From: Patiria pectinifera
Taxonomy: Eukaryota; Echinodermata; Asteroidea; Valvatida; Asterinidae
Direction of reading: 5' to 3'
Assembly: GCA_029964075.1 (NCBI GenBank)
Contig: CM057135.1
Coordinates: 27,331,366 to 27,395,365, forward strand
Length of the DNA stretch: 64,000 nucleotides
The position numbers and the translations under genes are program-made. Below are positions 1-64,000 of this stretch, one piece after another. Below the pieces are notes generated by a model. That model saw only the letters and a list, made by a program, of their open reading frames with translations, ran no database searches and was not told where the DNA came from. Numbering within the stretch: the stretch's first letter is position 1; each line of letters begins with the position of its first letter.

Positions 1-1263
1 GACCACGGGTTGCCCGGATAGAACTCACACGGCTGAAACGAGGAAAGTTAAACCAAAAAATCCGCCATCTGTCAGTTTTTTGAGCTGAAAAAAATGTGTC
101 ACTCATTTTTGTACTGTCAATTTAATAAATTCAAGTTTCACCAATCAAACAAAGTGAGTTGTAGCAATAGTATAGATTTTCTCTTTTTTATCGACTTTAT
201 TTACTCAATTTTGTGATCATTACCAATATATATAATGAAGACTATAAGGACTTTGCATCTGCTTGTACCCGATGCAAAATAAACAGAACAGCTGCAATAA
301 TAAGACGTGTAATATGCAATGAAAACACCATTACACACTTGAAGCAAAAATGAAGGGTATGTTTCATGAATAAATCCATACTTTCGGGGCACAATGAAGT
401 TGTTGAAAACAAAGCCTCGATTTATATTTTATGCATGAATTCGACACTCTTGTGGTACAGCAAAAGTGTCATCATGGCAAGCATAGTCCAGTTTGATAAT
501 TTTTGTACTGATCAGCTGAAATGTCAATTACTTTAAAAACTCTTATCAATTAAGGTCCCTACCAATTATTTCTTAATTTATTGTCGTGTTTGTTTTAAAG
601 TTCTTTGTGTATATATCAAAATTGTTGAAGTGCTTTCTTTAAAAATGCAAAATTAAAGGCAAACATTCCGTCTTCGTCACGTTTAAAATAAAAAAAAAAT
701 CAATTGTTAAAATCAACACCGTGTGGAAGGTAGATGCTACCACACAAAACATTAATGTTCAAGCTTTAGATGATCTCATTAATGTTCACGTACACCCTTT
801 TTTGTATTATGAACCCAGTGAGTATTTTGTGCTCGGTTTGTTCCTATTGGGGTCGTGATTGGGTTTTTTTCGTTAATACTTCATAATCGTTTCAGTTCTT
901 CTTAACAACAGGTGCATGAGCTTCCTCTATGCAAGATTTAGTATGTATATGCCACAATGTCGAGCGGAACCTCTCCAGAGAATGGCATGTCATGAATGGT
1001 GATGAAATGACTTGAGAAGGGAAGGCCTGCGCTGAATTGTAATGACACTTCGTCGGTAACATTCGGACAATGCCCTAAAATATACTCATATTTCCACAAT
1101 ACATGTGTAAAACAATGTTAACGAATGTTTACACATCGTTCAACGCATTGACGTGTGCAAGTAATTATGGTTGTGTTGGATCCATGTCTATCTTTTTTTT
1201 AATCCCCGTTGACCAATACACATTTTTGTTGTTTAAAGCCTTTTGAAACACCCTTTACCTAAT
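1..1263. other. Non-coding, nothing recognised
   Basis: AT-rich sequence with many short homopolymers. Reading frames are short and look random. No repeat family shared with the rest of the window was seen. Confidence 0.5.
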
Positions 1264-1267
1264 TTAA

Positions 1268-1789
1268 AGGTACATGTAGTTACAACACTCAGAAGTGGAT
1301 AGATTTGGGGTTATTATAGCAAATATTGTTACACTGACCTGGTTAAAGTTTTATGCTAATGGAAAACCAAGAAAAAAATGTTGTTCTTGTAGTCTGGTTC
1401 CCTGACCCTACTTCAGACGAAACAATGCAATTTATAGACGTCGGGGAATTGTCAGGTCAGGGAACCAGACTAGCTGGCCTGCACCTGTTCACAGATGTGT
1501 AACCGTTTGAAAACTAATGAAGACTAACTACATTTGGTAAATCAAGGGCAGTATTTGAAGGGGGAAAAATGTCTGCTTGATTTCCAGTGATGGACGGCTG
1601 ACCATCGTTGGAAATTGATACCAGAATTCCACTTTTCTTGCAAATCACAGCACAGCGGATGCTATGATTACACGTGATGTTTGTGACTATTTTTCACTAT
1701 ACAGTCAAGACAGGAAAGAATTTCATAATGATTTGGTATTTTTTTTTTCTAATGTTTGCAAATGTTGTATGCATGTAGGCCTACTACTC
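1268..1789 (+). mobile_element. TTAA-flanked MITE, copy 1
   Basis: About 522 bp with TTAA at both edges (1264-1267 and 790-793 of the second kilobase, i.e. 1790-1793). It shares its whole body with the copies at 36161, 46879 and 55637. An internal hairpin has arms AGTCTGGTTCCCTGACC and GGTCAGGGAACCAGACT (about 1392-1472). The right end reads GCAAATGTTGTATGC; the left terminus has decayed. TTAA targets and AGGG ends suggest a piggyBac-type non-autonomous element, by inference. Confidence 0.75.
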
Positions 1790-1793
1790 TTAA

Positions 1794-4422
1794 AGATAAC
1801 AAAAATAATGTTTTCTAGTAGCAGGGCCTTGCAATGTTTTGATAAATACCATGTCCCCGAGCTCAGCTGTACGTGCAAACTGAAAATTAAACGAGCTGAT
1901 CAAGCAACAGCCTTGGAAGACTGACACTTGATGCTCAATCGAGAAAATAACCTATTCACCATGTCCTTTCTTGGATAACATCACCTACTCACCGGAAGGG
2001 CCTGAGGTGGAAAAAAAACGTTCACGTAGTTGGTCACGTCCTTTAGAAACGGTTCTTTCTCGCAGCAAACGAGGTTATTTGACAGTTGCAAAATAATAAA
2101 ACTATGGCCACGTCTGAAATTCTTGTTTTGAGCTTTGTTTGGCTATTTACGGTATTAAACCCAATCATAGGTTGGGCCATAATGCAATAAAAACCAGGGA
2201 GAAAAGAAAAAACCGAACATAATACTTCACAGTTATAAATTAACATAATATGCTATTGGGCCTTTGCCATTATAACTATCGGAGCTACCTGACAATATAT
2301 GTATCAGTAGCTCTGAAAGCTCTATATTAATGTAAATTTATGTATGTAAAAGGTTAACGAGGGTATCCTTAACGCTTAACGGGGATTTCTCAACGGTTAA
2401 CGGTTTGAATACATGAATTCATTTGAATGGTGAATACAGCGAGGGCCTTTTTTAACGGTATGTATGACGGATGAATTCTTAACGGTTAACGGCTGAATGC
2501 TTCACACTTATTTGAACTAAGCGGTTAACGCACTCAGAGCTGCTATAGATAAGTGCATCCAGACTAGATTCCTTTTTTTTTAGTTATTGAATACGATGAA
2601 GGGGAAAGTTCTAGAACCAAACTTTATAATCTAATTTTCTTCGTTAGGCTGGTTTGAAGCGATTCCCACATGCGAACGCATACGCAGTGGCGGGTACATC
2701 AGCGAAATGCTGGTCTCCTACGCTTGACTAGTCCCTATTGTTGGGCTAAACAGCGCCCTCCTTAGTCCGCGTTCACACACACTGCAAAACAAACAAGCAG
2801 CCAATGCAGGGGCACGTATTGACAAATGTACAGGCCAAACGACTCCTACACATTCGAGAGAGTATTAAAATGGAAAATATAAAAGTGCCTATGATTCAAA
2901 GCGTACTGCTGAAGTTTAATTAAAAGATACGACGGTGTTCCTTTAATTCCATGGTTGAACAACCCAACTTGTCTGTTTATGTGTCAAATATTGTCCCAAT
3001 AGGCAACACTGAAGAAGATGCGCTGTGCATCTAGGATTTTTTTTTCATGAGATAGTGGCACAGGGTGCCTCGAGCCCTGCTCAAAACCCATCAAATTCTG
3101 CCTCACCACTCCCGGGAAAATATCACCTTTAAAACCCGCGAGACCCGCCACATTCCAACCCTATCCCCAATCGGTGACGATCAAGGTAAAGAAGTGGCAC
3201 AAGAAATACGTGTACACATGCATACGAAGTGTCAGTTACAGGGAGGGATCCCGTAACTGATATCAACATTATTCATTAACTTTTGCATATATGATGCATT
3301 ATCGCCTTGTTTTCAGACTTGTTTAATACCGTACGCGTTATTACTGGTGTATCCATTTCGTATAATGCCTTTGAGGAATCTCACCATTAGGCTGATTGCT
3401 TCATTCAATTTTTTTTTTCAAACTAAGTATTCTGGGGAGTGACAGTTAAATGGATTGAAGAAATTTACCGTACATATCGTAAATTGAAAATTGTCGGTTG
3501 AAGGCTGAGATACGTACTTATATAATAGGGGTATGGATCGCTCCCAATTGACGGTAACTTAAGGCAGAAACATGCCCGAGTTTAATAGTAACAACTACTT
3601 TACGATCATCATACCCACTCTTTTTAATACCAAAAAGTAATTCTTTCCAGCAAAAAAAAACAAAAAACTTGAGCCTACATTTTCGAGGTAGGTACTGCTG
3701 ACAGCAACTTTTCATTGCGATTGATATTGCTAATACACATTCAGGCAATGGCACGTTCGTGATATAATATGTTTTGGTATCGGAATGGAAGCTCTTACCG
3801 TACTTGTTGCCGTTAGGGACACCCGTGTATCAAACCATACAGCTATAGGAAGTCATGATCAAACCAAAGCGCAAGGATCGGATTAAAAAATGTTGCGCGT
3901 GACGATATCATCTTTGTCTGATCTCGATCATAATCGTCTAGACTACTGGGATGGCACCGACGCCAAAAACAAAACATCAACGATGTTGTTTGTTGCGTTC
4001 ACGACTTATGTGTTGATACCATCTGCAGTACGCAAATCATTCTGTATGAAACATTGTGTCAAAATTCTAGATCACTTACCCGAAAGAAAGGGACCGTTGC
4101 CGGCGATGGAAAGAGATGAATATTGCAACGTAGTCTCAAGGGAAAATATTCCTCCTGTACTCGTATCCTGTGTAAATTATCAAACACGTTTGAATAAATT
4201 TCGCATATAAAATATAACTATGCTGTTCCTTTTTTTAACATAAATATTTATGTTTCGCAAGTCAAGGTGCACATTATATCGACGGTGAAATCTGAATTGA
4301 AAGTGGTGAGTTCAAAATGTTCGCAAATACGTTAATCTTTCAATCTATGTTAAAGTCATACCTAATCAGGAAACAGTTTCTATGAGACATTTCAGTAACA
4401 GACATAATATGGTTCGGTGCAC
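1794..4422. other. Non-coding; AACGGTTAAC word cluster at 2350-2535
   Basis: Between 2350 and 2535 the words TTAACGG, AACGGTTAACGG and GGTTAACG recur about eight times with irregular spacing, several centred on the palindrome GTTAAC. The rest has no recognised gene or repeat. The 106-residue frame at 3890-4210 has no recognisable domain. Confidence 0.45.
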
Positions 4423-4424
4423 TA

Positions 4425-4960
4425 CAGGGTGATTTAAAAAAAAAAAAAATGTCGGGACTATTGTTTGATTGAAGTTCTGCATGAAGCACTTTTAAAATCT
4501 AGGACATGAAAGCCCAATTTGAAAGCTTTCTTTTAGTACAAGAATAATTCAATTCACTTATGTACTTTTCAAGTTACGGAATTTTAAACACAACCACCGT
4601 TTTAAAGTTCTGTCCACGGATCACAAAAAAAAGGTGCGCGTTCTTTCAGCAAAACGAAAACAATTCACACACATCCATATGTGATTTGTTTTCGTTTTGC
4701 TGAAAGAACACTAAACTTTTTTGTGATCCGTGGACAGAACCTTAAAACGGTGGTTGGTTTAAAATTCCGTTACTTAAAAAGTTACATGAATGATTTGAAC
4801 GATTCTTAAAAGTTACATGAATGATTTGAACGATTCTTGTACTAAAAGAAAGCTTATGAATGGGGCTTTCATATCCGAGATTTTGAAAGTGCTACATGCA
4901 AAGCTTCACGAAAACAATGGTCCCGACATTTGGGGTTTCGGGGTTTTTTTACTCAACCTG
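4425..4960. mobile_element. Full-length palindromic mariner-like MITE, copy 1
   Basis: A giant hairpin. The left arm (CAGGGTGATTTAAAA...) and the right arm (...TTTTTTTACTCAACCTG) are near-complementary over roughly 250 bases each, meeting around 4670. TA lies at both edges (4423-4424, 4961-4962). A 29-base segment of the right arm is tandemly duplicated (4778-4837). TA targets and CAGGGTGA-type ends fit a Tc1/mariner-type non-autonomous element. Related over its full length to the element at 32151. Confidence 0.75.
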
Positions 4961-4962
4961 TA

Positions 4963-7872
4963 CTTGTTGCCGATAATGAATTTCCTTTGCGTATTCTGGA
5001 TATACATAGGTACCCAACGGGTTGGTATTCTATTCAGTAGCATTCCTAATGCACATAATACTCTTTTTTTCATCTGTTCATAACATTTTTTTTCTTTCTG
5101 TGGCGCCCACGACATGGCCTTTATACAAGCAGGCCAGTGATGAGTGATGCCAGAGGGAACTATGACAATCTTACAAGCAGCCCGCAGGTGCAAAAAGTCG
5201 TCTTTAATAACATGGGGATCTGACGACTAAACACAGATATTTAAGCTCATCTTCTGAAGTTGCCGGAACTTGAGAGCGGACGAAGAGACGGAATTACCAG
5301 TATCGGGGAACATAATCGTGAATTCGCGGCGTTCAGGATATTTCATTGCAAGGAATACTTGTATCGTTGTTACAGGGAATTAGATAGGCTGATTCGTAGG
5401 GTATCTGTATGTCCAAACCTTCGTATCGATTGTCAGGTAATAAATCGTCCAAAAAACACCCCTAAAACAGAAAACAGTATTAACAAATGTATCGGTTTAC
5501 TCGCAAACGTACAAGCTAATTCTTTAGTAATTTGTGAACGATTGCGAAATGTAGTTCTACGATTAATAAGCCATTAGCGAGTGACCTATGCCCTTTGGGA
5601 TTTAAATTTGAAAAAAAGGTCAGGTACACTGACTTGCTCAGAATGCTTGGCACATTTTTTTTATTTGAATTCTCCAGACCAAAGACACTGTTGCTAATCA
5701 CGGGGCAAACTCTTGCATAGTTACGTAAGAGACGCTCAGCATCGATACATTGTTCGCAATGGGTGAGAATGGCACAAAGACACCAGACCATGCCGGAGCT
5801 GGGGGTTGCTATCATAAGGCTTGCCCTGAATCACGTGATATAGTAACAGTCTCTTCGGTCCGGAGAATGCAAACTTAAAACGTGCAAAGCATTGCATTAA
5901 GTCAGCGTTCCAGATTTTATTCAAATTTAACTCGCAAATGGCTTATTTAGTGTGTTCCGAACAAGTAGGGGAAAAATATTCTCAATTGATCCATGTCACG
6001 TAAACCGGAGAAAACACCGACTAAAGCCATATTAACTTGAGATAGAATGTTACTTTTCCACCTGCTTGACAAGACATCTATCACGAAAGGCTGTGACCTT
6101 TCGTGCCACAAAGTAATGAAGATATCACTTGATGTTTTGTGAGAATCACCCCGTGTTCTGTCACGATAACATGTCACGTTCTACCGATAAAGCCAGAGAA
6201 TCTTTGTCACAACTTTGTGTTCAGTGTAATCAGGTGAGTTAAAGGGCACTTATACAGACTCTCCACGTCTCACGACCACACGCTACTGGATGGATTTAGA
6301 GTTCGCCTCGCTAGTTGCTATACCACGTTCAAGTTAATCTAATCGAACGTGTCATCACACACTCGACGAGGATAAGAAGTCAAGAAGATAATGACACAAA
6401 GAGACTGGTAAAAAAGTAAAATACGGAGTGAGGCAGAGCTTCTGTCCAAAAATCGTTAAAAGTTGTACGAATGCAGTTACTATGCATATTGTTTTACAAA
6501 ATATTTTTTCGACTTAAATGCGCGTATAGGCTTACAAACGTGCATGGTCGCGTTCAAGTCTTTAACTATTTCAACCACGAAAACAAAGTTGAACTAAGTT
6601 TTAAACATCAGGTTTATAAATATATTGTACTCATCCAAACTCTAAACTCAAACATTAATCCTTCTGTGCCTTCGTAATTATTGAAAGATATACTTTAATT
6701 GCATAACTACAGTTGGTTGAGCTATCTGCATATTAAAGCATGCGTTTCGAGCTTGAAAACATTTTTTGGCGACGAACCAGGGGCCACTCGAAGCAAGGTT
6801 TATTGTCACGCTTCAAGATAATTAAGGAGATGTCTGCCAAATTCATGGAGTTACCAAGCACAGCAAACTTTCCTTCTAAATTATTTGCTCAGCAAAAACA
6901 GACTAAATCTAGCGCAAAATTGTCTTGGGATATGTATTAAATTGCAAAGTTTGTCATTATGTTCCGCTCGGATTTTCCATGAAAATGACCCCGGGAGTTT
7001 GGTAAGACTTAGTCGGTTGAATGCACTGAAAGCACCGTGCACCGCCCCAACCAGACAGACAGACACGACGATCAATAAGCAATGTTGTTTTGCTGCAGCT
7101 TAACATTTTGGGCACAATGTGGAGGACTCCAAAAGCTGGCACTTAACAAGTTTTGATGTCTGCACTTTGACGTGAAGGGAGAAGCCAAGCATCTTGCAAA
7201 ATCCTCTCTGAGTTCTTGTGCAGATGGTGTGAGAGTGGACAGGCTACTGAAGCGTAGCGTAATTCAATACAGCCACTTGTCGGGGAAGAAGTGGACGGAC
7301 TTAAAAGCCGAGTGAACTTTCTGCCTTCAGCGTCTACAAATCTGTCTTACGGCGCATCACCTAAGCGGTAAGCCAGAGGTGCTGCGCCCGTCAAATTTAC
7401 TTCCCCTCTACGTTGCCCATCTTGTAAAAAATGACAAGACTTATTTTCTCCACTGTATTACGCTTCCTCCATTTGCCAAATTGAATGTCCATCGGTTTAA
7501 GGGCTGGTTGCGTGCTCTAGGATTATTAAATCTGCCACAGCTCACATACGCCTTATGGACTAAATCACACACTCCGTGTAATTTGCTGAGGTACATGTAG
7601 TAACCGCATTAAGGATACGGTGGAATAGGCCTATATACTTGTTTACGTTCTCCGAATTACTTGTGTAAAAAAAGGTCCATGTACTTGATCAAATTTAGTT
7701 ATTGTCATTGTAGAAAATGAAACATGAGGTAAAAGCGTGAGTGAATAAAACAAAGTTTCAGCATTTGATTCAGACATTAATGAAATGAAATTGTTTCGGA
7801 CAAAAATATTCTAAAGGACTTATATTCGGCTGTTAATAAAACAGCACAATATTAGTCAACAGTGAGCAGAAT
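4963..7872. other. Non-coding, nothing recognised
   Basis: Several frames of 60-105 codons occur (for example 5260-5577), but none has a recognisable domain, splice context or biased composition. No copy of the repeat families seen elsewhere was found. Confidence 0.45.
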
Positions 7873-7995
7873 AAACCTTTATCATGCTGCCCCCATTTCA
7901 GTCATGTTCACTTTATGCAATAACAGTACTGAATGATAATGTTTTTTGTGCAAAAAGGAACCAGACTATTTTTCCTTCCAGCCTCGATTTGATAA
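7873..7995 (+). repeat. Dispersed repeat D, copy 1
   Basis: About 120 bp (TTTATCATGCTGCC, CATTTCAGTCATGTTC, AATGATAA, TTTTTCCTTCCAGCCTCG) matches 23800-23920 at most positions and in the same order. Termini undefined. Confidence 0.65.
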
Positions 7996-8042
7996 CCCTT
8001 ACAGCGCCCTCTTTTTCACAGCTTTAAAAAAATACATCGCAA

Positions 8043-8104
8043 ATATCTATACATTATTTAGAGAGTATAATTCATATCTATACATTATTTAGAGAGTATA
8101 ATTC
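8043..8104 (+). repeat. 31-bp tandem duplication
   Basis: ATATCTATACATTATTTAGA plus the following 11 bases occurs twice head to tail without differences. Confidence 0.85.
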
Positions 8105-8164
8105 ATTAGCTTTTAAACAACGAAAAACTATTTACAATCGGGTGAATATGCATTGAGTTGTGGG

Positions 8165-8465
8165 CAATGGACCTTATTCACGAGGTAGCCATTTTTGTCG
8201 TGTTCCCTGAATGTATGTCACAAATTGTTAACTGTTGAATGGGATGGCGCCAGACTATTTATTCAGCCTTATATTACTTGCGGTTTTTTTAATCTGGCTT
8301 GAAACATTAGGGACTGTTTAATTACACATTTTAAATTATTCATTTAAGCAGACTTGATTATTATTTGGTAATGTACTCGCTTTCACTTGTCTTCGCAAGT
8401 TCCAAAAATGAAGATTTTACCCCACTTTCAATTCAAAATGGCTGACTCGTGAATAAGGCTCATTG
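8165..8465. mobile_element. MITE with ~32-bp terminal inverted repeats
   Basis: The left end has CCTTATTCACGAGGTAGCCA; the right end, read in reverse, has CCTTATTCACGAGTCAGCCA. The two match at nearly every position over about 32 bases. No coding capacity and no clear target duplication. A wider, weaker inverted pair (CCCTCTTTTTCACAGCTTT at 8008 and its complement at 8502) encloses it. Confidence 0.7.
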
Positions 8466-10847
8466 AAAAAGCGCCGCTCTTTCATTTTGTCCAATTTGTT
8501 GAAAGCTGTGAAAAAAGAGGGTCTGGTTGTTTTTTATTAGACACCCTGTACATACATGAAGCATGTGAATTAAAATGTACAAAAGTGTGGGTTTGACGGC
8601 CTGTTTTTGTCATAAAGAAATCGTACGTTATACGCGGCAAATCTGCGGCAAACTTATACAGGGATATCATCTGTCACTTTAAAGACCCAATCTCAACATT
8701 TTCATCCCCAGCAAATCGTTCTGCCCCGATTTTGGCCAACTGACTCGTGTGCTCTCTTGTTTAAATCCACCATTACAGTTGAAAGGTTCGTGCAAACGTT
8801 TACGTGAAACAGGTGCCGGACGGACGAAGACGGAGTTTTGCTTTGAAAGTGACCCGACAGAGCCTTCCGATTGGCAATCAGCATTTTCACTTTGTCTCAT
8901 GTTTCATCAGTGCATTAGTCTTCAGTTCGTTTTGTGTAGCTCATGTGATATGTGTGTTGTTTCAGAAAGTGGATTTTTTTCTCGATTTTCCAAAGAAGGG
9001 ATGACATTTTCGTACCCGCTTTTGAAGATCAGATTGAGCAAGGACTCTGCCGACAGCATGTCAATTACCCTCAGAATCCCGTTTTGTCAAATGAAACTGA
9101 AATCAAGACTTCTTGAGGACATTTACCCTGCCTCGAAGGAGGATTCAAACCAACTCAAATGATAAAACGCAGTTGTTATAAACATCCAATTTAAACATTG
9201 GCCAAAGAATATGAAACCATGCGGCCACAAAGTATCTCGGGTCCTGAGAAGGCCAAGACTAACCCTGGTCCTGACATGAATATTATTGTTGACAGGATAT
9301 CAATTTCAAAACTATATATGTGGCGCATCATTCGTATATGATTTCGTGTCTTCCGCGATTTACCTATGATTTTTACTGCGTGGGCGGCAATGCGGCTATT
9401 TGAGCAAGTTGTCCCACTTTAATACTGCATTCTATAAGTTTTGCCTGCGGCACTTGATTCACCGAACTTTTTCCCCACCAATATTAATAGTCCCAAGGGT
9501 TTGTCTCGCTTTTTTGGTAGAATCTCCTTTCATGGTTGCCTTCAAGATTTCACACTATGTGCGGACCTCAAAAGCATCATACTTCTAAATGAATGAATGA
9601 CTCGAGTGATAAAAACGATATCGAAGGGTTTTCTCAAGTTACAATTTGGCAGTGTGGGGCCAACAAAAACTCTTTCATTTTTTTAAGGATTTTCCAAATG
9701 CACCAAAATTCTTTAGAATTCAGAACTGAAGTGTCTGGTGCAAAAGTTGAAAGCTGATCCGTTCCGGGCTATTTTCACTCTCTCTCTATCTCTTAAATTT
9801 GTGGTTGCTTTTGTCAGCGCCTACAAAAGTCACGAAAACGATATCAAGTAACACCAAAATCCGCCAGATTGAGAAACGGTTTCGTCACCACCAAGAGATC
9901 TTATAATTGCTTGACGCCAAAAGTCCGGACTTGTGTACACAATCCGCATCGACAAATAAACCTTGCAAACAGTGAGATAAAAAAAGAAACACTCCACGAA
10001 ATCTAATACAGAGTAAATCATTTTGTGTGAAAATATTTTCGCACCAAGTGTTTCAGGGGAATACGCTCAATTGAGTGCCGGAGACACTTGCCTAACAGAT
10101 TCTTTGTGAGGAACATATAATGATATCTTCAAAAACAGACGCATAAAAGGTCTTCGACTGCAAAATTCTTTCTCCGTCACACCAATCACTATGTAATGGT
10201 CAATAGAAACGTGATCAAGGTTCCTTCATACTTTCAACAATTCCCACAAATGCATGGGGAAAAGAGAAATGTGTAAACACTGGATATTTGTCCACTTGTA
10301 TTTCAGTTAAGAAAGTATATAGCAGTGCAAAAAAAAAACAGTTTTCTGCTGGTATTGGCTTAAATACGACAAAAAAAATTAAACAGGCTGCAAAGTTGCT
10401 CAGAATGTTCGCGCCGTAAACTGTCTCGGATACATATTAACAACTCAGTCTTGACATCAAATTATCTCGGCGCCTTTACGGTCAATGAAGAAAACTTTAA
10501 AATTAGTTGACATGTTTAATTAAGCGAGTCTGATAAAAAAAAATCGTATATGAACAAAAGAAACCGAACATCACAGCACTTTCTCTTTTTTTCGTGAATG
10601 CACCAAAACTGTTGAATTAGTGATACCTTATGAAGTAAAATGTTTTGCAATTTATTTCAAATAAATTGCATGTGCAAAATTTGAGAAACAATGTCGGAAT
10701 GTGTAGCAACTTCATTGCCTAGTCAATGATTCATAAAAAGTTCAAACATGACTTCAACTTTTATGATTCATCATAATAATATAGCGCACAAAATTAGCAT
10801 GACTACCGTAATGAAATCAACAACTCGCCGAGCTTAATTCCACACCA
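8466..10847. other. Non-coding, nothing recognised
   Basis: The longest frame (8749-9162, 137 codons, plus) begins inside AT-rich DNA and shows no known motif. No repeat seen. Confidence 0.4.
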
Positions 10848-10869
10848 ACAGTCTAGGGCCCTAGACTGT
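10848..10869. repeat. 22-bp perfect palindrome
   Basis: ACAGTCTAGGG followed directly by its exact reverse complement. It would extrude as a cruciform or bind a symmetric dimer. Confidence 0.85.
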
Positions 10870-11221
10870 CTAGAGAGAGTGGTTGATTGCCAATGATCAG
10901 TTCATAATAGTTCGCATGAGCGAAGGCCTATCAGAAACGCGCGCGCGTATGTGCGCTGTACCAAAAACGCGCGCGTTCTACACAGACGACATTATGACGT
11001 AACAGGTATACTGAGCCATATGTTGTGCATAAAGTACGTGTAGGCCCACCATGGTTACTAACAAAATACACATTTCAAAAATCCCAACAAGACGTTCGAA
11101 GGGAACACTTAAAAACCAACATAAATCTTTCGAAACAGGCTCTCCAAAAGTCTCGCTCCATGATGCCATTCCTTCGCTGGGAATGTGTTAAAACCCTTGA
11201 AAACGTGTAAGTACAGCGCGG

Positions 11222-11428
11222 ATGAGATTTCAAGATACCGTGATGACTCAACAAGCTACCCGCCAGAATGTCTACCCCACGGCGACGACAGCATCATGCA
11301 CGCAACAGCAAACCCCACTAGGCGAACACTGGACGCTCGTGCACGAGTGGTACATGGAGAAGAGAGAACCCTTGCAGGTAACAGTCAAAGGACGAACGTG
11401 GTACTATTTTAATGGCTTGCACGAATAA
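11222..11428 (+). CDS. Unrecognised 68-codon frame with coding-like composition
   Basis: The frame from the ATG at 11222 has a higher GC level at third positions and fewer homopolymers than its surroundings. It encodes a Trp/Tyr-rich segment (HEWYMEKREPLQ, then GRTWYYFNG) unlike random AT-rich translation. A stop lies just upstream. TTGCAG|GTAACAG at about 11372 could be a splice donor, in which case the last 18 codons are intronic. I do not recognise the product. It could be a short exon or a decayed transposon fragment. Confidence 0.2.
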   Translation: MRFQDTVMTQQATRQNVYPTATTASCTQQQTPLGEHWTLVHEWYMEKREPLQVTVKGRTWYYFNGLHE

Positions 11429-11797
11429 GTTTCCATCCGTCGGGACTGGGATTTGTGCACTCTTTAAGCCAAGAGAACATTGACAATTCGTTTTACGAGA
11501 GGAAAGTGCTGAGATGAAGGTGTCTTATAAGATGTCAAAGCGTTCACTGTCAATTCAGTGAAAGCACCTCGTAAATCTGTTGTCGTTTGTAATACTATGT
11601 CCGAAACGCTGCCTTGCGTCTCTCCAACAAGTCACGATCGTACGTATGACTATTTTTGGTGCAAGTTCAACAAAACCAAATGCACTTGTAACAAGTTCAA
11701 TTTGGTATACGGCATTTCTATAGCAAATCCTGATTATTTGTTTTTACTGGGTAGCCCATTCAGTGGAATCCACTGGTCTCCCATGGGCCCAGTAAAG

Positions 11798-11985
11798 AGA
11801 AGAAAATGTGAAGAAATTACAATTTTGGACTGTGGAGGAAAACGCCCAGGATAATATCCTGAGGAATACCCACAGAATCAGACAGGGACTGAAAACCCAA
11901 TCCACATAATTGGCCCGGGCAGGAATCGAACCCGGGTCACAGTGGTGGAAGGCGAGGACACTGCCGCTACGCCAACATGACTCCC
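11798..11985 (-). repeat. tRNA-derived SINE
   Basis: On the minus strand a tRNA-like head begins at 11985, with box A (TTGGCGTAGCGGC) and box B (GGGTTCGATTCC). A SINE body follows (GTGGATTGGGTTTTCAGTCC, CTGATTCTGTGGGTATTCC). The head does not fold as an intact tRNA. Confidence 0.75.
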
Positions 11986-12634
11986 AAATGTAAAAATGAA
12001 TAACTGCACTTTTTTTACTTACGAACTCAAAATAGAACGGCCATAAATGTTATGAACTTTTCTTGGATGAATTTTTCATTTGGTGGGTCTTTGCTTTATT
12101 CTAAATCTATAAATAACAAAGTTCAATCACTACTTAAGGGGGATATAAGGCTCGTGAAATCAATTTCAAAGAAGCTCTCATCTTTAAGAAGAAGAGAAAC
12201 TAGCTCGGTGCGTTGTCTGGTAGTGTTTGTCCTCCTATAAGCGCCACGAGACTTAAAGGTTTTTACAATTGCCAGACAGGTGAAAAGGTTGGGTGTCTTG
12301 CGAGATCGGGCATTACGCACTGACGAAAATCATGGAGAGTGACATTTTTCAACTGCAGCTAAATGAATTCATAATGGAGCTGTGAGCCACGTTTATACCG
12401 ATCAAGAATGTACAGCGCCTATCCTTACCTCAAAAATCGATCCGGTTTTCGATCCAGCCATGCTACACACCCCCGATCCGTCACTGGCTTACGGGCGTTC
12501 TGTGAAAAAAATAGTTGGATTGTAATCGTTATTCAGGGGTGAGATTGTAGGGAGCAATGTCTCGAGAAATTTGCTAGATGGTTTGAGGCTCACCGAAGGC
12601 CCAAGGGCAATGGAGGTTCTATTCGTATTCTCTA
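11986..12634. other. Non-coding, nothing recognised
   Basis: Short random-looking frames only; no repeat identified. Confidence 0.4.
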
Positions 12635-12740
12635 AAAAAACAGATTGGTTGACTTAACCAGTCGTTGGCTGAAACAACCACCAATCGGATTGGTTGAACA
12701 CATTTTAACCACTAGTGTTATTTTAACCAATCTGTTTTTT
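12635..12740. mobile_element. Short foldback element (~105 bp)
   Basis: The ends AAAAAACAGATTGGTT and AACCAATCTGTTTTTT are exact inverted repeats, and AACCA/TGGTT words recur inside. Size and structure suggest a very short MITE. Confidence 0.55.
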
Positions 12741-13008
12741 CTTGTGTTCTATGTAAACTTTTAAAGTTTAATTCACTTTGCAGTAGAACCTGGAATTCCA
12801 GATTTCAAGAGGGATTCTTTAAAAATCCTCATTTCAGGAAAAATCCTGACCAAAAAAAATCCTAAAATCAGGACAAAATCCTGACAAATCTCACTCCCTC
12901 ATTATTATTTATCATTATGGTTTGTTGCATTACTTTATTTTTAATAGCACCATCACAATGTCTTTAAGGAAAATTGTGATTCGGTCGTTTTTGTATGTGT
13001 GGTGTTGT

Positions 13009-13009
13009 T

Positions 13010-13066
<57 letters not shown>

Positions 13067-13070
13067 TTGC
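13009..13070 (+). repeat. (TTG)n microsatellite
   Basis: About 19 near-perfect TTG units. Confidence 0.95.
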
Positions 13071-14275
13071 AAAACTTGCGAAACAAAAAAGATGACCAAA
13101 TTTTCATGTGTCAACTTTATGACATTTCAAACAGTGTCATATGACCCTTAATTAAAACAATTCAGAATATATTAAACTAGGCGTGGGTTGAGAAATGAGG
13201 GATTAGGGCATATTTTCATCAAAAAGGATTATTGGGGGAGGGAAAACAAATTGGCATACAAGCTCGGTTTAAGGAGATTATAAATTAAAGGCTAAAAAAG
13301 TGGATGCCGTACAGGAAAGGAATCATAACCAACTTGTAGAAGATGGACAAATACCGCCACGATGTCACACCCCGCGCAAACTGTATGTATTTTGATACGA
13401 GCTTTTTAATCCTAAATCCCCAACAAAGGTAACAGATTTAAGGCACCTGCCCGATCGCGGCATGCGCAAAAGGGGAGTCAAACTCAGTATGGTGAAAGCA
13501 AAGTGATTCGGACACACCGGACCTCCAACTACCTATCACGCAGTAATTAAAGATTAATTAATTTGAACAGGACCTAATGGTACTCGTGACTTCAAGCGAA
13601 AGGCGAATCGCGTTGATTTAAGCACTGACGAATCTTAGTAAACGGTATCGCAGGCTCTGACAGCACGCATGCCCATTACAAAATGTGCACGCACGTATAT
13701 ACTCGAGGTCAGTCTCATTCACCTTTTTCTTTCTTCGTTTATAAATTATTGTTTGAATCAAATCCTCACGTTCTCCCTGTCCATTAAAAATACGGCTTTC
13801 AGCTATATTTAGGAGAAAACAAGCGAAAACAAAAATGGAGTGTCTTCAGGATATGACCTTAAAAACAGATCCGATGCATTAGCGTAATGAAACGGAACTC
13901 CTAGCAACGACGAGTGAAAATTGCAGTATTTTGTTCACCTTCAGTTGGTGTCCCCCGCAGTTACTCTTCACAACTCGGGATCTATTACATGCAGAGTGAC
14001 ACTGGACTAAGTGGTTCGCACTTTATTCCTATACGGTTCAAGAACATCGGGGAATGCAATTTTATTTTTAGTTTATATCAAGCGATTGTGCAACCATATT
14101 TTGTTTTGAAGTTCATATACTGATCAAAGATATTTCCAGAATTTCTTTGCTATGTAATACAAAGAAAGCCAAGTCGCCCGATACGAGTCAAGTTCTTCTT
14201 GCCAGGGTGTTTCAATTACCTGCGCTATTCGTAACAGAAAGTAACCCGTCAATCTACATTCCCAATGTGTTTTGT
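13071..14275. other. Non-coding, nothing recognised
   Basis: AT-rich with short random-looking frames. No repeat shared with the rest of the window. Confidence 0.4.
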
Positions 14276-14509
14276 ACTCTCTAAATTCCAAAGTGTGAAA
14301 ATTCACTCCATTCGAGTGAAGATTCACTCCCACAGTCGGAAACTAGGGACTAGACGTTAGAGTGAAATTCCTTCAATCGTAAAGATTGAGTTTTTACTCG
14401 AGCTTCGTCTGAAGTGATTCTTTTTTTCAGACTATTTCAATCAAACATGAGAGTGATTTTCACCCTTAAACGTCTAGTCCCTAATTTCACTCTTTGGAAT
14501 TTAGAGAGT
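14276..14509. mobile_element. Foldback MITE with ACTCTCTAAATTCC ends
   Basis: The left end ACTCTCTAAATTCCAAAG and the right end CTTTGGAATTTAGAGAGT are exact inverted repeats. Inner arms also pair (AGGGACTAGACGTTAGAGTG with CACCCTTAAACGTCTAGTCC in reverse). No open frame. Target duplication unclear. Confidence 0.7.
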
Positions 14510-14631
14510 GTATAGCTGCATCGTCGGGTATGGTGCCCAAGCAAACTTTGAATTACGAAAATACTTAAGTTTTGATGCATTCACTGTCGGTTTTACAAAC
14601 TATGACGTGAATATTCTACTAAGCCTTCTTC

Positions 14632-14738
14632 TAACCCTAACCCTACCCCTCACCCTTAACCTAAACCGATATTCAACCCTAACCGAAACCTAAATTTAAC
14701 CCTAATCAAACCCTATCCCTAACTCTTATTAAACTGCA
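14632..14738 (+). repeat. Degenerate telomere-like CCCTAA tract
   Basis: About twelve CCCTAA, CCCTTAA and ACCTAAA variants in tandem. Too degenerate for a chromosome end; probably an interstitial or element-internal tract. Confidence 0.6.
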
Positions 14739-14839
14739 AGGGAGCAATTTCGTGACATAAAAAATGTATTATGTTCACCACAATTCAGGTTTGTTTATGG
14801 TGTACATCGAGGATTTTATATTGTTCCTCATCGTCTGTC

Positions 14840-14990
14840 TTTTGTTTAATCTCAACTTTTTTACAACAGCTCCCATTGGTTTTGTACACGTTTTCTAATC
14901 GAGGTCGTCCTCGATTTGACTCCAGTCCTCCATTACTCGATGATGCTTCACATTGTGTGTCATCGATTTACACCATGAACACGCGCACAT
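14840..14990 (+). repeat. Repeat family I, copy 1
   Basis: TCTTTTGTTTAATCTCAACT... to GGTTTTGTACACG matches 50840-50890 with the same spacing, and both run on to a GAACACG word. This copy has its own inverted words (CATCGAGGA-like, TCGATGATG/CATCGATT). Confidence 0.5.
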
Positions 14991-17130
14991 AATATAAGCA
15001 CATGCAAAGTATTCACAATATTACTCAAATATGCCAGCAGCCCAGGCTTTATCTCAAGCCAGTGGTTTTTCTACGAAGTTAATCCGGTGTGAAATCGGAC
15101 TCGTATACAAATTCGGACTCGTTTTCCCTTTTATTGGTTAAACCTTCTCACGTGACTAGTCCCTCTCGCAATTATCTATGCATGAGCATGCGCAATACCA
15201 CCAATGAGTCCGTATTTCATAAAACCTAAATTCACGCTACACCGGTCCTCCAAAGAATGGGGCGCCTTAATGCTTGATTGATATTACCGTATAAATTCAT
15301 AAAGGTCGAAAAAGTAGTGGGCAGTATATACTATAGAGCCTGCACGTTCTCTCTGACCATTCTATAGGGGTACAATCACGTACGAGTTACCAGGATATGG
15401 CATGCAAGAGGATTGTTTGTTGTCATAAGCCATAGTCTCGCGTATTATGGGGCCTTGATTGTATGATTTCTTGTGAACTGAACCGCATCGCCATCAAAAT
15501 GAATTCCCGTCCCTAGACTTAGGAAGATTTCATTTCCCTTTCTCTTTGAGGCACTGCAGACGTGCTGGATTATGTTTTGATAAGGAAATCCACCATAAAA
15601 TAAATGTTTCGAGGTCATTGTGAAAGGAGACGGCTTTGATTGCTGGTCCTTCTTCCGATTTTTAAAGAAATAATAACCTTAAATCGAAGGTGCTTTCTAA
15701 TCAGGATAGAGGAATTCAATGGAATAAGAAAATGGAATACGAAAATGTACCTGTGTGTGATAACTATGTTCATATAGTAAGGGTTTTCTTATTGAAAGAT
15801 AACGGATAGAATGCATCTAAACTCCAAATAAAGCAAACAAAACAAATGTTAGAAACGTTTTTCCTCTGTTTATAATGTGTCAGCAGGTTCTTTCAAAAAT
15901 AATGAAAGGGGTGCCGATTATAAGGTTAATATGATGCAGGGGTCTGAGTTAGGGTAACTGAGTGGGTTTGGGTTAAAGTTTCACCGTATGGCTGAAGATT
16001 AAGAGATTATCATGAAGTGATACATTGTTTTTGTCAAGAATTGCCGTTCTGACGCCTATGAGTTTGTTTCTGCATTCAATAGGGGACGTTGAGGACAATA
16101 GGGTCCCCAATTCCCGAGAGGTCCCCAATTTGGATTCGTGTACAAAACATATGGGAGGTCTTCCTAAAAAGTTGGGTTACTACAAACAAAGTACAAACAA
16201 AAGAGGGAAAATAGGGGGTCCCCGATTTGCAAGCAAATACACACTTGTGTGAGGATGTTTCCTTGATGGCTAAAACTAACTAATCATTGTACACGTCTTT
16301 ACATATTTCTGTATCGCAGGTGTGGCGTCAAAGTTTACGACAGCGTATGGCACATTTGGCTCAAATGTTGGTAAGAAACACTGCCTATATAACGAGTATA
16401 AGAAACTGATGTGACAGAAACGAAAAAAGCAATTATTTCCAGGTTTCACAAAAATTTCAAGAACCTTTTGAAAAGCTAGCTGCAACCAATCTTTTTGACC
16501 TGATGAACTGCAAACACGGGAAAAGCAAAGACAATGTCCTCACGGCCAGGTGCTTAGCGTTTGTATTTCTTCGATCATATCAACATGCAACGCGCTAAGG
16601 TGTCTGTCCACCTGTGCCAACATGTGCATTTGGCTTTTTGATGTTGTCTTAAGTGGTATGTGGTTTTTACATCTCGAGAGCATACTGCAGAGAGAAAACG
16701 GCCAACGTTGAACAAATTGGATTTATTTGTTTGAAAACCTTGTAGCTGACATATCAACATTGAGCATGACATGACGGTGTTTTGGCATGCACACCGTCGG
16801 CCCCCAGTCATGTTTTTACAAGCACTGGCGGCAGTAGCGATGCATACAAGCCACGTTTCGGCGGCAATTCTAGTGCTGAAAGACGGCACTCAATTCCTGA
16901 AGTCGATAATAGAGGAATGTATTTGCTTTTGAGAGCTTTAAATCATTTACGTTGGAATAACGCATACTGACTGATAATTTGCCTTTCTTTGGCCGCTCGG
17001 GCCCGTAGGCAGGGGGTGGCGAGGTCGGACGTTCCCTCCCTCCCTACCCCCCCCCCATCCCAATCGGCCGCAGATCCACTTTTTCCTCGTGATTGACATT
17101 TGAGTTTTACTCAAATGTGTATTTCCATGT
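14991..17130. other. Non-coding, nothing recognised
   Basis: Frames of up to 104 codons (16575-16889, minus) lack any recognisable domain. The duplicated phrase GAGGTCCCCAATT and its variant occur near 16095-16130. No gene supported. Confidence 0.4.
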
Positions 17131-17600
17131 GTAATCAACTGATTATTAGACAAAAAGGTACACTTTTATTGTAAAAACGAACCTCCCATTCTATCAGGCT
17201 GCGTATGCGTAATCAACTATTTATTAGACATGAAAAGGTCCACTTTATATTAAAAACGACCCTCCAGTTCCGCCAGGCTGTGTATTTCGATATGTAATCA
17301 ACTGTTTATAAGACATGAAAAGGTCCACGTTATGGTAAAAACGACCCTCCCACCAAGCTGTGAATTTCAATGTGTATAATCAATTATTTATTAGACATGA
17401 AAATGTCAATTTTATGGTAAAAACGACACTCCACTTGACCAGGCTGTGTATTTATAGGTCTAATCAAATGTTAATTAGACATGAAAAGGTCCACTTTATT
17501 GTAAAAACGACACTCCACTTGTCCAGGCTGATCAACTGTTTATTAGACATGAAAAGGTCCGATTCATGGTAAAAACGACCCTTCGCTTCCACCAGGCTGG
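17131..17600 (+). repeat. Satellite: six ~70-85-bp units
   Basis: Units start near 17131, 17209, 17294, 17375, 17460 and 17531. Each carries TAATCAACTGTTTATTAGAC, ATGAAAAGGTCCACTTTAT, GTAAAAACGACCCTCC and CCAGGCTG with 10-20% divergence. The last two units are shorter. A short frame inside is an artefact of the repeat. Confidence 0.9.
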
Positions 17601-20250
17601 CTACGGCCATCCTTGCCGCTGTCACACTCATCTTTATAACATTTAATCTGGAAAATGCAATCCCAAAAATTAAATTCATGTGCTCTTAGAAATTCATTAC
17701 GATTGATGTATATCCGATTCTGAGGACATCATTCCGTTTTTCCCCCTCGTGCAGAACAAATCTCTCGCCGAGTATCCGAACGATATCGTGGGGCGTGTGG
17801 ACGAAGTCTTCCGGCTAGCTGGGAACTCGACCGAGGGATAGATGGCCAAAAGGAAAAACCCGGGAACTGGACCCAGTATCGAGGAAACAAAGTCGTCGAT
17901 ACGTCTGCATCGCGTTGTCACAAATCAATCCTCTCCATCCCAACTCTTGAACTATATACGCGCAAATGCTCTGGGAGAACTGTTCCTAGCAAAAACGACT
18001 CTGGCAAAAACTATTTAAATTTAAATTCAAAATCTGGGAGAACTCTTTAAATTCTGGGAGAGTTTCTCATTGCAGCGTTGATTAATATTTCATAAAAATG
18101 AAATATTATATTTTTTCAAGTTATAATAATTATTCATTCTACTAAAAACATCGCCGGTTCCCCGCCCCACCCCAACCCCCCAAAAAGCTGCACGCTGTTG
18201 TCTCAAAAAAAGGTCGCAATTACATTTTTTTTTCGAGATCTAATCCGACACGGGATTTTATGCAATTGTAGTTAAATTATGATTGAGTGTTCTTCTATTT
18301 CCAGCGGCACTGAGATTATTTTGTTAATTAAAGTCCTTTTACTTCCACAAGCTCAAGTTGAAATTCACACGCTTACAAGCGTGAATACAAATACTGCCTT
18401 TGAATAAAAGTGACATATGTGGATATTCCAAAGTAATTAAATGATTTTTGTTTATACAGAAAAAAAGTATTACTATTGACTTATTGACCGGTGACTGTTG
18501 AAGACGAAGCGTGTGTTTAATATTTCAAAACGGAATCCAATTACTGCCTTCATGCAACATTGACCTGTCGCAATTAATTTCGAGTCCGGGGCAGGTGGAT
18601 GCTCAATCCACGAGCATAAGAGGTATAGACTCAGATTAACCAGCAGACCGTGATTGCCTGTATAGGCAGTCATCGAATCGATCTTGGCAGGATTTTTCAC
18701 TTGGGTGCAGTACGACCTTTCTTACAGATCAGCTCTCCCCCCCCCCCCGACTGATTTCTGATTTCTGACTCAACCTGCCAACTATATACATATTCCTCCA
18801 CAAAAAAGGGGATGGGGAAAGAGGAGCCTTGAGTTTAAGTTAAAAGAAGAAACAATCGGAAAGGGGTCTAAAACGAGTCGGCTATGCACATTATGGATAT
18901 TAAAGAGGTGTGGCCTGAACAGCGCCCTCTAGTGTTGAATGATGTCCTCCTTGTGTCTCTACTCCCTTTCACCTGATTTCCCGCAATTTCTTCTAATTCA
19001 TTCAGCAGAATGGTGCAATGTTAACACTTCATTTTAATTTAAAAGGGATCGAGGGGACAAATTCCATTGAGACTGTTTTTCTTTTCTTCTTTCTTGCACC
19101 TCTTTACGTCTTCGCCTACCGGTATTGATCCGCGGCAAGATTACCACAGGGAGTTCGAGCGCGAATTTTCGCGAACTATTTTGACCACTGTTCAAGCAAC
19201 TTCACTAGTCCACTCGAACTCACACTGGATCCATTTTTTCCAGCCTACGCTGATATGTTGGTCGCGTCTGTGGTAAGCCGCGCGCTTCATGCCGGTACAT
19301 ACAGCAGGAAGCCAGGGACGGAGAAATTAATTCGTGATGTCGTCCGACCGGAGTTTGCATGGTAATGTCAATGCGCATGCGTAACATACGTTACAAATCA
19401 TCCACTGAGTACACCCATTGTTCACTGAGTACACCCACAGTCATTCATTCATATGGGAGTCGGTATATCCCTGGTATCCCGTTGGGAAACTATATCATTC
19501 GATTAAGGAGAGGATACCCTCCCATAGGACCTCGTGGAAGAGGGTCATGCAGGTGTAAGATGGCCCAGTTATCTGGGCTCGCTCCCCTGTGTGACGGAGA
19601 ACGCAAGACCGGCTATAAAATTACTTCTTCTCGTGTAAAGGATGAGAAAATTGCTTTAAACCTGTAGAAAAGGTGAAAGGCGAAACTGGATTGCAAGAAT
19701 GCAATCCAACAAAAACTCTTAGCAGATGTTTTTAACTGCCATATGTAGATCGATGATACGAAGGCCTGTCTCATGTGTAATGGCAAGGCTCCCCTGCTCA
19801 AAGTAAAGGGTGGCAATATATAACATTAATTTTCTGTGTCTATGTTTCCATCAAAAGGTTCATTTTTTCTTTTTGATCTTAGGGCCAGACTTTCAAAAAA
19901 CATAACTGTGTGGATATTTGCTCGCTGGAGAAATTGCATTGGTGATAAAACTCAAAAACCGAGTAAGCCTCCCCAAAAAAGATATTCAAAACCTTAACTG
20001 GAAAACCCTCCATTTCTTTTCAGAAGCTGAATCTACCATTCAATTTTCTTAAATCGCATGACCTGTTTTGCAGGGGGGAAATAGCCGCTAAAACTTCCAA
20101 TCATTGAAATTTAAAAATGTTAATGGGAAAAACAATGCTGCTTCAGATTTTCTAAGATAAGAATTCATTTCATCCGAAGTCGGGTGTGCATGCACGCGTG
20201 TGGGCCTTTTTCTATATATTAAGGTTGATTTGGAATTGGGTCTTTCGGTG
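17601..20250. other. Non-coding; one CTCF-like word at 18920
   Basis: No gene recognised. CAGCGCCCTCTAGTG at 18920-18934 reads CACTAGAGGGCGCTG on the minus strand, a close match to the CTCF core. Frames such as 19359-19667 have no recognisable domain. Confidence 0.4.
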
Positions 20251-20511
20251 ACATCTTGTAAGTCCGAGCTTTTTCACCGATGTAAAAAAAAACATGTTCT
20301 TAGTGCAGAATCAAGTGGGAATGGGTTTTCTTAATCCCGGATCACGTTGAATCGTGCCCCGCGTGTCATTTTAACCAAACTACATTTTGTAGATCCGAGC
20401 TTTTCCGCCGAAGTAAACAAAAATGTCTTTGTGCAGAATCAAGTGGGAGTGGGTTTTCATAAACCCGGATCACGTTGAATCTTTGCCCACCGCGGATCAA
20501 TTTAACCAAAC
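20251..20511 (+). repeat. 130-bp tandem duplication
   Basis: 20251-20380 and 20381-20511 share TCCGAGCTTTTTC/TCCGAGCTTTTCC, GTGCAGAATCAAGTGGGA, CCCGGATCACGTTGAATC and TTTAACCAAAC in register, with about 15% divergence. Confidence 0.85.
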
Positions 20512-20752
20512 AAACTTAGCCAAGATACCTGTACTGTTGCACGAGCACGAGACATTTGCTAATGTTCTATGGGAAAAAAAGTCCAGAGCTCATCTAAAAT
20601 ATTGTGATGCAGCTGCTTCAACGGTAAACATGACATGTCGGTGCATATCTTAAACCACGGACGGCGACAGTGATTTCATGTTCAGATATCGCAAGGGCCG
20701 ATGGCGTATGTAACCAGAGATTTTTCTTTGGATGGTGATTGACAATCTGGCA

Positions 20753-20969
20753 ACATGGGCGTCGCAAGGTGGGGGCAGGTCCCCCGCATGGAGACGAGGG
20801 GGAAATCCTATTGCTGTTACTTTGATGTATACTAAACAATATGGAACTAACAAAGCGTATAGTGATGTATTGCACTCCCTTTCCTTCTTTCCACGGCCGC
20901 TGATTTCTCCCTTCGCTTCTGGTGAGTGCTTTGCCCCCCTCTAGAAAAAAATCCCTGCTGAGCGCCCAT
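20753..20969. mobile_element. hAT-like MITE with 8-bp target duplication
   Basis: ATCTGGCA flanks the element on both sides (20745-20752 and 20970-20977). The ends ACATGGGCGTCGCAAGG and GCTGAGCGCCCAT are imperfect inverted repeats of ATGGGCG type. The interior is rich in C/G runs (GGGGGCAGGTCCCCC). Frames over it are shadows. Confidence 0.7.
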
Positions 20970-20977
20970 ATCTGGCA

Positions 20978-23799
20978 TGCATCGTTCATGCAGAAACAGG
21001 CCTAATGTTTAAACATAAAAATGTCAGTTATGTACTACAAATTCTCAAGAGTTGACCACAATTTGTAAGGCAATGCGCCTTTACACGAAAGCAGCACCAG
21101 TTCACAGACAACAAGGAATCGTTTATTAAATCCTCTCGCAAATCTCGCCCTTTCCCCTGGAGCACCTCTCGACCAAATTAAAAAACATTAAAGTGGTAAT
21201 AAATTGATTTCAACACTCCCACTCCCGCGACTGACCCTCAATAAAACTACCCTTTAAGATTTGTTTCTGCCTGAAAAAAAAAAAAGTTATTTAAATTTGA
21301 TATGGCTTCAGTTCTTGTAATGAGATCAAGGAGCATAATGGATTATTGCTAGTCTGCAGGTTGCACGCGGCGTCCTTTAGGTGGGTCAACCACCCTCTTT
21401 TTTACCAGATTCTTTTTCTTTAACCCAGATACCAGCCAAGCTATAAATCTTATGATCGATTTCATCCGACATGGCCACCGTGTTCAATCCTATTACGATT
21501 CATTAAATTGCCCCAAAGACATCAGAATATGCAGATGTGTAACAGGAGACATTTTATGGCCTATTTGGATTTTGAGTGTCTCTTGGTTGGGGGGAACTAC
21601 TTCAATCCATATATAATTGCATGTACGTTTGTACTGTCCAAGGCAACATGACAATCCTGTGTGGAATCGGATATGGCAATGACGGATATGGAAAAGACGT
21701 CACCGTAAATCGAACCTTGTGTTTTTTACCAATTCAAATTTGAAATGTATTTTCCATTTATGTACAATGAATCACATCAGTCTATACCCAGAGGTCATAC
21801 AGAGTGGCTCCGCATATCGTTCAAAGCTTTTGGCTTGCTAGCTGCTGGAAAAAAATGAACTTGCTGTAATCGTAAAAAAAAAATCAATATATTTTTTGGA
21901 CGGGGATATGTGATGTAATCGGTCCAATTAAATAAAGTCCTCGTTATTGTTGGAAGTTGCACGAAAAACACGTTTTTCTCCCGAACTTTTCACCTATAAA
22001 TGGAAGTTTGAACGTGAATATTATTTTAAGAGATCGCAATCACCATTCGCAGAAATTTATCTGGAGTACAAATGTGACTCTTAAGTCACGTAAAAGGTTA
22101 AGCACATTGTATTTATTTGCAATTACTTACCTACTCAAAGTTGCCCATGCTTGATGGCTTCTTAAGTAACAGACCCTTTCTCTTTAATGTCTTGCTCCAC
22201 GGTTGCAAACACTTGAAGACATACGTTGACTCGAAGTCTGAGGAATTTGAAAAAGGATGAGCATCTTTACATGTCTACCTCATCAGGAGGAACCTATAAA
22301 GAGTTATACCATTACCATACGGTTCTTACTTACGAAATCGATATGAAATCAGTATCAAATTGCATGTTCCTTGTTCACTTTGCATTCTTTGATCCTAAAT
22401 GCTGAGACAGCTATTTTGGGTGACAGTATAAAAATTGTAACAGATCGTTTTCATTCAGACAAGCATTCAAAACAAAAATAAAGATGCTAACCGGAATCTA
22501 TGATAAATGTTCAAAGACGTGACAAAATGGAGATGGATGGTGCTGCATGCATCCGCGAGCACCTCTTTCAGTTATTAATAAATGAAGTGGAAGCAAGATG
22601 GAGTTTCACGTTCCCTATTAGTTGGCCTGAGCCTTTGTGGATGAACTCTCAGCCTGATGTTTAAAAAAAGTCACAGATTAAAAGAAATAGATGTATGCAA
22701 AATATTGGCCATGTTTTTGTGTATGTGTCTTGGGCGTGTAGCATGTACCCGAAAAGTCATAATTATGTGCTTGCAGCTAATCACTAAAAAAATTATCACT
22801 CTGTATAGAAATGTAGGTACAGTAAGGTTGCGAAGTGAAACAATTTCAGATTAATTTTCTGGTAATTTGCAAATCTATGAGCCCTTCCTTTTTTTTTCAG
22901 ACTCTGCAGAAAATTGCATGGACAAGTGAAAAACAAACACTGTATGAAAATTTAAACCCAAATGGTGTTTCCTTTTGCAGAGGCCTAGATTTTTGCACAA
23001 AAATATGTTTTTACCAGTAATATTTAACGCGTTTTGTGTAGGTCTTATTATCAGTATATTTTCAGTAGAATTTGACAGTTGTAGGATGATCGACCGAAAT
23101 TCTTGATCTCGGTCGACATAAACACAACGCGTGTTCGTCCTTATGCTTCCCAAAGCTTGAATAGCAAAGTAGCGACACGCTTCTTGCTGTACATGTAAAC
23201 CATTATAACTGAAAATCTCACATGTGAAGATATTAAAATGTGGGGCAAGCACCATCAAGTGCGAGCAAACAATCTGGAGAAATGTCACAGGTCACACAGA
23301 ACAGACGCGCCACGATACTCCCTTTATGGTTGCAGACCAGTAAGTAAACTTCCATAGACCCCAATGGTAAATGCTTCGGAATTTCGGGAAAAATACTCAC
23401 AACTCTTCAAGGTGTTCGAGATACACATCAAATTAAAGCTTATTTCATCATCTTTCATTTTCTTTTCAAATTGTTTTTTTTTTGGGGGGGGGGTTTCAAC
23501 TGATGACTTTTAGGAGAAATTTCCATCCGAAGATGATCACCCCTGAAAATAGTCCTGAAGCCCATCGCCATTTTGAAAAACGATGCCTACACTCCATTGC
23601 AAAATGAGCGCTTTAAGGGCCTCAATTTCATCCAAATTGAACGGAACTACAAGCTCACAGTATTGTGCAGGGCTTCCACCCATATTTTTTACAAACCCTC
23701 AAGTTCATGGCCCACAGCATGCTCAAATACTGAAGATTTTGAGGGCATACAAATCGTGATTTGGCCGGCGTAGGCAATTTCGGACCGATTTACTGGTCT
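20978..23799. other. Non-coding, nothing recognised
   Basis: The 137-codon minus frame at 22875-23288 has no recognisable domain. A short inverted pair (ATCGACCGAAATTCTTGATC and CGGTCGACAT) lies near 23087-23120. No gene supported. Confidence 0.4.
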
Positions 23800-23920
23800 G
23801 CAACCTTATCATGCTGCCACCATTTCAGTCATGTTCCCTGTATCCAATAACAGTAATGAATGATAACGTTTTGTGCAAAAGGGAAGCATTCTATTTTTCC
23901 TTCCAGCCTCGCTTTGATTA
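23800..23920 (+). repeat. Dispersed repeat D, copy 2
   Basis: Second copy of the repeat at 7873-7995, shared from TTATCATGCTGCC to CCAGCCTCG. Flanks differ, so this is a dispersed element rather than a segmental duplication. Confidence 0.65.
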
Positions 23921-26900
23921 CGTTGTTTGAATGGGGAAAAAAAATCAAGATAGTAGCCGCAACATAATAATGGTCTACTGCAATTAGCCCATGCATTTGT
24001 CCAAAATAAAATTTCTACCTGAGGATGCTGATAGAGGGCGCCCTGATAGTTAACGGCGCATAAAATTGAAATATAATCCCAAAAAGCATTTTAATTTTGT
24101 ACCCAAATTGCCAGGTGATAGAGGGCGCCCCAATAAGTAAACAGCGACATAACTAAATCTTCAAACGGCCAACAGTAGGCATCTTCCATTGCAAAGAAAC
24201 TGATAATCTTATAAACCGTCTCAATGTTGAGTCCAAATGTTTTGTGCAAAAACAAGAGACTGGAGTTTCAAATCGTTTTACAACATTAAGTTCTAAATCC
24301 TTTTCGATGCTTTGCATTACTTTTTTAGCAGCCCTTTAAATGAGACTCTCAATCATAATTAATCCTGAATAATTTGATAATGCAGCGCACCTGCAAAAAA
24401 AACATTAATTATGAATAAATCATTCAAATAAAATTTGGCGAGAAATGTAGACCTATCTATTTATGAGTCAACCATCCAAAGAAGTAAAATTGTTTTTGAA
24501 ATGTTTAAACAAGTTGTAAAACAATTCCCCTACCCCTGCCATGCAATACCATACCATTGGCAAATCAATTTACAAATCAATTTTTATTGAAATGACATAG
24601 ATGCATCCGATTTGAATTTCAACTATTTTGTGGGAAAAATTTGAACAATTATTAAAATCCCATCATTTGAGTTTATAAATGAGTTCATATCAGCTAATCC
24701 TGCACAAGTGACTGATACAAAAATAAATTCAACCGTTTTTGTGCGTAAAATTGTTAGCAATTTATTAAAAACCAAACAATTTCCAGAAAAGAAATTCCTA
24801 CCTTTCAGTGACTCACCCTGGCTAGCCAAGTTTTTGTAAAACTAAATCTTATTAATATTTAGGTATGACAAACCAGGTAATTTGTGCATAAAACCAAGGT
24901 ATAAGTAAACCATTCAAAGTGTCCATTTGTTTCACCCTATATCCAGGCTTCAGTGGTCTTTTTTTTTCACATTGACTTGATGACTTTTTTTATAAACTCA
25001 ATTTTTAGGCTTATAAAAGAATTGAGACATTTGAGAGAAATCTATACAGTAAAGCTTGAACTATCACCCTGGTCTAAATTATTGAAAGGTTTTCGACTTG
25101 AGACTGCCTTTCAAAGCAAATTTCATGTCACTTTGCAGGTCTATTAGCTGTAACTGGCATCCGAAGAGTTTTCTAGGGTTGTTCTTTAGTATTACCTCTA
25201 AATTGAAAACTTTTTTTATTATTATTTATTTTTTAATTACCTGTACATGAATCTGTAGAATGATGATCAATAGATTATAGAATAAAAAAAAGGGAAAATA
25301 ATTAAAATGTTGACTGGTTCACATGTTTATGCATAGAACCTAAATTTCCTGGCCTGACATTCATACCAGGAATGCATATAAAGATTGACTACACTCCCAA
25401 AAAAACTTCACGGTTCCCACCCTTTCCAAAGCCCAGCCCATGCAACTCCCATACCCAACCGCTCTACAAATTAATAGGAGCACAGGAAGAAAAATTGCCC
25501 CCCCCCCCCCCCTCTCTGCTCTCCCATAGTCCCATATGTTGTTGTTTTTTTATTGGTGAAAATTCTGAACATAAATGAAAGGTTGCAAGTAAGAGTTTCG
25601 CAAGTCATTCTACATCCAAGCAAATCACTTCAAATACACACAATAGGCCTACTGGCAAACGATACTCAGTCATACACTTCAAAACCTAGGCTTGCCCTAT
25701 ACCTAGTCTATGGCCCCGCAGTATAGTAGCAGACTACTCTGTGCGGGGCCGTAGACTAGGGCTATTCGAAACCCAACGGCAACGCCAACGTGACCCTTTA
25801 CTCCAAAATGTTTCACTCAATCACGACGTACCTTGACTCCACTCTCAAAACCTTGCCTCAGCTTTTACCATGTTCAGACCTCATGCAAAGCATGCAGTGT
25901 CAGCAGTCGGCACATGCAAAGAAAATTCCATCAGTGTCATTGTCGCACATGTTGTTGAATGTCGTGTTAGCATGGTCAGGCGTCAGGGTACTCCCGTCGG
26001 AATGTGCCCGAGTCGATACACCACAACTTCGAAATTCATTCGCGACCGACAGAGCAAGTTGACTCAACATACCGGTACGTGTTGATTCATAAGTAGACAA
26101 AATAAATGTCAAGTGACCGTTGAGATACCTTCTTAACCTCGTTAATGTTAGCACACACGGGCCACTGTCATGACTGTTGCAGCTTGGCAGACGAACAGGT
26201 GACTGACAAAAATATGACATTTTTTCTATATCAAAATGCGCGCGTATGTTTTGGCTGTTTTATCAATTGACACTAACATTTTGCGCCAATGGACATATCG
26301 GTCATTATATTGAATAAAGTATCAATAGAGTCAAACAATCATGTATTTTTCTTTGAAAATTAATAAACTACTTTATTTCAGTGTCTGATATCTTAATTTT
26401 GTATTTTCTTATTAATGGTAAATATGAATACATATTTTTTTTCAGAGGGAGTAAGAAAAGCATGTTAAAGCTGTAAAGACAAGATTTTCGAAACATCGGC
26501 TTCGTGTGTGGTTCGAATTTAGGAGATAATTAGGCCCGTAATTAACTCAGTTTGGGGACTAAAATGAAGATGAGTCCTAGTCCTACTTCAAAAATATCAA
26601 ATTGTATAATAGCAGCCCAGATCTTAGAGTATCATTTCTTTTAATTTGGACTTTCAAGTGAATCTGATGCCGCAATTAAGCCTAAGCTGAAAACGGAGCC
26701 GATGTTTTGGAAAATCTCTGATGGTTAATTCTGTATGTCGCCCTCTATTGCTCCTTGCAGAAAGTTCATTTTACCAAACTGGGGCATGGCAGAGGAGGTG
26801 GGGTGTTCAGGGATAGATGTGCGATTCTATAAACAATCCTCAGTTTGTCACTCTGTGCAGGAATACTGGTTTAAAGATTAATTTGTGAAAGGTTACCATG

Positions 26901-27124
26901 TGGGGCAAAATGTTGTGACTTGTGTTTCATATGGATCATATATGGAAATTGAACCTGCAAGTTTTGTGAATCTCCATCCCAATAAAACAAGTAAAATGTT
27001 TTATTCAGTACATGTACTTGAAAATTTCTCCAAAAATAATACAACTGGACACAAACAAAACACTATAATGAAAAACATAAAAATTCAACACAATTTATGA
27101 TTTCATGTTCTGAAGAAATCCTTC
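23921..27124. other. Non-coding; duplicated GATAGAGGGCGCC motif and a 19-bp hairpin
   Basis: TGATAGAGGGCGCC occurs at 24029 and 24117 followed by related text. At 25702-25760 a hairpin has arms CCTAGTCTATGGCCCCGCA and TGCGGGGCCGTAGACTAGG. Frames at 25790-26220 show no domain on either strand. An (A/T)-rich stretch and a poly-C run (about 25499) are also present. Confidence 0.45.
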
Positions 27125-28189
27125 CTCAAAAGATTTAAAAGATCTTTATTTTTAGTAAAATCAAACGAAAGTGTCTCACATAAACCAGTGAGCACATGAA
27201 ATCCATAATATATATCAGAACAATTTAGAAATACAAATATAAAATCTTACGAACATCTAAGCAACCCATTACCCAACAGGAGTAAATTTTGAACAATGAT
27301 AATAACAAAACCAATACAATTGTACACATCTGACAAACACAACTTTGAAATAATGACTTCACATCTCTACACGAGAATTATTGACCTCTTAAAAGCAGAG
27401 TTATAAAAACCTGTCACAAAATCCACAATTTCTCTACATTCAGCATGGCAAGCATTTCATCCATTTTGCTATCCACACAAACTTCGAAGCATCATTTTCA
27501 GCTTTGAAGGTGAAAGCTACCGGAGGCCCAACCCCTACTTTCTGGCAACACTCCAGCTTCAAAACAAAGGGTGTCGTGCGCTTGAGATCGTTAATAAACT
27601 ACTTCCTCGACACAACAGTCAGCAGTCCTTCTTAGAAGCCTCTGATTTCCAAGGTGATACATCTGCTTGGCCTTAGTCCAGACATCAACTGGTACACACC
27701 GCCCAACTTTGCCTTCCCAGAAAGGGCACAAGATCTAAGATGGCAATTTAGCATGCTGTGCTTTAGGGTTAAGGACTGATACCCGGATAACCACTATCCG
27801 AACTGAAAATGCCGGGAACCCAGTTCCAGTTTAGCTGGGCCTGGTGGGCCAGCTATTGTCCTCTGACCGACTGAGTCACTGCCTGACAGACTCACTCGAG
27901 TGTCTCAGTATAAACAATCTCCAAACCTGAGACTCTGGGTACAGCTTGACAAGCCTAGCCTTGTCTTGTTTTAGTTGGCAATACCTGCCAAACGTGCATG
28001 CTATGGAAAGCAACTTTCTTCTACGTTTATTGTTTCAATTCAAACAATTACTGTTTCGCAGGTACCCTATCTTTGTAGTAACAGTTACCTGATCCTGAAA
28101 GCATCCGCAAAAGCACATCCAATACCCGTGGTGTAAAAGTTTTTCAATGGAGGGTGAAATCCAGTTATTATTAAAGTGAGTGGACCCTG
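27125..28189 (-). other. Probable RFXAP 3'UTR with two poly(A) signals
   Basis: Downstream of the RFXAP stop on the minus strand I see no further exon. Plus-strand TTTATT (minus AATAAA) occurs at 28026-28031 and 27145-27150. Either could end the transcript, giving a 3'UTR of about 0.18 or 1.06 kb. The stretch 27480-27960 is less AT-rich than its surroundings and free of recognised repeats, in keeping with transcribed sequence. The end point is inference. Confidence 0.4.
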
Positions 28190-28339
28190 TCAGCGATGGG
28201 AGGCTGGCCCGTAGCCACGGACCTGCTGCAGGCCCCAGCTCTTCTGCTGGTGTTTTTGCTGCTGGTGTTTCTGCTGCTGGTGTTTCTTCTGCTGCTGCTT
28301 ATGCAGGAATTCCAAGACGATTGGGGACTGCATCAGAGC
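28190..28339 (-). CDS. RFXAP: RFXAP exon 3 (last coding exon)
   Basis: The acceptor has a long pyrimidine tract (TGCATTCTCCCCTCCAG). Translation starts ALMQSPIVLEFLHKQQQ, continuing the block begun in exon 2 without gap or frame change. It then runs into a 15-base tandem repeat encoding KHQQQ units, a 17-residue tail and a stop at 28190. The vertebrate protein is also Gln-rich here, so the repeat sits in a region that is glutamine-rich in the family. Confidence 0.86.
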   Translation of the reverse strand, partial: ALMQSPIVLEFLHKQQQKKHQQQKHQQQKHQQKSWGLQQVRGYGPASHR

Positions 28340-29925
28340 CTGGAGGGGAGAATGCAGGCAAAAACGCGAGAGAACTATGAACAATGTTTTAGGAGATACT
28401 GCTAATGATAATCCAGTCATACGATGGTTTACTTATAATTTTGTATGAGTATCTTAACTTGATCAGTGCTTCATCTCTTTTTCCTCAGAGCCAAGGTTGG
28501 AAATGAGTTGAAATGAATTAAGGAAGGCAAAAACTCAACAGAGGAAGAACCCAGGCAATCAAAAAAGGAACTGAAGGCAAGAGAAAACCCACTTTGTTAA
28601 GAGACGATGATTTTTGAGGAATCAGGAAAGTCCCTTATCCTAGCAAATATGCTTGGAAAGTGCATATTACCACACTGTTGCCAGAATATTGTGTATGATG
28701 GCCGGGCTGGAACTCAGATAATTTACTCCCATATAATGATACAGACGTCAAAAAATTCTGCACTCAAAACCACTCACCATCTTTTTCTCATTCAGGACCT
28801 GTTCCAGCATGGATCCTTGCTCCCCTTGTCTGTGCCTGTTTGCTGCCCCTCCAAGCCTGTCCCCTGATGGCTCATGCCCTGTGGTTTTCACCTCCATGCT
28901 AAAAGGATCCTGTACAAGGAAATGATTGATGTGGAGAAAAATTATAATACATGTTCAGCTTTGTGTGTGTGTGTTGGGGGAGGTACATGTACACACATGT
29001 ATTTAACTGTAGATAGTTAGTTTTGGAGGGTTTCTTGTGTAATGGAACAATTCTGGTATAAATTTTGTAACTTCTCAACCTGTTACGTAAGATTTTGGCG
29101 AACTTTTTAAGACCCAAGGGTGGGGATTTTACCCTCTTTTCAATGAAATTGCTTTTATTCTTCTGTACAGGTGCAGGGGGTGGGGTGGGGGTTGTTGGTT
29201 TGCTGACTCTGAAAGTGACATTTCGCACATCTAGAGTAAAGTTCTCTGGGAAAGAGAGGGTGACAATTGAGATATGAAATCTAGTAAAAAAAAACCTAAT
29301 ATGGCTACTAGCTCCGTGCTGTGTCCTTCAGCAATGTACTTTACCTCAGTTTCTGCCTCTCTTTACTACAAACAGTGGCAAGGCCACTCCTATCCAATAT
29401 CGATCAACCTGTATCTGTTAGACCCCAACTAAAGTAATTCTAGTGTTTCACTAAGTTGTGATCGTGCCAACTTCTGACGGGACATTCTTTAGTTGAGGAT
29501 TAACATAACTAACCATCCTAATCTGACACAACTTGACCTGACCTGACAGATCTGACCCGACCCCATCCAACCACCTCCCCCACCTGGTTTGCCATGGCTT
29601 TGCGTCGCTTGTACGTCTCCTTGTAGGTCTTATTCCGGTGGTACTTGCACTTCCAGGGCAGCAGCTGGTACCGGCGCGACTTGTAGGCCGACTTCTCGCA
29701 GCCCTTGACCGTGCAGGTCATCTCCACCTTGTCCTCCTTGGAACACGTAGATGATGTCGATGATGAGGATGAAAGCGATGACGATGATTCGGCCCGCTGA
29801 TGGGAGCTGGAATCATGTTTGATCAGCATGGGGGATGTAGCTTTTTCCGATGACGACTGGTTGTCTAACTCAGTCTGGCTGTCGGCAGCAGAACCATCTT
29901 GGCTTGAGCATTGTGAAGAAGACAT
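28190..29925 (-). CDS. RFXAP: RFXAP-like regulatory factor X-associated protein, three exons
   Basis: RFXAP is a nuclear subunit that joins RFX5 and RFXANK to bind the X box of target promoters; in vertebrates these are chiefly MHC class II genes. Coding exons 29584-29925, 28778-28909 and 28190-28339 join in phase 0 to give 207 residues; human RFXAP is about 272. Residues 1-66 are Ser-rich. Residues 71-110 carry C71-x4-C76-x16-C93-x2-H96 with W91, then a basic run (HRNKTYKETYKRRKA), as in the family core. Residues 148-175 (MLEQVLNEKK, then SPIVLEFLHKQQQ) match the C-terminal block that binds RFXANK/RFX5. Donors are CAG|GTGGGG and ATG|GTGAGT; acceptors are TTGTACAG and CCCCTCCAG. The ATG at 29925 lies two bases after a TTTTTGCAG acceptor, so a 5'UTR exon upstream is likely. 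The tail after residue 175 is a KHQQQ expansion unlike vertebrates. Family identity comes from recalled alignment; exon joins are untested. Confidence 0.88.
28242..28299 (-). repeat. 15-bp coding tandem repeat in RFXAP exon 3
   Basis: On the plus strand GCTGCTGGTGTTT-type units repeat about three to four times with small changes. On the coding strand this gives K/H followed by runs of Gln, so length changes of one unit keep the frame. It is a candidate length polymorphism in the C-terminal tail. Confidence 0.75.
28778..28909 (-). CDS. RFXAP: RFXAP exon 2
   Basis: A 132-base, 44-codon exon in phase 0 at both ends. The acceptor is TTTCCTTGTACAG and the donor ATG|GTGAGTGG. Its first 32 residues (DPFSMEV..., Gly/Arg-rich) are poorly conserved linker. 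Its last dozen (SMLEQVLNEKKM) match the start of the RFXAP C-terminal partner-binding region. It is too short to stand out as a reading frame and was found by looking for the missing part of that block between exons 1 and 3. Confidence 0.82.
29584..29925 (-). CDS. RFXAP: RFXAP exon 1 (coding part)
   Basis: Encodes residues 1-114. Transcript-wise, it opens just after a TTCCCTTTTTGCAG acceptor ending at 29928 and ends at AACCAG before the donor GTGGGG, whose GT lies at 29582-29583. It holds the Ser-rich N-terminus (poly-Ser around residues 47-60) and the Cys/His plus Lys/Arg/Tyr-rich block that is the most conserved part of RFXAP. Reading through the donor adds 21 low-quality residues and a stop, which supports splicing here. 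An in-frame coding exon further upstream cannot be ruled out. Confidence 0.87.
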
Positions 29926-29927
29926 AT

Positions 29928-30599
29928 CTGCAAAAAGGGAAAAAGTTATTGCCTCTCTGATTTATCTTCATTGTGGTCATCAAAAAAGTAGCCTCTTGTT
30001 ATGAATTTTGACAGGGATCCCTCTCAATTTTTGCCTTTGAAAAAGGTCCTGTCAATTGTCATTATCAATGACAATGTACCATTACCTTCTGAGTTGTTGA
30101 TACGTGCATTTCAGGTCAATCCAGTCTTAAAACAGCTTAAAAGTTTATCAAAATAAAAAAATGGGCCATTCTACAGAAATTGTAAACTAGATAAATTTTT
30201 TGGGGAAAAATCTTTTTAATGTGATGTAGGCCTACAAATGATTCTTATTCGTTAATGAACTGAAAGTACACACTATTCTGCTTGAAAATTACTTTGCTAA
30301 CTTGCGTTCATATCATAAAAAGGACGAATGCTTACAGTAAAGAAAATGACATTAATTGGCTTGGTTATACTTAAATAAGTACAATGTATAATATTATCTA
30401 TTCAATTTAAAATGTTAAGCCCCAAGATTAAGTGTCCGGATATTGGGCCAGTAATAAGGACCCGATTGTCATCTTTCAATGTGTGTACATTACCAAAAAA
30501 AACACGTTTACAACAAATAGACTGCTTACTTTCTTGGTAATCAAGGAAATGTCCTGATAATCAGGACAATGGCATAAGGCAAATCCGCATTACAAAGAT
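29928..30599. other. Probable 5' intron of RFXAP
   Basis: Begins at the acceptor next to the RFXAP start codon. No coding signal. Confidence 0.35.
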
Positions 30600-31130
30600 C
30601 ATGGAGGTAGAATTCTACGCACACTGACTCAGTCACTGATAAACGTCGTTGTTTTTGTTTACATTTTGTTGCAACATCGCAGTAGACGTCTGGGTGCATG
30701 TCCAAAATACTGTATGGGTCCCTGTTCTGTCAATCCAAAGTTTCATGACCACTGCGCCGGAGGCCTAGTACAGACTAAAGCCACCAGACTGCAATTTCAC
30801 TTAGATCGAAATGCGTTGACGGGAGAGAGTCGTCACTCGCACTTCATCTCATAAAACAACTGAGAAATCTACTAAGAATGTGTAGTTTTTGCATACTAAA
30901 TGAATTATAGATGTCGGTTTACACACTGGAGGTATTTTTAGATGCTGGTTGTCCTCTTAACTTAATGATCGTCATAAAGCTTGCTGGAGGGTTGGACGTC
31001 GAGCGTCGTCGTATCGTTGAAATTGTACCGCGCGGCAACTGATGTGTACGGCATTGCCAGTGTTGTGTCGGGTGTCTTCATAACAAATTGTGTCAAGTTG
31101 TCACAACAGTGGAAATCTGCGAAACATGTA
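30600..31130. promoter_or_regulatory. CpG-richer stretch upstream of RFXAP; candidate promoter and 5' exon(s)
   Basis: CG dinucleotides are locally common (GACGTC, CGAGCGTCGTCGTATCG, ACCGCGCGGC) in an otherwise CpG-poor area 0.7-1.2 kb upstream of the RFXAP start. The RFXAP transcript needs a 5' exon in this direction. On the plus strand AACAT|GTAAGTTA at about 31127 is a strong donor, so a divergent transcript may also start here. No TATA box or initiator stands out. Confidence 0.3.
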
Positions 31131-32148
31131 AGTTACCTTCATTATGTCCCGTAAAACAAAACAAATAATTGCCTCAATCCATTCCTTTTGTTTCATTGCA
31201 AGTATTTGTGAAGTTGTAAAAAAATTATGAATTTCAAATATTTTGTATTTTTTTTGCGGGCCTGAATTTGTGTTTTCTTTTTACATTTGCAGTGGCCAAA
31301 ATGATCACTGAAAGTCGGCAGTAATTTTGCATTCTTTTCTTTCTATGAAAAAATTACAATATGACGTGCTTGACTGCCTTGGATTTTTTTTCTTGTTTTA
31401 TTTTTGTTTAAAGCATTCAAGAACACAAAGAAGTTATATTCAAGTACTTCTAGAATTAGAATGCTCGAGCCTTCTAATCATGCTAATTCTAGAAGTAATA
31501 TTCAAGTATAATTTTTTTTTTAATTAAGTGTTATCATAAATGTTGGCCTTAATGTCTAAAAATTATATTTTGTTGGGCTTTTATATGTTCACTTTTTGTG
31601 ACATTTTAAATATTTATAATTTGATAATTAATTATTGCACTAGGGGTGATTGACATATTATCAGAATTGGTCCCAAAATAACTTGACTTGATTTTCGTTC
31701 CCCAAACTACATGAAATCCTTTATTTTATTTTTTTTAAATATGCAAGTATTTTCGACTTAGAGAAAATAAATAGATTTAACCACATGTAGTAGTAGTTAT
31801 TTCCCAATTTTTTGGATTGAACGAAACTCCATCCATGCAGAAACCTGACTGGTTTTACACGCAATAGAACACCTGATTTAAGTTTCAGTGATGAGTAAAC
31901 GTTGCTCAATTTCCTGGCATTGTCGGATCGGTGTGTTGTACAGGAAGTTGATGACACTAAGTATGTGTTGCAAGGTACATATTTTAAACCTACATGTGTG
32001 CATGAAACAGCATGCCAACACGAATTCCAAAACAATACGCACCCGCCAGTGTCTTTGAGCCCCTTCACTTAGGATTCAATGTAATAATTACATTGTAATT
32101 CAAGAGAAAAATGTTGAGTGGCTACATATATTTTCAGACAATGCAAAC
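31131..32148. other. Non-coding; 15-bp inverted repeat near 31444
   Basis: TACTTCTAGAATTAG and CTAATTCTAGAAGTA form a perfect hairpin within 31440-31500. Otherwise AT-rich without genes. Confidence 0.45.
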
Positions 32149-32150
32149 TA

Positions 32151-32680
32151 CAGGGTGAGTAAAAAAAAACGAAACCCAAATGTTGGGACCATTTTTGTAT
32201 TGAAGTTCTGCATGTAGCACTTTCAAAATCTAGGATATGAAAGCCCAATTCATAAGCTTTTGTTTAGTACGAGAATCATTCAAATCACTTATGTACTTTT
32301 CAAGTTACGGAGTTTTAAACACGGCCGCCCTTTTAAGGTTCTGTCCACGGATCACAAAACAGATCAGTGTTCTCTCAGCAACACGAAAACAAATTACATA
32401 AGGATACTTTTATGTGTGTGAATTGTTTTCGTTTTGGTGAAAGAACACACACACCTTTTGTGTGATCCGTGGACAGAACTTTAAAACGTTGTTTGCGTTT
32501 AAAACTCCGTAACTTGAAAAGGACATGAGTAATTTGAATGATTCTTGTACTAAAAGCAAGCCTATGAATTGGGCTTTCATATCCTAGATTTTGAAAGTGC
32601 TACAATGCAGATCTTCACTAAAACAATTATCCCAACATTTGGGTTTTGTTTCTTTGTACATTGTACATGTACTCATTCTG
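32151..32680. mobile_element. Full-length palindromic mariner-like MITE, copy 2
   Basis: TA at 32149-32150 and 32681-32682; the left end is CAGGGTGAGTAAAAAAAAAC. Arms pair through GTCCACGGATCACAAAA and TTTGTGTGATCCGTGGAC. A short ACATGTAC-like insertion (about 32655-32670) separates the last bases of the right terminus from the arm. Confidence 0.72.
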
Positions 32681-32682
32681 TA

Positions 32683-33427
32683 CATGTACATGGCTAGTGA
32701 TGAATGCAAGCAATGCCGATTTTATGTCAGAGACACAAGTTCACCAGAAATTTGCTAAAACAATGTACGCATTGTATACTGCAAGCAAAATTGTGCACTT
32801 TCCTACCATCATGATGTCAACTTTTTTAGCTTTAGCTTTTAATAAGGGAATAAATATGTAATTGGCCGGTAAAAAAAATGGCTAGGGGCCTGGACGCAGA
32901 TAATGGCCCCAGCCGAAGGCAAGGGAAGGGCCATTATCTGCCAGTTTTAAAGGTACAATGTACTTGTTTAATATGTTTAATACTGGCCAAGCACATATTT
33001 ATTCCCATTCATTCCTGGTCAAAAAGTCAAAACAACTCAAAAATTCACAATATTTCCAACGATCTTGCTCAACAATTTTCATGATTTTATCTCATGTTTT
33101 GTGAAACACCCCTGGCCATGTTTATGGTATGGGTCTTGCGCGAGTAATGCTGAAAATCTCCTTATATGGGGATTGGCGCGCGCACTGCGCATCCTGTGCG
33201 ATGTGGCGCAGAATGCAGCGGTGCAAGAATAAAGTGTTTAATACCAGCCGGTGTTTTATCATCAGTTTAAAAACACCCACGTGACGGGCTTTCGACCAAT
33301 AGGAATTGGTAAACTCTCTTAGGTATTTATGAATATGAAGTTAAAGTATACCTTTTAACATTCATAATGTAGTGAAGAAGGAACATTGATGTCACCCACA
33401 TGTAAAGTGCTTTTCAGCCATTCCATG
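32683..33427. other. Non-coding, nothing recognised
   Basis: A locally CpG-rich patch (33130-33240) contains GGCGCGCGCACTGCGCATCC. No gene or repeat family assigned. Confidence 0.4.
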
Positions 33428-34184
33428 GTGACTCGCGTGACATTTGAACAAAATGTAAAGTTTTAATGCATTACTGTTGTTAACCTGGCATTTATTCAAC
33501 TCAAATTAGCATGTATTTGAGTCAGGGCATTGTGAATCTATGGTTTAGTTTTTATATGATTACTTTAACATCGCTATTTTTTCATGTATCACAGTTTCTT
33601 TGACGTGACTCGCGTGACAGGATAGAAAAAGGGATTTTTTACATCCCTTGATTTAAATAGCTTTTCCTATGGATCTACCAGTGCTCTAAAAATTATTCTT
33701 ACTGAACTTAGAACTTAATACCCTCACCCAATACATGCATATGTTGTATTGTGCCAAATATCCCTCGTTGTAAGAAATAGCCTGAAGAAAATGTGACTCG
33801 CGTGACACAAATGCGTGACTCGCGTGACACAGTAGCTTTTCACTTTCACATTATAACTGTAATTTTAGTATAACAAATCAAATCATAATATTATATTAAT
33901 AAAAATGATTAACCTGTGAATACCTTATGAAAGAGTGTGAAAACTGCTATTTATCCCTTTACTTTGGCAAATGTTGGGGTGGAAATCTGGTTTAAACACA
34001 ATATCCTTAACAATGACATGGAGACAAAAAAATGTTTCGGAATTTAAGTTACGAAGTGATGTCATCAATCCACGGGTGATTATTTCAGGAAAACAGTTGT
34101 AATTCTTGGTCATGTAGAGTCACAGTTTCCTTAAAAGGTAAGAGCTGCAATTAATGATGCAGTTGTATAGGAATGTATACAGTA

Positions 34185-34375
34185 CAGTCGAATCTTGTTG
34201 GTACAAACTCTGTTAATACAAAATTCTGGTTATAACAAACATAAAGCCTTAGTCCCGACTGTGCATTAAATAATGTGCACAATGAATGGGACTGATGTTC
34301 CTCTTAATACAAAATTCTGATATAACAAACTATTTGGCTAGGTCCGAACGAGTTTGTATTAACGAGACTCGACTG
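34185..34375. mobile_element. pogo-like MITE with TA target
   Basis: TA at 34183-34184 and 34376-34377. The left terminus CAGTCGAATCTTGTTGGTAC and the reversed right terminus CAGTCGAGTCTCGTTAATAC continue to ACAAACTC on both sides. CAGTCGAGTC-type ends with TA duplication are typical of pogo/Tigger elements. Confidence 0.7.
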
Positions 34376-34526
34376 TATACACGTATATACATTTGTAAAA
34401 ACTGATTCAATTTCTTGTTACATAACTAATGCTTAAATTAAAGACTTAATTCCAATTCTATAATTTAATATGGCATTGTTTCTTTGTATTACATGTAAAT
34501 GAAACATTCCTGGCTTTGCTTGTGAC

Positions 34527-34898
34527 CAGGCGCGGATCCTGAGGGGGGTTTTTGGGGGGAAAACCCCCCCCCCCCCAGCTCTGTAAAAAAAAAATTCTCA
34601 TACAAAATTTCTAAAAAAAATAGTTGAAACACCCCTGCTGTGACACCCCCAAAAATTATACTGGTCTAATGTCCGCCTGTTCAAAATACGGTACACCATT
34701 CTGTAATGTGTTAAAAATCGTCAAATTTGAACAGCACCCCGATTGAAATTGGTACCAGCCCCCTTCCCCCTCCCCTCTCCCCCAGTTTTTTATTTTACGG
34801 AGGCCAAGTGTATCCGGAGAAAAAAACGTGTGTACATTTTCAGATTTTTTTGCTGATGAAACCCCCCTCCCCTGCAAAAATTCCTGGATCCGCCCCTG
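34527..34898. mobile_element. GC-rich foldback MITE (CAGGGGCGGATCC type)
   Basis: The left end CAGGCGCGGATCCTGAGGGG and the reversed right end CAGGGGCGGATCCAGGAATT are inverted repeats, with C/G homopolymers just inside. The left flank ends in GTGAC and the right flank starts with GTGAC. Termini resemble hAT-type MITEs, but no full 8-bp duplication is visible. Confidence 0.65.
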
Positions 34899-35103
34899 GT
34901 GACTCGCGTGACATACATCTTGTGTGACTCGCGTGACATTCTTGAGATAGTTTTTTCTACAAGGAATGTAGAGCAAATAAGAATATTCATACTTTTATTG
35001 ATAGACCACCACCATTTCATTTAGAAATATCAAACACTAGCTGAATCCCTCTCTAGTTATTAAGTAATCTGAAAAAAAGCCCTATTTTGTGACTCGCGTG
35101 ACA

Positions 35104-36156
35104 CATTTTTGAGGGTGTTTTCACGATGAAATAGTGGGAAAATACTGAAGACATTTGGAAAAATTCTCAATGTTTTATCAAATAGACTGGAATAGCTACC
35201 AAATGTATGCAGATAAAGCACAATCTTATGAATGAGCTTCAATTACTTCCTCAGTTTGTGATTTATACCCCTGACCCTCCGTTTTGCCCACAAAATTCAT
35301 CCATGTTCAGGAGGCTGAAACTTTTAATCAAATGATTTATTTTTAAAAATCTTTTGAGATTTAGATGGTTTCAATATTCCTCTTATCAAATATAACTGAC
35401 AAACATTTATTCCTTTCACTTCAATTTTTGAGTTTGGTGATGACCCTTACATGGAATGGCTGTTTTTCCTAATTCATTGGATTATACTGGTGCCATGGAA
35501 ACACAGCATTCATCACCTTGCCAAATTAGCTCAGTGTTCGTGCACGTGTACGCGTACATACGTTGTTGATTTACACAATTGATTAATGGATGGACAGTGG
35601 CTTTCTAGGACCTGAGCGCTTGCCTGTGGTTTCTTAGACATCATCAGATGTCATGTTGACGATACAAAAAAAGTATAGGGTTGCAAGGCTTCGTTGCTTT
35701 TGTGAAAGTTACAATCTAGACAACCCTTGGGGCTAAGGAATAACGGAATAATGCATTGTTGAACCCCTCAAATTGCTGAACTGCGTAGTTGAATTTCTCA
35801 AACAAAATAAATAGAATCAAATGAAGAAAAAAATTGTGGTATAAGTTTAAGAATTTACACATTTATCTTATTACTGTTACATTATGGAAATCAAAGCCAG
35901 ATCCAAAAATACTCAGAGGAGATGTACACCAGCAGATTTCGCGTTTATTTAACCTGAAATGATAAATTTCAGAGATTGTTTCTAATAATTCACGGAATTT
36001 ATAAGTGATTTACAAAAGTCATTTCATAATGTTTACACTAGTCACTAGTATTATGTATGTACATGTAGGTACCTGTTCATTTGAAATGAAATCCACTCAT
36101 AAATGATTTCGATATGTTCAGTGATGCTTCAGTCACCACTGTCTGCTATCAGATCA
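35104..36156. other. Non-coding; RFX-like X-box at 35489
   Basis: GGTGCCATGGAAAC at 35489-35502 agrees with the RFX X-box consensus GTHNYYATRRNAAC at 13 of 14 positions, and ATTGG (a CCAAT box) lies nine bases before it. No gene recognised. Confidence 0.35.
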
Positions 36157-36160
36157 TTAA

Positions 36161-36641
36161 AGGGAATATACAACATTTGCAAACATCAAAAACCAAAACT
36201 TCCAACTTATTATGAAATACCTTACTGGACTGTTAGGGAATGACAGTCTAAAGCATCCTGTAAAATCATGGCACCTGGTGTGCTGTCATTTTCAAGAAAA
36301 GTGGTATTTTTGTATCAATTTCCAAGCTGCTGTGTTGGAAAAAACTTACTTTTAGTCCGCATTTTGTTCGCAATCGATTACACACCTATGAACAGGTACA
36401 AGCCAGCTAGACTGGTTTCCTGAGCTTACAATTCCCTGACATCTGTAAATTGCTCTGTTTCATCTTAAGTGGGGTCAGGGAACCAGACTACAGGAACATG
36501 ACTGTTGGTTTTTTTTCAGCATCCATGACCACAAAACTGAGTCAGTGTAACAATACAATGTATTTGCTATAAAATACTAATCTCCAAAATCCATCCATTT
36601 CTGTTATGAAAATTACAGCAAAAGCAAATGTTATGTCAACT
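36161..36641 (-). mobile_element. TTAA-flanked MITE, copy 2 (inverted)
   Basis: TTAA at 36157-36160 and 36642-36645. The left terminus AGGGAATATACAACATTTGC is intact and gives the family terminal repeat. The body is the reverse complement of copy 1, including the GGGGTCAGGGAACCAGACT segment near 36471-36489. About 40 bp shorter than the other copies. Confidence 0.8.
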
Positions 36642-36645
36642 TTAA

Positions 36646-38364
36646 GGCAAGGGATCATTTATGCACGTGTCACAGGGGAATTGCATTGCCTAAAACACTG
36701 ACCTCTAATTTATCTGCCCTGGAGTTACCAATCTGTAAGTCAAAATAAATGTCAAGTTGATGCAATTCATTCACTTGGTCTGGTACACCGTACAATGCGA
36801 GTTGCTTGCATGATACATTTCATTAAAACCCTCCTATGCAAACATACATTCTGAACCAAAATGCCCTTTCAGTCAAAATCAATCAAGTGATTGTTTTCAA
36901 CAGTTGAGAGCTCCCTGCCTTCATAGAGCAGGATTGACTGGCTGTGATTGTTACGAAACCTGATTAAATTAAGCTCTGACTGTAGGAGATTGATAAGTCA
37001 GCTGTGCCTATTGGTTACCTGCTTTTGTCTCTTGATGGACACAGTGTCTGCAAGAAATATGATCTGACTGTTGGTGACTTGCTTGTGTAAAAGGCATGGC
37101 AGGGGAACAGGATTGAATTTTGGACGGTCTTTGACTGATCAAATAACAGGAGGGTTTTTAAAAGCTGAGCTCTAGTAACAAAAACTGAAGACGTTGTGAG
37201 ACTCAAAGTGTTTTCAATTTTGGACAACTGAACACACAACTGCATGCTGTCTGCCAAAATTACGTTGTCAGACTACATTTTGACAAAGTTTAGACACATT
37301 CATGCTTTATTGATTTTCCATCTAGCTAATCAATGGACTACCATCACAGTACCTATGTTACACATAGTGTAAAGTTACAAGGACAAAATCATAATTACAA
37401 TGAGTTGAATTTATAAACTGCACACCCGGAACGGGCCGGAAGTTGGAATGAAGCCATCATTGTTTTTGCGCCTTTGTTTTAAAAAAACGGAGACAAGTAA
37501 GACGATTAAACAAGGGACTTGGACAATAAACAGAGAATGAAATGTAGCCATACATACCGGTACTCAATGTAAATAACACATGCAAAACGTGTATCTTAGA
37601 ATTGAAAGTGGACAGTAAAACCAACCACTATGCAAAATCCTTATAAATAAAGAAAGAAACCAACTGATTCTCGTGTTAGGAAGCATTCACTGGACGCTTT
37701 GTTACAGATTATGAATGCAAATTGTTTTTCTCCCCGAGGACAAACAGAGAACTCAGTTCAAAACAGCGAGATCCATTCTCACCATCGCTTCTTTTCAGAA
37801 CGACCACTTTTCTCACGATAGAGGTATTTTTCCATAGTGTATCTACTGTACAAGCTAATTTCACTAGTTTGAATGGCTTTTATCTGGAGTGCTTAACACA
37901 AACACTGCTAGGCTGCTTTTCTTGCCAAGGACGTCCATCTTCATTTTTATGGCCTCTTGTGATTACAACTCCTGTCAGTTGATTTGTACATTGTAGCCTA
38001 CATGGTTTCCCTAATGAGGAACGGTCACCTGCAAACGAAGGCTTACATGTACGTGTGTGATGTACGATGTACATGTAACTAAATTCCTTATAAAATTGTC
38101 TGTGTGTGCATCCCAAGAATGTGTATAGCCAGAGGAAAAAATAACATGTACGGTTGGACATGGAACATGTATGCAAACATTTGACCACAATACTTGTCAA
38201 AAAGCACAATAGAGTACCGAAGTGTGACGTCATTTAGAACCAAGAGGTGTAGTGCAAACGAATGGAGTACGCGCGCATGTTGGTTCACGGGCTGAATTAC
38301 GCGCTAATGTCTTTTACACACATAATTGTGCGTGCGATGTATTCACTTCGGTTCTCTATATTCA
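36646..38364. other. Non-coding, nothing recognised
   Basis: Frames at 37015-37257 and 37880-38233 have no recognisable domain. ACATGTAC-type words are frequent around 38040-38180. Confidence 0.4.
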
Positions 38365-38520
38365 GGAACCATCAGTTTCCCGTCAGTCATGAAAGGAACC
38401 ATCGTCACAATTTTAAGGAACCACAGTCACAATTTTTAGGAACCATTACCGCAATTTTTAGGAACCATCCGCACAATTTTTAGGAACCATCGGCACAATT
38501 TTTAGGAACCATTGTCACAT
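38365..38520 (+). repeat. 22-bp minisatellite
   Basis: GGAACCATCG-TCACAATTTTTA units start at 38395, 38417, 38439, 38461, 38483 and 38505, an exact 22-base period, preceded by a diverged unit at 38365. Confidence 0.9.
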
Positions 38521-38781
38521 TTTTTTTTTTAAATAAGGAAACTGAAGTCTCATTTGAACAACTAAACTGAAGAAAAAAAATCAACTAAAAAATAGTCCAA
38601 ATTAGGTTTTGCCCTTCACCGACGTTTAAAATAGTCCTTTTTCACTTCTTTTATAAAAAAGACCTTTCACTTCTTGCATAAAAAGATAAAGCCTGTGCTT
38701 GTGTGTACCTGAGAATACCCAGAAAGTCTTGCTCGTTATCAAACTATCTATCTGGTGGTAAAAATAAGTCAGAATTGCTGC

Positions 38782-39133
38782 TCAAAAAGGGAATATTTGC
38801 TGCGCAAGCTGTTTTTCCCATCTACAAATCCATATTGGAATAACCTGCTTTCCCTTGTCGTCAATACCCCAAATCTGCAGCAGTTCAAACACGCTATCAA
38901 CTGATTTTCCCTGCAGCACCAATGTTCCCTCATACTGTGTGTGAAGCTCCTCTAGATCTGCGGCATGGCAGCTCAAGATGGATGTTGTCGACTGGCTGTT
39001 GCCGTTTTGACTGAGGCCACAGATGCAGATCATTGTACTGTGATGTCTCCCTAAACACCGTTTTCAAATGCTGCCGCCTCCCCATTCCATACTGTAGCTT
39101 CAGCTGCACACCAGGCTTTTTTACACTATCACC
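38782..39133 (-). pseudogene. Possible coding remnant in two overlapping frames
   Basis: On the minus strand two frames look protein-like. The first, 38930-39133, reads LQYGMGRRQHLKTVFRETSQ then YNDLHLWPQ. The second, 38782-39033, reads LEELHTQYEGTLVLQGKSVD then SVFELLQIWGIDDKGKQ. The DNA is richer in GC and free of homopolymers. A frameshift would place both in one protein. I do not recognise it. It could be a broken gene, a transposon fragment or chance. Confidence 0.25.
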
Positions 39134-39214
39134 TCAGTTACCAAAGTTGAAATGAATATGGGTCCGTCGTAAGCAGTAGCTTGTGCATCGGAGCCAGGTC
39201 CCTGAGCATCCTGA

Positions 39215-39740
39215 CCGCTGATGTCAGGAACCGGTTCCAGATTATGGGATCGGGTACAGTAAGTGCAGGCATGCAACTTTTCCTCGGATCCGCTGATTTC
39301 CTCGTTTTTCACTTCTCATGAATGTATTGAAAAATACTGTACAAAATCTTGTGTGGTTTGGAGTTTCCTCGTTTTTTTTTTTTCTAAATATCCAGTTGCA
39401 TGCCTGTAAGTAAACAACTTTACAAATTATTTAGTAACTTCTCGGACAATGAAAAAGAAAGGTTTTGAATGTCATTTGTAGGGAATTTTTAAGATGAAAA
39501 CCAGTCTACATGAAAAACAAAACATATTGCACGTTTATGATGCTCACAAAAGTTGCAGTTTTCACCATAAAGCTAACTGTACGCACTTGTATCTTGCTGC
39601 ATTGATACACCAATGTGGCAGTATTATCGTGTGCACCATTACGAACAATCTTAGAATTTCAGGGCTTGGATTTTTAAACGGGTGCTTGGTTCCTGTAGTA
39701 CCTGTAAATGCACATTCAAAAGCAGAACCATCGAACATAC
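39215..39740 (+). repeat. Dispersed repeat H, copy 1
   Basis: Shares with 62725-63500 the ordered blocks GTCAGGAACCGGTTCCAGATT, ACAATGAAAAAGAAAG, TGTCATTTGTAG, ATGAAAACCAG, CACTTGTATCTTGCTG and TACGAACAATCT. An extra ~130 bp with a poly-T run sits at about 39270-39400. Frames across it are not genes. Confidence 0.7.
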
Positions 39741-41777
39741 ACGTAGACCTGTAGGCATAGTCTAGAGTCAAGATGATGTTGAACTTTATATTGGATGTAC
39801 AAATGTATATGGTCACCTGCTGAAAGAGGACGGTATCACAATGAATCACTATCACCCACAAAGCAACGTCGTTGGAATCTTGTAAAAAGTCTCCCCCGAA
39901 AAATAGAGGGAAGCTAGTGCGCATGCGCTTTGGTCCATTTTTGGTCAAACGCTAAAATACATACGACAAAACAGCTACCATGAAGTTGCAAAAACGTCTG
40001 GTAATATCTTGCACGCTACTGGCTGAAATTTCAGAGTTTGGTTCGGAGCCAATTATACAAGGTGTTGAATTGGCACTGCATACATTGGGAAAAACAGGCG
40101 TGCGCATGACTCAACTGCTACAAGATTTCCAAGACGTTGTTGTGATAGCGCTTCGTGGGTGATGTGATAGCAGTTCGTTTGATAATGCCCTCTTTCAGCG
40201 ATTGATCACGTATCCACTGTTCAGCACAACGTCTTGGACCCAAGACTGCTCTCAAACAGGTCTTTAAGATGTCCGACCCGGATCTTTGACAGTTAACCTT
40301 GAATGTGATGTGGCCTGATGTCTTCAGCATTGCAACTCTATTTCCAGTTGCATGGTTCAGGAACCTTTCTCCATTAGGAATAATTCCATCAAGTCAGCGA
40401 TACTTGTCTGTGCTGGAGGCTGCTACGCATGAGATGCTTGCAAAAGCCTTTGAAACATGCTACATGTATTATTTATCCGTTTAAATTAGAACTGAGCCAA
40501 TACAGATTAGTTTAGCAAATGTCATTAAGTACTCTGAAACATAAGCTTGTCACATTAAATACATGATTACACATTCAAGAATGAAATAACTTGCTTCACG
40601 GTTGTTCACCAGTGTTACTTATTTCTTTAAAAAGCAAATCCTGGATGTATTTTACAGTCTTTGAACTATCTGCTGCAAACACTATTTTCTGGTATTTGAA
40701 AAAGTGACATTGACAACTATGCAAAATGCCTTAAACAGCAAGCGATGAATCTAAACTTCTTTTTTATTATTTAAAAAAATAATTTAGAAAAACTCAGTCA
40801 GCAATATTTTACATTATGAAATTAGCTGCCTACATGTATTTATTGTGTTTTTACTGTCATAAAATCACAAATTTCATTTCAGTTCAAACCCAACAATCTC
40901 TTTCAACATTGAACGCAGTTTAGTTTACCAATACAAAAATACAAAAATAAAGAATCCCCCCAGTTGTTTGTGACAGAACGTCCTTACCGAATGGTATGAT
41001 TAACATTTAAATGCGCTGTCCAGTCAGCACTGGTCTTAATTAAGTTTTCTGTAATTTACATGGGCATGCAATTCCAAAGAGAATTTGCAGAATTGCCATC
41101 ACTCAGTAAATTGTACGTTTGTGTACAAAGGCACAAATTTATTTCATGGTTGTTTATACCGTGTAGAACTGTGTGTAGTATTTTTTTAATCCGATTTTAA
41201 TTTTTTTATGACCTGGTCAAGGTGAAATTTAATATATTATGCTGTGGGTAGTGGGTAGAGTGGTTTTCAGTTATATATTTTTTTATTATTTTATGAGGAT
41301 GCATATTGGACAGTACTTTATTCAGACAGCACATCTGGTCATCCAGTGTATTGATTTTTAACCTTCTGGGGTTCACCATGCGTTGCTTTATGGAGTTTGT
41401 ACCAATTTGTGTACGAATCGGGAACGCAGTGGAACAGCTGTATGCTCAATGCTGTATGTCCGTTCAATGAGCTAAGCCTGCCGGCTTTCACTGAGCATGG
41501 AAACAAATTAACTGACGGTCACACGGGATGATGGGGATGACAGAAACAATGGCGGGATTAATCCTGCGTATCTGTCATTTTGTAGGTCAAGGTTTGGCCA
41601 TGGAAAGAAAGATTGGAAGCATATGTTTGTAAGTATTGCATTACGTGTACAAGTACATCAGTGTTCAGTACAGAAACGCAACACTGTTTGATCATGCTTT
41701 TAGTAAGAAATTAAAAGGGAAACGAATTGGGAATTATTCACTTTATAAATATTTACATGTATGTACGGTAAGTTAGA
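39741..41777. other. Non-coding, nothing recognised
   Basis: Frames at 39980-40162 and 40118-40330 overlap on opposite strands and have no recognisable domain. No repeat assigned. Confidence 0.4.
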
Positions 41778-42043
41778 CCCCGTTCCCACTTGATCCACCA
41801 ATTGGGGGATCTGATCCACCTTTTGCCAAATTGCCGGATCAGATCCCCCAATTGGTGGATCAGATCCGGCAATTGTGTGTAGTGGGAACGCTAACCGTTA
41901 TATAAAGTGGTGGATCATCAGATCCACCTTTTTTTGATCCACCTCTGACCAGACACAGATCCCCCCTGGTGGGGATCAGAGATCGGGCATTGCCGGATCA
42001 CGATCAGATGGGAACGCAAAAGGTGGATCTGATCCGGCAATTA
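41778..42043. repeat. Palindromic GATCCACC/GGATCAGATCC foldback element
   Basis: CGTTCCCACTTGATCC at 41781 pairs with AGTGGGAACG (41880) and GATGGGAACG (42007). GGTGGATC, GATCCACC and GATCCGGCAATT recur many times in both orientations. Either a nested MITE or a foldback with internal repeats. Confidence 0.65.
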
Positions 42044-42636
42044 AAGGACATCTCAAACTGGGCCTGGTCTAATGGCTTTGCTTATCATAAGCAAAAAGTT
42101 TTGCAAACTCGAGCCCAAAATTCTGTGCTAACAATTTATGTACTTTAGAGATAAATATACTTTAACCCTAACTCCCTAGCATGATTTACTAGGAACCATA
42201 CCCATCCTGGAAAATTCCAACACCATTATGGGAAACTGAACACACATATTTCTGACTTTGATTCTGGAGGTGTGCCAACCCAATGTACATGTAAAAGACT
42301 GTCAGTTTAGGGGTACTGTACCCATCCAGACAGATTCCAACAGAACATGGTGATGGGATTTGATGGGTTGAGTTCTGTTAGGGTTAATGTACTTTAGATA
42401 CATGTAAGCAAGAAAACGTTGCTGGTCTACGTACATGTATACATCTACCAGTAACTAAGGATTCTGTGCTTAATTAAAGGATTTGGCACAGAATTTCTCA
42501 GCCGGTGCTGTGAGAACTGAAATTTGATAATAATGCATAATTCTATAGTGATTGTTAGGAGAATCGTACAATTCTACCTTTATGCGTGTGCTATTCTGAC
42601 AAATTACAGAAAAGCAAAAACAAAACACCTTTATTA
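42044..42636. other. Non-coding, nothing recognised
   Basis: Short frames only. AAGGATTCTGTGCTTAATTA at 42461 resembles text at 51028 in foldback family I. Confidence 0.4.
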
Positions 42637-42988
42637 GGCCACCAAAAAAAATCTCCGGTTTCTGGTATGGAGCTTGCCCAAAAAGTGGTGCGGCGACGCG
42701 GCTTTTTTTTTTTTTTTTTTCCTGTTTTTTTTTTCTTCAAATGTCGGCTGATGACTGCAAATGGTGCCCGACTAAACTTAGTGCAAATACCGTTATAAGG
42801 GGAAGAGAGAACATACACATAAAGCTTATCGATCATATAACTCCAAAAAAAACAAAAAAAAAGCAGCAGGCAGCAGCCCAGTCAACCAGTGACCAGTGTG
42901 TTTTTTGTTTATCATCTTCTTTTAAAAAAACTTTTTCATTTTTTTTTTTACCGCGCATACCAGAAACCGGAGACTTTTTTTTTTGGCC
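42637..42988. mobile_element. Harbinger-like MITE with TTA target
   Basis: TTA at 42634-42636 and 42989-42991. The left end begins GGCCACCAAAAAAAATCTCC and continues GGTTTCTGGTATG; the right end is its near-perfect complement (CATACCAGAAACCGGAGAC to TTTGGCC). The 3-bp TTA duplication and GGCC ends fit PIF/Harbinger. Long poly-T and poly-A runs lie inside. Confidence 0.78.
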
Positions 42989-42991
42989 TTA

Positions 42992-43677
42992 GAGATTGAA
43001 TATGAATTTATGTAAATTTTTGTTCAAAAGGTGCAATAACATTTTATATTACTCTGCAGTTGTGATAGTAAGAATCACTTTACAGGTACAAATAAAAAAA
43101 TGTAGAGTGGATCATTTGTCATTTGCGCATTTGTTTCGTTGGAAGCAGAAAAAGTGCCCAAAATCAAAAGACGGTTGCTTAAAAAATAATGTGATGAAGT
43201 TTTAGCTCTGTTAATGTTGTATAAAAATTCGTAGAAATATTTTTTGGGGATCGCAATTTCAATTAAAAAGTTGCGTCATATTTTGAATTGCGACTGAAAT
43301 CAGCATCCAGAACACGTTCTCATTCAGCCGATTGCAGCTACGTGATGTACTGAACCAGCAAAAAGTAGCAAACGCGCGCATGTGCGTGTTGTCAACGCTT
43401 GGGTGCACCAATTCAATGACAAACCAACTATTAACAGAAATTTCCAAAAATACATCACTTGACTCATCTTTGGAAATGACCATCTTTTATCGTTTTCCTC
43501 AAAATGACAGCATGCCAGAAGGAGTAATTTCACAGGGAGTTTAGTGCCATTGTGTACTATCGTTAAACCAAGTAAACTTTTCAACAATAATTTGGTCAGT
43601 TACTTTTTGTATACTGCAAATGATGTACTCTATCTTTAATACTGTCATCCGATTTGTACTTCCTACATGTAGTCATC
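42992..43677. other. Non-coding, nothing recognised
   Basis: Overlapping frames on both strands around 43259-43587 have no recognisable domain. Confidence 0.4.
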
Positions 43678-43975
43678 GGGGAGTGTGGCCTAGTGGTTAG
43701 GGTTCATGACTCATGATCGGAGGTTCAGGGTTTCGAATCCAGTTGCTGGCCATTATGTTGTGTCCTTGGGCAAGCCACTTCAACCCCACTTGCCTCTCTC
43801 CATCCAGGAGTATACATGTATTGGGTACCAGCATTAGCTGGGGACTTGGGGAATAACCTGCGATGGACTGGCATCCCATCTAGGGAAATATAGATATTCT
43901 CATTCGTTTCATGCTACGGAAACCGGAGATAAACGCTGACCTGATGGGCTCATTGGCTCGTGACAGGTTTTACTT
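43678..43975 (+). repeat. tRNA-derived SINE, near full length
   Basis: The tRNA-like head has box A (GTGGCCTAGTGGTTAG) and box B (GGTTTCGAATCC). The body that follows (TGTGTCCTTGGGCAAGCCAC, TTGCCTCTCTCCATCCAGG, GCGATGGACTGGCATCC, TACGGAAACCGG) is the pattern of abundant marine deuterostome SINEs. Confidence 0.8.
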
Positions 43976-44509
43976 TGATGAATGTTCTCATGTAGTCATC
44001 AGATACATACTGTTCATGTCCATGGTGGCAGTAGAAAAATACCCTCTAGCTCTGAACGTTTTGTATTTTTTTTGAAACATGACTCCTCGCATTAATATCG
44101 ACACATGATGGTAGTGTTGCCTTCTCTTTCTGATGTCCCAGATTCTAATTTCCCAGAGGCAAAATAGGTCTTTTCCTGACGTGTGATAACCTTTCAAAAA
44201 ACAGGATGGATAAACTGAACAATAAGTTTGTACAGATCTATAGGGAACCACAGCATGAAATTGATAAAATACCTGTGTGTCATTCATGTTGATGTTCTTA
44301 ATATCTTTCGCTGACAGGGCATGACAAAAAGCCAAAGGGGGCATAGAAGCATGACAAGAAAATGTTGAGGAAATGAGAAATGGATCGCGAACATTGCGCA
44401 TCTGGGGAGCTATTCTTAGGCATCACACTTTAAAGGCAGGATCATTTGCTTTTATCACAAAAGTAACCCACCAAATTATTATCAAAAACTTCCTTGGATT
44501 AACCCTTAC
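43976..44509. other. Non-coding, nothing recognised
   Basis: The 137-codon minus frame 43988-44401 has no recognisable domain. Confidence 0.4.
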
Positions 44510-44880
44510 CTTCCCAAATCCTCCAAAATCCTCTTTGCAAAATGGAGGATTTTGCAGAGTTGAGGCTAAATGGCAAAGAGGTGTGGCTGATTTTGGAGGA
44601 TGCACTGTGTCAAGGTCTTGGGCCGGACCTTGTGTTGTTTATGCTCAGCCGTACTTAAATTTAGACCTAGATTATACTTGAAATCCTCCGCACTGCTCCA
44701 GGATGTCACTGGCTCTGCCTCAACATATTTACAGTGATTGCTGGAGGATTTTGCAGGATTGAGGCAGTGGTCACCCCTCCAAGGACCACATTCAAGAAAT
44801 TAACAGAATTTTGCAGGATTGAGGCTGTATGCAAGTTTTACATGGAGGCAGTTGGAGGATTTTGCAGGATTGAGGTTGCA
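44510..44880 (+). repeat. GGAGGATTTTGCAGGATTGAGG word cluster
   Basis: GGAGGATTTTGCAG followed by GATTGAGG occurs about five times with irregular spacing, plus two reverse-strand copies (ATCCTCCAAAATCC) at the left that could fold onto the first. Confidence 0.7.
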
Positions 44881-44899
44881 CATTGAGAACCCTAACCCT

Positions 44900-45252
44900 G
44901 CTCAATCCAACAGGATCCAACTACAGGGTATTTTGCATTCCCGCTAAATCCTGTTGGATTGCGCAGTAAACATATTGTATATCCCTGTTGAAATCTGTTG
45001 GATGCAGCAGGCAACTGAAAACATTCGTAGTCAAATTCAGTTGGGTACTGGTAAATAACGCCGAGTTGGACTCTGTTGGATTCAGCAGGAAACAGAAAAA
45101 TAAGGAACAGTTGGACTTGGTTGGATTGAGCATGCCAGTCGTTTTATATGTTCAGGTACCCAACAACTTTGCATGTTGGATTGTGTGGGACTGTGTTGGA
45201 TTGAGTAGAAAACTCATATGAGTAACCGTAGGACTCTGTTGGATTTAGCAGG
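44900..45252 (+). repeat. TGTTGGATTNAGCAGG word cluster
   Basis: CTGTTGGATTCAGCAGG-type words recur about eight times forward and once or twice reversed (TGCTCAATCCAACAGG), 20-80 bases apart. Adjacent to, and similar in style to, the cluster at 44510. Confidence 0.7.
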
Positions 45253-45911
45253 GTATGGCTGGGGAACTAATAGGGGATTTAAAGATTGTACTGATACTAA
45301 AGACCCCATGAAATTATTCTATCTGGCTTGCTGTCACTTAGAAGAAATCGAGCAATGTAGGTGATTTCCAACAATCAGTCAATTGACTGATTTTTGGAAA
45401 AGAATGCTATTGACGAAACCGTGTTTCGTGATGAAAAAGTTGTGCATGGTTTTACACTTGTTTCCTTGAGAAGTGTAATATCCATTGAGCTGAAACTTCA
45501 GCAGGTTAGGTTTTGAAGATTCCTCTTTGGATTTTGAGTGAAGTTATTATTGGAAATGAACAACATCCATGAAAAGGAAATACAACAACAAGAAATAATG
45601 GAATAAAAAAAGGCCCCTTTTAGAAATTAAAAGTAAGGTTTAATTATTTTTCCCTATATAATTTACAAACGCAATCAACCATCACAATTTCAAAACTTAC
45701 TCCAAAAAATTTACACTGTTCTCCGTCATAAAATTTACATCATACATGTTTGCAAAAGTAATTATATAAAGAAACTTCCAAAATGTATGTTAAGTTCGAT
45801 GTTCAAAATTTAGAAAATATAGAAGTTTACATCCACCACAGTTTCAACTTTACAGTGCGCGCTATATTTGCACAAGTTAACGTGTCTTCAAGCAAACTTG
45901 AATCCTCGATC
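45253..45911. other. Non-coding, nothing recognised
   Basis: AT-rich, homopolymer-rich, no frame of note. Confidence 0.45.
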
Positions 45912-45934
45912 CTGATTGGTCGATCCATGGCAAC
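45912..45934 (+). promoter_or_regulatory. Adjacent CCAAT (Y-box) and partial X-box
   Basis: CTGATTGGTC fits the NF-Y/Y-box consensus. It is followed directly by CGATCCATGGCAAC, which matches the RFX X-box consensus at 12 of 14 positions. A second CCAAT (45953) follows. The order is Y then X, the reverse of vertebrate MHC class II promoters. No gene start is visible nearby. Confidence 0.25.
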
Positions 45935-46190
45935 AACACTGTGGTATTATACCCAATAGCATGGCCGATATCGCACTCTGCGTATCTCGCTATCTATGCG
46001 TACGCCGTGTATCTATCTATGCGTACGCCGCTATCTATGTGTACCGCGTGCGTACTCCATCTTTACCGTGCATCGATTTTGCTTGAAGATAAATTCGTTA
46101 TTCCTCTCGTGCTCGTGTATACATTGTGTATCTTGCGTCCCACATACATACAACTCGGCCTTCGGCCTCATGGTACACGTGTATGTGGGA

Positions 46191-46680
46191 CACAGACCAC
46201 GGATCCTAGACACCAGGATAAACGACTGTTCTGAGCTCCAGTACAAAATCCACTGAGCGGACTTGCCTTAATTGGTTAGACGCGTGATAACGGGCATTAA
46301 TACCCGTTGGCGCGTAATCGCGAATTTTCCAGGTGTCCTATTGTGTTGGGTTTTTGCAAGACATCTAAAACGGAAATATTCATAAAACTGTAAGCAAAAC
46401 TACTCCTTATTTAAGATTTAATTGTTCTTAAAATTGTTTAAAAATAAATACTTCAGGATATAACAGATGGTATTGTGCAGTTTTTGTCGTCATAGATGAA
46501 GTATTTACCCGGGAAATAAACGTCAAATTTCGAGGAGAACAGCCACCGCGTGCAGTGGTCTTTGTTGAAAAGTATTCGTGGTATTTGCCACCAGTACGGG
46601 CCGTTATCACGCGTCTAACCAGGGGTTGGGCCGAGTCGTTAATCCTTGTGTGTACGATCCGTGCACAGACGCACTGCATT
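46191..46680. repeat. Inverted repeat pair around GGTTAGACGCGTGATAACGG
   Basis: The word at 46276-46295 has its exact complement at 46601-46620. Outer arms also pair (CCACGGATCCTAGACACCAG with the complement of GTGTGTACGATCCGTG). A short cruciform (ACGGGCATTAATACCCGT) lies at 46290. A GGCCTTCGGCC hairpin is just upstream at 46160. Confidence 0.6.
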
Positions 46681-46878
46681 TTACATTATTCCGTGTTCCA
46701 CTTTGAGCTCATGGGATAACTAATAATGTACCGGTACATGTAGCACCCTTAATATTGTAAAGATGAATTTCTAACCCTCACCATGCTATCTATTATTTTT
46801 TTCATAACAACAGCACTTCAGTTTCATTTTCAATTTGAAGGCCGAACAAACCATCAAATACATGTATGTAGTGTTTAA

Positions 46879-47393
46879 AGGGAAGATACAACATTTGCAA
46901 ACATCAAAAAACGAAATGATCAAATTATCACGAAATATCTTACTGGATTGTTAGGGAATGACAGTCTATAGCATCCTGTAAAATCGTGGCTCCTGGTGTT
47001 CTGACATTTTTCCAACGCTGGTCGGCCGACCAGCATGTCGGCCGACCAGCATTGGAGAAAACTGACTTTTTTTCAAAAGGTGCTCCTAATTTTTCATATT
47101 TAGTTATTCTGCATTTTCTTTGCAATTGATTACACACCTGTGAAGGGGTACAAGCCTTCTAAACTGATTCTCTGACCTTGCAGTCCTCCAAAGTCTATAA
47201 ATTGCTCCGTTTCATCTTACGTGGGGTCAGTGAACCAGACTACAAAAACATGGTTGGTTTTTTAGGATTTTCCAGCATCTCCGAACCCAAAACGTGAAGC
47301 AAGTCAGTTTAACAATATTTGCTGTAACATACTAATCCTCCAAATCCATTTATTTCTGAAAATTGCAGCAAAAGCAAATGTTGTACATTCCCT
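46879..47393 (-). mobile_element. TTAA-flanked MITE, copy 3 (inverted)
   Basis: TTAA at 46875-46878; the right flank is decayed to TATA. The termini AGGGAAGATACAACATTTGC and GCAAATGTTGTACATTCCCT are near-perfect inverted repeats. Internally a short palindrome around GGTCGGCCGACCAGC (47020-47050) forms a second hairpin. Confidence 0.8.
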
Positions 47394-47397
47394 TATA

Positions 47398-47726
47398 AAA
47401 AAAAGCATATTTATAGTTAATGAAGCAGAGGGAAAATGTGCAGCAAGCATTCTATCGAATTTCCCTTTAAATTTAGAATTTACAAAATGTGAGGGTATGT
47501 TATACTGAACAGGTACCGGTATGTATAACTTGTAAAGGTTTTTTTATTTTATGTTTTAATAATGTCTGGTGGTTTTTTTTTTAAATTACCGTAGTTTTGA
47601 CTTGCAGGGCCCATTTTGAAGAATAGTTTTGCTGAGTAATGTTACCCTGTATAAATGTGTTTTGTAAATAAATAAAAATAAATACATTTGTAAATAAACT
47701 TGCGATTATTGCAATACCCACTGTTG
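47398..47726. other. Non-coding, nothing recognised
   Basis: AT-rich, no repeat or frame of note. Confidence 0.4.
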
Positions 47727-48088
47727 TACATAAATAAATAATAATGAAAATTTATATAGCGCCGGTATCCGCCGCTTGCGGCGCTCATGGCGCTGCACTG
47801 CACAACAACCAGAAAACAATAAGAATAAAGAAGCACCTGGTTGACTCGACCCTCCACCCGTCAAGATGCATCGAAGTGAATTTGAAAGTCTAACAGTTCC
47901 AGGTAGGGAATTCCAAAGTCTTGGTGCAGCAGTTTGAAAGCTTCTCTCCCCCCCATAGATGATTAGCCATGTTTTCCTTGAGGAGTTTTTGTTGTGAGGA
48001 TCGTAAGCCCTGATGCCCCGGGGCATAGAGCTGGACAAGATCGCTTAAGTATGCTGGAGCGTCACCTTGTAAGGTCTTGAAGATGTAT
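47727..48088 (-). pseudogene. 5'-truncated LINE 3' end, frameshifted
   Basis: The minus strand encodes the C-terminal tail typical of CR1/L2-type LINE reverse transcriptase proteins. YIFKTLQGDAPAYLSDLVQL is in one frame, then GERSFQTAAPRLWNSLPGTV in the next. The switch falls in a run of seven C (47948-47954), so the copy is dead. It ends in a short TTATTATTTATTTA tail at 47727-47742 on the RNA-3' side. The 5' edge abuts other repeats at about 48090. Confidence 0.8.
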
Positions 48089-48123
48089 CAGATTCGAACC
48101 AGCCAGCCTACCGGTACATGTAC

Positions 48124-48216
48124 CTGGCAAACTTGGTGGTTAAGTGGCTTTTGACATATCTGCACTAGTGAGAAACATACGGAAGGTTGTGGGTTCGAAT
48201 CCCTCTTGAGCAAGCA
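48124..48216 (+). repeat. tRNA-like SINE head
   Basis: Box A-like (AACTTGGTGGTTAAGTGG) and box B (GGGTTCGAATCCC) with tRNA spacing. Arms do not form a full cloverleaf. Confidence 0.6.
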
Positions 48217-48231
48217 AATTTCTGGTTACAC

Positions 48232-48359
48232 CTCTATGTTCCGACACCCCTATGTTCCGACTGCACATATTCCTATTCCTAACCCTAACCCTAACCCTAA
48301 CCCTAACCGGGAGTAACACAATCTAGGTTGTCGGAACATAGGGGTGTCGGAACATAGAG
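48232..48359. mobile_element. Small inverted-repeat element enclosing telomere-like repeats
   Basis: CTCTATGTTCCGACACCCCT and the following ten bases (48232-48261) are exactly complementary to 48330-48359. Each arm holds TATGTTCCGAC twice. Between them sit four CCCTAA units (48277-48307). The total is 128 bp. No clear target duplication. It lies just after a tRNA-like head. Confidence 0.8.
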
Positions 48360-48587
48360 CAGTCACCAAATTTCTCATGGCAGGTTTTTGTGGAACTGAA
48401 CTGAGCAAGGATGTCGTCAAGTCCATCACAAGTCCAGTTACAAGAAAAAGTGGATGAACAATAAAGGATTGCCTAAAAAGTTGCCAAAAGCTCATTTTGA
48501 ATAACTTGTGATTCGAGTTGGGACTGGAGAACTTGTGATGGACTTGCAGGGACTTGTGATGGACTCGACTACATCCCTGCAGCCGTG

Positions 48588-48674
48588 CCCAGCAAGCTTG
48601 GTGGTCGAGTGGTCAAACTGTCCGTACTTGTAAGCAGGAGGTTAATGGTTCGAGTCCCACCCAATAAGCTCGTG
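48588..48674 (+). repeat. tRNA-like SINE head
   Basis: AGCTTGGTGGTCGAGTGGTC (box A) and ATGGTTCGAGTCCCACC (box B) with a long-variable-arm layout reminiscent of Ser/Leu tRNA. The body continues to about 48750. Similar in start (AA/GCTTGGTGGT) to the head at 48124. Confidence 0.65.
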
Positions 48675-50059
48675 GATTTTTGTCCAGCAAACTCTTGAAC
48701 AGTACCGAGTATACAACATTTTGATCTGATACACCGTGCCCTCTGGAGACATGCACACAACAGGGAACAAAAGATTGTATACGTCTCCACAGGGCAATTT
48801 CTATAGATGAATACGTCTCCACAAGGTTCTCACGAAATAGATACATGGATTTTACTCAAAAACTAGGAATTTCCAAGGTAGAATTTTAGAAAAGGGGTGT
48901 TAAGTCCAAATTTCAGCCAAGAAAATTAATTCTGGTTAAGATAAGAGCATTTTGAAACTGTACTTACAAACTTGAAAACCTTACACGAAAACAAACAAAT
49001 GTCTCCACAAGGATACAAATTTCAGTATGCGTGTTTGTACTTTGTACAGTGTGTATTGGTGAAGGACTGAAACCTAATATTCAAATATTAAAATGAGCCA
49101 GTTCGATATTCCGAGTGCGCATACATTTTTTTGTGCACATCAAAATTTGTCGATTTTTCCTTTGGATTTTGCCATGCTGTACATGTGTGCGTGCAAAATC
49201 GTATCAAGTACCAGCAAAATTAAAGAAATTTCTATTATTATATTTCAAAAAGTTTAGTCAGCAAAGTGATTTTAGTGTTCATATGCCCCAGCTTTGGGTC
49301 AAACGAAACGTTTTCATCGTCGTTTTGATTGCATGAAAAATTGGGATTCGGTTATCGTATCCCCCATAGACTTCTGTGCATTTATCTGCTGCGATTACCC
49401 CAAGGTAAAAATTGTTAAATTCTGTGACGCACATGCAAAAATGGAATACGGATTTGGCTTTATTTTCAAATATGCACGTAGAGTTGCATAAATGCGGGAT
49501 GAAGTATTGATGCTGGGAAAGATAAATGCTCGAATGTTGCAATGACAGATAGACATCTTCATTTGATTAATGGCCGTGATTAATTGCAGTTATCAGGAGA
49601 CTGGACAGATTCTCTTTATGCATCCTGAGTGCTTATCTTGGCATTGCATACATTTTAGATGCCTTGGGTTGCTTTGTGCTCAACACGAACCCCTCGCGCT
49701 TGTGTTTGCGCGGATGTATTGGTCGGGTCATTTTGTAATTATTTTTGGAGTGTTGCGTCGAGGGTGCCTTTCAGACGGATCTTATGTGGATAAATACGCA
49801 TTGAGTGGTTGCTTGTTGAGACATGTTTGTATTGAAAGAAATCAAAGGTTTCCCTTGATGTACATATAGTTTGTGAACAATACATGTGCTTGTACATGTA
49901 CATGTAGATATGTCTTTTTGTGGTGATGGTGGGGTGGGAGAGCAATCTTTTAACCCAGGCCAAACTCCCAAACTGCTCAAGCACCCAAATGTCTAATATG
50001 GGTTCTTTAGTGATAAATACAATGTAACACAATGTATCCGCTCCGTTCATAAGTACCCC
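48675..50059. other. Non-coding, nothing recognised
   Basis: Frames at 49115-49542 have no recognisable domain. ACATGTACATGTA runs near 49885-49905. Confidence 0.4.
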
Positions 50060-50300
50060 CTCACCGGCAAAGAAAGTACGGTTGCGGGTGACCGACCGAC
50101 GCCATCTTGCCTGACTGCAATTTTGCCGTGACGCACGGCCGTACCACTGCGTGTACATAGTACAAATCCCCAGGTGTACGTGCGTCACACACAAGGAACG
50201 GTGCGTGTCAACCAGCTAAATGTCCCGCCCATGGGACGTCGTTGCTAGGTCAAAGGGTGCCCTCTTTCATTGGTGCAAGGAGCCCACAGTACAGGTGATG
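50060..50300. promoter_or_regulatory. CpG-rich patch with YY1- and CCAAT-like words
   Basis: Locally GC- and CpG-rich with GACGCCATCTTG (YY1-like), CATTGGTGC and GATTGG (CCAAT-type), and GGTCAAAGG. It overlaps a 151-codon minus frame without domains. Could be a promoter; no linked gene can be named. Confidence 0.25.
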
Positions 50301-50308
50301 ATTGGTTT

Positions 50309-50487
50309 AAAGCCCGGTTCATATTTCACGCGAATGCGAATGTGAAGCAAATTTGACGTCATGGCACGTTCGCTGCGAAATTTGCCCGAGTTGAAATATG
50401 TTCATCTTTTACGAATTCGCAGTGCGAATGCTTGCCATGACGTCACAAATTCGCGTTCGCTTTCGCGCCGAGTATGAACCGGGCTTT
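50309..50487. mobile_element. MITE with AAAGCCCGGTTCATA ends
   Basis: The left end AAAGCCCGGTTCATA and the right end TATGAACCGGGCTTT are inverted repeats; inner arms also pair (GACGTCATGGCA with TGCCATGACGTC). 179 bp, rich in GCGAA/TTCGC words. Target duplication unclear. Confidence 0.75.
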
Positions 50488-50631
50488 AGTGTTTCACTGA
50501 GCCCAATTCCAATGCTCAGGTCTGCCTCGACGCTTAGCACATTGCATTGGTTGGCAAGAGTTTTTTGCATGTGCACATACATGTACAATGTATAAATGGT
50601 TACATTATGTCCATCTGTAATTGAAGGTTCT

Positions 50632-51133
50632 GGCCTTAATTTCATGGCTCTGCTTACCGTTAGCGAAAAATTCCTGCTTACAACAGCAGAAAATGTCATG
50701 CTTACAGTTAACAATACCGGTACATGTATTTCACGTATTGGCAAGGAATTGCGGCTAATGCAGATGCATACATGTACATGTATACATGTGCATGCAAACG
50801 TGTGTTCACCGTCGATCGTGGACGTCCTACTTTCTCTCTTTTGTTTGTTATCTAACTTTTTAGGAAGACTCCCATAGGTTTTGTACACGACCCCAATCGC
50901 GGACGTATGCTAGGAACCGTGGACGATATTGTTCTCTTGTGTTCTCTGGTATTTTTCGTCCACGGTTTGAAAAGATGAACACGTACATATGTACACGTAT
51001 ACATGTGCATGTACATCTCATAATTAAGGATTCTGTGCTTACGTGGTTAGCATTGTTTTCACTTGCACTGTTAGTAGAGAATGGTGATCGTAAGCACGGA
51101 ATTCTGTTGTTTCCAGAGCCATGAAATTGGGCC
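50632..51133. mobile_element. Repeat family I, copy 2: diverged foldback element
   Basis: The left arm from 50632 (GGCCTTAATTTCATGGCTCTG region) and the right arm ending at 51133 (CAGAGCCATGAAATTGGGCC) are inverted copies. Each arm also carries CATGTATAC words and a GTGGACG word. The centre (50840-50890) is homologous to 14840-14900. Confidence 0.5.
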
Positions 51134-51347
51134 AAGCATAGAAATCCTTTGCAAGTGCTGTAAGTGTAAGCGCAGAACAATTCCCGCATTTTGGAAGAAA
51201 ACGTAATCCATGACAGAGCCAGTTAAAGTAATGATTCACATAAATGATCCAAAACTCCTCATCTGTAATCTCCTTGACCATTACTAGATGATGGATAGAT
51301 GAAAGATTTTCAGGTAATAAAAGGCTTGGCTCTTTAATCAAACTCAT

Positions 51348-51922
51348 AACTATGGCAACTCTCTTCTTCAAGGATTACCCAGCAAAGACATCAAACGCAT
51401 CCAACGACTCCAAAACAGAGCAGCCAAACTCATTTTTATGGCAAAAAAGTCAGACCATGTTTCGCCTCTTCTTCAACGACTGCACTGGCTTCCTATCAAT
51501 GAACGAATCGTTTTCAAGTTATTAACAATCACTTATAATTGTTTGCGTGACAGTGCTCCGTCTTATCTCACTGAACTCATCACCCCATACCAGCCGAATC
51601 GTACCCTGCGTTCCAGTTCCGATACCAGAATCCTCATTAAGCCCAAAACTTGCTCTTCAATCTCAGAAAAAGGTTTTTATGCAGCTGCTCCAAACCTCTG
51701 GAATAATCTTCCTTATGAAATCCGTCATGCCTCTTCCCTCATTGATTTCAAAACATTGCTGAAAACACATCTCTTCCAGACTTGATTGCCCCATAGGTTG
51801 TTATTATTTCCTTTCATCTATACACTTTAATTGTTTTCTTGTGTAAAGTGTTGTGATACCAGTTTGTGTAAGAACGCTATACATGTATAAGTGCCCTGAT
51901 TATTATATTTATTATTATTATA
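51348..51922 (+). mobile_element. 5'-truncated LINE (CR1/L2-type) 3' end
   Basis: An open frame from 51348 to the stop after 51783 encodes the C-terminal end of a non-LTR reverse transcriptase protein: NSLLQGLPSKDIKRIQRLQN, later LLQRLHWLPINERIVFKLLT and APNLWNNLPYEI. The endonuclease and catalytic RT core are missing, so it is 5'-truncated. The 3'UTR runs to an (ATT)n tail at 51899-51922. The frame is intact over about 145 codons, so the copy is younger than the one at 47727. The ATG at 51438 is internal. Confidence 0.88.
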
Positions 51923-53521
51923 ACTCCATAACGCAGGGCAGATATTGGACCCTTGAAAGAATAAGGATTCCACACTTCTGAGCAACGCAGCTTTTACAAA
52001 CACTTGCAGAATTCTGTGTACCGGTGTATAATATTAACACTACTTAAAAACATTTTCATCCGGGTGTAATGTTACTGTTTGCACTTGCACTGAATACATT
52101 GCATTTACTTCTGAAATTCTACATACCGTATCTGTGTGTACTGTGTGTGCAGTATCGAGTTTTGAAAAGTACACAAATTAAAGAGCATTCACTCGATTCA
52201 ATGCATATTGTTTCAAGAAATAATACTTATTAACAGAGCTGTGAAAGCTCCAACTCAGTAAGTATATTTACATATAGGGATGCAGTTACATGCTCGTGAG
52301 ATGCTCGTTTCTTTCTTCATCTTTTCCTACCGTAAATTTTCTAAAGTGCAACTCCTCATTTTGGAGTACATTGCATTTTTAATCGAAGAAGAAATTGCTT
52401 TTTTTCGCAGATTCAGGAATTGTCTTCTGAAGTATTCCCAGAGGGTCAGGAATTGAAAAAGCTTCATATAAAAATATTCAATCATTTTCTTAACACGATA
52501 TCTATACATTGAACGTACGTACATGTGCGTGACATGAGAACTATCAGGTCATAAAATGCTTCGGTGTCCTTTATTTAGAGATGAAAGGTTTATATTTCAA
52601 TAGATTGTGGATCTTGTATCCAATTTTAAGGAAGTTTAAATACAAATTTTGGAGTGAACTTAAACGTGAAAATCAAACTTATTCAATTTTCCCTGTACGT
52701 GTGGTAGATATATATATGTTGTATCTACTTTATAAGGCACTTAAAAAGGAAGTTGGAATTTGAATTTTGAAGAAACTAAAACATAGGCTAAATTTGACAA
52801 TTTTCCTTACTTTCAAGGGACAATATCGGAACATTTTATTTTAATCTCAATTTGTAAGGCAATAATGTACATATTTCGTTCTGTGAGACGCACAAAAAAG
52901 CAAAGAAATATTGAAAGCTGGGTCTTCAAACTCCTTTTCTTACATATTTCATGTTATATTATTTCCCCCGAGGTACGTATATTGAATGCCTATATCAAAA
53001 TTACATGCAACAGTAGGGCCTGTCAGATCCTGCAATTGCAACTGTCAAAATTCCAGCATCGACGCTAACACCTCTCACATTGGATTTCGAGACCGTGCAC
53101 GTCCGCACCATGGCTCATTAATTATTAGTACCCAGCTTCATACTTTTGCTCATTTCGTCCGAAGGCCAGACCGGTATAGGATTTGTTAGTTCCTCTCGCT
53201 CGGTTTGCTCCGCTGGGGGATTCTTTTTTCATTTTAGCGTCGGGATTCTGTCAACGCTTCGCGTGGCAGTTTCAAGTTCAGTGCTCCTACATAAGTGTAG
53301 GCTTCATGTCAAAAACAAAATGCTCAGGTATTAATTTCGATAAAGACATTTTTCGAAGAGATCCACAGTTATATGAGCTGTGTACGCGTGAGTCCATAGT
53401 CACGATTTTTGTGGTAGGATTTGAAAATGACAGTGTCAGTTACCAGTAATCCACATGGTTTATGTGCAATGTTACAGAATACGGACTATAATACCGTAAA
53501 AGCTAGGAGATATTTTGTAAA
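51923..53521. other. Non-coding, nothing recognised
   Basis: Short AT-rich frames; no repeat or domain recognised. Confidence 0.4.
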
Positions 53522-53584
53522 TTGTTCGTGTATTCTGTGCACTGTCTGAAGTATTGTTCTTGTATTCTGTGCACTGTCTGAAGT
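53522..53584 (+). repeat. ~32-bp tandem duplication
   Basis: TTGTTCNTGTATTCTGTGCA and the bases CTGTCTGAAGT after it occur twice head to tail. Confidence 0.85.
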
Positions 53585-53786
53585 GTGGAGTGATACATGT
53601 ACTTTCAAGAAAAACATAACATAACATTATTACTAGGTCTACTGACTCTTACAATTTTGTGTTTGTTATTGCAGATCACGTTCCTGGGCACTGAGTGACT
53701 GATGTATTACACTTTGCGACCAGAGGCATTCAGAAAGTAAGTCTTTGACAGCTATTTAAAATTCCTTTTCTTTTCATTTAACCCTA

Positions 53787-54160
53787 ACCACCCTGAATCC
53801 ATCAAAATCCCTACCCCTGTTTTGGAGTATTTCAGCGGATTCAGGATACCTCCACATTGAACACAGGGGGATTTTCATGGATTCAGGATTGTAAGCCTAG
53901 CGGTACTGCAGGATTTTGATGGATTCAAGATACCTCCATACTGTCACCAACACTGAATTTTTTGTGCATGACACAAAAGGTGGATTTTGATGGATTCAGG
54001 ATACCTCCATATTGAAAATAGGGATTTTGATGGATTCAGGATTGTAAGCCTAGTGGCACTGCAGGATTTTGATGGATTCAGGATACCTCCATACTGAGCA
54101 GTCACCAACACCGAAATTTGTGTGTATGACACAGTAGGTGGATTTGGGCGGATTCAGATA
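53787..54160 (+). repeat. GGATTTTGATGGATTCAGGA word cluster
   Basis: GATTTTGATGGATTCAGGAT followed by ACCTCCATA occurs about six times. Two longer phrases (AAGCCTAGNGGNACTGCAGG; TACTG...GTCACCAACACNGAA) repeat once each, so part is a ~120-bp tandem duplication. The left edge has reverse-strand words (GAATCCATCAAAATCCC). Confidence 0.75.
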
Positions 54161-54206
54161 CTTTCTAGTAAAAGTGCTCAAGGGGTTAGAGTTAAATTAA
54201 ATAACA

Positions 54207-54230
54207 GTGAGATTCGAACCTTCACCATGA
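54207..54230 (-). repeat. Partial tRNA-like box B on minus strand
   Basis: The minus strand reads GAAGGTTCGAATCTCACTG, a box B. It abuts the tRNA-like sequence at 54231 in opposite orientation. Confidence 0.4.
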
Positions 54231-54303
54231 GACTGAAGAGCTCAGTTGGTAGAGCACTTGCCTTGAAATCCAGAGATGGCGGGTTCAAGTCCCACTGCAG
54301 TCA
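54231..54303 (+). repeat. tRNA-like sequence of canonical length, probably a SINE head or tRNA pseudogene
   Basis: 73 nt with tRNA spacing: a 7-bp acceptor with one mismatch, a perfect D stem GCTC/GAGC, and a T arm GCGGG-TTCAAGT-CCCAC with one mismatch. The anticodon stem has only three of five pairs. Loop position 34-36 reads TGA (Ser), but the variable loop is 5 nt, not the long arm a Ser tRNA needs. Hence a decayed or SINE-type sequence rather than a working gene. Confidence 0.6.
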
Positions 54304-54429
54304 GATTTTATTCTTCATTCTTGAATGATCGTTTGCCTGTAAGTTTGCTTTTTGTCACTTGAAAGAATTTTCAGTACGAAAATTTTGAAATGGTGGACTC
54401 TGACATTCCTTGCAACAATTTGACGGTGG

Positions 54430-54512
54430 AATTATCCTACAAGAAGATTGGAATTTGTCAGACAGGTTTTTATCCTTCAACAAGATTGGAATTTGTCAGG
54501 CAGGTTTTTCTT
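54430..54512 (+). repeat. ~38-bp tandem duplication
   Basis: CAAGATTGGAATTTGTCAGG and CAGGTTTTT follow each other twice. Confidence 0.75.
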
Positions 54513-54647
54513 GTGACAAGGGCCCTATTTCGTGGTGCTTCTTAACAGTTTGCAGAATTACTTGTGTGCTATAGCAGAAAATTTTGCTAACCTTAAGCAC
54601 TATTTCATGGCGTGGTTGTGCTCATGGTTTCACACGCACGGAGAGTA

Positions 54648-54665
54648 TTATTATTATTATTATTC
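54648..54665 (+). repeat. (ATT)n tract
   Basis: Six ATT units, possibly the tail of an older retroelement. Confidence 0.7.
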
Positions 54666-55636
54666 ATTTGCCATCACGACAACAAACAAACACAATACAA
54701 AACATGATGACTAAAACTATAAAAGTGAACCTAATCACTATTGCCAACAGGCATTTCAGTCCCCAGACAATCTAAAACATTAACAAATACATTCATTCAA
54801 AGGAACATTAAACATACGAACATAAGAAAATAGAGAAACATATGTACCTATTAAAGAACATATCTCTAACGGAAAGCTTGACAACCTGAGCTCAACGTCA
54901 AACAGTACATCATACCATTTTTGAATTAAATTTGTCCGTGTTGACTCCACAGAAGGTGATAGCGCCCCCACTCTGCAAAAAAAAATATGATAATTAAATT
55001 GGCCTCTCAGTCACGTACCGGACTTCAGTCTCGGAGGGCACATTAGACAACACTTCAGGTATGTACATTTGAACATTCTCATGTTGTTTATAATTATCAT
55101 TGTTCCTGTGGTAGCTGTTTCACGCGTCATTAGCTCTGATCATGAAACAGTCAACAACATTCGGGAGCCGTCAGAAATTATTGTCAAATGGACATTACGC
55201 GAGCCTCCCCTTATCATGATTGTCATCGTTCCATGCCCAGGCCATATTGGATTTCCAGCTCATGTCACTGACCCAAATCGGCACATACATGTACAAGGCA
55301 TGGCTCAATTACTTCAACGGTCCGGTGCGCTGTTCATATGTGACTTTCATTATCCAATACGGTACATTCGTAGTAAAGTAATATCACAAGAATGCACAGC
55401 ATTCCTTTTCTTGCTTACTATACACGCTATTATTCAAACTATAGGATTCTTGTTTTTATTACAGTGTAACTTGTATGTTATACAGTGTATACATGTACAT
55501 TTTGTGAACTTAAGTGTCAATTTCGTGATTTAATAATTTCAGCAGTGAACTGCAGACTTTGCATTTTTAAACTCATGCAATTGTAGTAAAATAATCTGCA
55601 TAATTTGTATACAAACACAGCAAAGTAATGTAATAA
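54666..55636. other. Non-coding; longest frame in the window (55069-55533) not supported as a gene
   Basis: The 154-codon plus frame starts with a hydrophobic stretch that could pass for a signal peptide. It has no recognisable domain, and its composition is that of the surrounding AT-rich DNA. Confidence 0.35.
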
Positions 55637-56156
55637 AGGGAATATACAACATTTGCTTTTGTTGTAATTTTTGGAAATGGATGGATTTTGGGGTTAGTAT
55701 TTTATAGTGAATATTGTTACACTGACCTGTTTAAAGTGTTGTGTTCATAGATGCTGGAAAACCCAAGGAAATATTCTTGTAGTCTGGTTCCCTGACCCTA
55801 CTTTAGATGAAAAGGAGCAATTAATAGACGTCGGAGAATTGTCGGGTCAGTAACCAGACTCGCTGGCTTGCAACCGTTCACGGATCTGTAACCGATTGCA
55901 AACAAAATGTGGACTAACTAAATATGGTAAATTGGGGGCAGTATTAGTAAAAAAAAGTCAGTTTTTTCCACTGATGGTCAGCCGACCAATCGTTGGAAAT
56001 GGACACAAAAAGTCCACATTTCTTTAAAAATGACAGCACTCCAGGTGCCATGATTTCACAGGATGCTTGAGACTATTATTCACTTACAGTCAAGTAGTAA
56101 GGCATTTCATAATAATTTAGTATTTTGTTTATATTTGCAAATGTTGTATGTTGCCT
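55637..56156 (+). mobile_element. TTAA-flanked MITE, copy 4
   Basis: Starts AGGGAATATACAACATTTGC, ends GCAAATGTTGTATGTTGCCT followed by TTAA at 56157; the left flank is ATAA. Same orientation as copy 1 and similar in body over the full length. Confidence 0.8.
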
Positions 56157-56160
56157 TTAA

Positions 56161-57499
56161 GTCAACTGGAATTTTGAAACAAATCTGGCAGACCTAATCC
56201 AGCAGTGTGCTTGCATATTAAAGCAATTACTTTGATATACGTACATGTATACAGGTACGGTACAATGTACATGTACCGGTACATGTACGTACTGCCTTTA
56301 TTTGTTAATTAGATAATTGAAATGATGATTTTGCTTTGTACTTTGTCTTCATCATCATTAATTCCTAGATAAATACTTGTGATGTTGTTAATGTATTCCA
56401 CTTGCTGAATTATTGTTTATCAATCAAATTTTATGAGGTCACTAAAAAGCTAAATGGAATAGGGAAAAAAACAGAAGCTGTGAAAGATAAAAACAGTTGA
56501 TTGTGCATTGAATTTGCAATCATATTATACAGAAACCTAGGATGATGTGCATTTAAGGTTGAAGTACTCATGAATTTAAACAAATGTTACGCAATCAAAC
56601 TTTCATTCGGAGATTCCTGCCAAATGAGGGCCACTTCATCACATCACTTCATCACAACTCTTTGTGTTCCGACTTCCAAATTTGTTTTAACTAAAGATGG
56701 TACCAACATGCGATTTTCACAGCAGTAATGCTGAGATTGTGCTCTTTTCAAATCTGTTTAAAAAAAAAGACCAGGGTCGACAAACAACTCATTTAGCTTG
56801 ATCGCATCACAAATGTGAGGCCTCCTGGCAAAATGAGACAGAACTGGGCAGAGGTCGAAATGAGAATTTGTGGGTATTAGAAAAGAGAATAACATTTCTC
56901 CTTACAATACTTCAATCGGACATTCCGTTGACAATGTATGGCTGTGTAAATTTGCATTTATTGACATCTCAAAAAAGTAAAATGCTGAGAAAAAGGCCTT
57001 TCAAGTTTGGAGTTTGTAGTAAAAATGAAAGATGCCAATTGTATTTCCTTAAAAAACACTTTTATTCCACCCTTTTATATTATTTCTTATGTGAAGAAGA
57101 CATGTGTGAAGAAGACATATCAAAGATAAAAATCTGCAAATCGAAAAAAAAAAATAACCCCCATTTTTTTTTTGGGGGGGGACATTTTTCTCTACTATGA
57201 CCTGTGCCCAATTCCGTCTCATTTTGCCAGAACACCTCACTAATGGGAGGATAAAATTCACAAGAGCGATCTACCTTATTTGGCACAATGTTGTTCTTAT
57301 ATTACTATATCCACAGCTAAAATTCAATCACATGTTGCGTCCTGTTTTAAAGGCCTGTAGGCTTTATGAATCATAATGAAGTTTGCATAAATTATAAGGC
57401 AGCCCGATAATCAAAGTGTTTTGCAAGCATCCGGTTGTGCGTGTACATAGGAAAGATCTGGAAGCAATCGTGGTTTGGTTTTTTTGCGGTGCCCTTGCT
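56161..57499. other. Non-coding, nothing recognised
   Basis: A palindromic ACATGTACCGGTACATGTAC run at about 56270-56290. Frames around 56868-57286 overlap poly-A and poly-T runs and have no domain. Confidence 0.4.
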
Positions 57500-57822
57500 C
57501 ACTTAGCCAATTGCAGTCTTAAAGACTTGTCAGCACAGCAGAGCTCGAAATTAAAAGCCTCGTCGCCGCTGCACGGCACGGGCAGTTTTTAAAAGCAAAT
57601 CCACAAAGCTGTGAATTAATCAGTTCCATAGCCGGTCGCCGGGGCGCCTGCGGGGGGGTTGTGTGGAGACTCAGCGGACCTGAAAAAAAAATTGCTCGGA
57701 CAATCATTTTGGCAGCTTTGACTGCGAAAACGTTGTGGTCGGGCTATCTGTCTTGGCTGAAACGGTGAATTGTGTTTTTGTACGCGTGTGGCGGGGATTT
57801 TAATGACTGTGTACATATGTAG
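57500..57822 (+). other. Possible 5' non-coding exon with strong donor
   Basis: A GC-richer block (CGTCGCCGCTGCACGGCACG, GGTCGCCGGGGCGCCTGCGG) ends at TATGTAG|GTGAGTATG, a near-consensus donor with GT at 57823-57824. This is how a first exon with a CpG-rich promoter would look. No downstream exon could be identified before the window ends, so the gene is unknown. Confidence 0.25.
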
Positions 57823-57824
57823 GT

Positions 57825-60800
57825 GAGTATGAGATCACTGTTAGGTGACAAGTTGGCAATGTGTATGTTGTGTGGATTTGTGTTTGTATAAATTGGTTTC
57901 ATATTGTTTTGACATTTCATCTTCAAGTCTATTTGCAGCAGTACATACATGTACGTGTGTACATTGATATTTTCATATTAAAAGATTTAGCCTACAGATT
58001 TGAAATTTAAATTCGATCAGAAATTTAATGCCAAGCGTGGATGCAGTTGTTTGCTCTGTATAACAATTGATGTAAAACATTTGTTTGTTTGTTTGTTTGT
58101 TTATTTGTTTAGGAAAATTTAAAAAGCAGTCACAATGCAGAATCCGTAACTGTCAAATGAGTGTGCAGTAATAATGCTTTGCTGGATAGTCTTCCAATGG
58201 GGGATATTTTTACTATGGCTATGGGTATCTACTCTAATGCCTCTATGAGAAAACAAAAGCCGTAGCCTCTGTAATTGTGCATTGGCTTTATGCAGAACTA
58301 CCCCCCTCTATTGGTAAAAATGGGTGAATCTCTTTTACATGTCGGTGAGGATCCTTTTCCTGTTATTCTCACAACTGCAGTAAATCTTAAATGCCCTGAC
58401 CTTCCCTATGGATTCTTATAAGCTCCCTGCGCAAACAAGAGGGGGCGCTTTTCTACCACTTTCGAGATCCCAGTGGACAGGACACACCGCGTACTTGTAC
58501 TGGTTTGCTCGCGTATAATGTGAAGCATATTGCGAATGTGAGGGCGTTGTTGGTGTGATGTCATATCAGGAAGACACTGTTCAAAAAGGGGTTCTGCTCA
58601 AATCGTGAATCCAAAATTCGCTCATTGAAAACATTTGTGAGATAACTTTGCTCATTGGCCTACTGTCATGTACTGAAGCAACAACGAATCACATAAAGAA
58701 AAGAAAATTTACGACAGCAAAATATCCAAAATTCTGGCAAATTTTAGTGCAGAAAAAGCAACATTGAGGTTTCTGCCTGAGATGACGTCACACTTTTGCT
58801 TATGGAGATATGCAAATTTGCATCAGGATAAAAACCAAACAGGCACCGGAATGCCCTCCAAAATGGCAAAATAAAAATTGATAATTGAAGTTAAATTGGA
58901 CATTAAAGGTGCATTTTCAAGGATTGCATTAAAAAAATTACATTACATTGCCCTTTAATCATTGTTAGCAATTCATCAGCACATTCAAAGCCAACGTCCG
59001 ACGGAATCCATTAGTAAATGGTGCAATTTGCCAGAAGGAAATTTAATTAAGCATGAGCAATTAAATGTTGCCACTGTGACATTTATGTTCCACTAGCAAT
59101 TTTCTTTGAAGATGAGAATGTACGTAAAAAGGCATTCGTGTACCGTTGCAAATCACTAGTGTTCATTTTGGTGTGTATGTTTGTGTACAGGTTTACATCT
59201 GTTGCATTGTATACTGCTGCTAAATATGCAGTTAGTTTGGCATTGCCAAATTTTAAACATTTTTATTGTCTACGAAATCAATCAGTTGGAAAATCCCGCT
59301 GCCATAATGCACTTTTTTATGGAAACAAGTGGAATTGTTATGTGGTAGAAACATCTGTTATTCAGTGGAGTTGGGTTCGCATGCACTTTTGAATCAAAAA
59401 GTAAGTTAAAGTAATTTGGGCATACAGCTAATGATAAATGTATTATTTAATTCGTCATGAACCATGCAAAATTTAATTAGAAAACTTCAAAAGGCTCAGT
59501 TTTGGTAACATCACGCTAGTGTAGCCAATCTCTTGACGTTGACAAAATGGTATTGTCGTTTGTTGAATTAGACTCAATTTCACATGCTCGAAATCGCAAA
59601 AGACCGCAGACTTTCCGCTTGAGAGCATTTGACATAGTAATTTGTCACAAACGTTGGTTGGTTGGGGCTGGATGTTTTGCCTGTTTGGTAAATGCCGGTG
59701 CGTGCAGACAGATTGGAAACACAGCTGAAACACACTGGGCACATCTCATCTGCTGAACTGCCTGGCTGGGCTCTTGTGACATTTGTCTTAAGCTGACTTG
59801 AAATTAAGCTAGGGATTTATGGTGGGATAACAGGCAACATCCCTACAGAAACTCGGTGGACCTTCAGAAACTGCCAGGACTTTTAAAATAGAGATTGTCC
59901 AAACTCAATTATTCTAATTTGCTTGAAGCTATGATGTTAATTGGTGCATATAATTGAAAGATTGCTGTACATGTTTGTAAGTTACTTGTGCTAATGGTTG
60001 CAGGTTCAGGCCTACTAGGCAGTTCGCTTTTAATGGGCCATCCATGTAATGTGATTTTGTTATTGCAATCCTTGAAATTGCACCTTTTCTTTGGTGATTC
60101 GGGTTTTTTTTTTCAGTACTGGCAGTAAGCCAAGGAGCAAAGTTTTCTAACAAACGTCAGTTATATGTTGCTTGACTGTAGCAGCCAAACAACATTTTTA
60201 TTCTGAGAAAACTAAATCGTGTTTTGTAAAAAAAAACATTTCCATGAGATGATATCTAGAGTGTTTCTTTACCCTTGATAGGATTTTTGTTGGGTGTGAT
60301 TTGGACCTTTTGTTTAAAACTTATGGCAAAGCTTGCAAAGACTTGTCAAAATCTGTTTGGGCCACTTTCTCCACCTTTTTGGTATATGAATGCCTTTCAT
60401 TAGATACCAAGTGGCCCAACTTGGAATTCAAGTCCTTTCGTTTAATTAGCTGTATCTCCGGAAGAGGGGTCCAAACAAGATGGGATGAAGACCATTGTGT
60501 AGAGTACATGTATTTACTACACCTTCAGACTCTATAGATAGGTTTGGCAAAAAGAAAGTGCTAATTTTAATATTCATGGATTGACTTTACTACTTTTTTT
60601 AAGACAACCTGTATGTACATGTACATACTAATCTCAACTTCATTGTTTCCGTCCTTGTAACCATGACAAAAATGGTAATGAATCGAGATTGATACATCCA
60701 ATTGCCAGGTGTTACATTCCTTTTTATTAGAATTACGCACACGTATGCCCAAAGTGGATTTAAAAATTGAATGGCAGAGGTTAGTAATATTTCTCAATTG

Positions 60801-62011
60801 GCTTTTTTTGTGAAGAGCAAAGTGAATCGACCATGATGATAGAGATCTCCTTCCTTATTGATGAGCAATTTCTCAGCTTGTGGAGTTGTGATCGTAAAAT
60901 ATTGGTTGTCATCAAAACGACAGATAAGATAAGACTACTCAGTGGTTGTGTTTTTTTAATTGATAATGAACATCATTGCACCTGTCCAAGTGATGGCAGC
61001 TGCAAGAGCTTCTCGGAAGATAACAGTGCAACAAGATGTGGCTCGGAAATCAATTTGGAAAAAAGTATCAAGACTGCCAAGTGAAGTTGTTACTTCCCCA
61101 TTTTCTTTTTTTTTCATTTTTTTTTCAGAGCTGAAGTCATTTTGTGTTATAGTGAAAGTGGGTCTTCAAATTTTAAGTTGAAAAGGGTCGTTACACGTGT
61201 ACATGTAGATATGCTGTCTTAAATTACAGTTTACTAGTTGCATCTTTCATTTTGTCAATGTATATATAAAAAAAAAAAAAGATTCACAATTTTTTTTTAA
61301 TTTGAGATATTTTGGCAGTCAGTGAAAATCAATTCAGAAAAAAAAACCGATCAGATTCCTGTGATATCTAGATTTGTAAATAAAAAAACCTGGTTCCGGT
61401 AAAGCATGAGGCAAATCTTCACGGATCATTTTGTCTGATGAATTCCAATATGGTGTTCACGAAGAAATTAAAAGTTAGTTGTGTCAAAGTTTGGAGATAT
61501 TTTGCCAGTCAGTGCTAGTCAGTTCAGAAGAAAAAATTGTTCAGTTTCCTTAAATGCCAGGGAATTTCCTTCACTGCGAAACTCTTTTTAGTCATTGACT
61601 TTTGTGAATCCCCCTTATTGTGGCCTCAACACAGTGCGTGCGACATTCTGCATGCCACATGTGTGTGTTAATCCTGACGAATGACTGCGTGTCATGACTT
61701 ATGGCTTTACGCTTTAGAGTGCATGTAACCGTTGAAGCAGTTTAAGTCAAGAAATATTCCTTCAGTGATGCGATGAAATCTACATGTACATGTATGTGGT
61801 CAGGTAGGGAGGGCAGACCAATACTTCATGATTACTTGGATAATTTTTTTTTTTTATTGAAAAAGTACCGGTAGTGCATGTTGTAATTGTACTTTGTGGA
61901 CACAATTTTTTGTTTGAAATTCAGATATCCTTTTTTGTCAGATTTGACACAAAACAGTGACAGCATGTCTACCACCCTCTTTTTGTTGCATCAGATTTGC
62001 CGTGCTTGGGC
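57825..62011. other. Non-coding apart from a microsatellite
   Basis: Frames at 59138-59392, 59473-59742, 60301-60537 and 60833-61084 were read and none has a recognisable domain. If the donor at 57823 is real, this is intron. GAGGGGGCGCTTTT at 58440 is another GGGCGC word. Confidence 0.4.
58080..58113 (+). repeat. (GTTT)n microsatellite
   Basis: About seven GTTT units with one interruption. Confidence 0.9.
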
Positions 62012-62019
62012 TTTACACG

Positions 62020-62285
62020 CATGGGCGTTGCCAGGATTTTTTCTGGGGGAGGGGCAAAGCATATTTTTTCCCAAACATCTCAGTACTTTATCGAGCATAT
62101 TCTCAATTTATCATTTTTTTGAGGGTGGGCAGGGGGACATTTGCCCACACCACCCATTAATTAATAAGCACTTTGCACCTCTTATGCCCTTTTTTTTCAT
62201 TCTTTTTTCCCCCTCCTTTTTTCGGGGGGAGGGGGACTTTTTCAGGGGGGGGTGTGCCCCCTTGACCACCCTTGCAACGGCCATG
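62020..62285. mobile_element. hAT-like MITE with perfect 8-bp target duplication
   Basis: TTTACACG at 62012-62019 and 62286-62293. The left terminus CATGGGCGTTGCCAGG and the reversed right terminus CATGGCCGTTGCAAGG are inverted repeats. The interior is C/G- and T-run-rich. Frames across it are shadows. Confidence 0.85.
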
Positions 62286-62293
62286 TTTACACG

Positions 62294-62724
62294 CACCAGG
62301 TACACACACTAGGTACACGCACTATCACATGAGACGTCGTACTCTTACAGTGAACTGTAGATCAGTTCACAGAATCATCAGTCAGGTGTAACAGCGGAAG
62401 ATTTTGTCGTGGGCTCAGAAATTCTTCAAAATCTCTCAAGGATTGAGATACACATAAGTTTGTACTTTCGTCAAGCATGTTGTCATTTATAATTTTTTTT
62501 GGTAGCAGGGGTGTCCTTTTTTATGATGGCAATTTTGTAAGATTTCTCAAGCCTGAGAAAGTTTCTCAAAAGTTAGTTGTTTTGGTAAAGTGTGAACAAG
62601 GCTTTTTACAACAGATCTGCTTATCACCCTTGTCGTCCAAAGTTGGCTATACATGTACAGATACATGTACAGTGCATGTTCAGTTTAATAGGGCTGTGCG
62701 TCAGAACCAGCTACCCCAGTCCCC
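62294..62724. other. Non-coding, nothing recognised
   Basis: Short frames; no repeat identified. Confidence 0.4.
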
Positions 62725-63500
62725 AACCGCTGATATGTCAGGAACCGGTTCCAGATTGTGGAATCGAGTACCCGTAACCAACTTTACATTACTCGGTAAC
62801 TTCTCAGACAATGAAAAAGAAAGTTTTTGATTGTCATTTGTAGAGAATTTTCGAAATGAAAACCAGGCTACATGGGAAAACAAAATGGATTCATGTTTGT
62901 GACGATTGCAAAAACGCAATTAACGCTGTAAAGCTACATGTATTGAGCTCACTGTACACACTTGTATCTTGCTGTATTGACACACCGATGTGGTGGTACC
63001 GTATTATTTTGCGGATCTTGCGGGTGGCATGGGTGGCTTGTGCATTAAGCGCTCGCCTCTCACCAAGGTGACCACGGTTCGAATCCTGGCCGCGGATCAC
63101 ATGTGAGTAGAGTTGTGCGTTGGTTCTCTCCTGTGCCACAAGGGTTTTTCTCTGGGCCCTCCAGTTTTCCTCCCTCTGGAAAAATCAAACACTTTCGATC
63201 TCAGGCTGTGCTCCGTGGTCATATATGGGTCGATGTGGCCGGCAGCCATAGGCGCCTTTACGTGCCAGCGGCCCGACCACGTTGTAGCCGCGTCCTTCGC
63301 AATTTAGCGTACCAGTTGCGAGTAAGGATGATTAGCCTCTCAAATTATTATTATTATTATTATATATCTTTACGAACAATCTGTGCAGCAACTTCAAAGA
63401 TTTATATTGTGGGGTTGGGTTTCTTAAGCGGCTACCTGGGTACTTGTGTTTTTTTATCAATCGGGTACCCGATTCCACACTACCCGTAAATGCGCACCCC
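62725..63500 (+). repeat. Dispersed repeat H, copy 2, split by a SINE
   Basis: The two halves (62725-63010 and about 63366-63500) are continuous in copy 1 and separated here by the SINE at 63020-63364. GTGGAATCGAGTACCCG (62758) and CGGGTACCCGATTCCAC (about 63463) form an inverted pair near the ends, suggesting a DNA element. Confidence 0.72.
63020..63364 (+). repeat. Full-length tRNA-derived SINE with (ATT)n tail
   Basis: The tRNA-like head (box A TGGGTGGCTTGTGCATTAAG, box B CGGTTCGAATCCTGG) is followed by a body with CTGGGCCCTCCAGTTTTCCT and a tail of about six ATT units at 63345-63362. It interrupts dispersed repeat H, whose uninterrupted copy lies at 39215. The ATT tail is like that of the LINE at 51348, which fits LINE-driven mobilisation. 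Confidence 0.85.
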
Positions 63501-64000
63501 TCAGTACCGTACTTGTCAGGGTCAGCTTACAATTTGCATGCAAAACTACTCAGCCATGTAAAAAATGGATATGAATCTTGTAGGGAGCAATAACAGTTTC
63601 CATTGAGGTACATGTACGTACATGTACCGGTACATGTTTGAATGAAATGGTCTGCAGGCAGACCAGTGCACATCAATAAATCTTTATACCTGTACGCACA
63701 CGTATTGACATGTCTTCACAGCAGACTGCTTTCATTTTTCAAATCCTCAGATAATTCACATGTGTATGTACAGATTCACGAGGACTGATTGCACGCAACA
63801 CATTACAAGGTATACCCGCTGAATTGCTGGGTGCGTGTGCTTCAAAAGCTTGACTTGAGGGGCCTTTAATTTTGTCGGAATCATCCATCTGTGAATTCAG
63901 CATACGGTGAAGGTCTGTCGGATTGGGGCAATTGTCCTTCGTCAAAACCCAATAATCTGCTTGCCTTAATAGGGGAAACACATATTTGCTGCACGAGTGC
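63501..64000. other. Non-coding as far as visible
   Basis: A run of ACATGTACGTACATGTACCG type lies at 63605-63636. The minus frame 63739-63981 has fairly even composition but no recognisable domain, and could continue beyond the window. Confidence 0.35.

Follow-up and report, generated by a model that had tools for sequence, protein, structure and literature searches.

Tn7 and phage Mu carry several long transposase sites, in unequal numbers at their two ends, which serve end pairing, and subterminal repeats are also found in En/Spm. Insertion leaves target-site duplications (TSDs) of 8 bp in the hAT elements and of 3-4 bp in Academ. According to the available text of PMC11707139, some transposon systems require arrays of transposase sites at their ends, and the longer ends of eukaryotic elements are as a rule put down to binding sites repeated in the subterminal region, which are held to raise the efficiency of the synapse; as far as this text describes it, the subterminal transposase-site array is a known kind of anatomy.

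Our study reports on a 64-kb stretch of Patiria pectinifera DNA (the window), in which a 15-bp word, GTGACTCGCGTGACA, is clustered in seven exact copies. We find that the words lie within one copy of a DNA transposon, and their sequence context makes it highly probable that they form a subterminal array of predicted transposase-binding sites in that copy. The array resembles those of Tn7 and phage Mu in its multiple long sites and their unequal numbers per end; it differs in that the left sites extend to 415 bp from their end and the right ones begin 374 bp from theirs, and in that the host is a eukaryote. With hAT elements (Tol2, Hermes), Ac/Ds, En/Spm and piggyBac it shares, so far as the available descriptions of these go, a repeated subterminal motif, whereas the motif here is 15 bp long and present in seven copies of one orientation, the TSD is 4 bp and not TTAA, and the encoded protein has no Pfam match. 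A hAT assignment was rejected on the flanks, which match over 8 bp in 0 of 28 copies, and piggyBac and Kolobok on the absence of TTAA from all 19 perfect TSDs.

KolobokP, a DNA transposon of animals, has direct repeats close to each of its ends together with short terminal inverted repeats (TIRs), as does the element described here; in the portion of PMC9587614 available, however, it belongs to the TTAA-duplicating Kolobok group, and its terminal direct repeats are long (about 450 or 660 bp) rather than 15-bp words. Academ, compared by its TSD alone, duplicates 3 bp in the available text of PMC5199201, against 4 bp here. The Sola2 elements, as presented in the accessible part of PMC3627910, have AT-rich 4-bp TSDs (AWWT, ATAT, AAAT, ATTT) and TIRs of 12, 13 or 21 bp. 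Compared by its ends and not by its transposase, our element is similar to these, with 4-bp TSDs of 84% A+T and 13-bp TIRs; one Sola transposase in the same text has 888 amino acids, against 740 codons here. The TSDs and TIR length thus fit Sola2, to which we claim no membership, and no description of subterminal word arrays in Sola2 was found in the available text of the literature searched.

The words and the element that carries them

The seven words share the forward orientation and are spaced by 177, 188, 22, about 1,050, 25 and 165 bp (Table 1). An exact search, and a search allowing two mismatches, found no other copy in the 64 kb, where 100 dinucleotide shuffles gave an expected 0.06 matches at up to two mismatches and at most one; the nine-base half-words GTGACTCGC and TCGCGTGAC are likewise absent from the rest of the window on both strands. 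The number, common orientation and uniqueness of the words given in the original prediction are thus borne out. It had further held that the sequence between the words is not shared, and had proposed aligning the surroundings of the copies. This alignment left no residual homology between spacers: the best scores, up to 24, lie within the span of 18 to 166 covered by the highest scores of 30 sets of random controls, in a comparison that excludes the physically overlapping pairs (copies 3/4 and 5/6) and sets aside two scores of 30-31 that equal the score of 15 masked N's matched to each other.

The genome-wide count, also proposed earlier, gives 741 occurrences of GTGACTCGCGTGACA in the 613.5-Mb assembly (376 + 365) and none of the reversed control. 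Among the 100 matches listed the words fall into clusters, many of which repeat the spacings of the window. The recurrence of the same spacings at many loci implies that the words belong to something copied as a whole, and displaces an independent binding-site cluster or enhancer as the primary account. A larger repeated unit around the words has more than 100 genomic copies, and at up to one mismatch its left end is found 126 times and its right end 124 times; among the matches listed, 15 right-end loci lack a left end, counted by eye against a list of exact left matches. When preceded by A, a context absent from the element consensus, GTGACTCGCGTGACA is found at seven genomic places. At least six of them belong to or adjoin copies already known or ends among the matches listed; the seventh is C21:16426970. 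The earlier suggestion that the sites had spread by some unrecognised mechanism therefore gives way to the copying of a whole 2-kb unit, with its TIRs and 4-bp TSDs, rather than of single words. A repeat acting at the RNA level, to which the single orientation might have pointed, was set aside once the ends of the element had been located.

Table 1. Coordinates of the element and its parts in the window.
Feature	Position	Strand	Remarks
Non-autonomous DNA transposon copy, 2,048 bp	33415..35462	+	Ends sharply bounded when aligned with 29 fetched loci (27 full-length)
Left TSD, TTTT	33411..33414	.	Identical to 35463-35466
Left TIR, CAGCCATTCCATG, 13 bp	33415..33427	+	Perfect complement of 35450-35462
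Word 1	33428..33442	+	Directly inside the left TIR; intact in 28/28 copies
Word 2	33605..33619	+	Intact in 25/28 copies
Word 3	33793..33807	+	Intact in 27/28 copies
Word 4	33815..33829	+	Intact in 24/28 copies
Remnant of the 3' end of the putative transposase frame, PRITTVFLK-stop	34080..34111	-	Ends like the protein of C11:3309399-3313611
Nested insert, TA on both sides	34183..34377	.	Inverted ends; C11 copy lacks it at the same place
GTGAC, left copy of the 5-bp duplication by the nested insert	34522..34526	+	Right copy 34899-34903
Nested insert, ends CAGGCGCGGATCC / GGATCCGCCCCTG	34527..34898	.	Absent from the C11 copy, where word 5 is uninterrupted
Word 5	34899..34913	+	Intact in 24/28 copies
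Word 6	34924..34938	+	Intact in 25/28 copies
Word 7	35089..35103	+	First base 374 bp from the right end; intact in 26/28 copies
Right TIR, 13 bp, + strand CATGGAATGGCTG	35450..35462	-	From the alignment of copies
Right TSD, TTTT	35463..35466	.	From the alignment of copies

Thirty sequences, the window and 29 further loci, were examined. Two were dropped before the counts, L022 for want of a right end and L024 for its altered ends and the other 2-kb element inside it, and the 28 full-length copies counted are those of the window, L009-L021, L023, L025 and L056-L067. The 4-bp TSD is perfect in 19 of these, has one mismatch in six and two mismatches in three; identical 5-mers flank none of the 28. 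Random re-pairing of the flanks yields on average 1.0 perfect 4-mer, with a maximum of six in 2,000 trials, and the A+T content is 84% in the 19 perfect TSDs and 63% in the flanks. When the two flanks of a copy are joined, the product for five of the 28 matches other fetched DNA continuously through the junction, in repeats (L062 with L042 at 97% over 386 bp), which identifies the matching loci as empty sites. Identity to the consensus, in which all seven words are present, is 97.5-99.2% among the copies, and 288 of the 350 variants outside the GC-rich insert are private to one copy; this identity and the predominance of private variants point to a recent spread of the family.

Nine TSDs are imperfect, and over all 28 copies 12 of 112 TSD positions are mismatched, more than would be expected when copies diverge from their consensus by 1-2.5%; copies may have recombined with one another, or some events may have been imprecise. 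In one copy, L019, a tandem of three words 22 bp apart (element positions 379, 401 and 423, within 379-437) stands in place of two, and its extra word is a site gained through duplication of the unit.

Two inserts are nested in the window copy. The shorter, at 34183, we take to be pogo-like. The longer must have landed in word 5, as the uninterrupted word of the copy on C11 indicates, leaving GTGAC on both sides; the right GTGAC constitutes the first third of word 5, and it is by virtue of this duplication that the word is still intact. A search of the fetched DNA for other copies of the longer insert recovered only the same insert.

The words are better kept than the rest of the element, though unevenly, and the support for this is moderate. 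With the GC-rich nested insert set aside, differences are seen at 13 of 835 CpG positions in words and at 38 of 874 elsewhere (Fisher p 0.0009), and at 5 of 2,062 non-CpG positions in words against 430 of 42,538 (p 0.00008), counts in which the cells of related copies are not independent. Split by origin, and with the window copy left out, the 15 copies that follow the order of the listing yield p 0.014 (CpG) and 0.012 (other), and 12 chosen by similarity give p 0.06 and 0.011; the word itself led to the copies of the first set, and resemblance to the four-word stretch to those of the second, an ascertainment that slightly favours intact words. At the CpG positions of the left 460 bp the words are no better kept (3/270 against 2/90, and 5/216 against 1/72), nor are they at the non-CpG positions of the right end (4/484 against 66/7,723, and 1/396 against 40/6,176).

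Several other features of the window were recorded. On the minus strand at 29518-29961, an open frame matches PF15289, the RFXANK-binding domain of an RFX-associated protein, at E 3.4e-9; this is an exon of a host gene, some 3.5 kb away from the transposon copy. Common 20-mers and long imperfect inverted repeats mark 4554-4760 and 32159-32660, which are probably two copies of another, fold-back element. A tandem array with a unit of 84 bp (or 166 bp) in 4.9 (2.4) copies occupies 17116-17517, and 5.2 perfect copies of the telomere-like hexamer CCTAAC lie in the interior at 48278-48308.

The long form and its protein

A longer copy, of 4,213 bp, lies at C11:3309399-3313611. It has the same TIRs, a perfect CTTT TSD and an intact frame of 740 codons on the minus strand, lacks both nested inserts of the window copy, and carries the words at its positions 14, 191, 379, 401, 3650, 3675 and 3840, the word at 191 with a single C to T substitution at a CpG. 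The 2-kb form lacks positions 698-3443 of this copy and retains the final codons of its frame; it arose by a deletion of 2.75 kb, which falls after 34111 in the window. Terminal inverted repeats, a TSD of fixed length and a longer coding copy with the same ends, by which DNA transposons are recognised, are all present, and the element of the window is an internal-deletion, non-autonomous form of a 4.2-kb DNA transposon. Among the matches listed, six end pairs more than 2.6 kb apart were seen by eye and the interiors of three were read: one contains the 740-codon frame (C11:3309850-3312950), and the other two (C21:769250-771650 and C11:6153100-6155400) have no open frame longer than 128 codons.

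A genome search with the 740-codon protein returns one identical place, which is the source itself, and more distant relatives, with 63 matches at E <= 0.001 (62 of the 94 candidates scored); the relatives at C19:23232593, C6:7007525 and C20:27702387 are among those whose frames are intact. The N-terminal part of the protein is basic, and its first 150 residues include 44 K+R and 9 D+E. Searches with the protein against Pfam, NCBIfam and the PDB sequences gave no match up to E = 1, and one weak match was obtained in PHROGs (E 0.045). The two other members of the protein alignment A1 gave five Pfam rows, the best at E 0.03, which we take as chance, and a PDB profile search gave three rows at E 2-2.8. 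No relatives were confirmed in the viral and prokaryote collections. Three aspartates, D380, D457 and D498, are invariant in three relatives, where the motifs DFAEN, (S/T)DG.A.Q.K and SHGKG..DG.GG occur; these motifs were not found in the literature searched. We infer that the three aspartates represent a DDD triad, and together with the place of the frame in the element they suggest that it encodes the transposase.

The TIR was found in the literature searched only in works on unrelated subjects. The word GTGACTCGCGTGACA is absent from that literature, and its reverse complement appears there only in an unrelated liver-cancer study; the family may be catalogued in Repbase or Dfam.

Word positions in a second family

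Nested within the first-family copy L024 is another element (L024:3279-5263) of 1,985 bp, with the TIR GGGCAATTCCAC, TTTT on both sides and a repeated word of its own, GGTAACGGAAGGACG. This second family was met by chance through its nesting, and geometry played no part in its choice. Genome-wide, GGTAACGGAAGGACG occurs 1,086 times (554 + 532); the 100 matches listed include 11 clusters in which three left words could be read by eye, at spacings of 177-183 and 199. A long member of 4,730 bp (L073:489-5218), flanked by TAAT on both sides, encodes without stops the nearest relative of the first-family protein (35% identical). The tips of the two families are related, as a comparison of CAGCCATTCCATGG and GGGCAATTCCACGG indicates.

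The words of the long second-family member lie 13, 192, 391 and 405 from its left end and 561 (in reverse), 541 and 375 bp from its right end, while those of the first family lie 14, 191, 379 and 401 from the left and 564, 539 and 374 from the right. The two frames thus differ by 1, 1, 12 and 4 bp on the left and by 3, 2 and 1 bp on the right. The second family has in addition an eighth word, reversed and with one mismatch, 575 bp from the right end. The words near that end include a back-to-back pair. When word 1 was fixed, the other three left words and the three right words were drawn at random and the eighth copy at 575 was left out, only 10 draws in 10 million placed every word no more than 12 bp from its position in the second family. 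The left spacers of the first family and of the 1,985-bp element are not detectably alike (score 7.0, against 5.4 +/- 6.3 in shuffles), and the right spacers are slightly alike (39, against 15.5 +/- 7.4). Judged from these sequences, the two families suggest that the frame of positions may be constrained, while its letters would follow the transposase of each family.

More distant relatives were also read. The locus L074:458-4461, with AAAA on both sides, encodes a relative of 711 codons that is 29% identical in alignment A1; it has inverted repeats of 618 bp that are 97.6% alike and the tip GGGTCATTCC (GGGTCATTCCGTGT in the tip comparison), and no seven-word array was found in it. This locus represents the same protein group with a different end architecture. 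Beside the matches in the still more distant L075 and L076 lies a 15-bp minisatellite of CTCGGTTGTCCTTTG-like units, and no recognisable element end was seen in the flanks read.

Proposed function of the words

Our analysis suggests a model for the activity of the array. The encoded protein, the putative transposase, would bind the 15-bp word, and the four sites in the left 415 bp, together with the three that start 374-564 bp from the right end, would aid the pairing of the ends; the enzyme would then cleave at the TIRs and insert the element with a 4-bp stagger, and the short 2-kb copies would be mobilised in trans. From one family to another, we propose that the scaffold stays fixed while the DNA-binding part of the protein changes in step with the words, which would account for words that differ between families while their coordinates are kept. 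The original prediction had offered as one possibility a cluster bound by some factor; binding survives in this model, in that the words are probably sites of the element's own transposase, but the isolated cluster does not, as the words are part of a transposon. It had also considered that the word might be the terminus of a known abundant transposon. The word does lie within an abundant transposon (741 copies, in clusters of the same spacing), but is not itself the terminus. Some observations count against the model: the words are unevenly kept, no word lies near the right TIR, one right word of the second family is reversed and an eighth, reversed word is present there, L074 has no such array, and nine of the 28 copies have imperfect TSDs.

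The main alternative keeps the words as transposase sites, but has them restrain activity or regulate the element, as subterminal inhibitory or promoter-repressing sequences, instead of pairing its ends. Four words lie downstream and three upstream of the transposase frame, and their occupancy could affect transcription; in the available text of PMC11707139, moreover, subterminal sequences are reported to restrict the activity of piggyBat. However, word 1 directly adjoins the left TIR, and the second family preserves the frame of positions at its left and right ends alike, for which end pairing offers the simplest, though not a decisive, explanation, and we consider regulation unlikely to be the role of the words. 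It is rather less probable again that they are sites for a host DNA-binding protein, such as a transcription factor or a silencing zinc finger, carried about in the transposon. The word is unlike any known transposase site among those checked, and its somewhat better preservation would also be expected from a host role, but a host factor is not expected to switch with the family, and the two families have unrelated words at the same positions. The genomic distribution also speaks against it, with 741 words in the genome and, for the word preceded by A, at least six of the seven places in known copies.

A decayed tandem satellite, in which each unit has kept only a protein-binding box, would be in keeping with the similar size of three of the spacings (177, 188 and 165). 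We give it next to no credence: the spacers are not homologous, the pairs at 22 and 25 bp fit no period, no tandem array was called over the cluster, and the unit occurs as scattered single copies bounded by TIRs and TSDs, a genomic distribution that excludes a satellite. The judgement of the original prediction that a plain satellite does not explain the words was therefore sound.

While the transposon core of an end-pairing array is ordinary, the seven-site frame with exchanged words is less so. We put forward tentatively, with confidence a little short of even, that a clade of animal transposons keeps a seven-position docking frame in which the word is swapped wholesale, in all copies together, from family to family. 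With the same reserve, we place this putative frame at about +14, +191, +379/391 and +401/405 from one end and about 563, 540 and 375 bp from the other.

For the annotation of this genome, GTGACTCGCGTGACA provides a sensitive marker of the first-family repeat, and the locus shows that caution is needed before a cluster of this kind in an animal genome is taken for an enhancer. A structure would inform on the 740-codon protein family, for which searches of Pfam, NCBIfam and the PDB sequences gave nothing up to E = 1. If the proposed frame is correct, two families in one genome would read different words on the same scaffold, and would represent natural orthogonal pairs of transposase and site, as well as a clean system in which to follow how an enzyme and its many scattered sites shift specificity together. 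The position of a binding site may thus outlast its sequence, which bears on how new recognition words are gained when many sites change at once.
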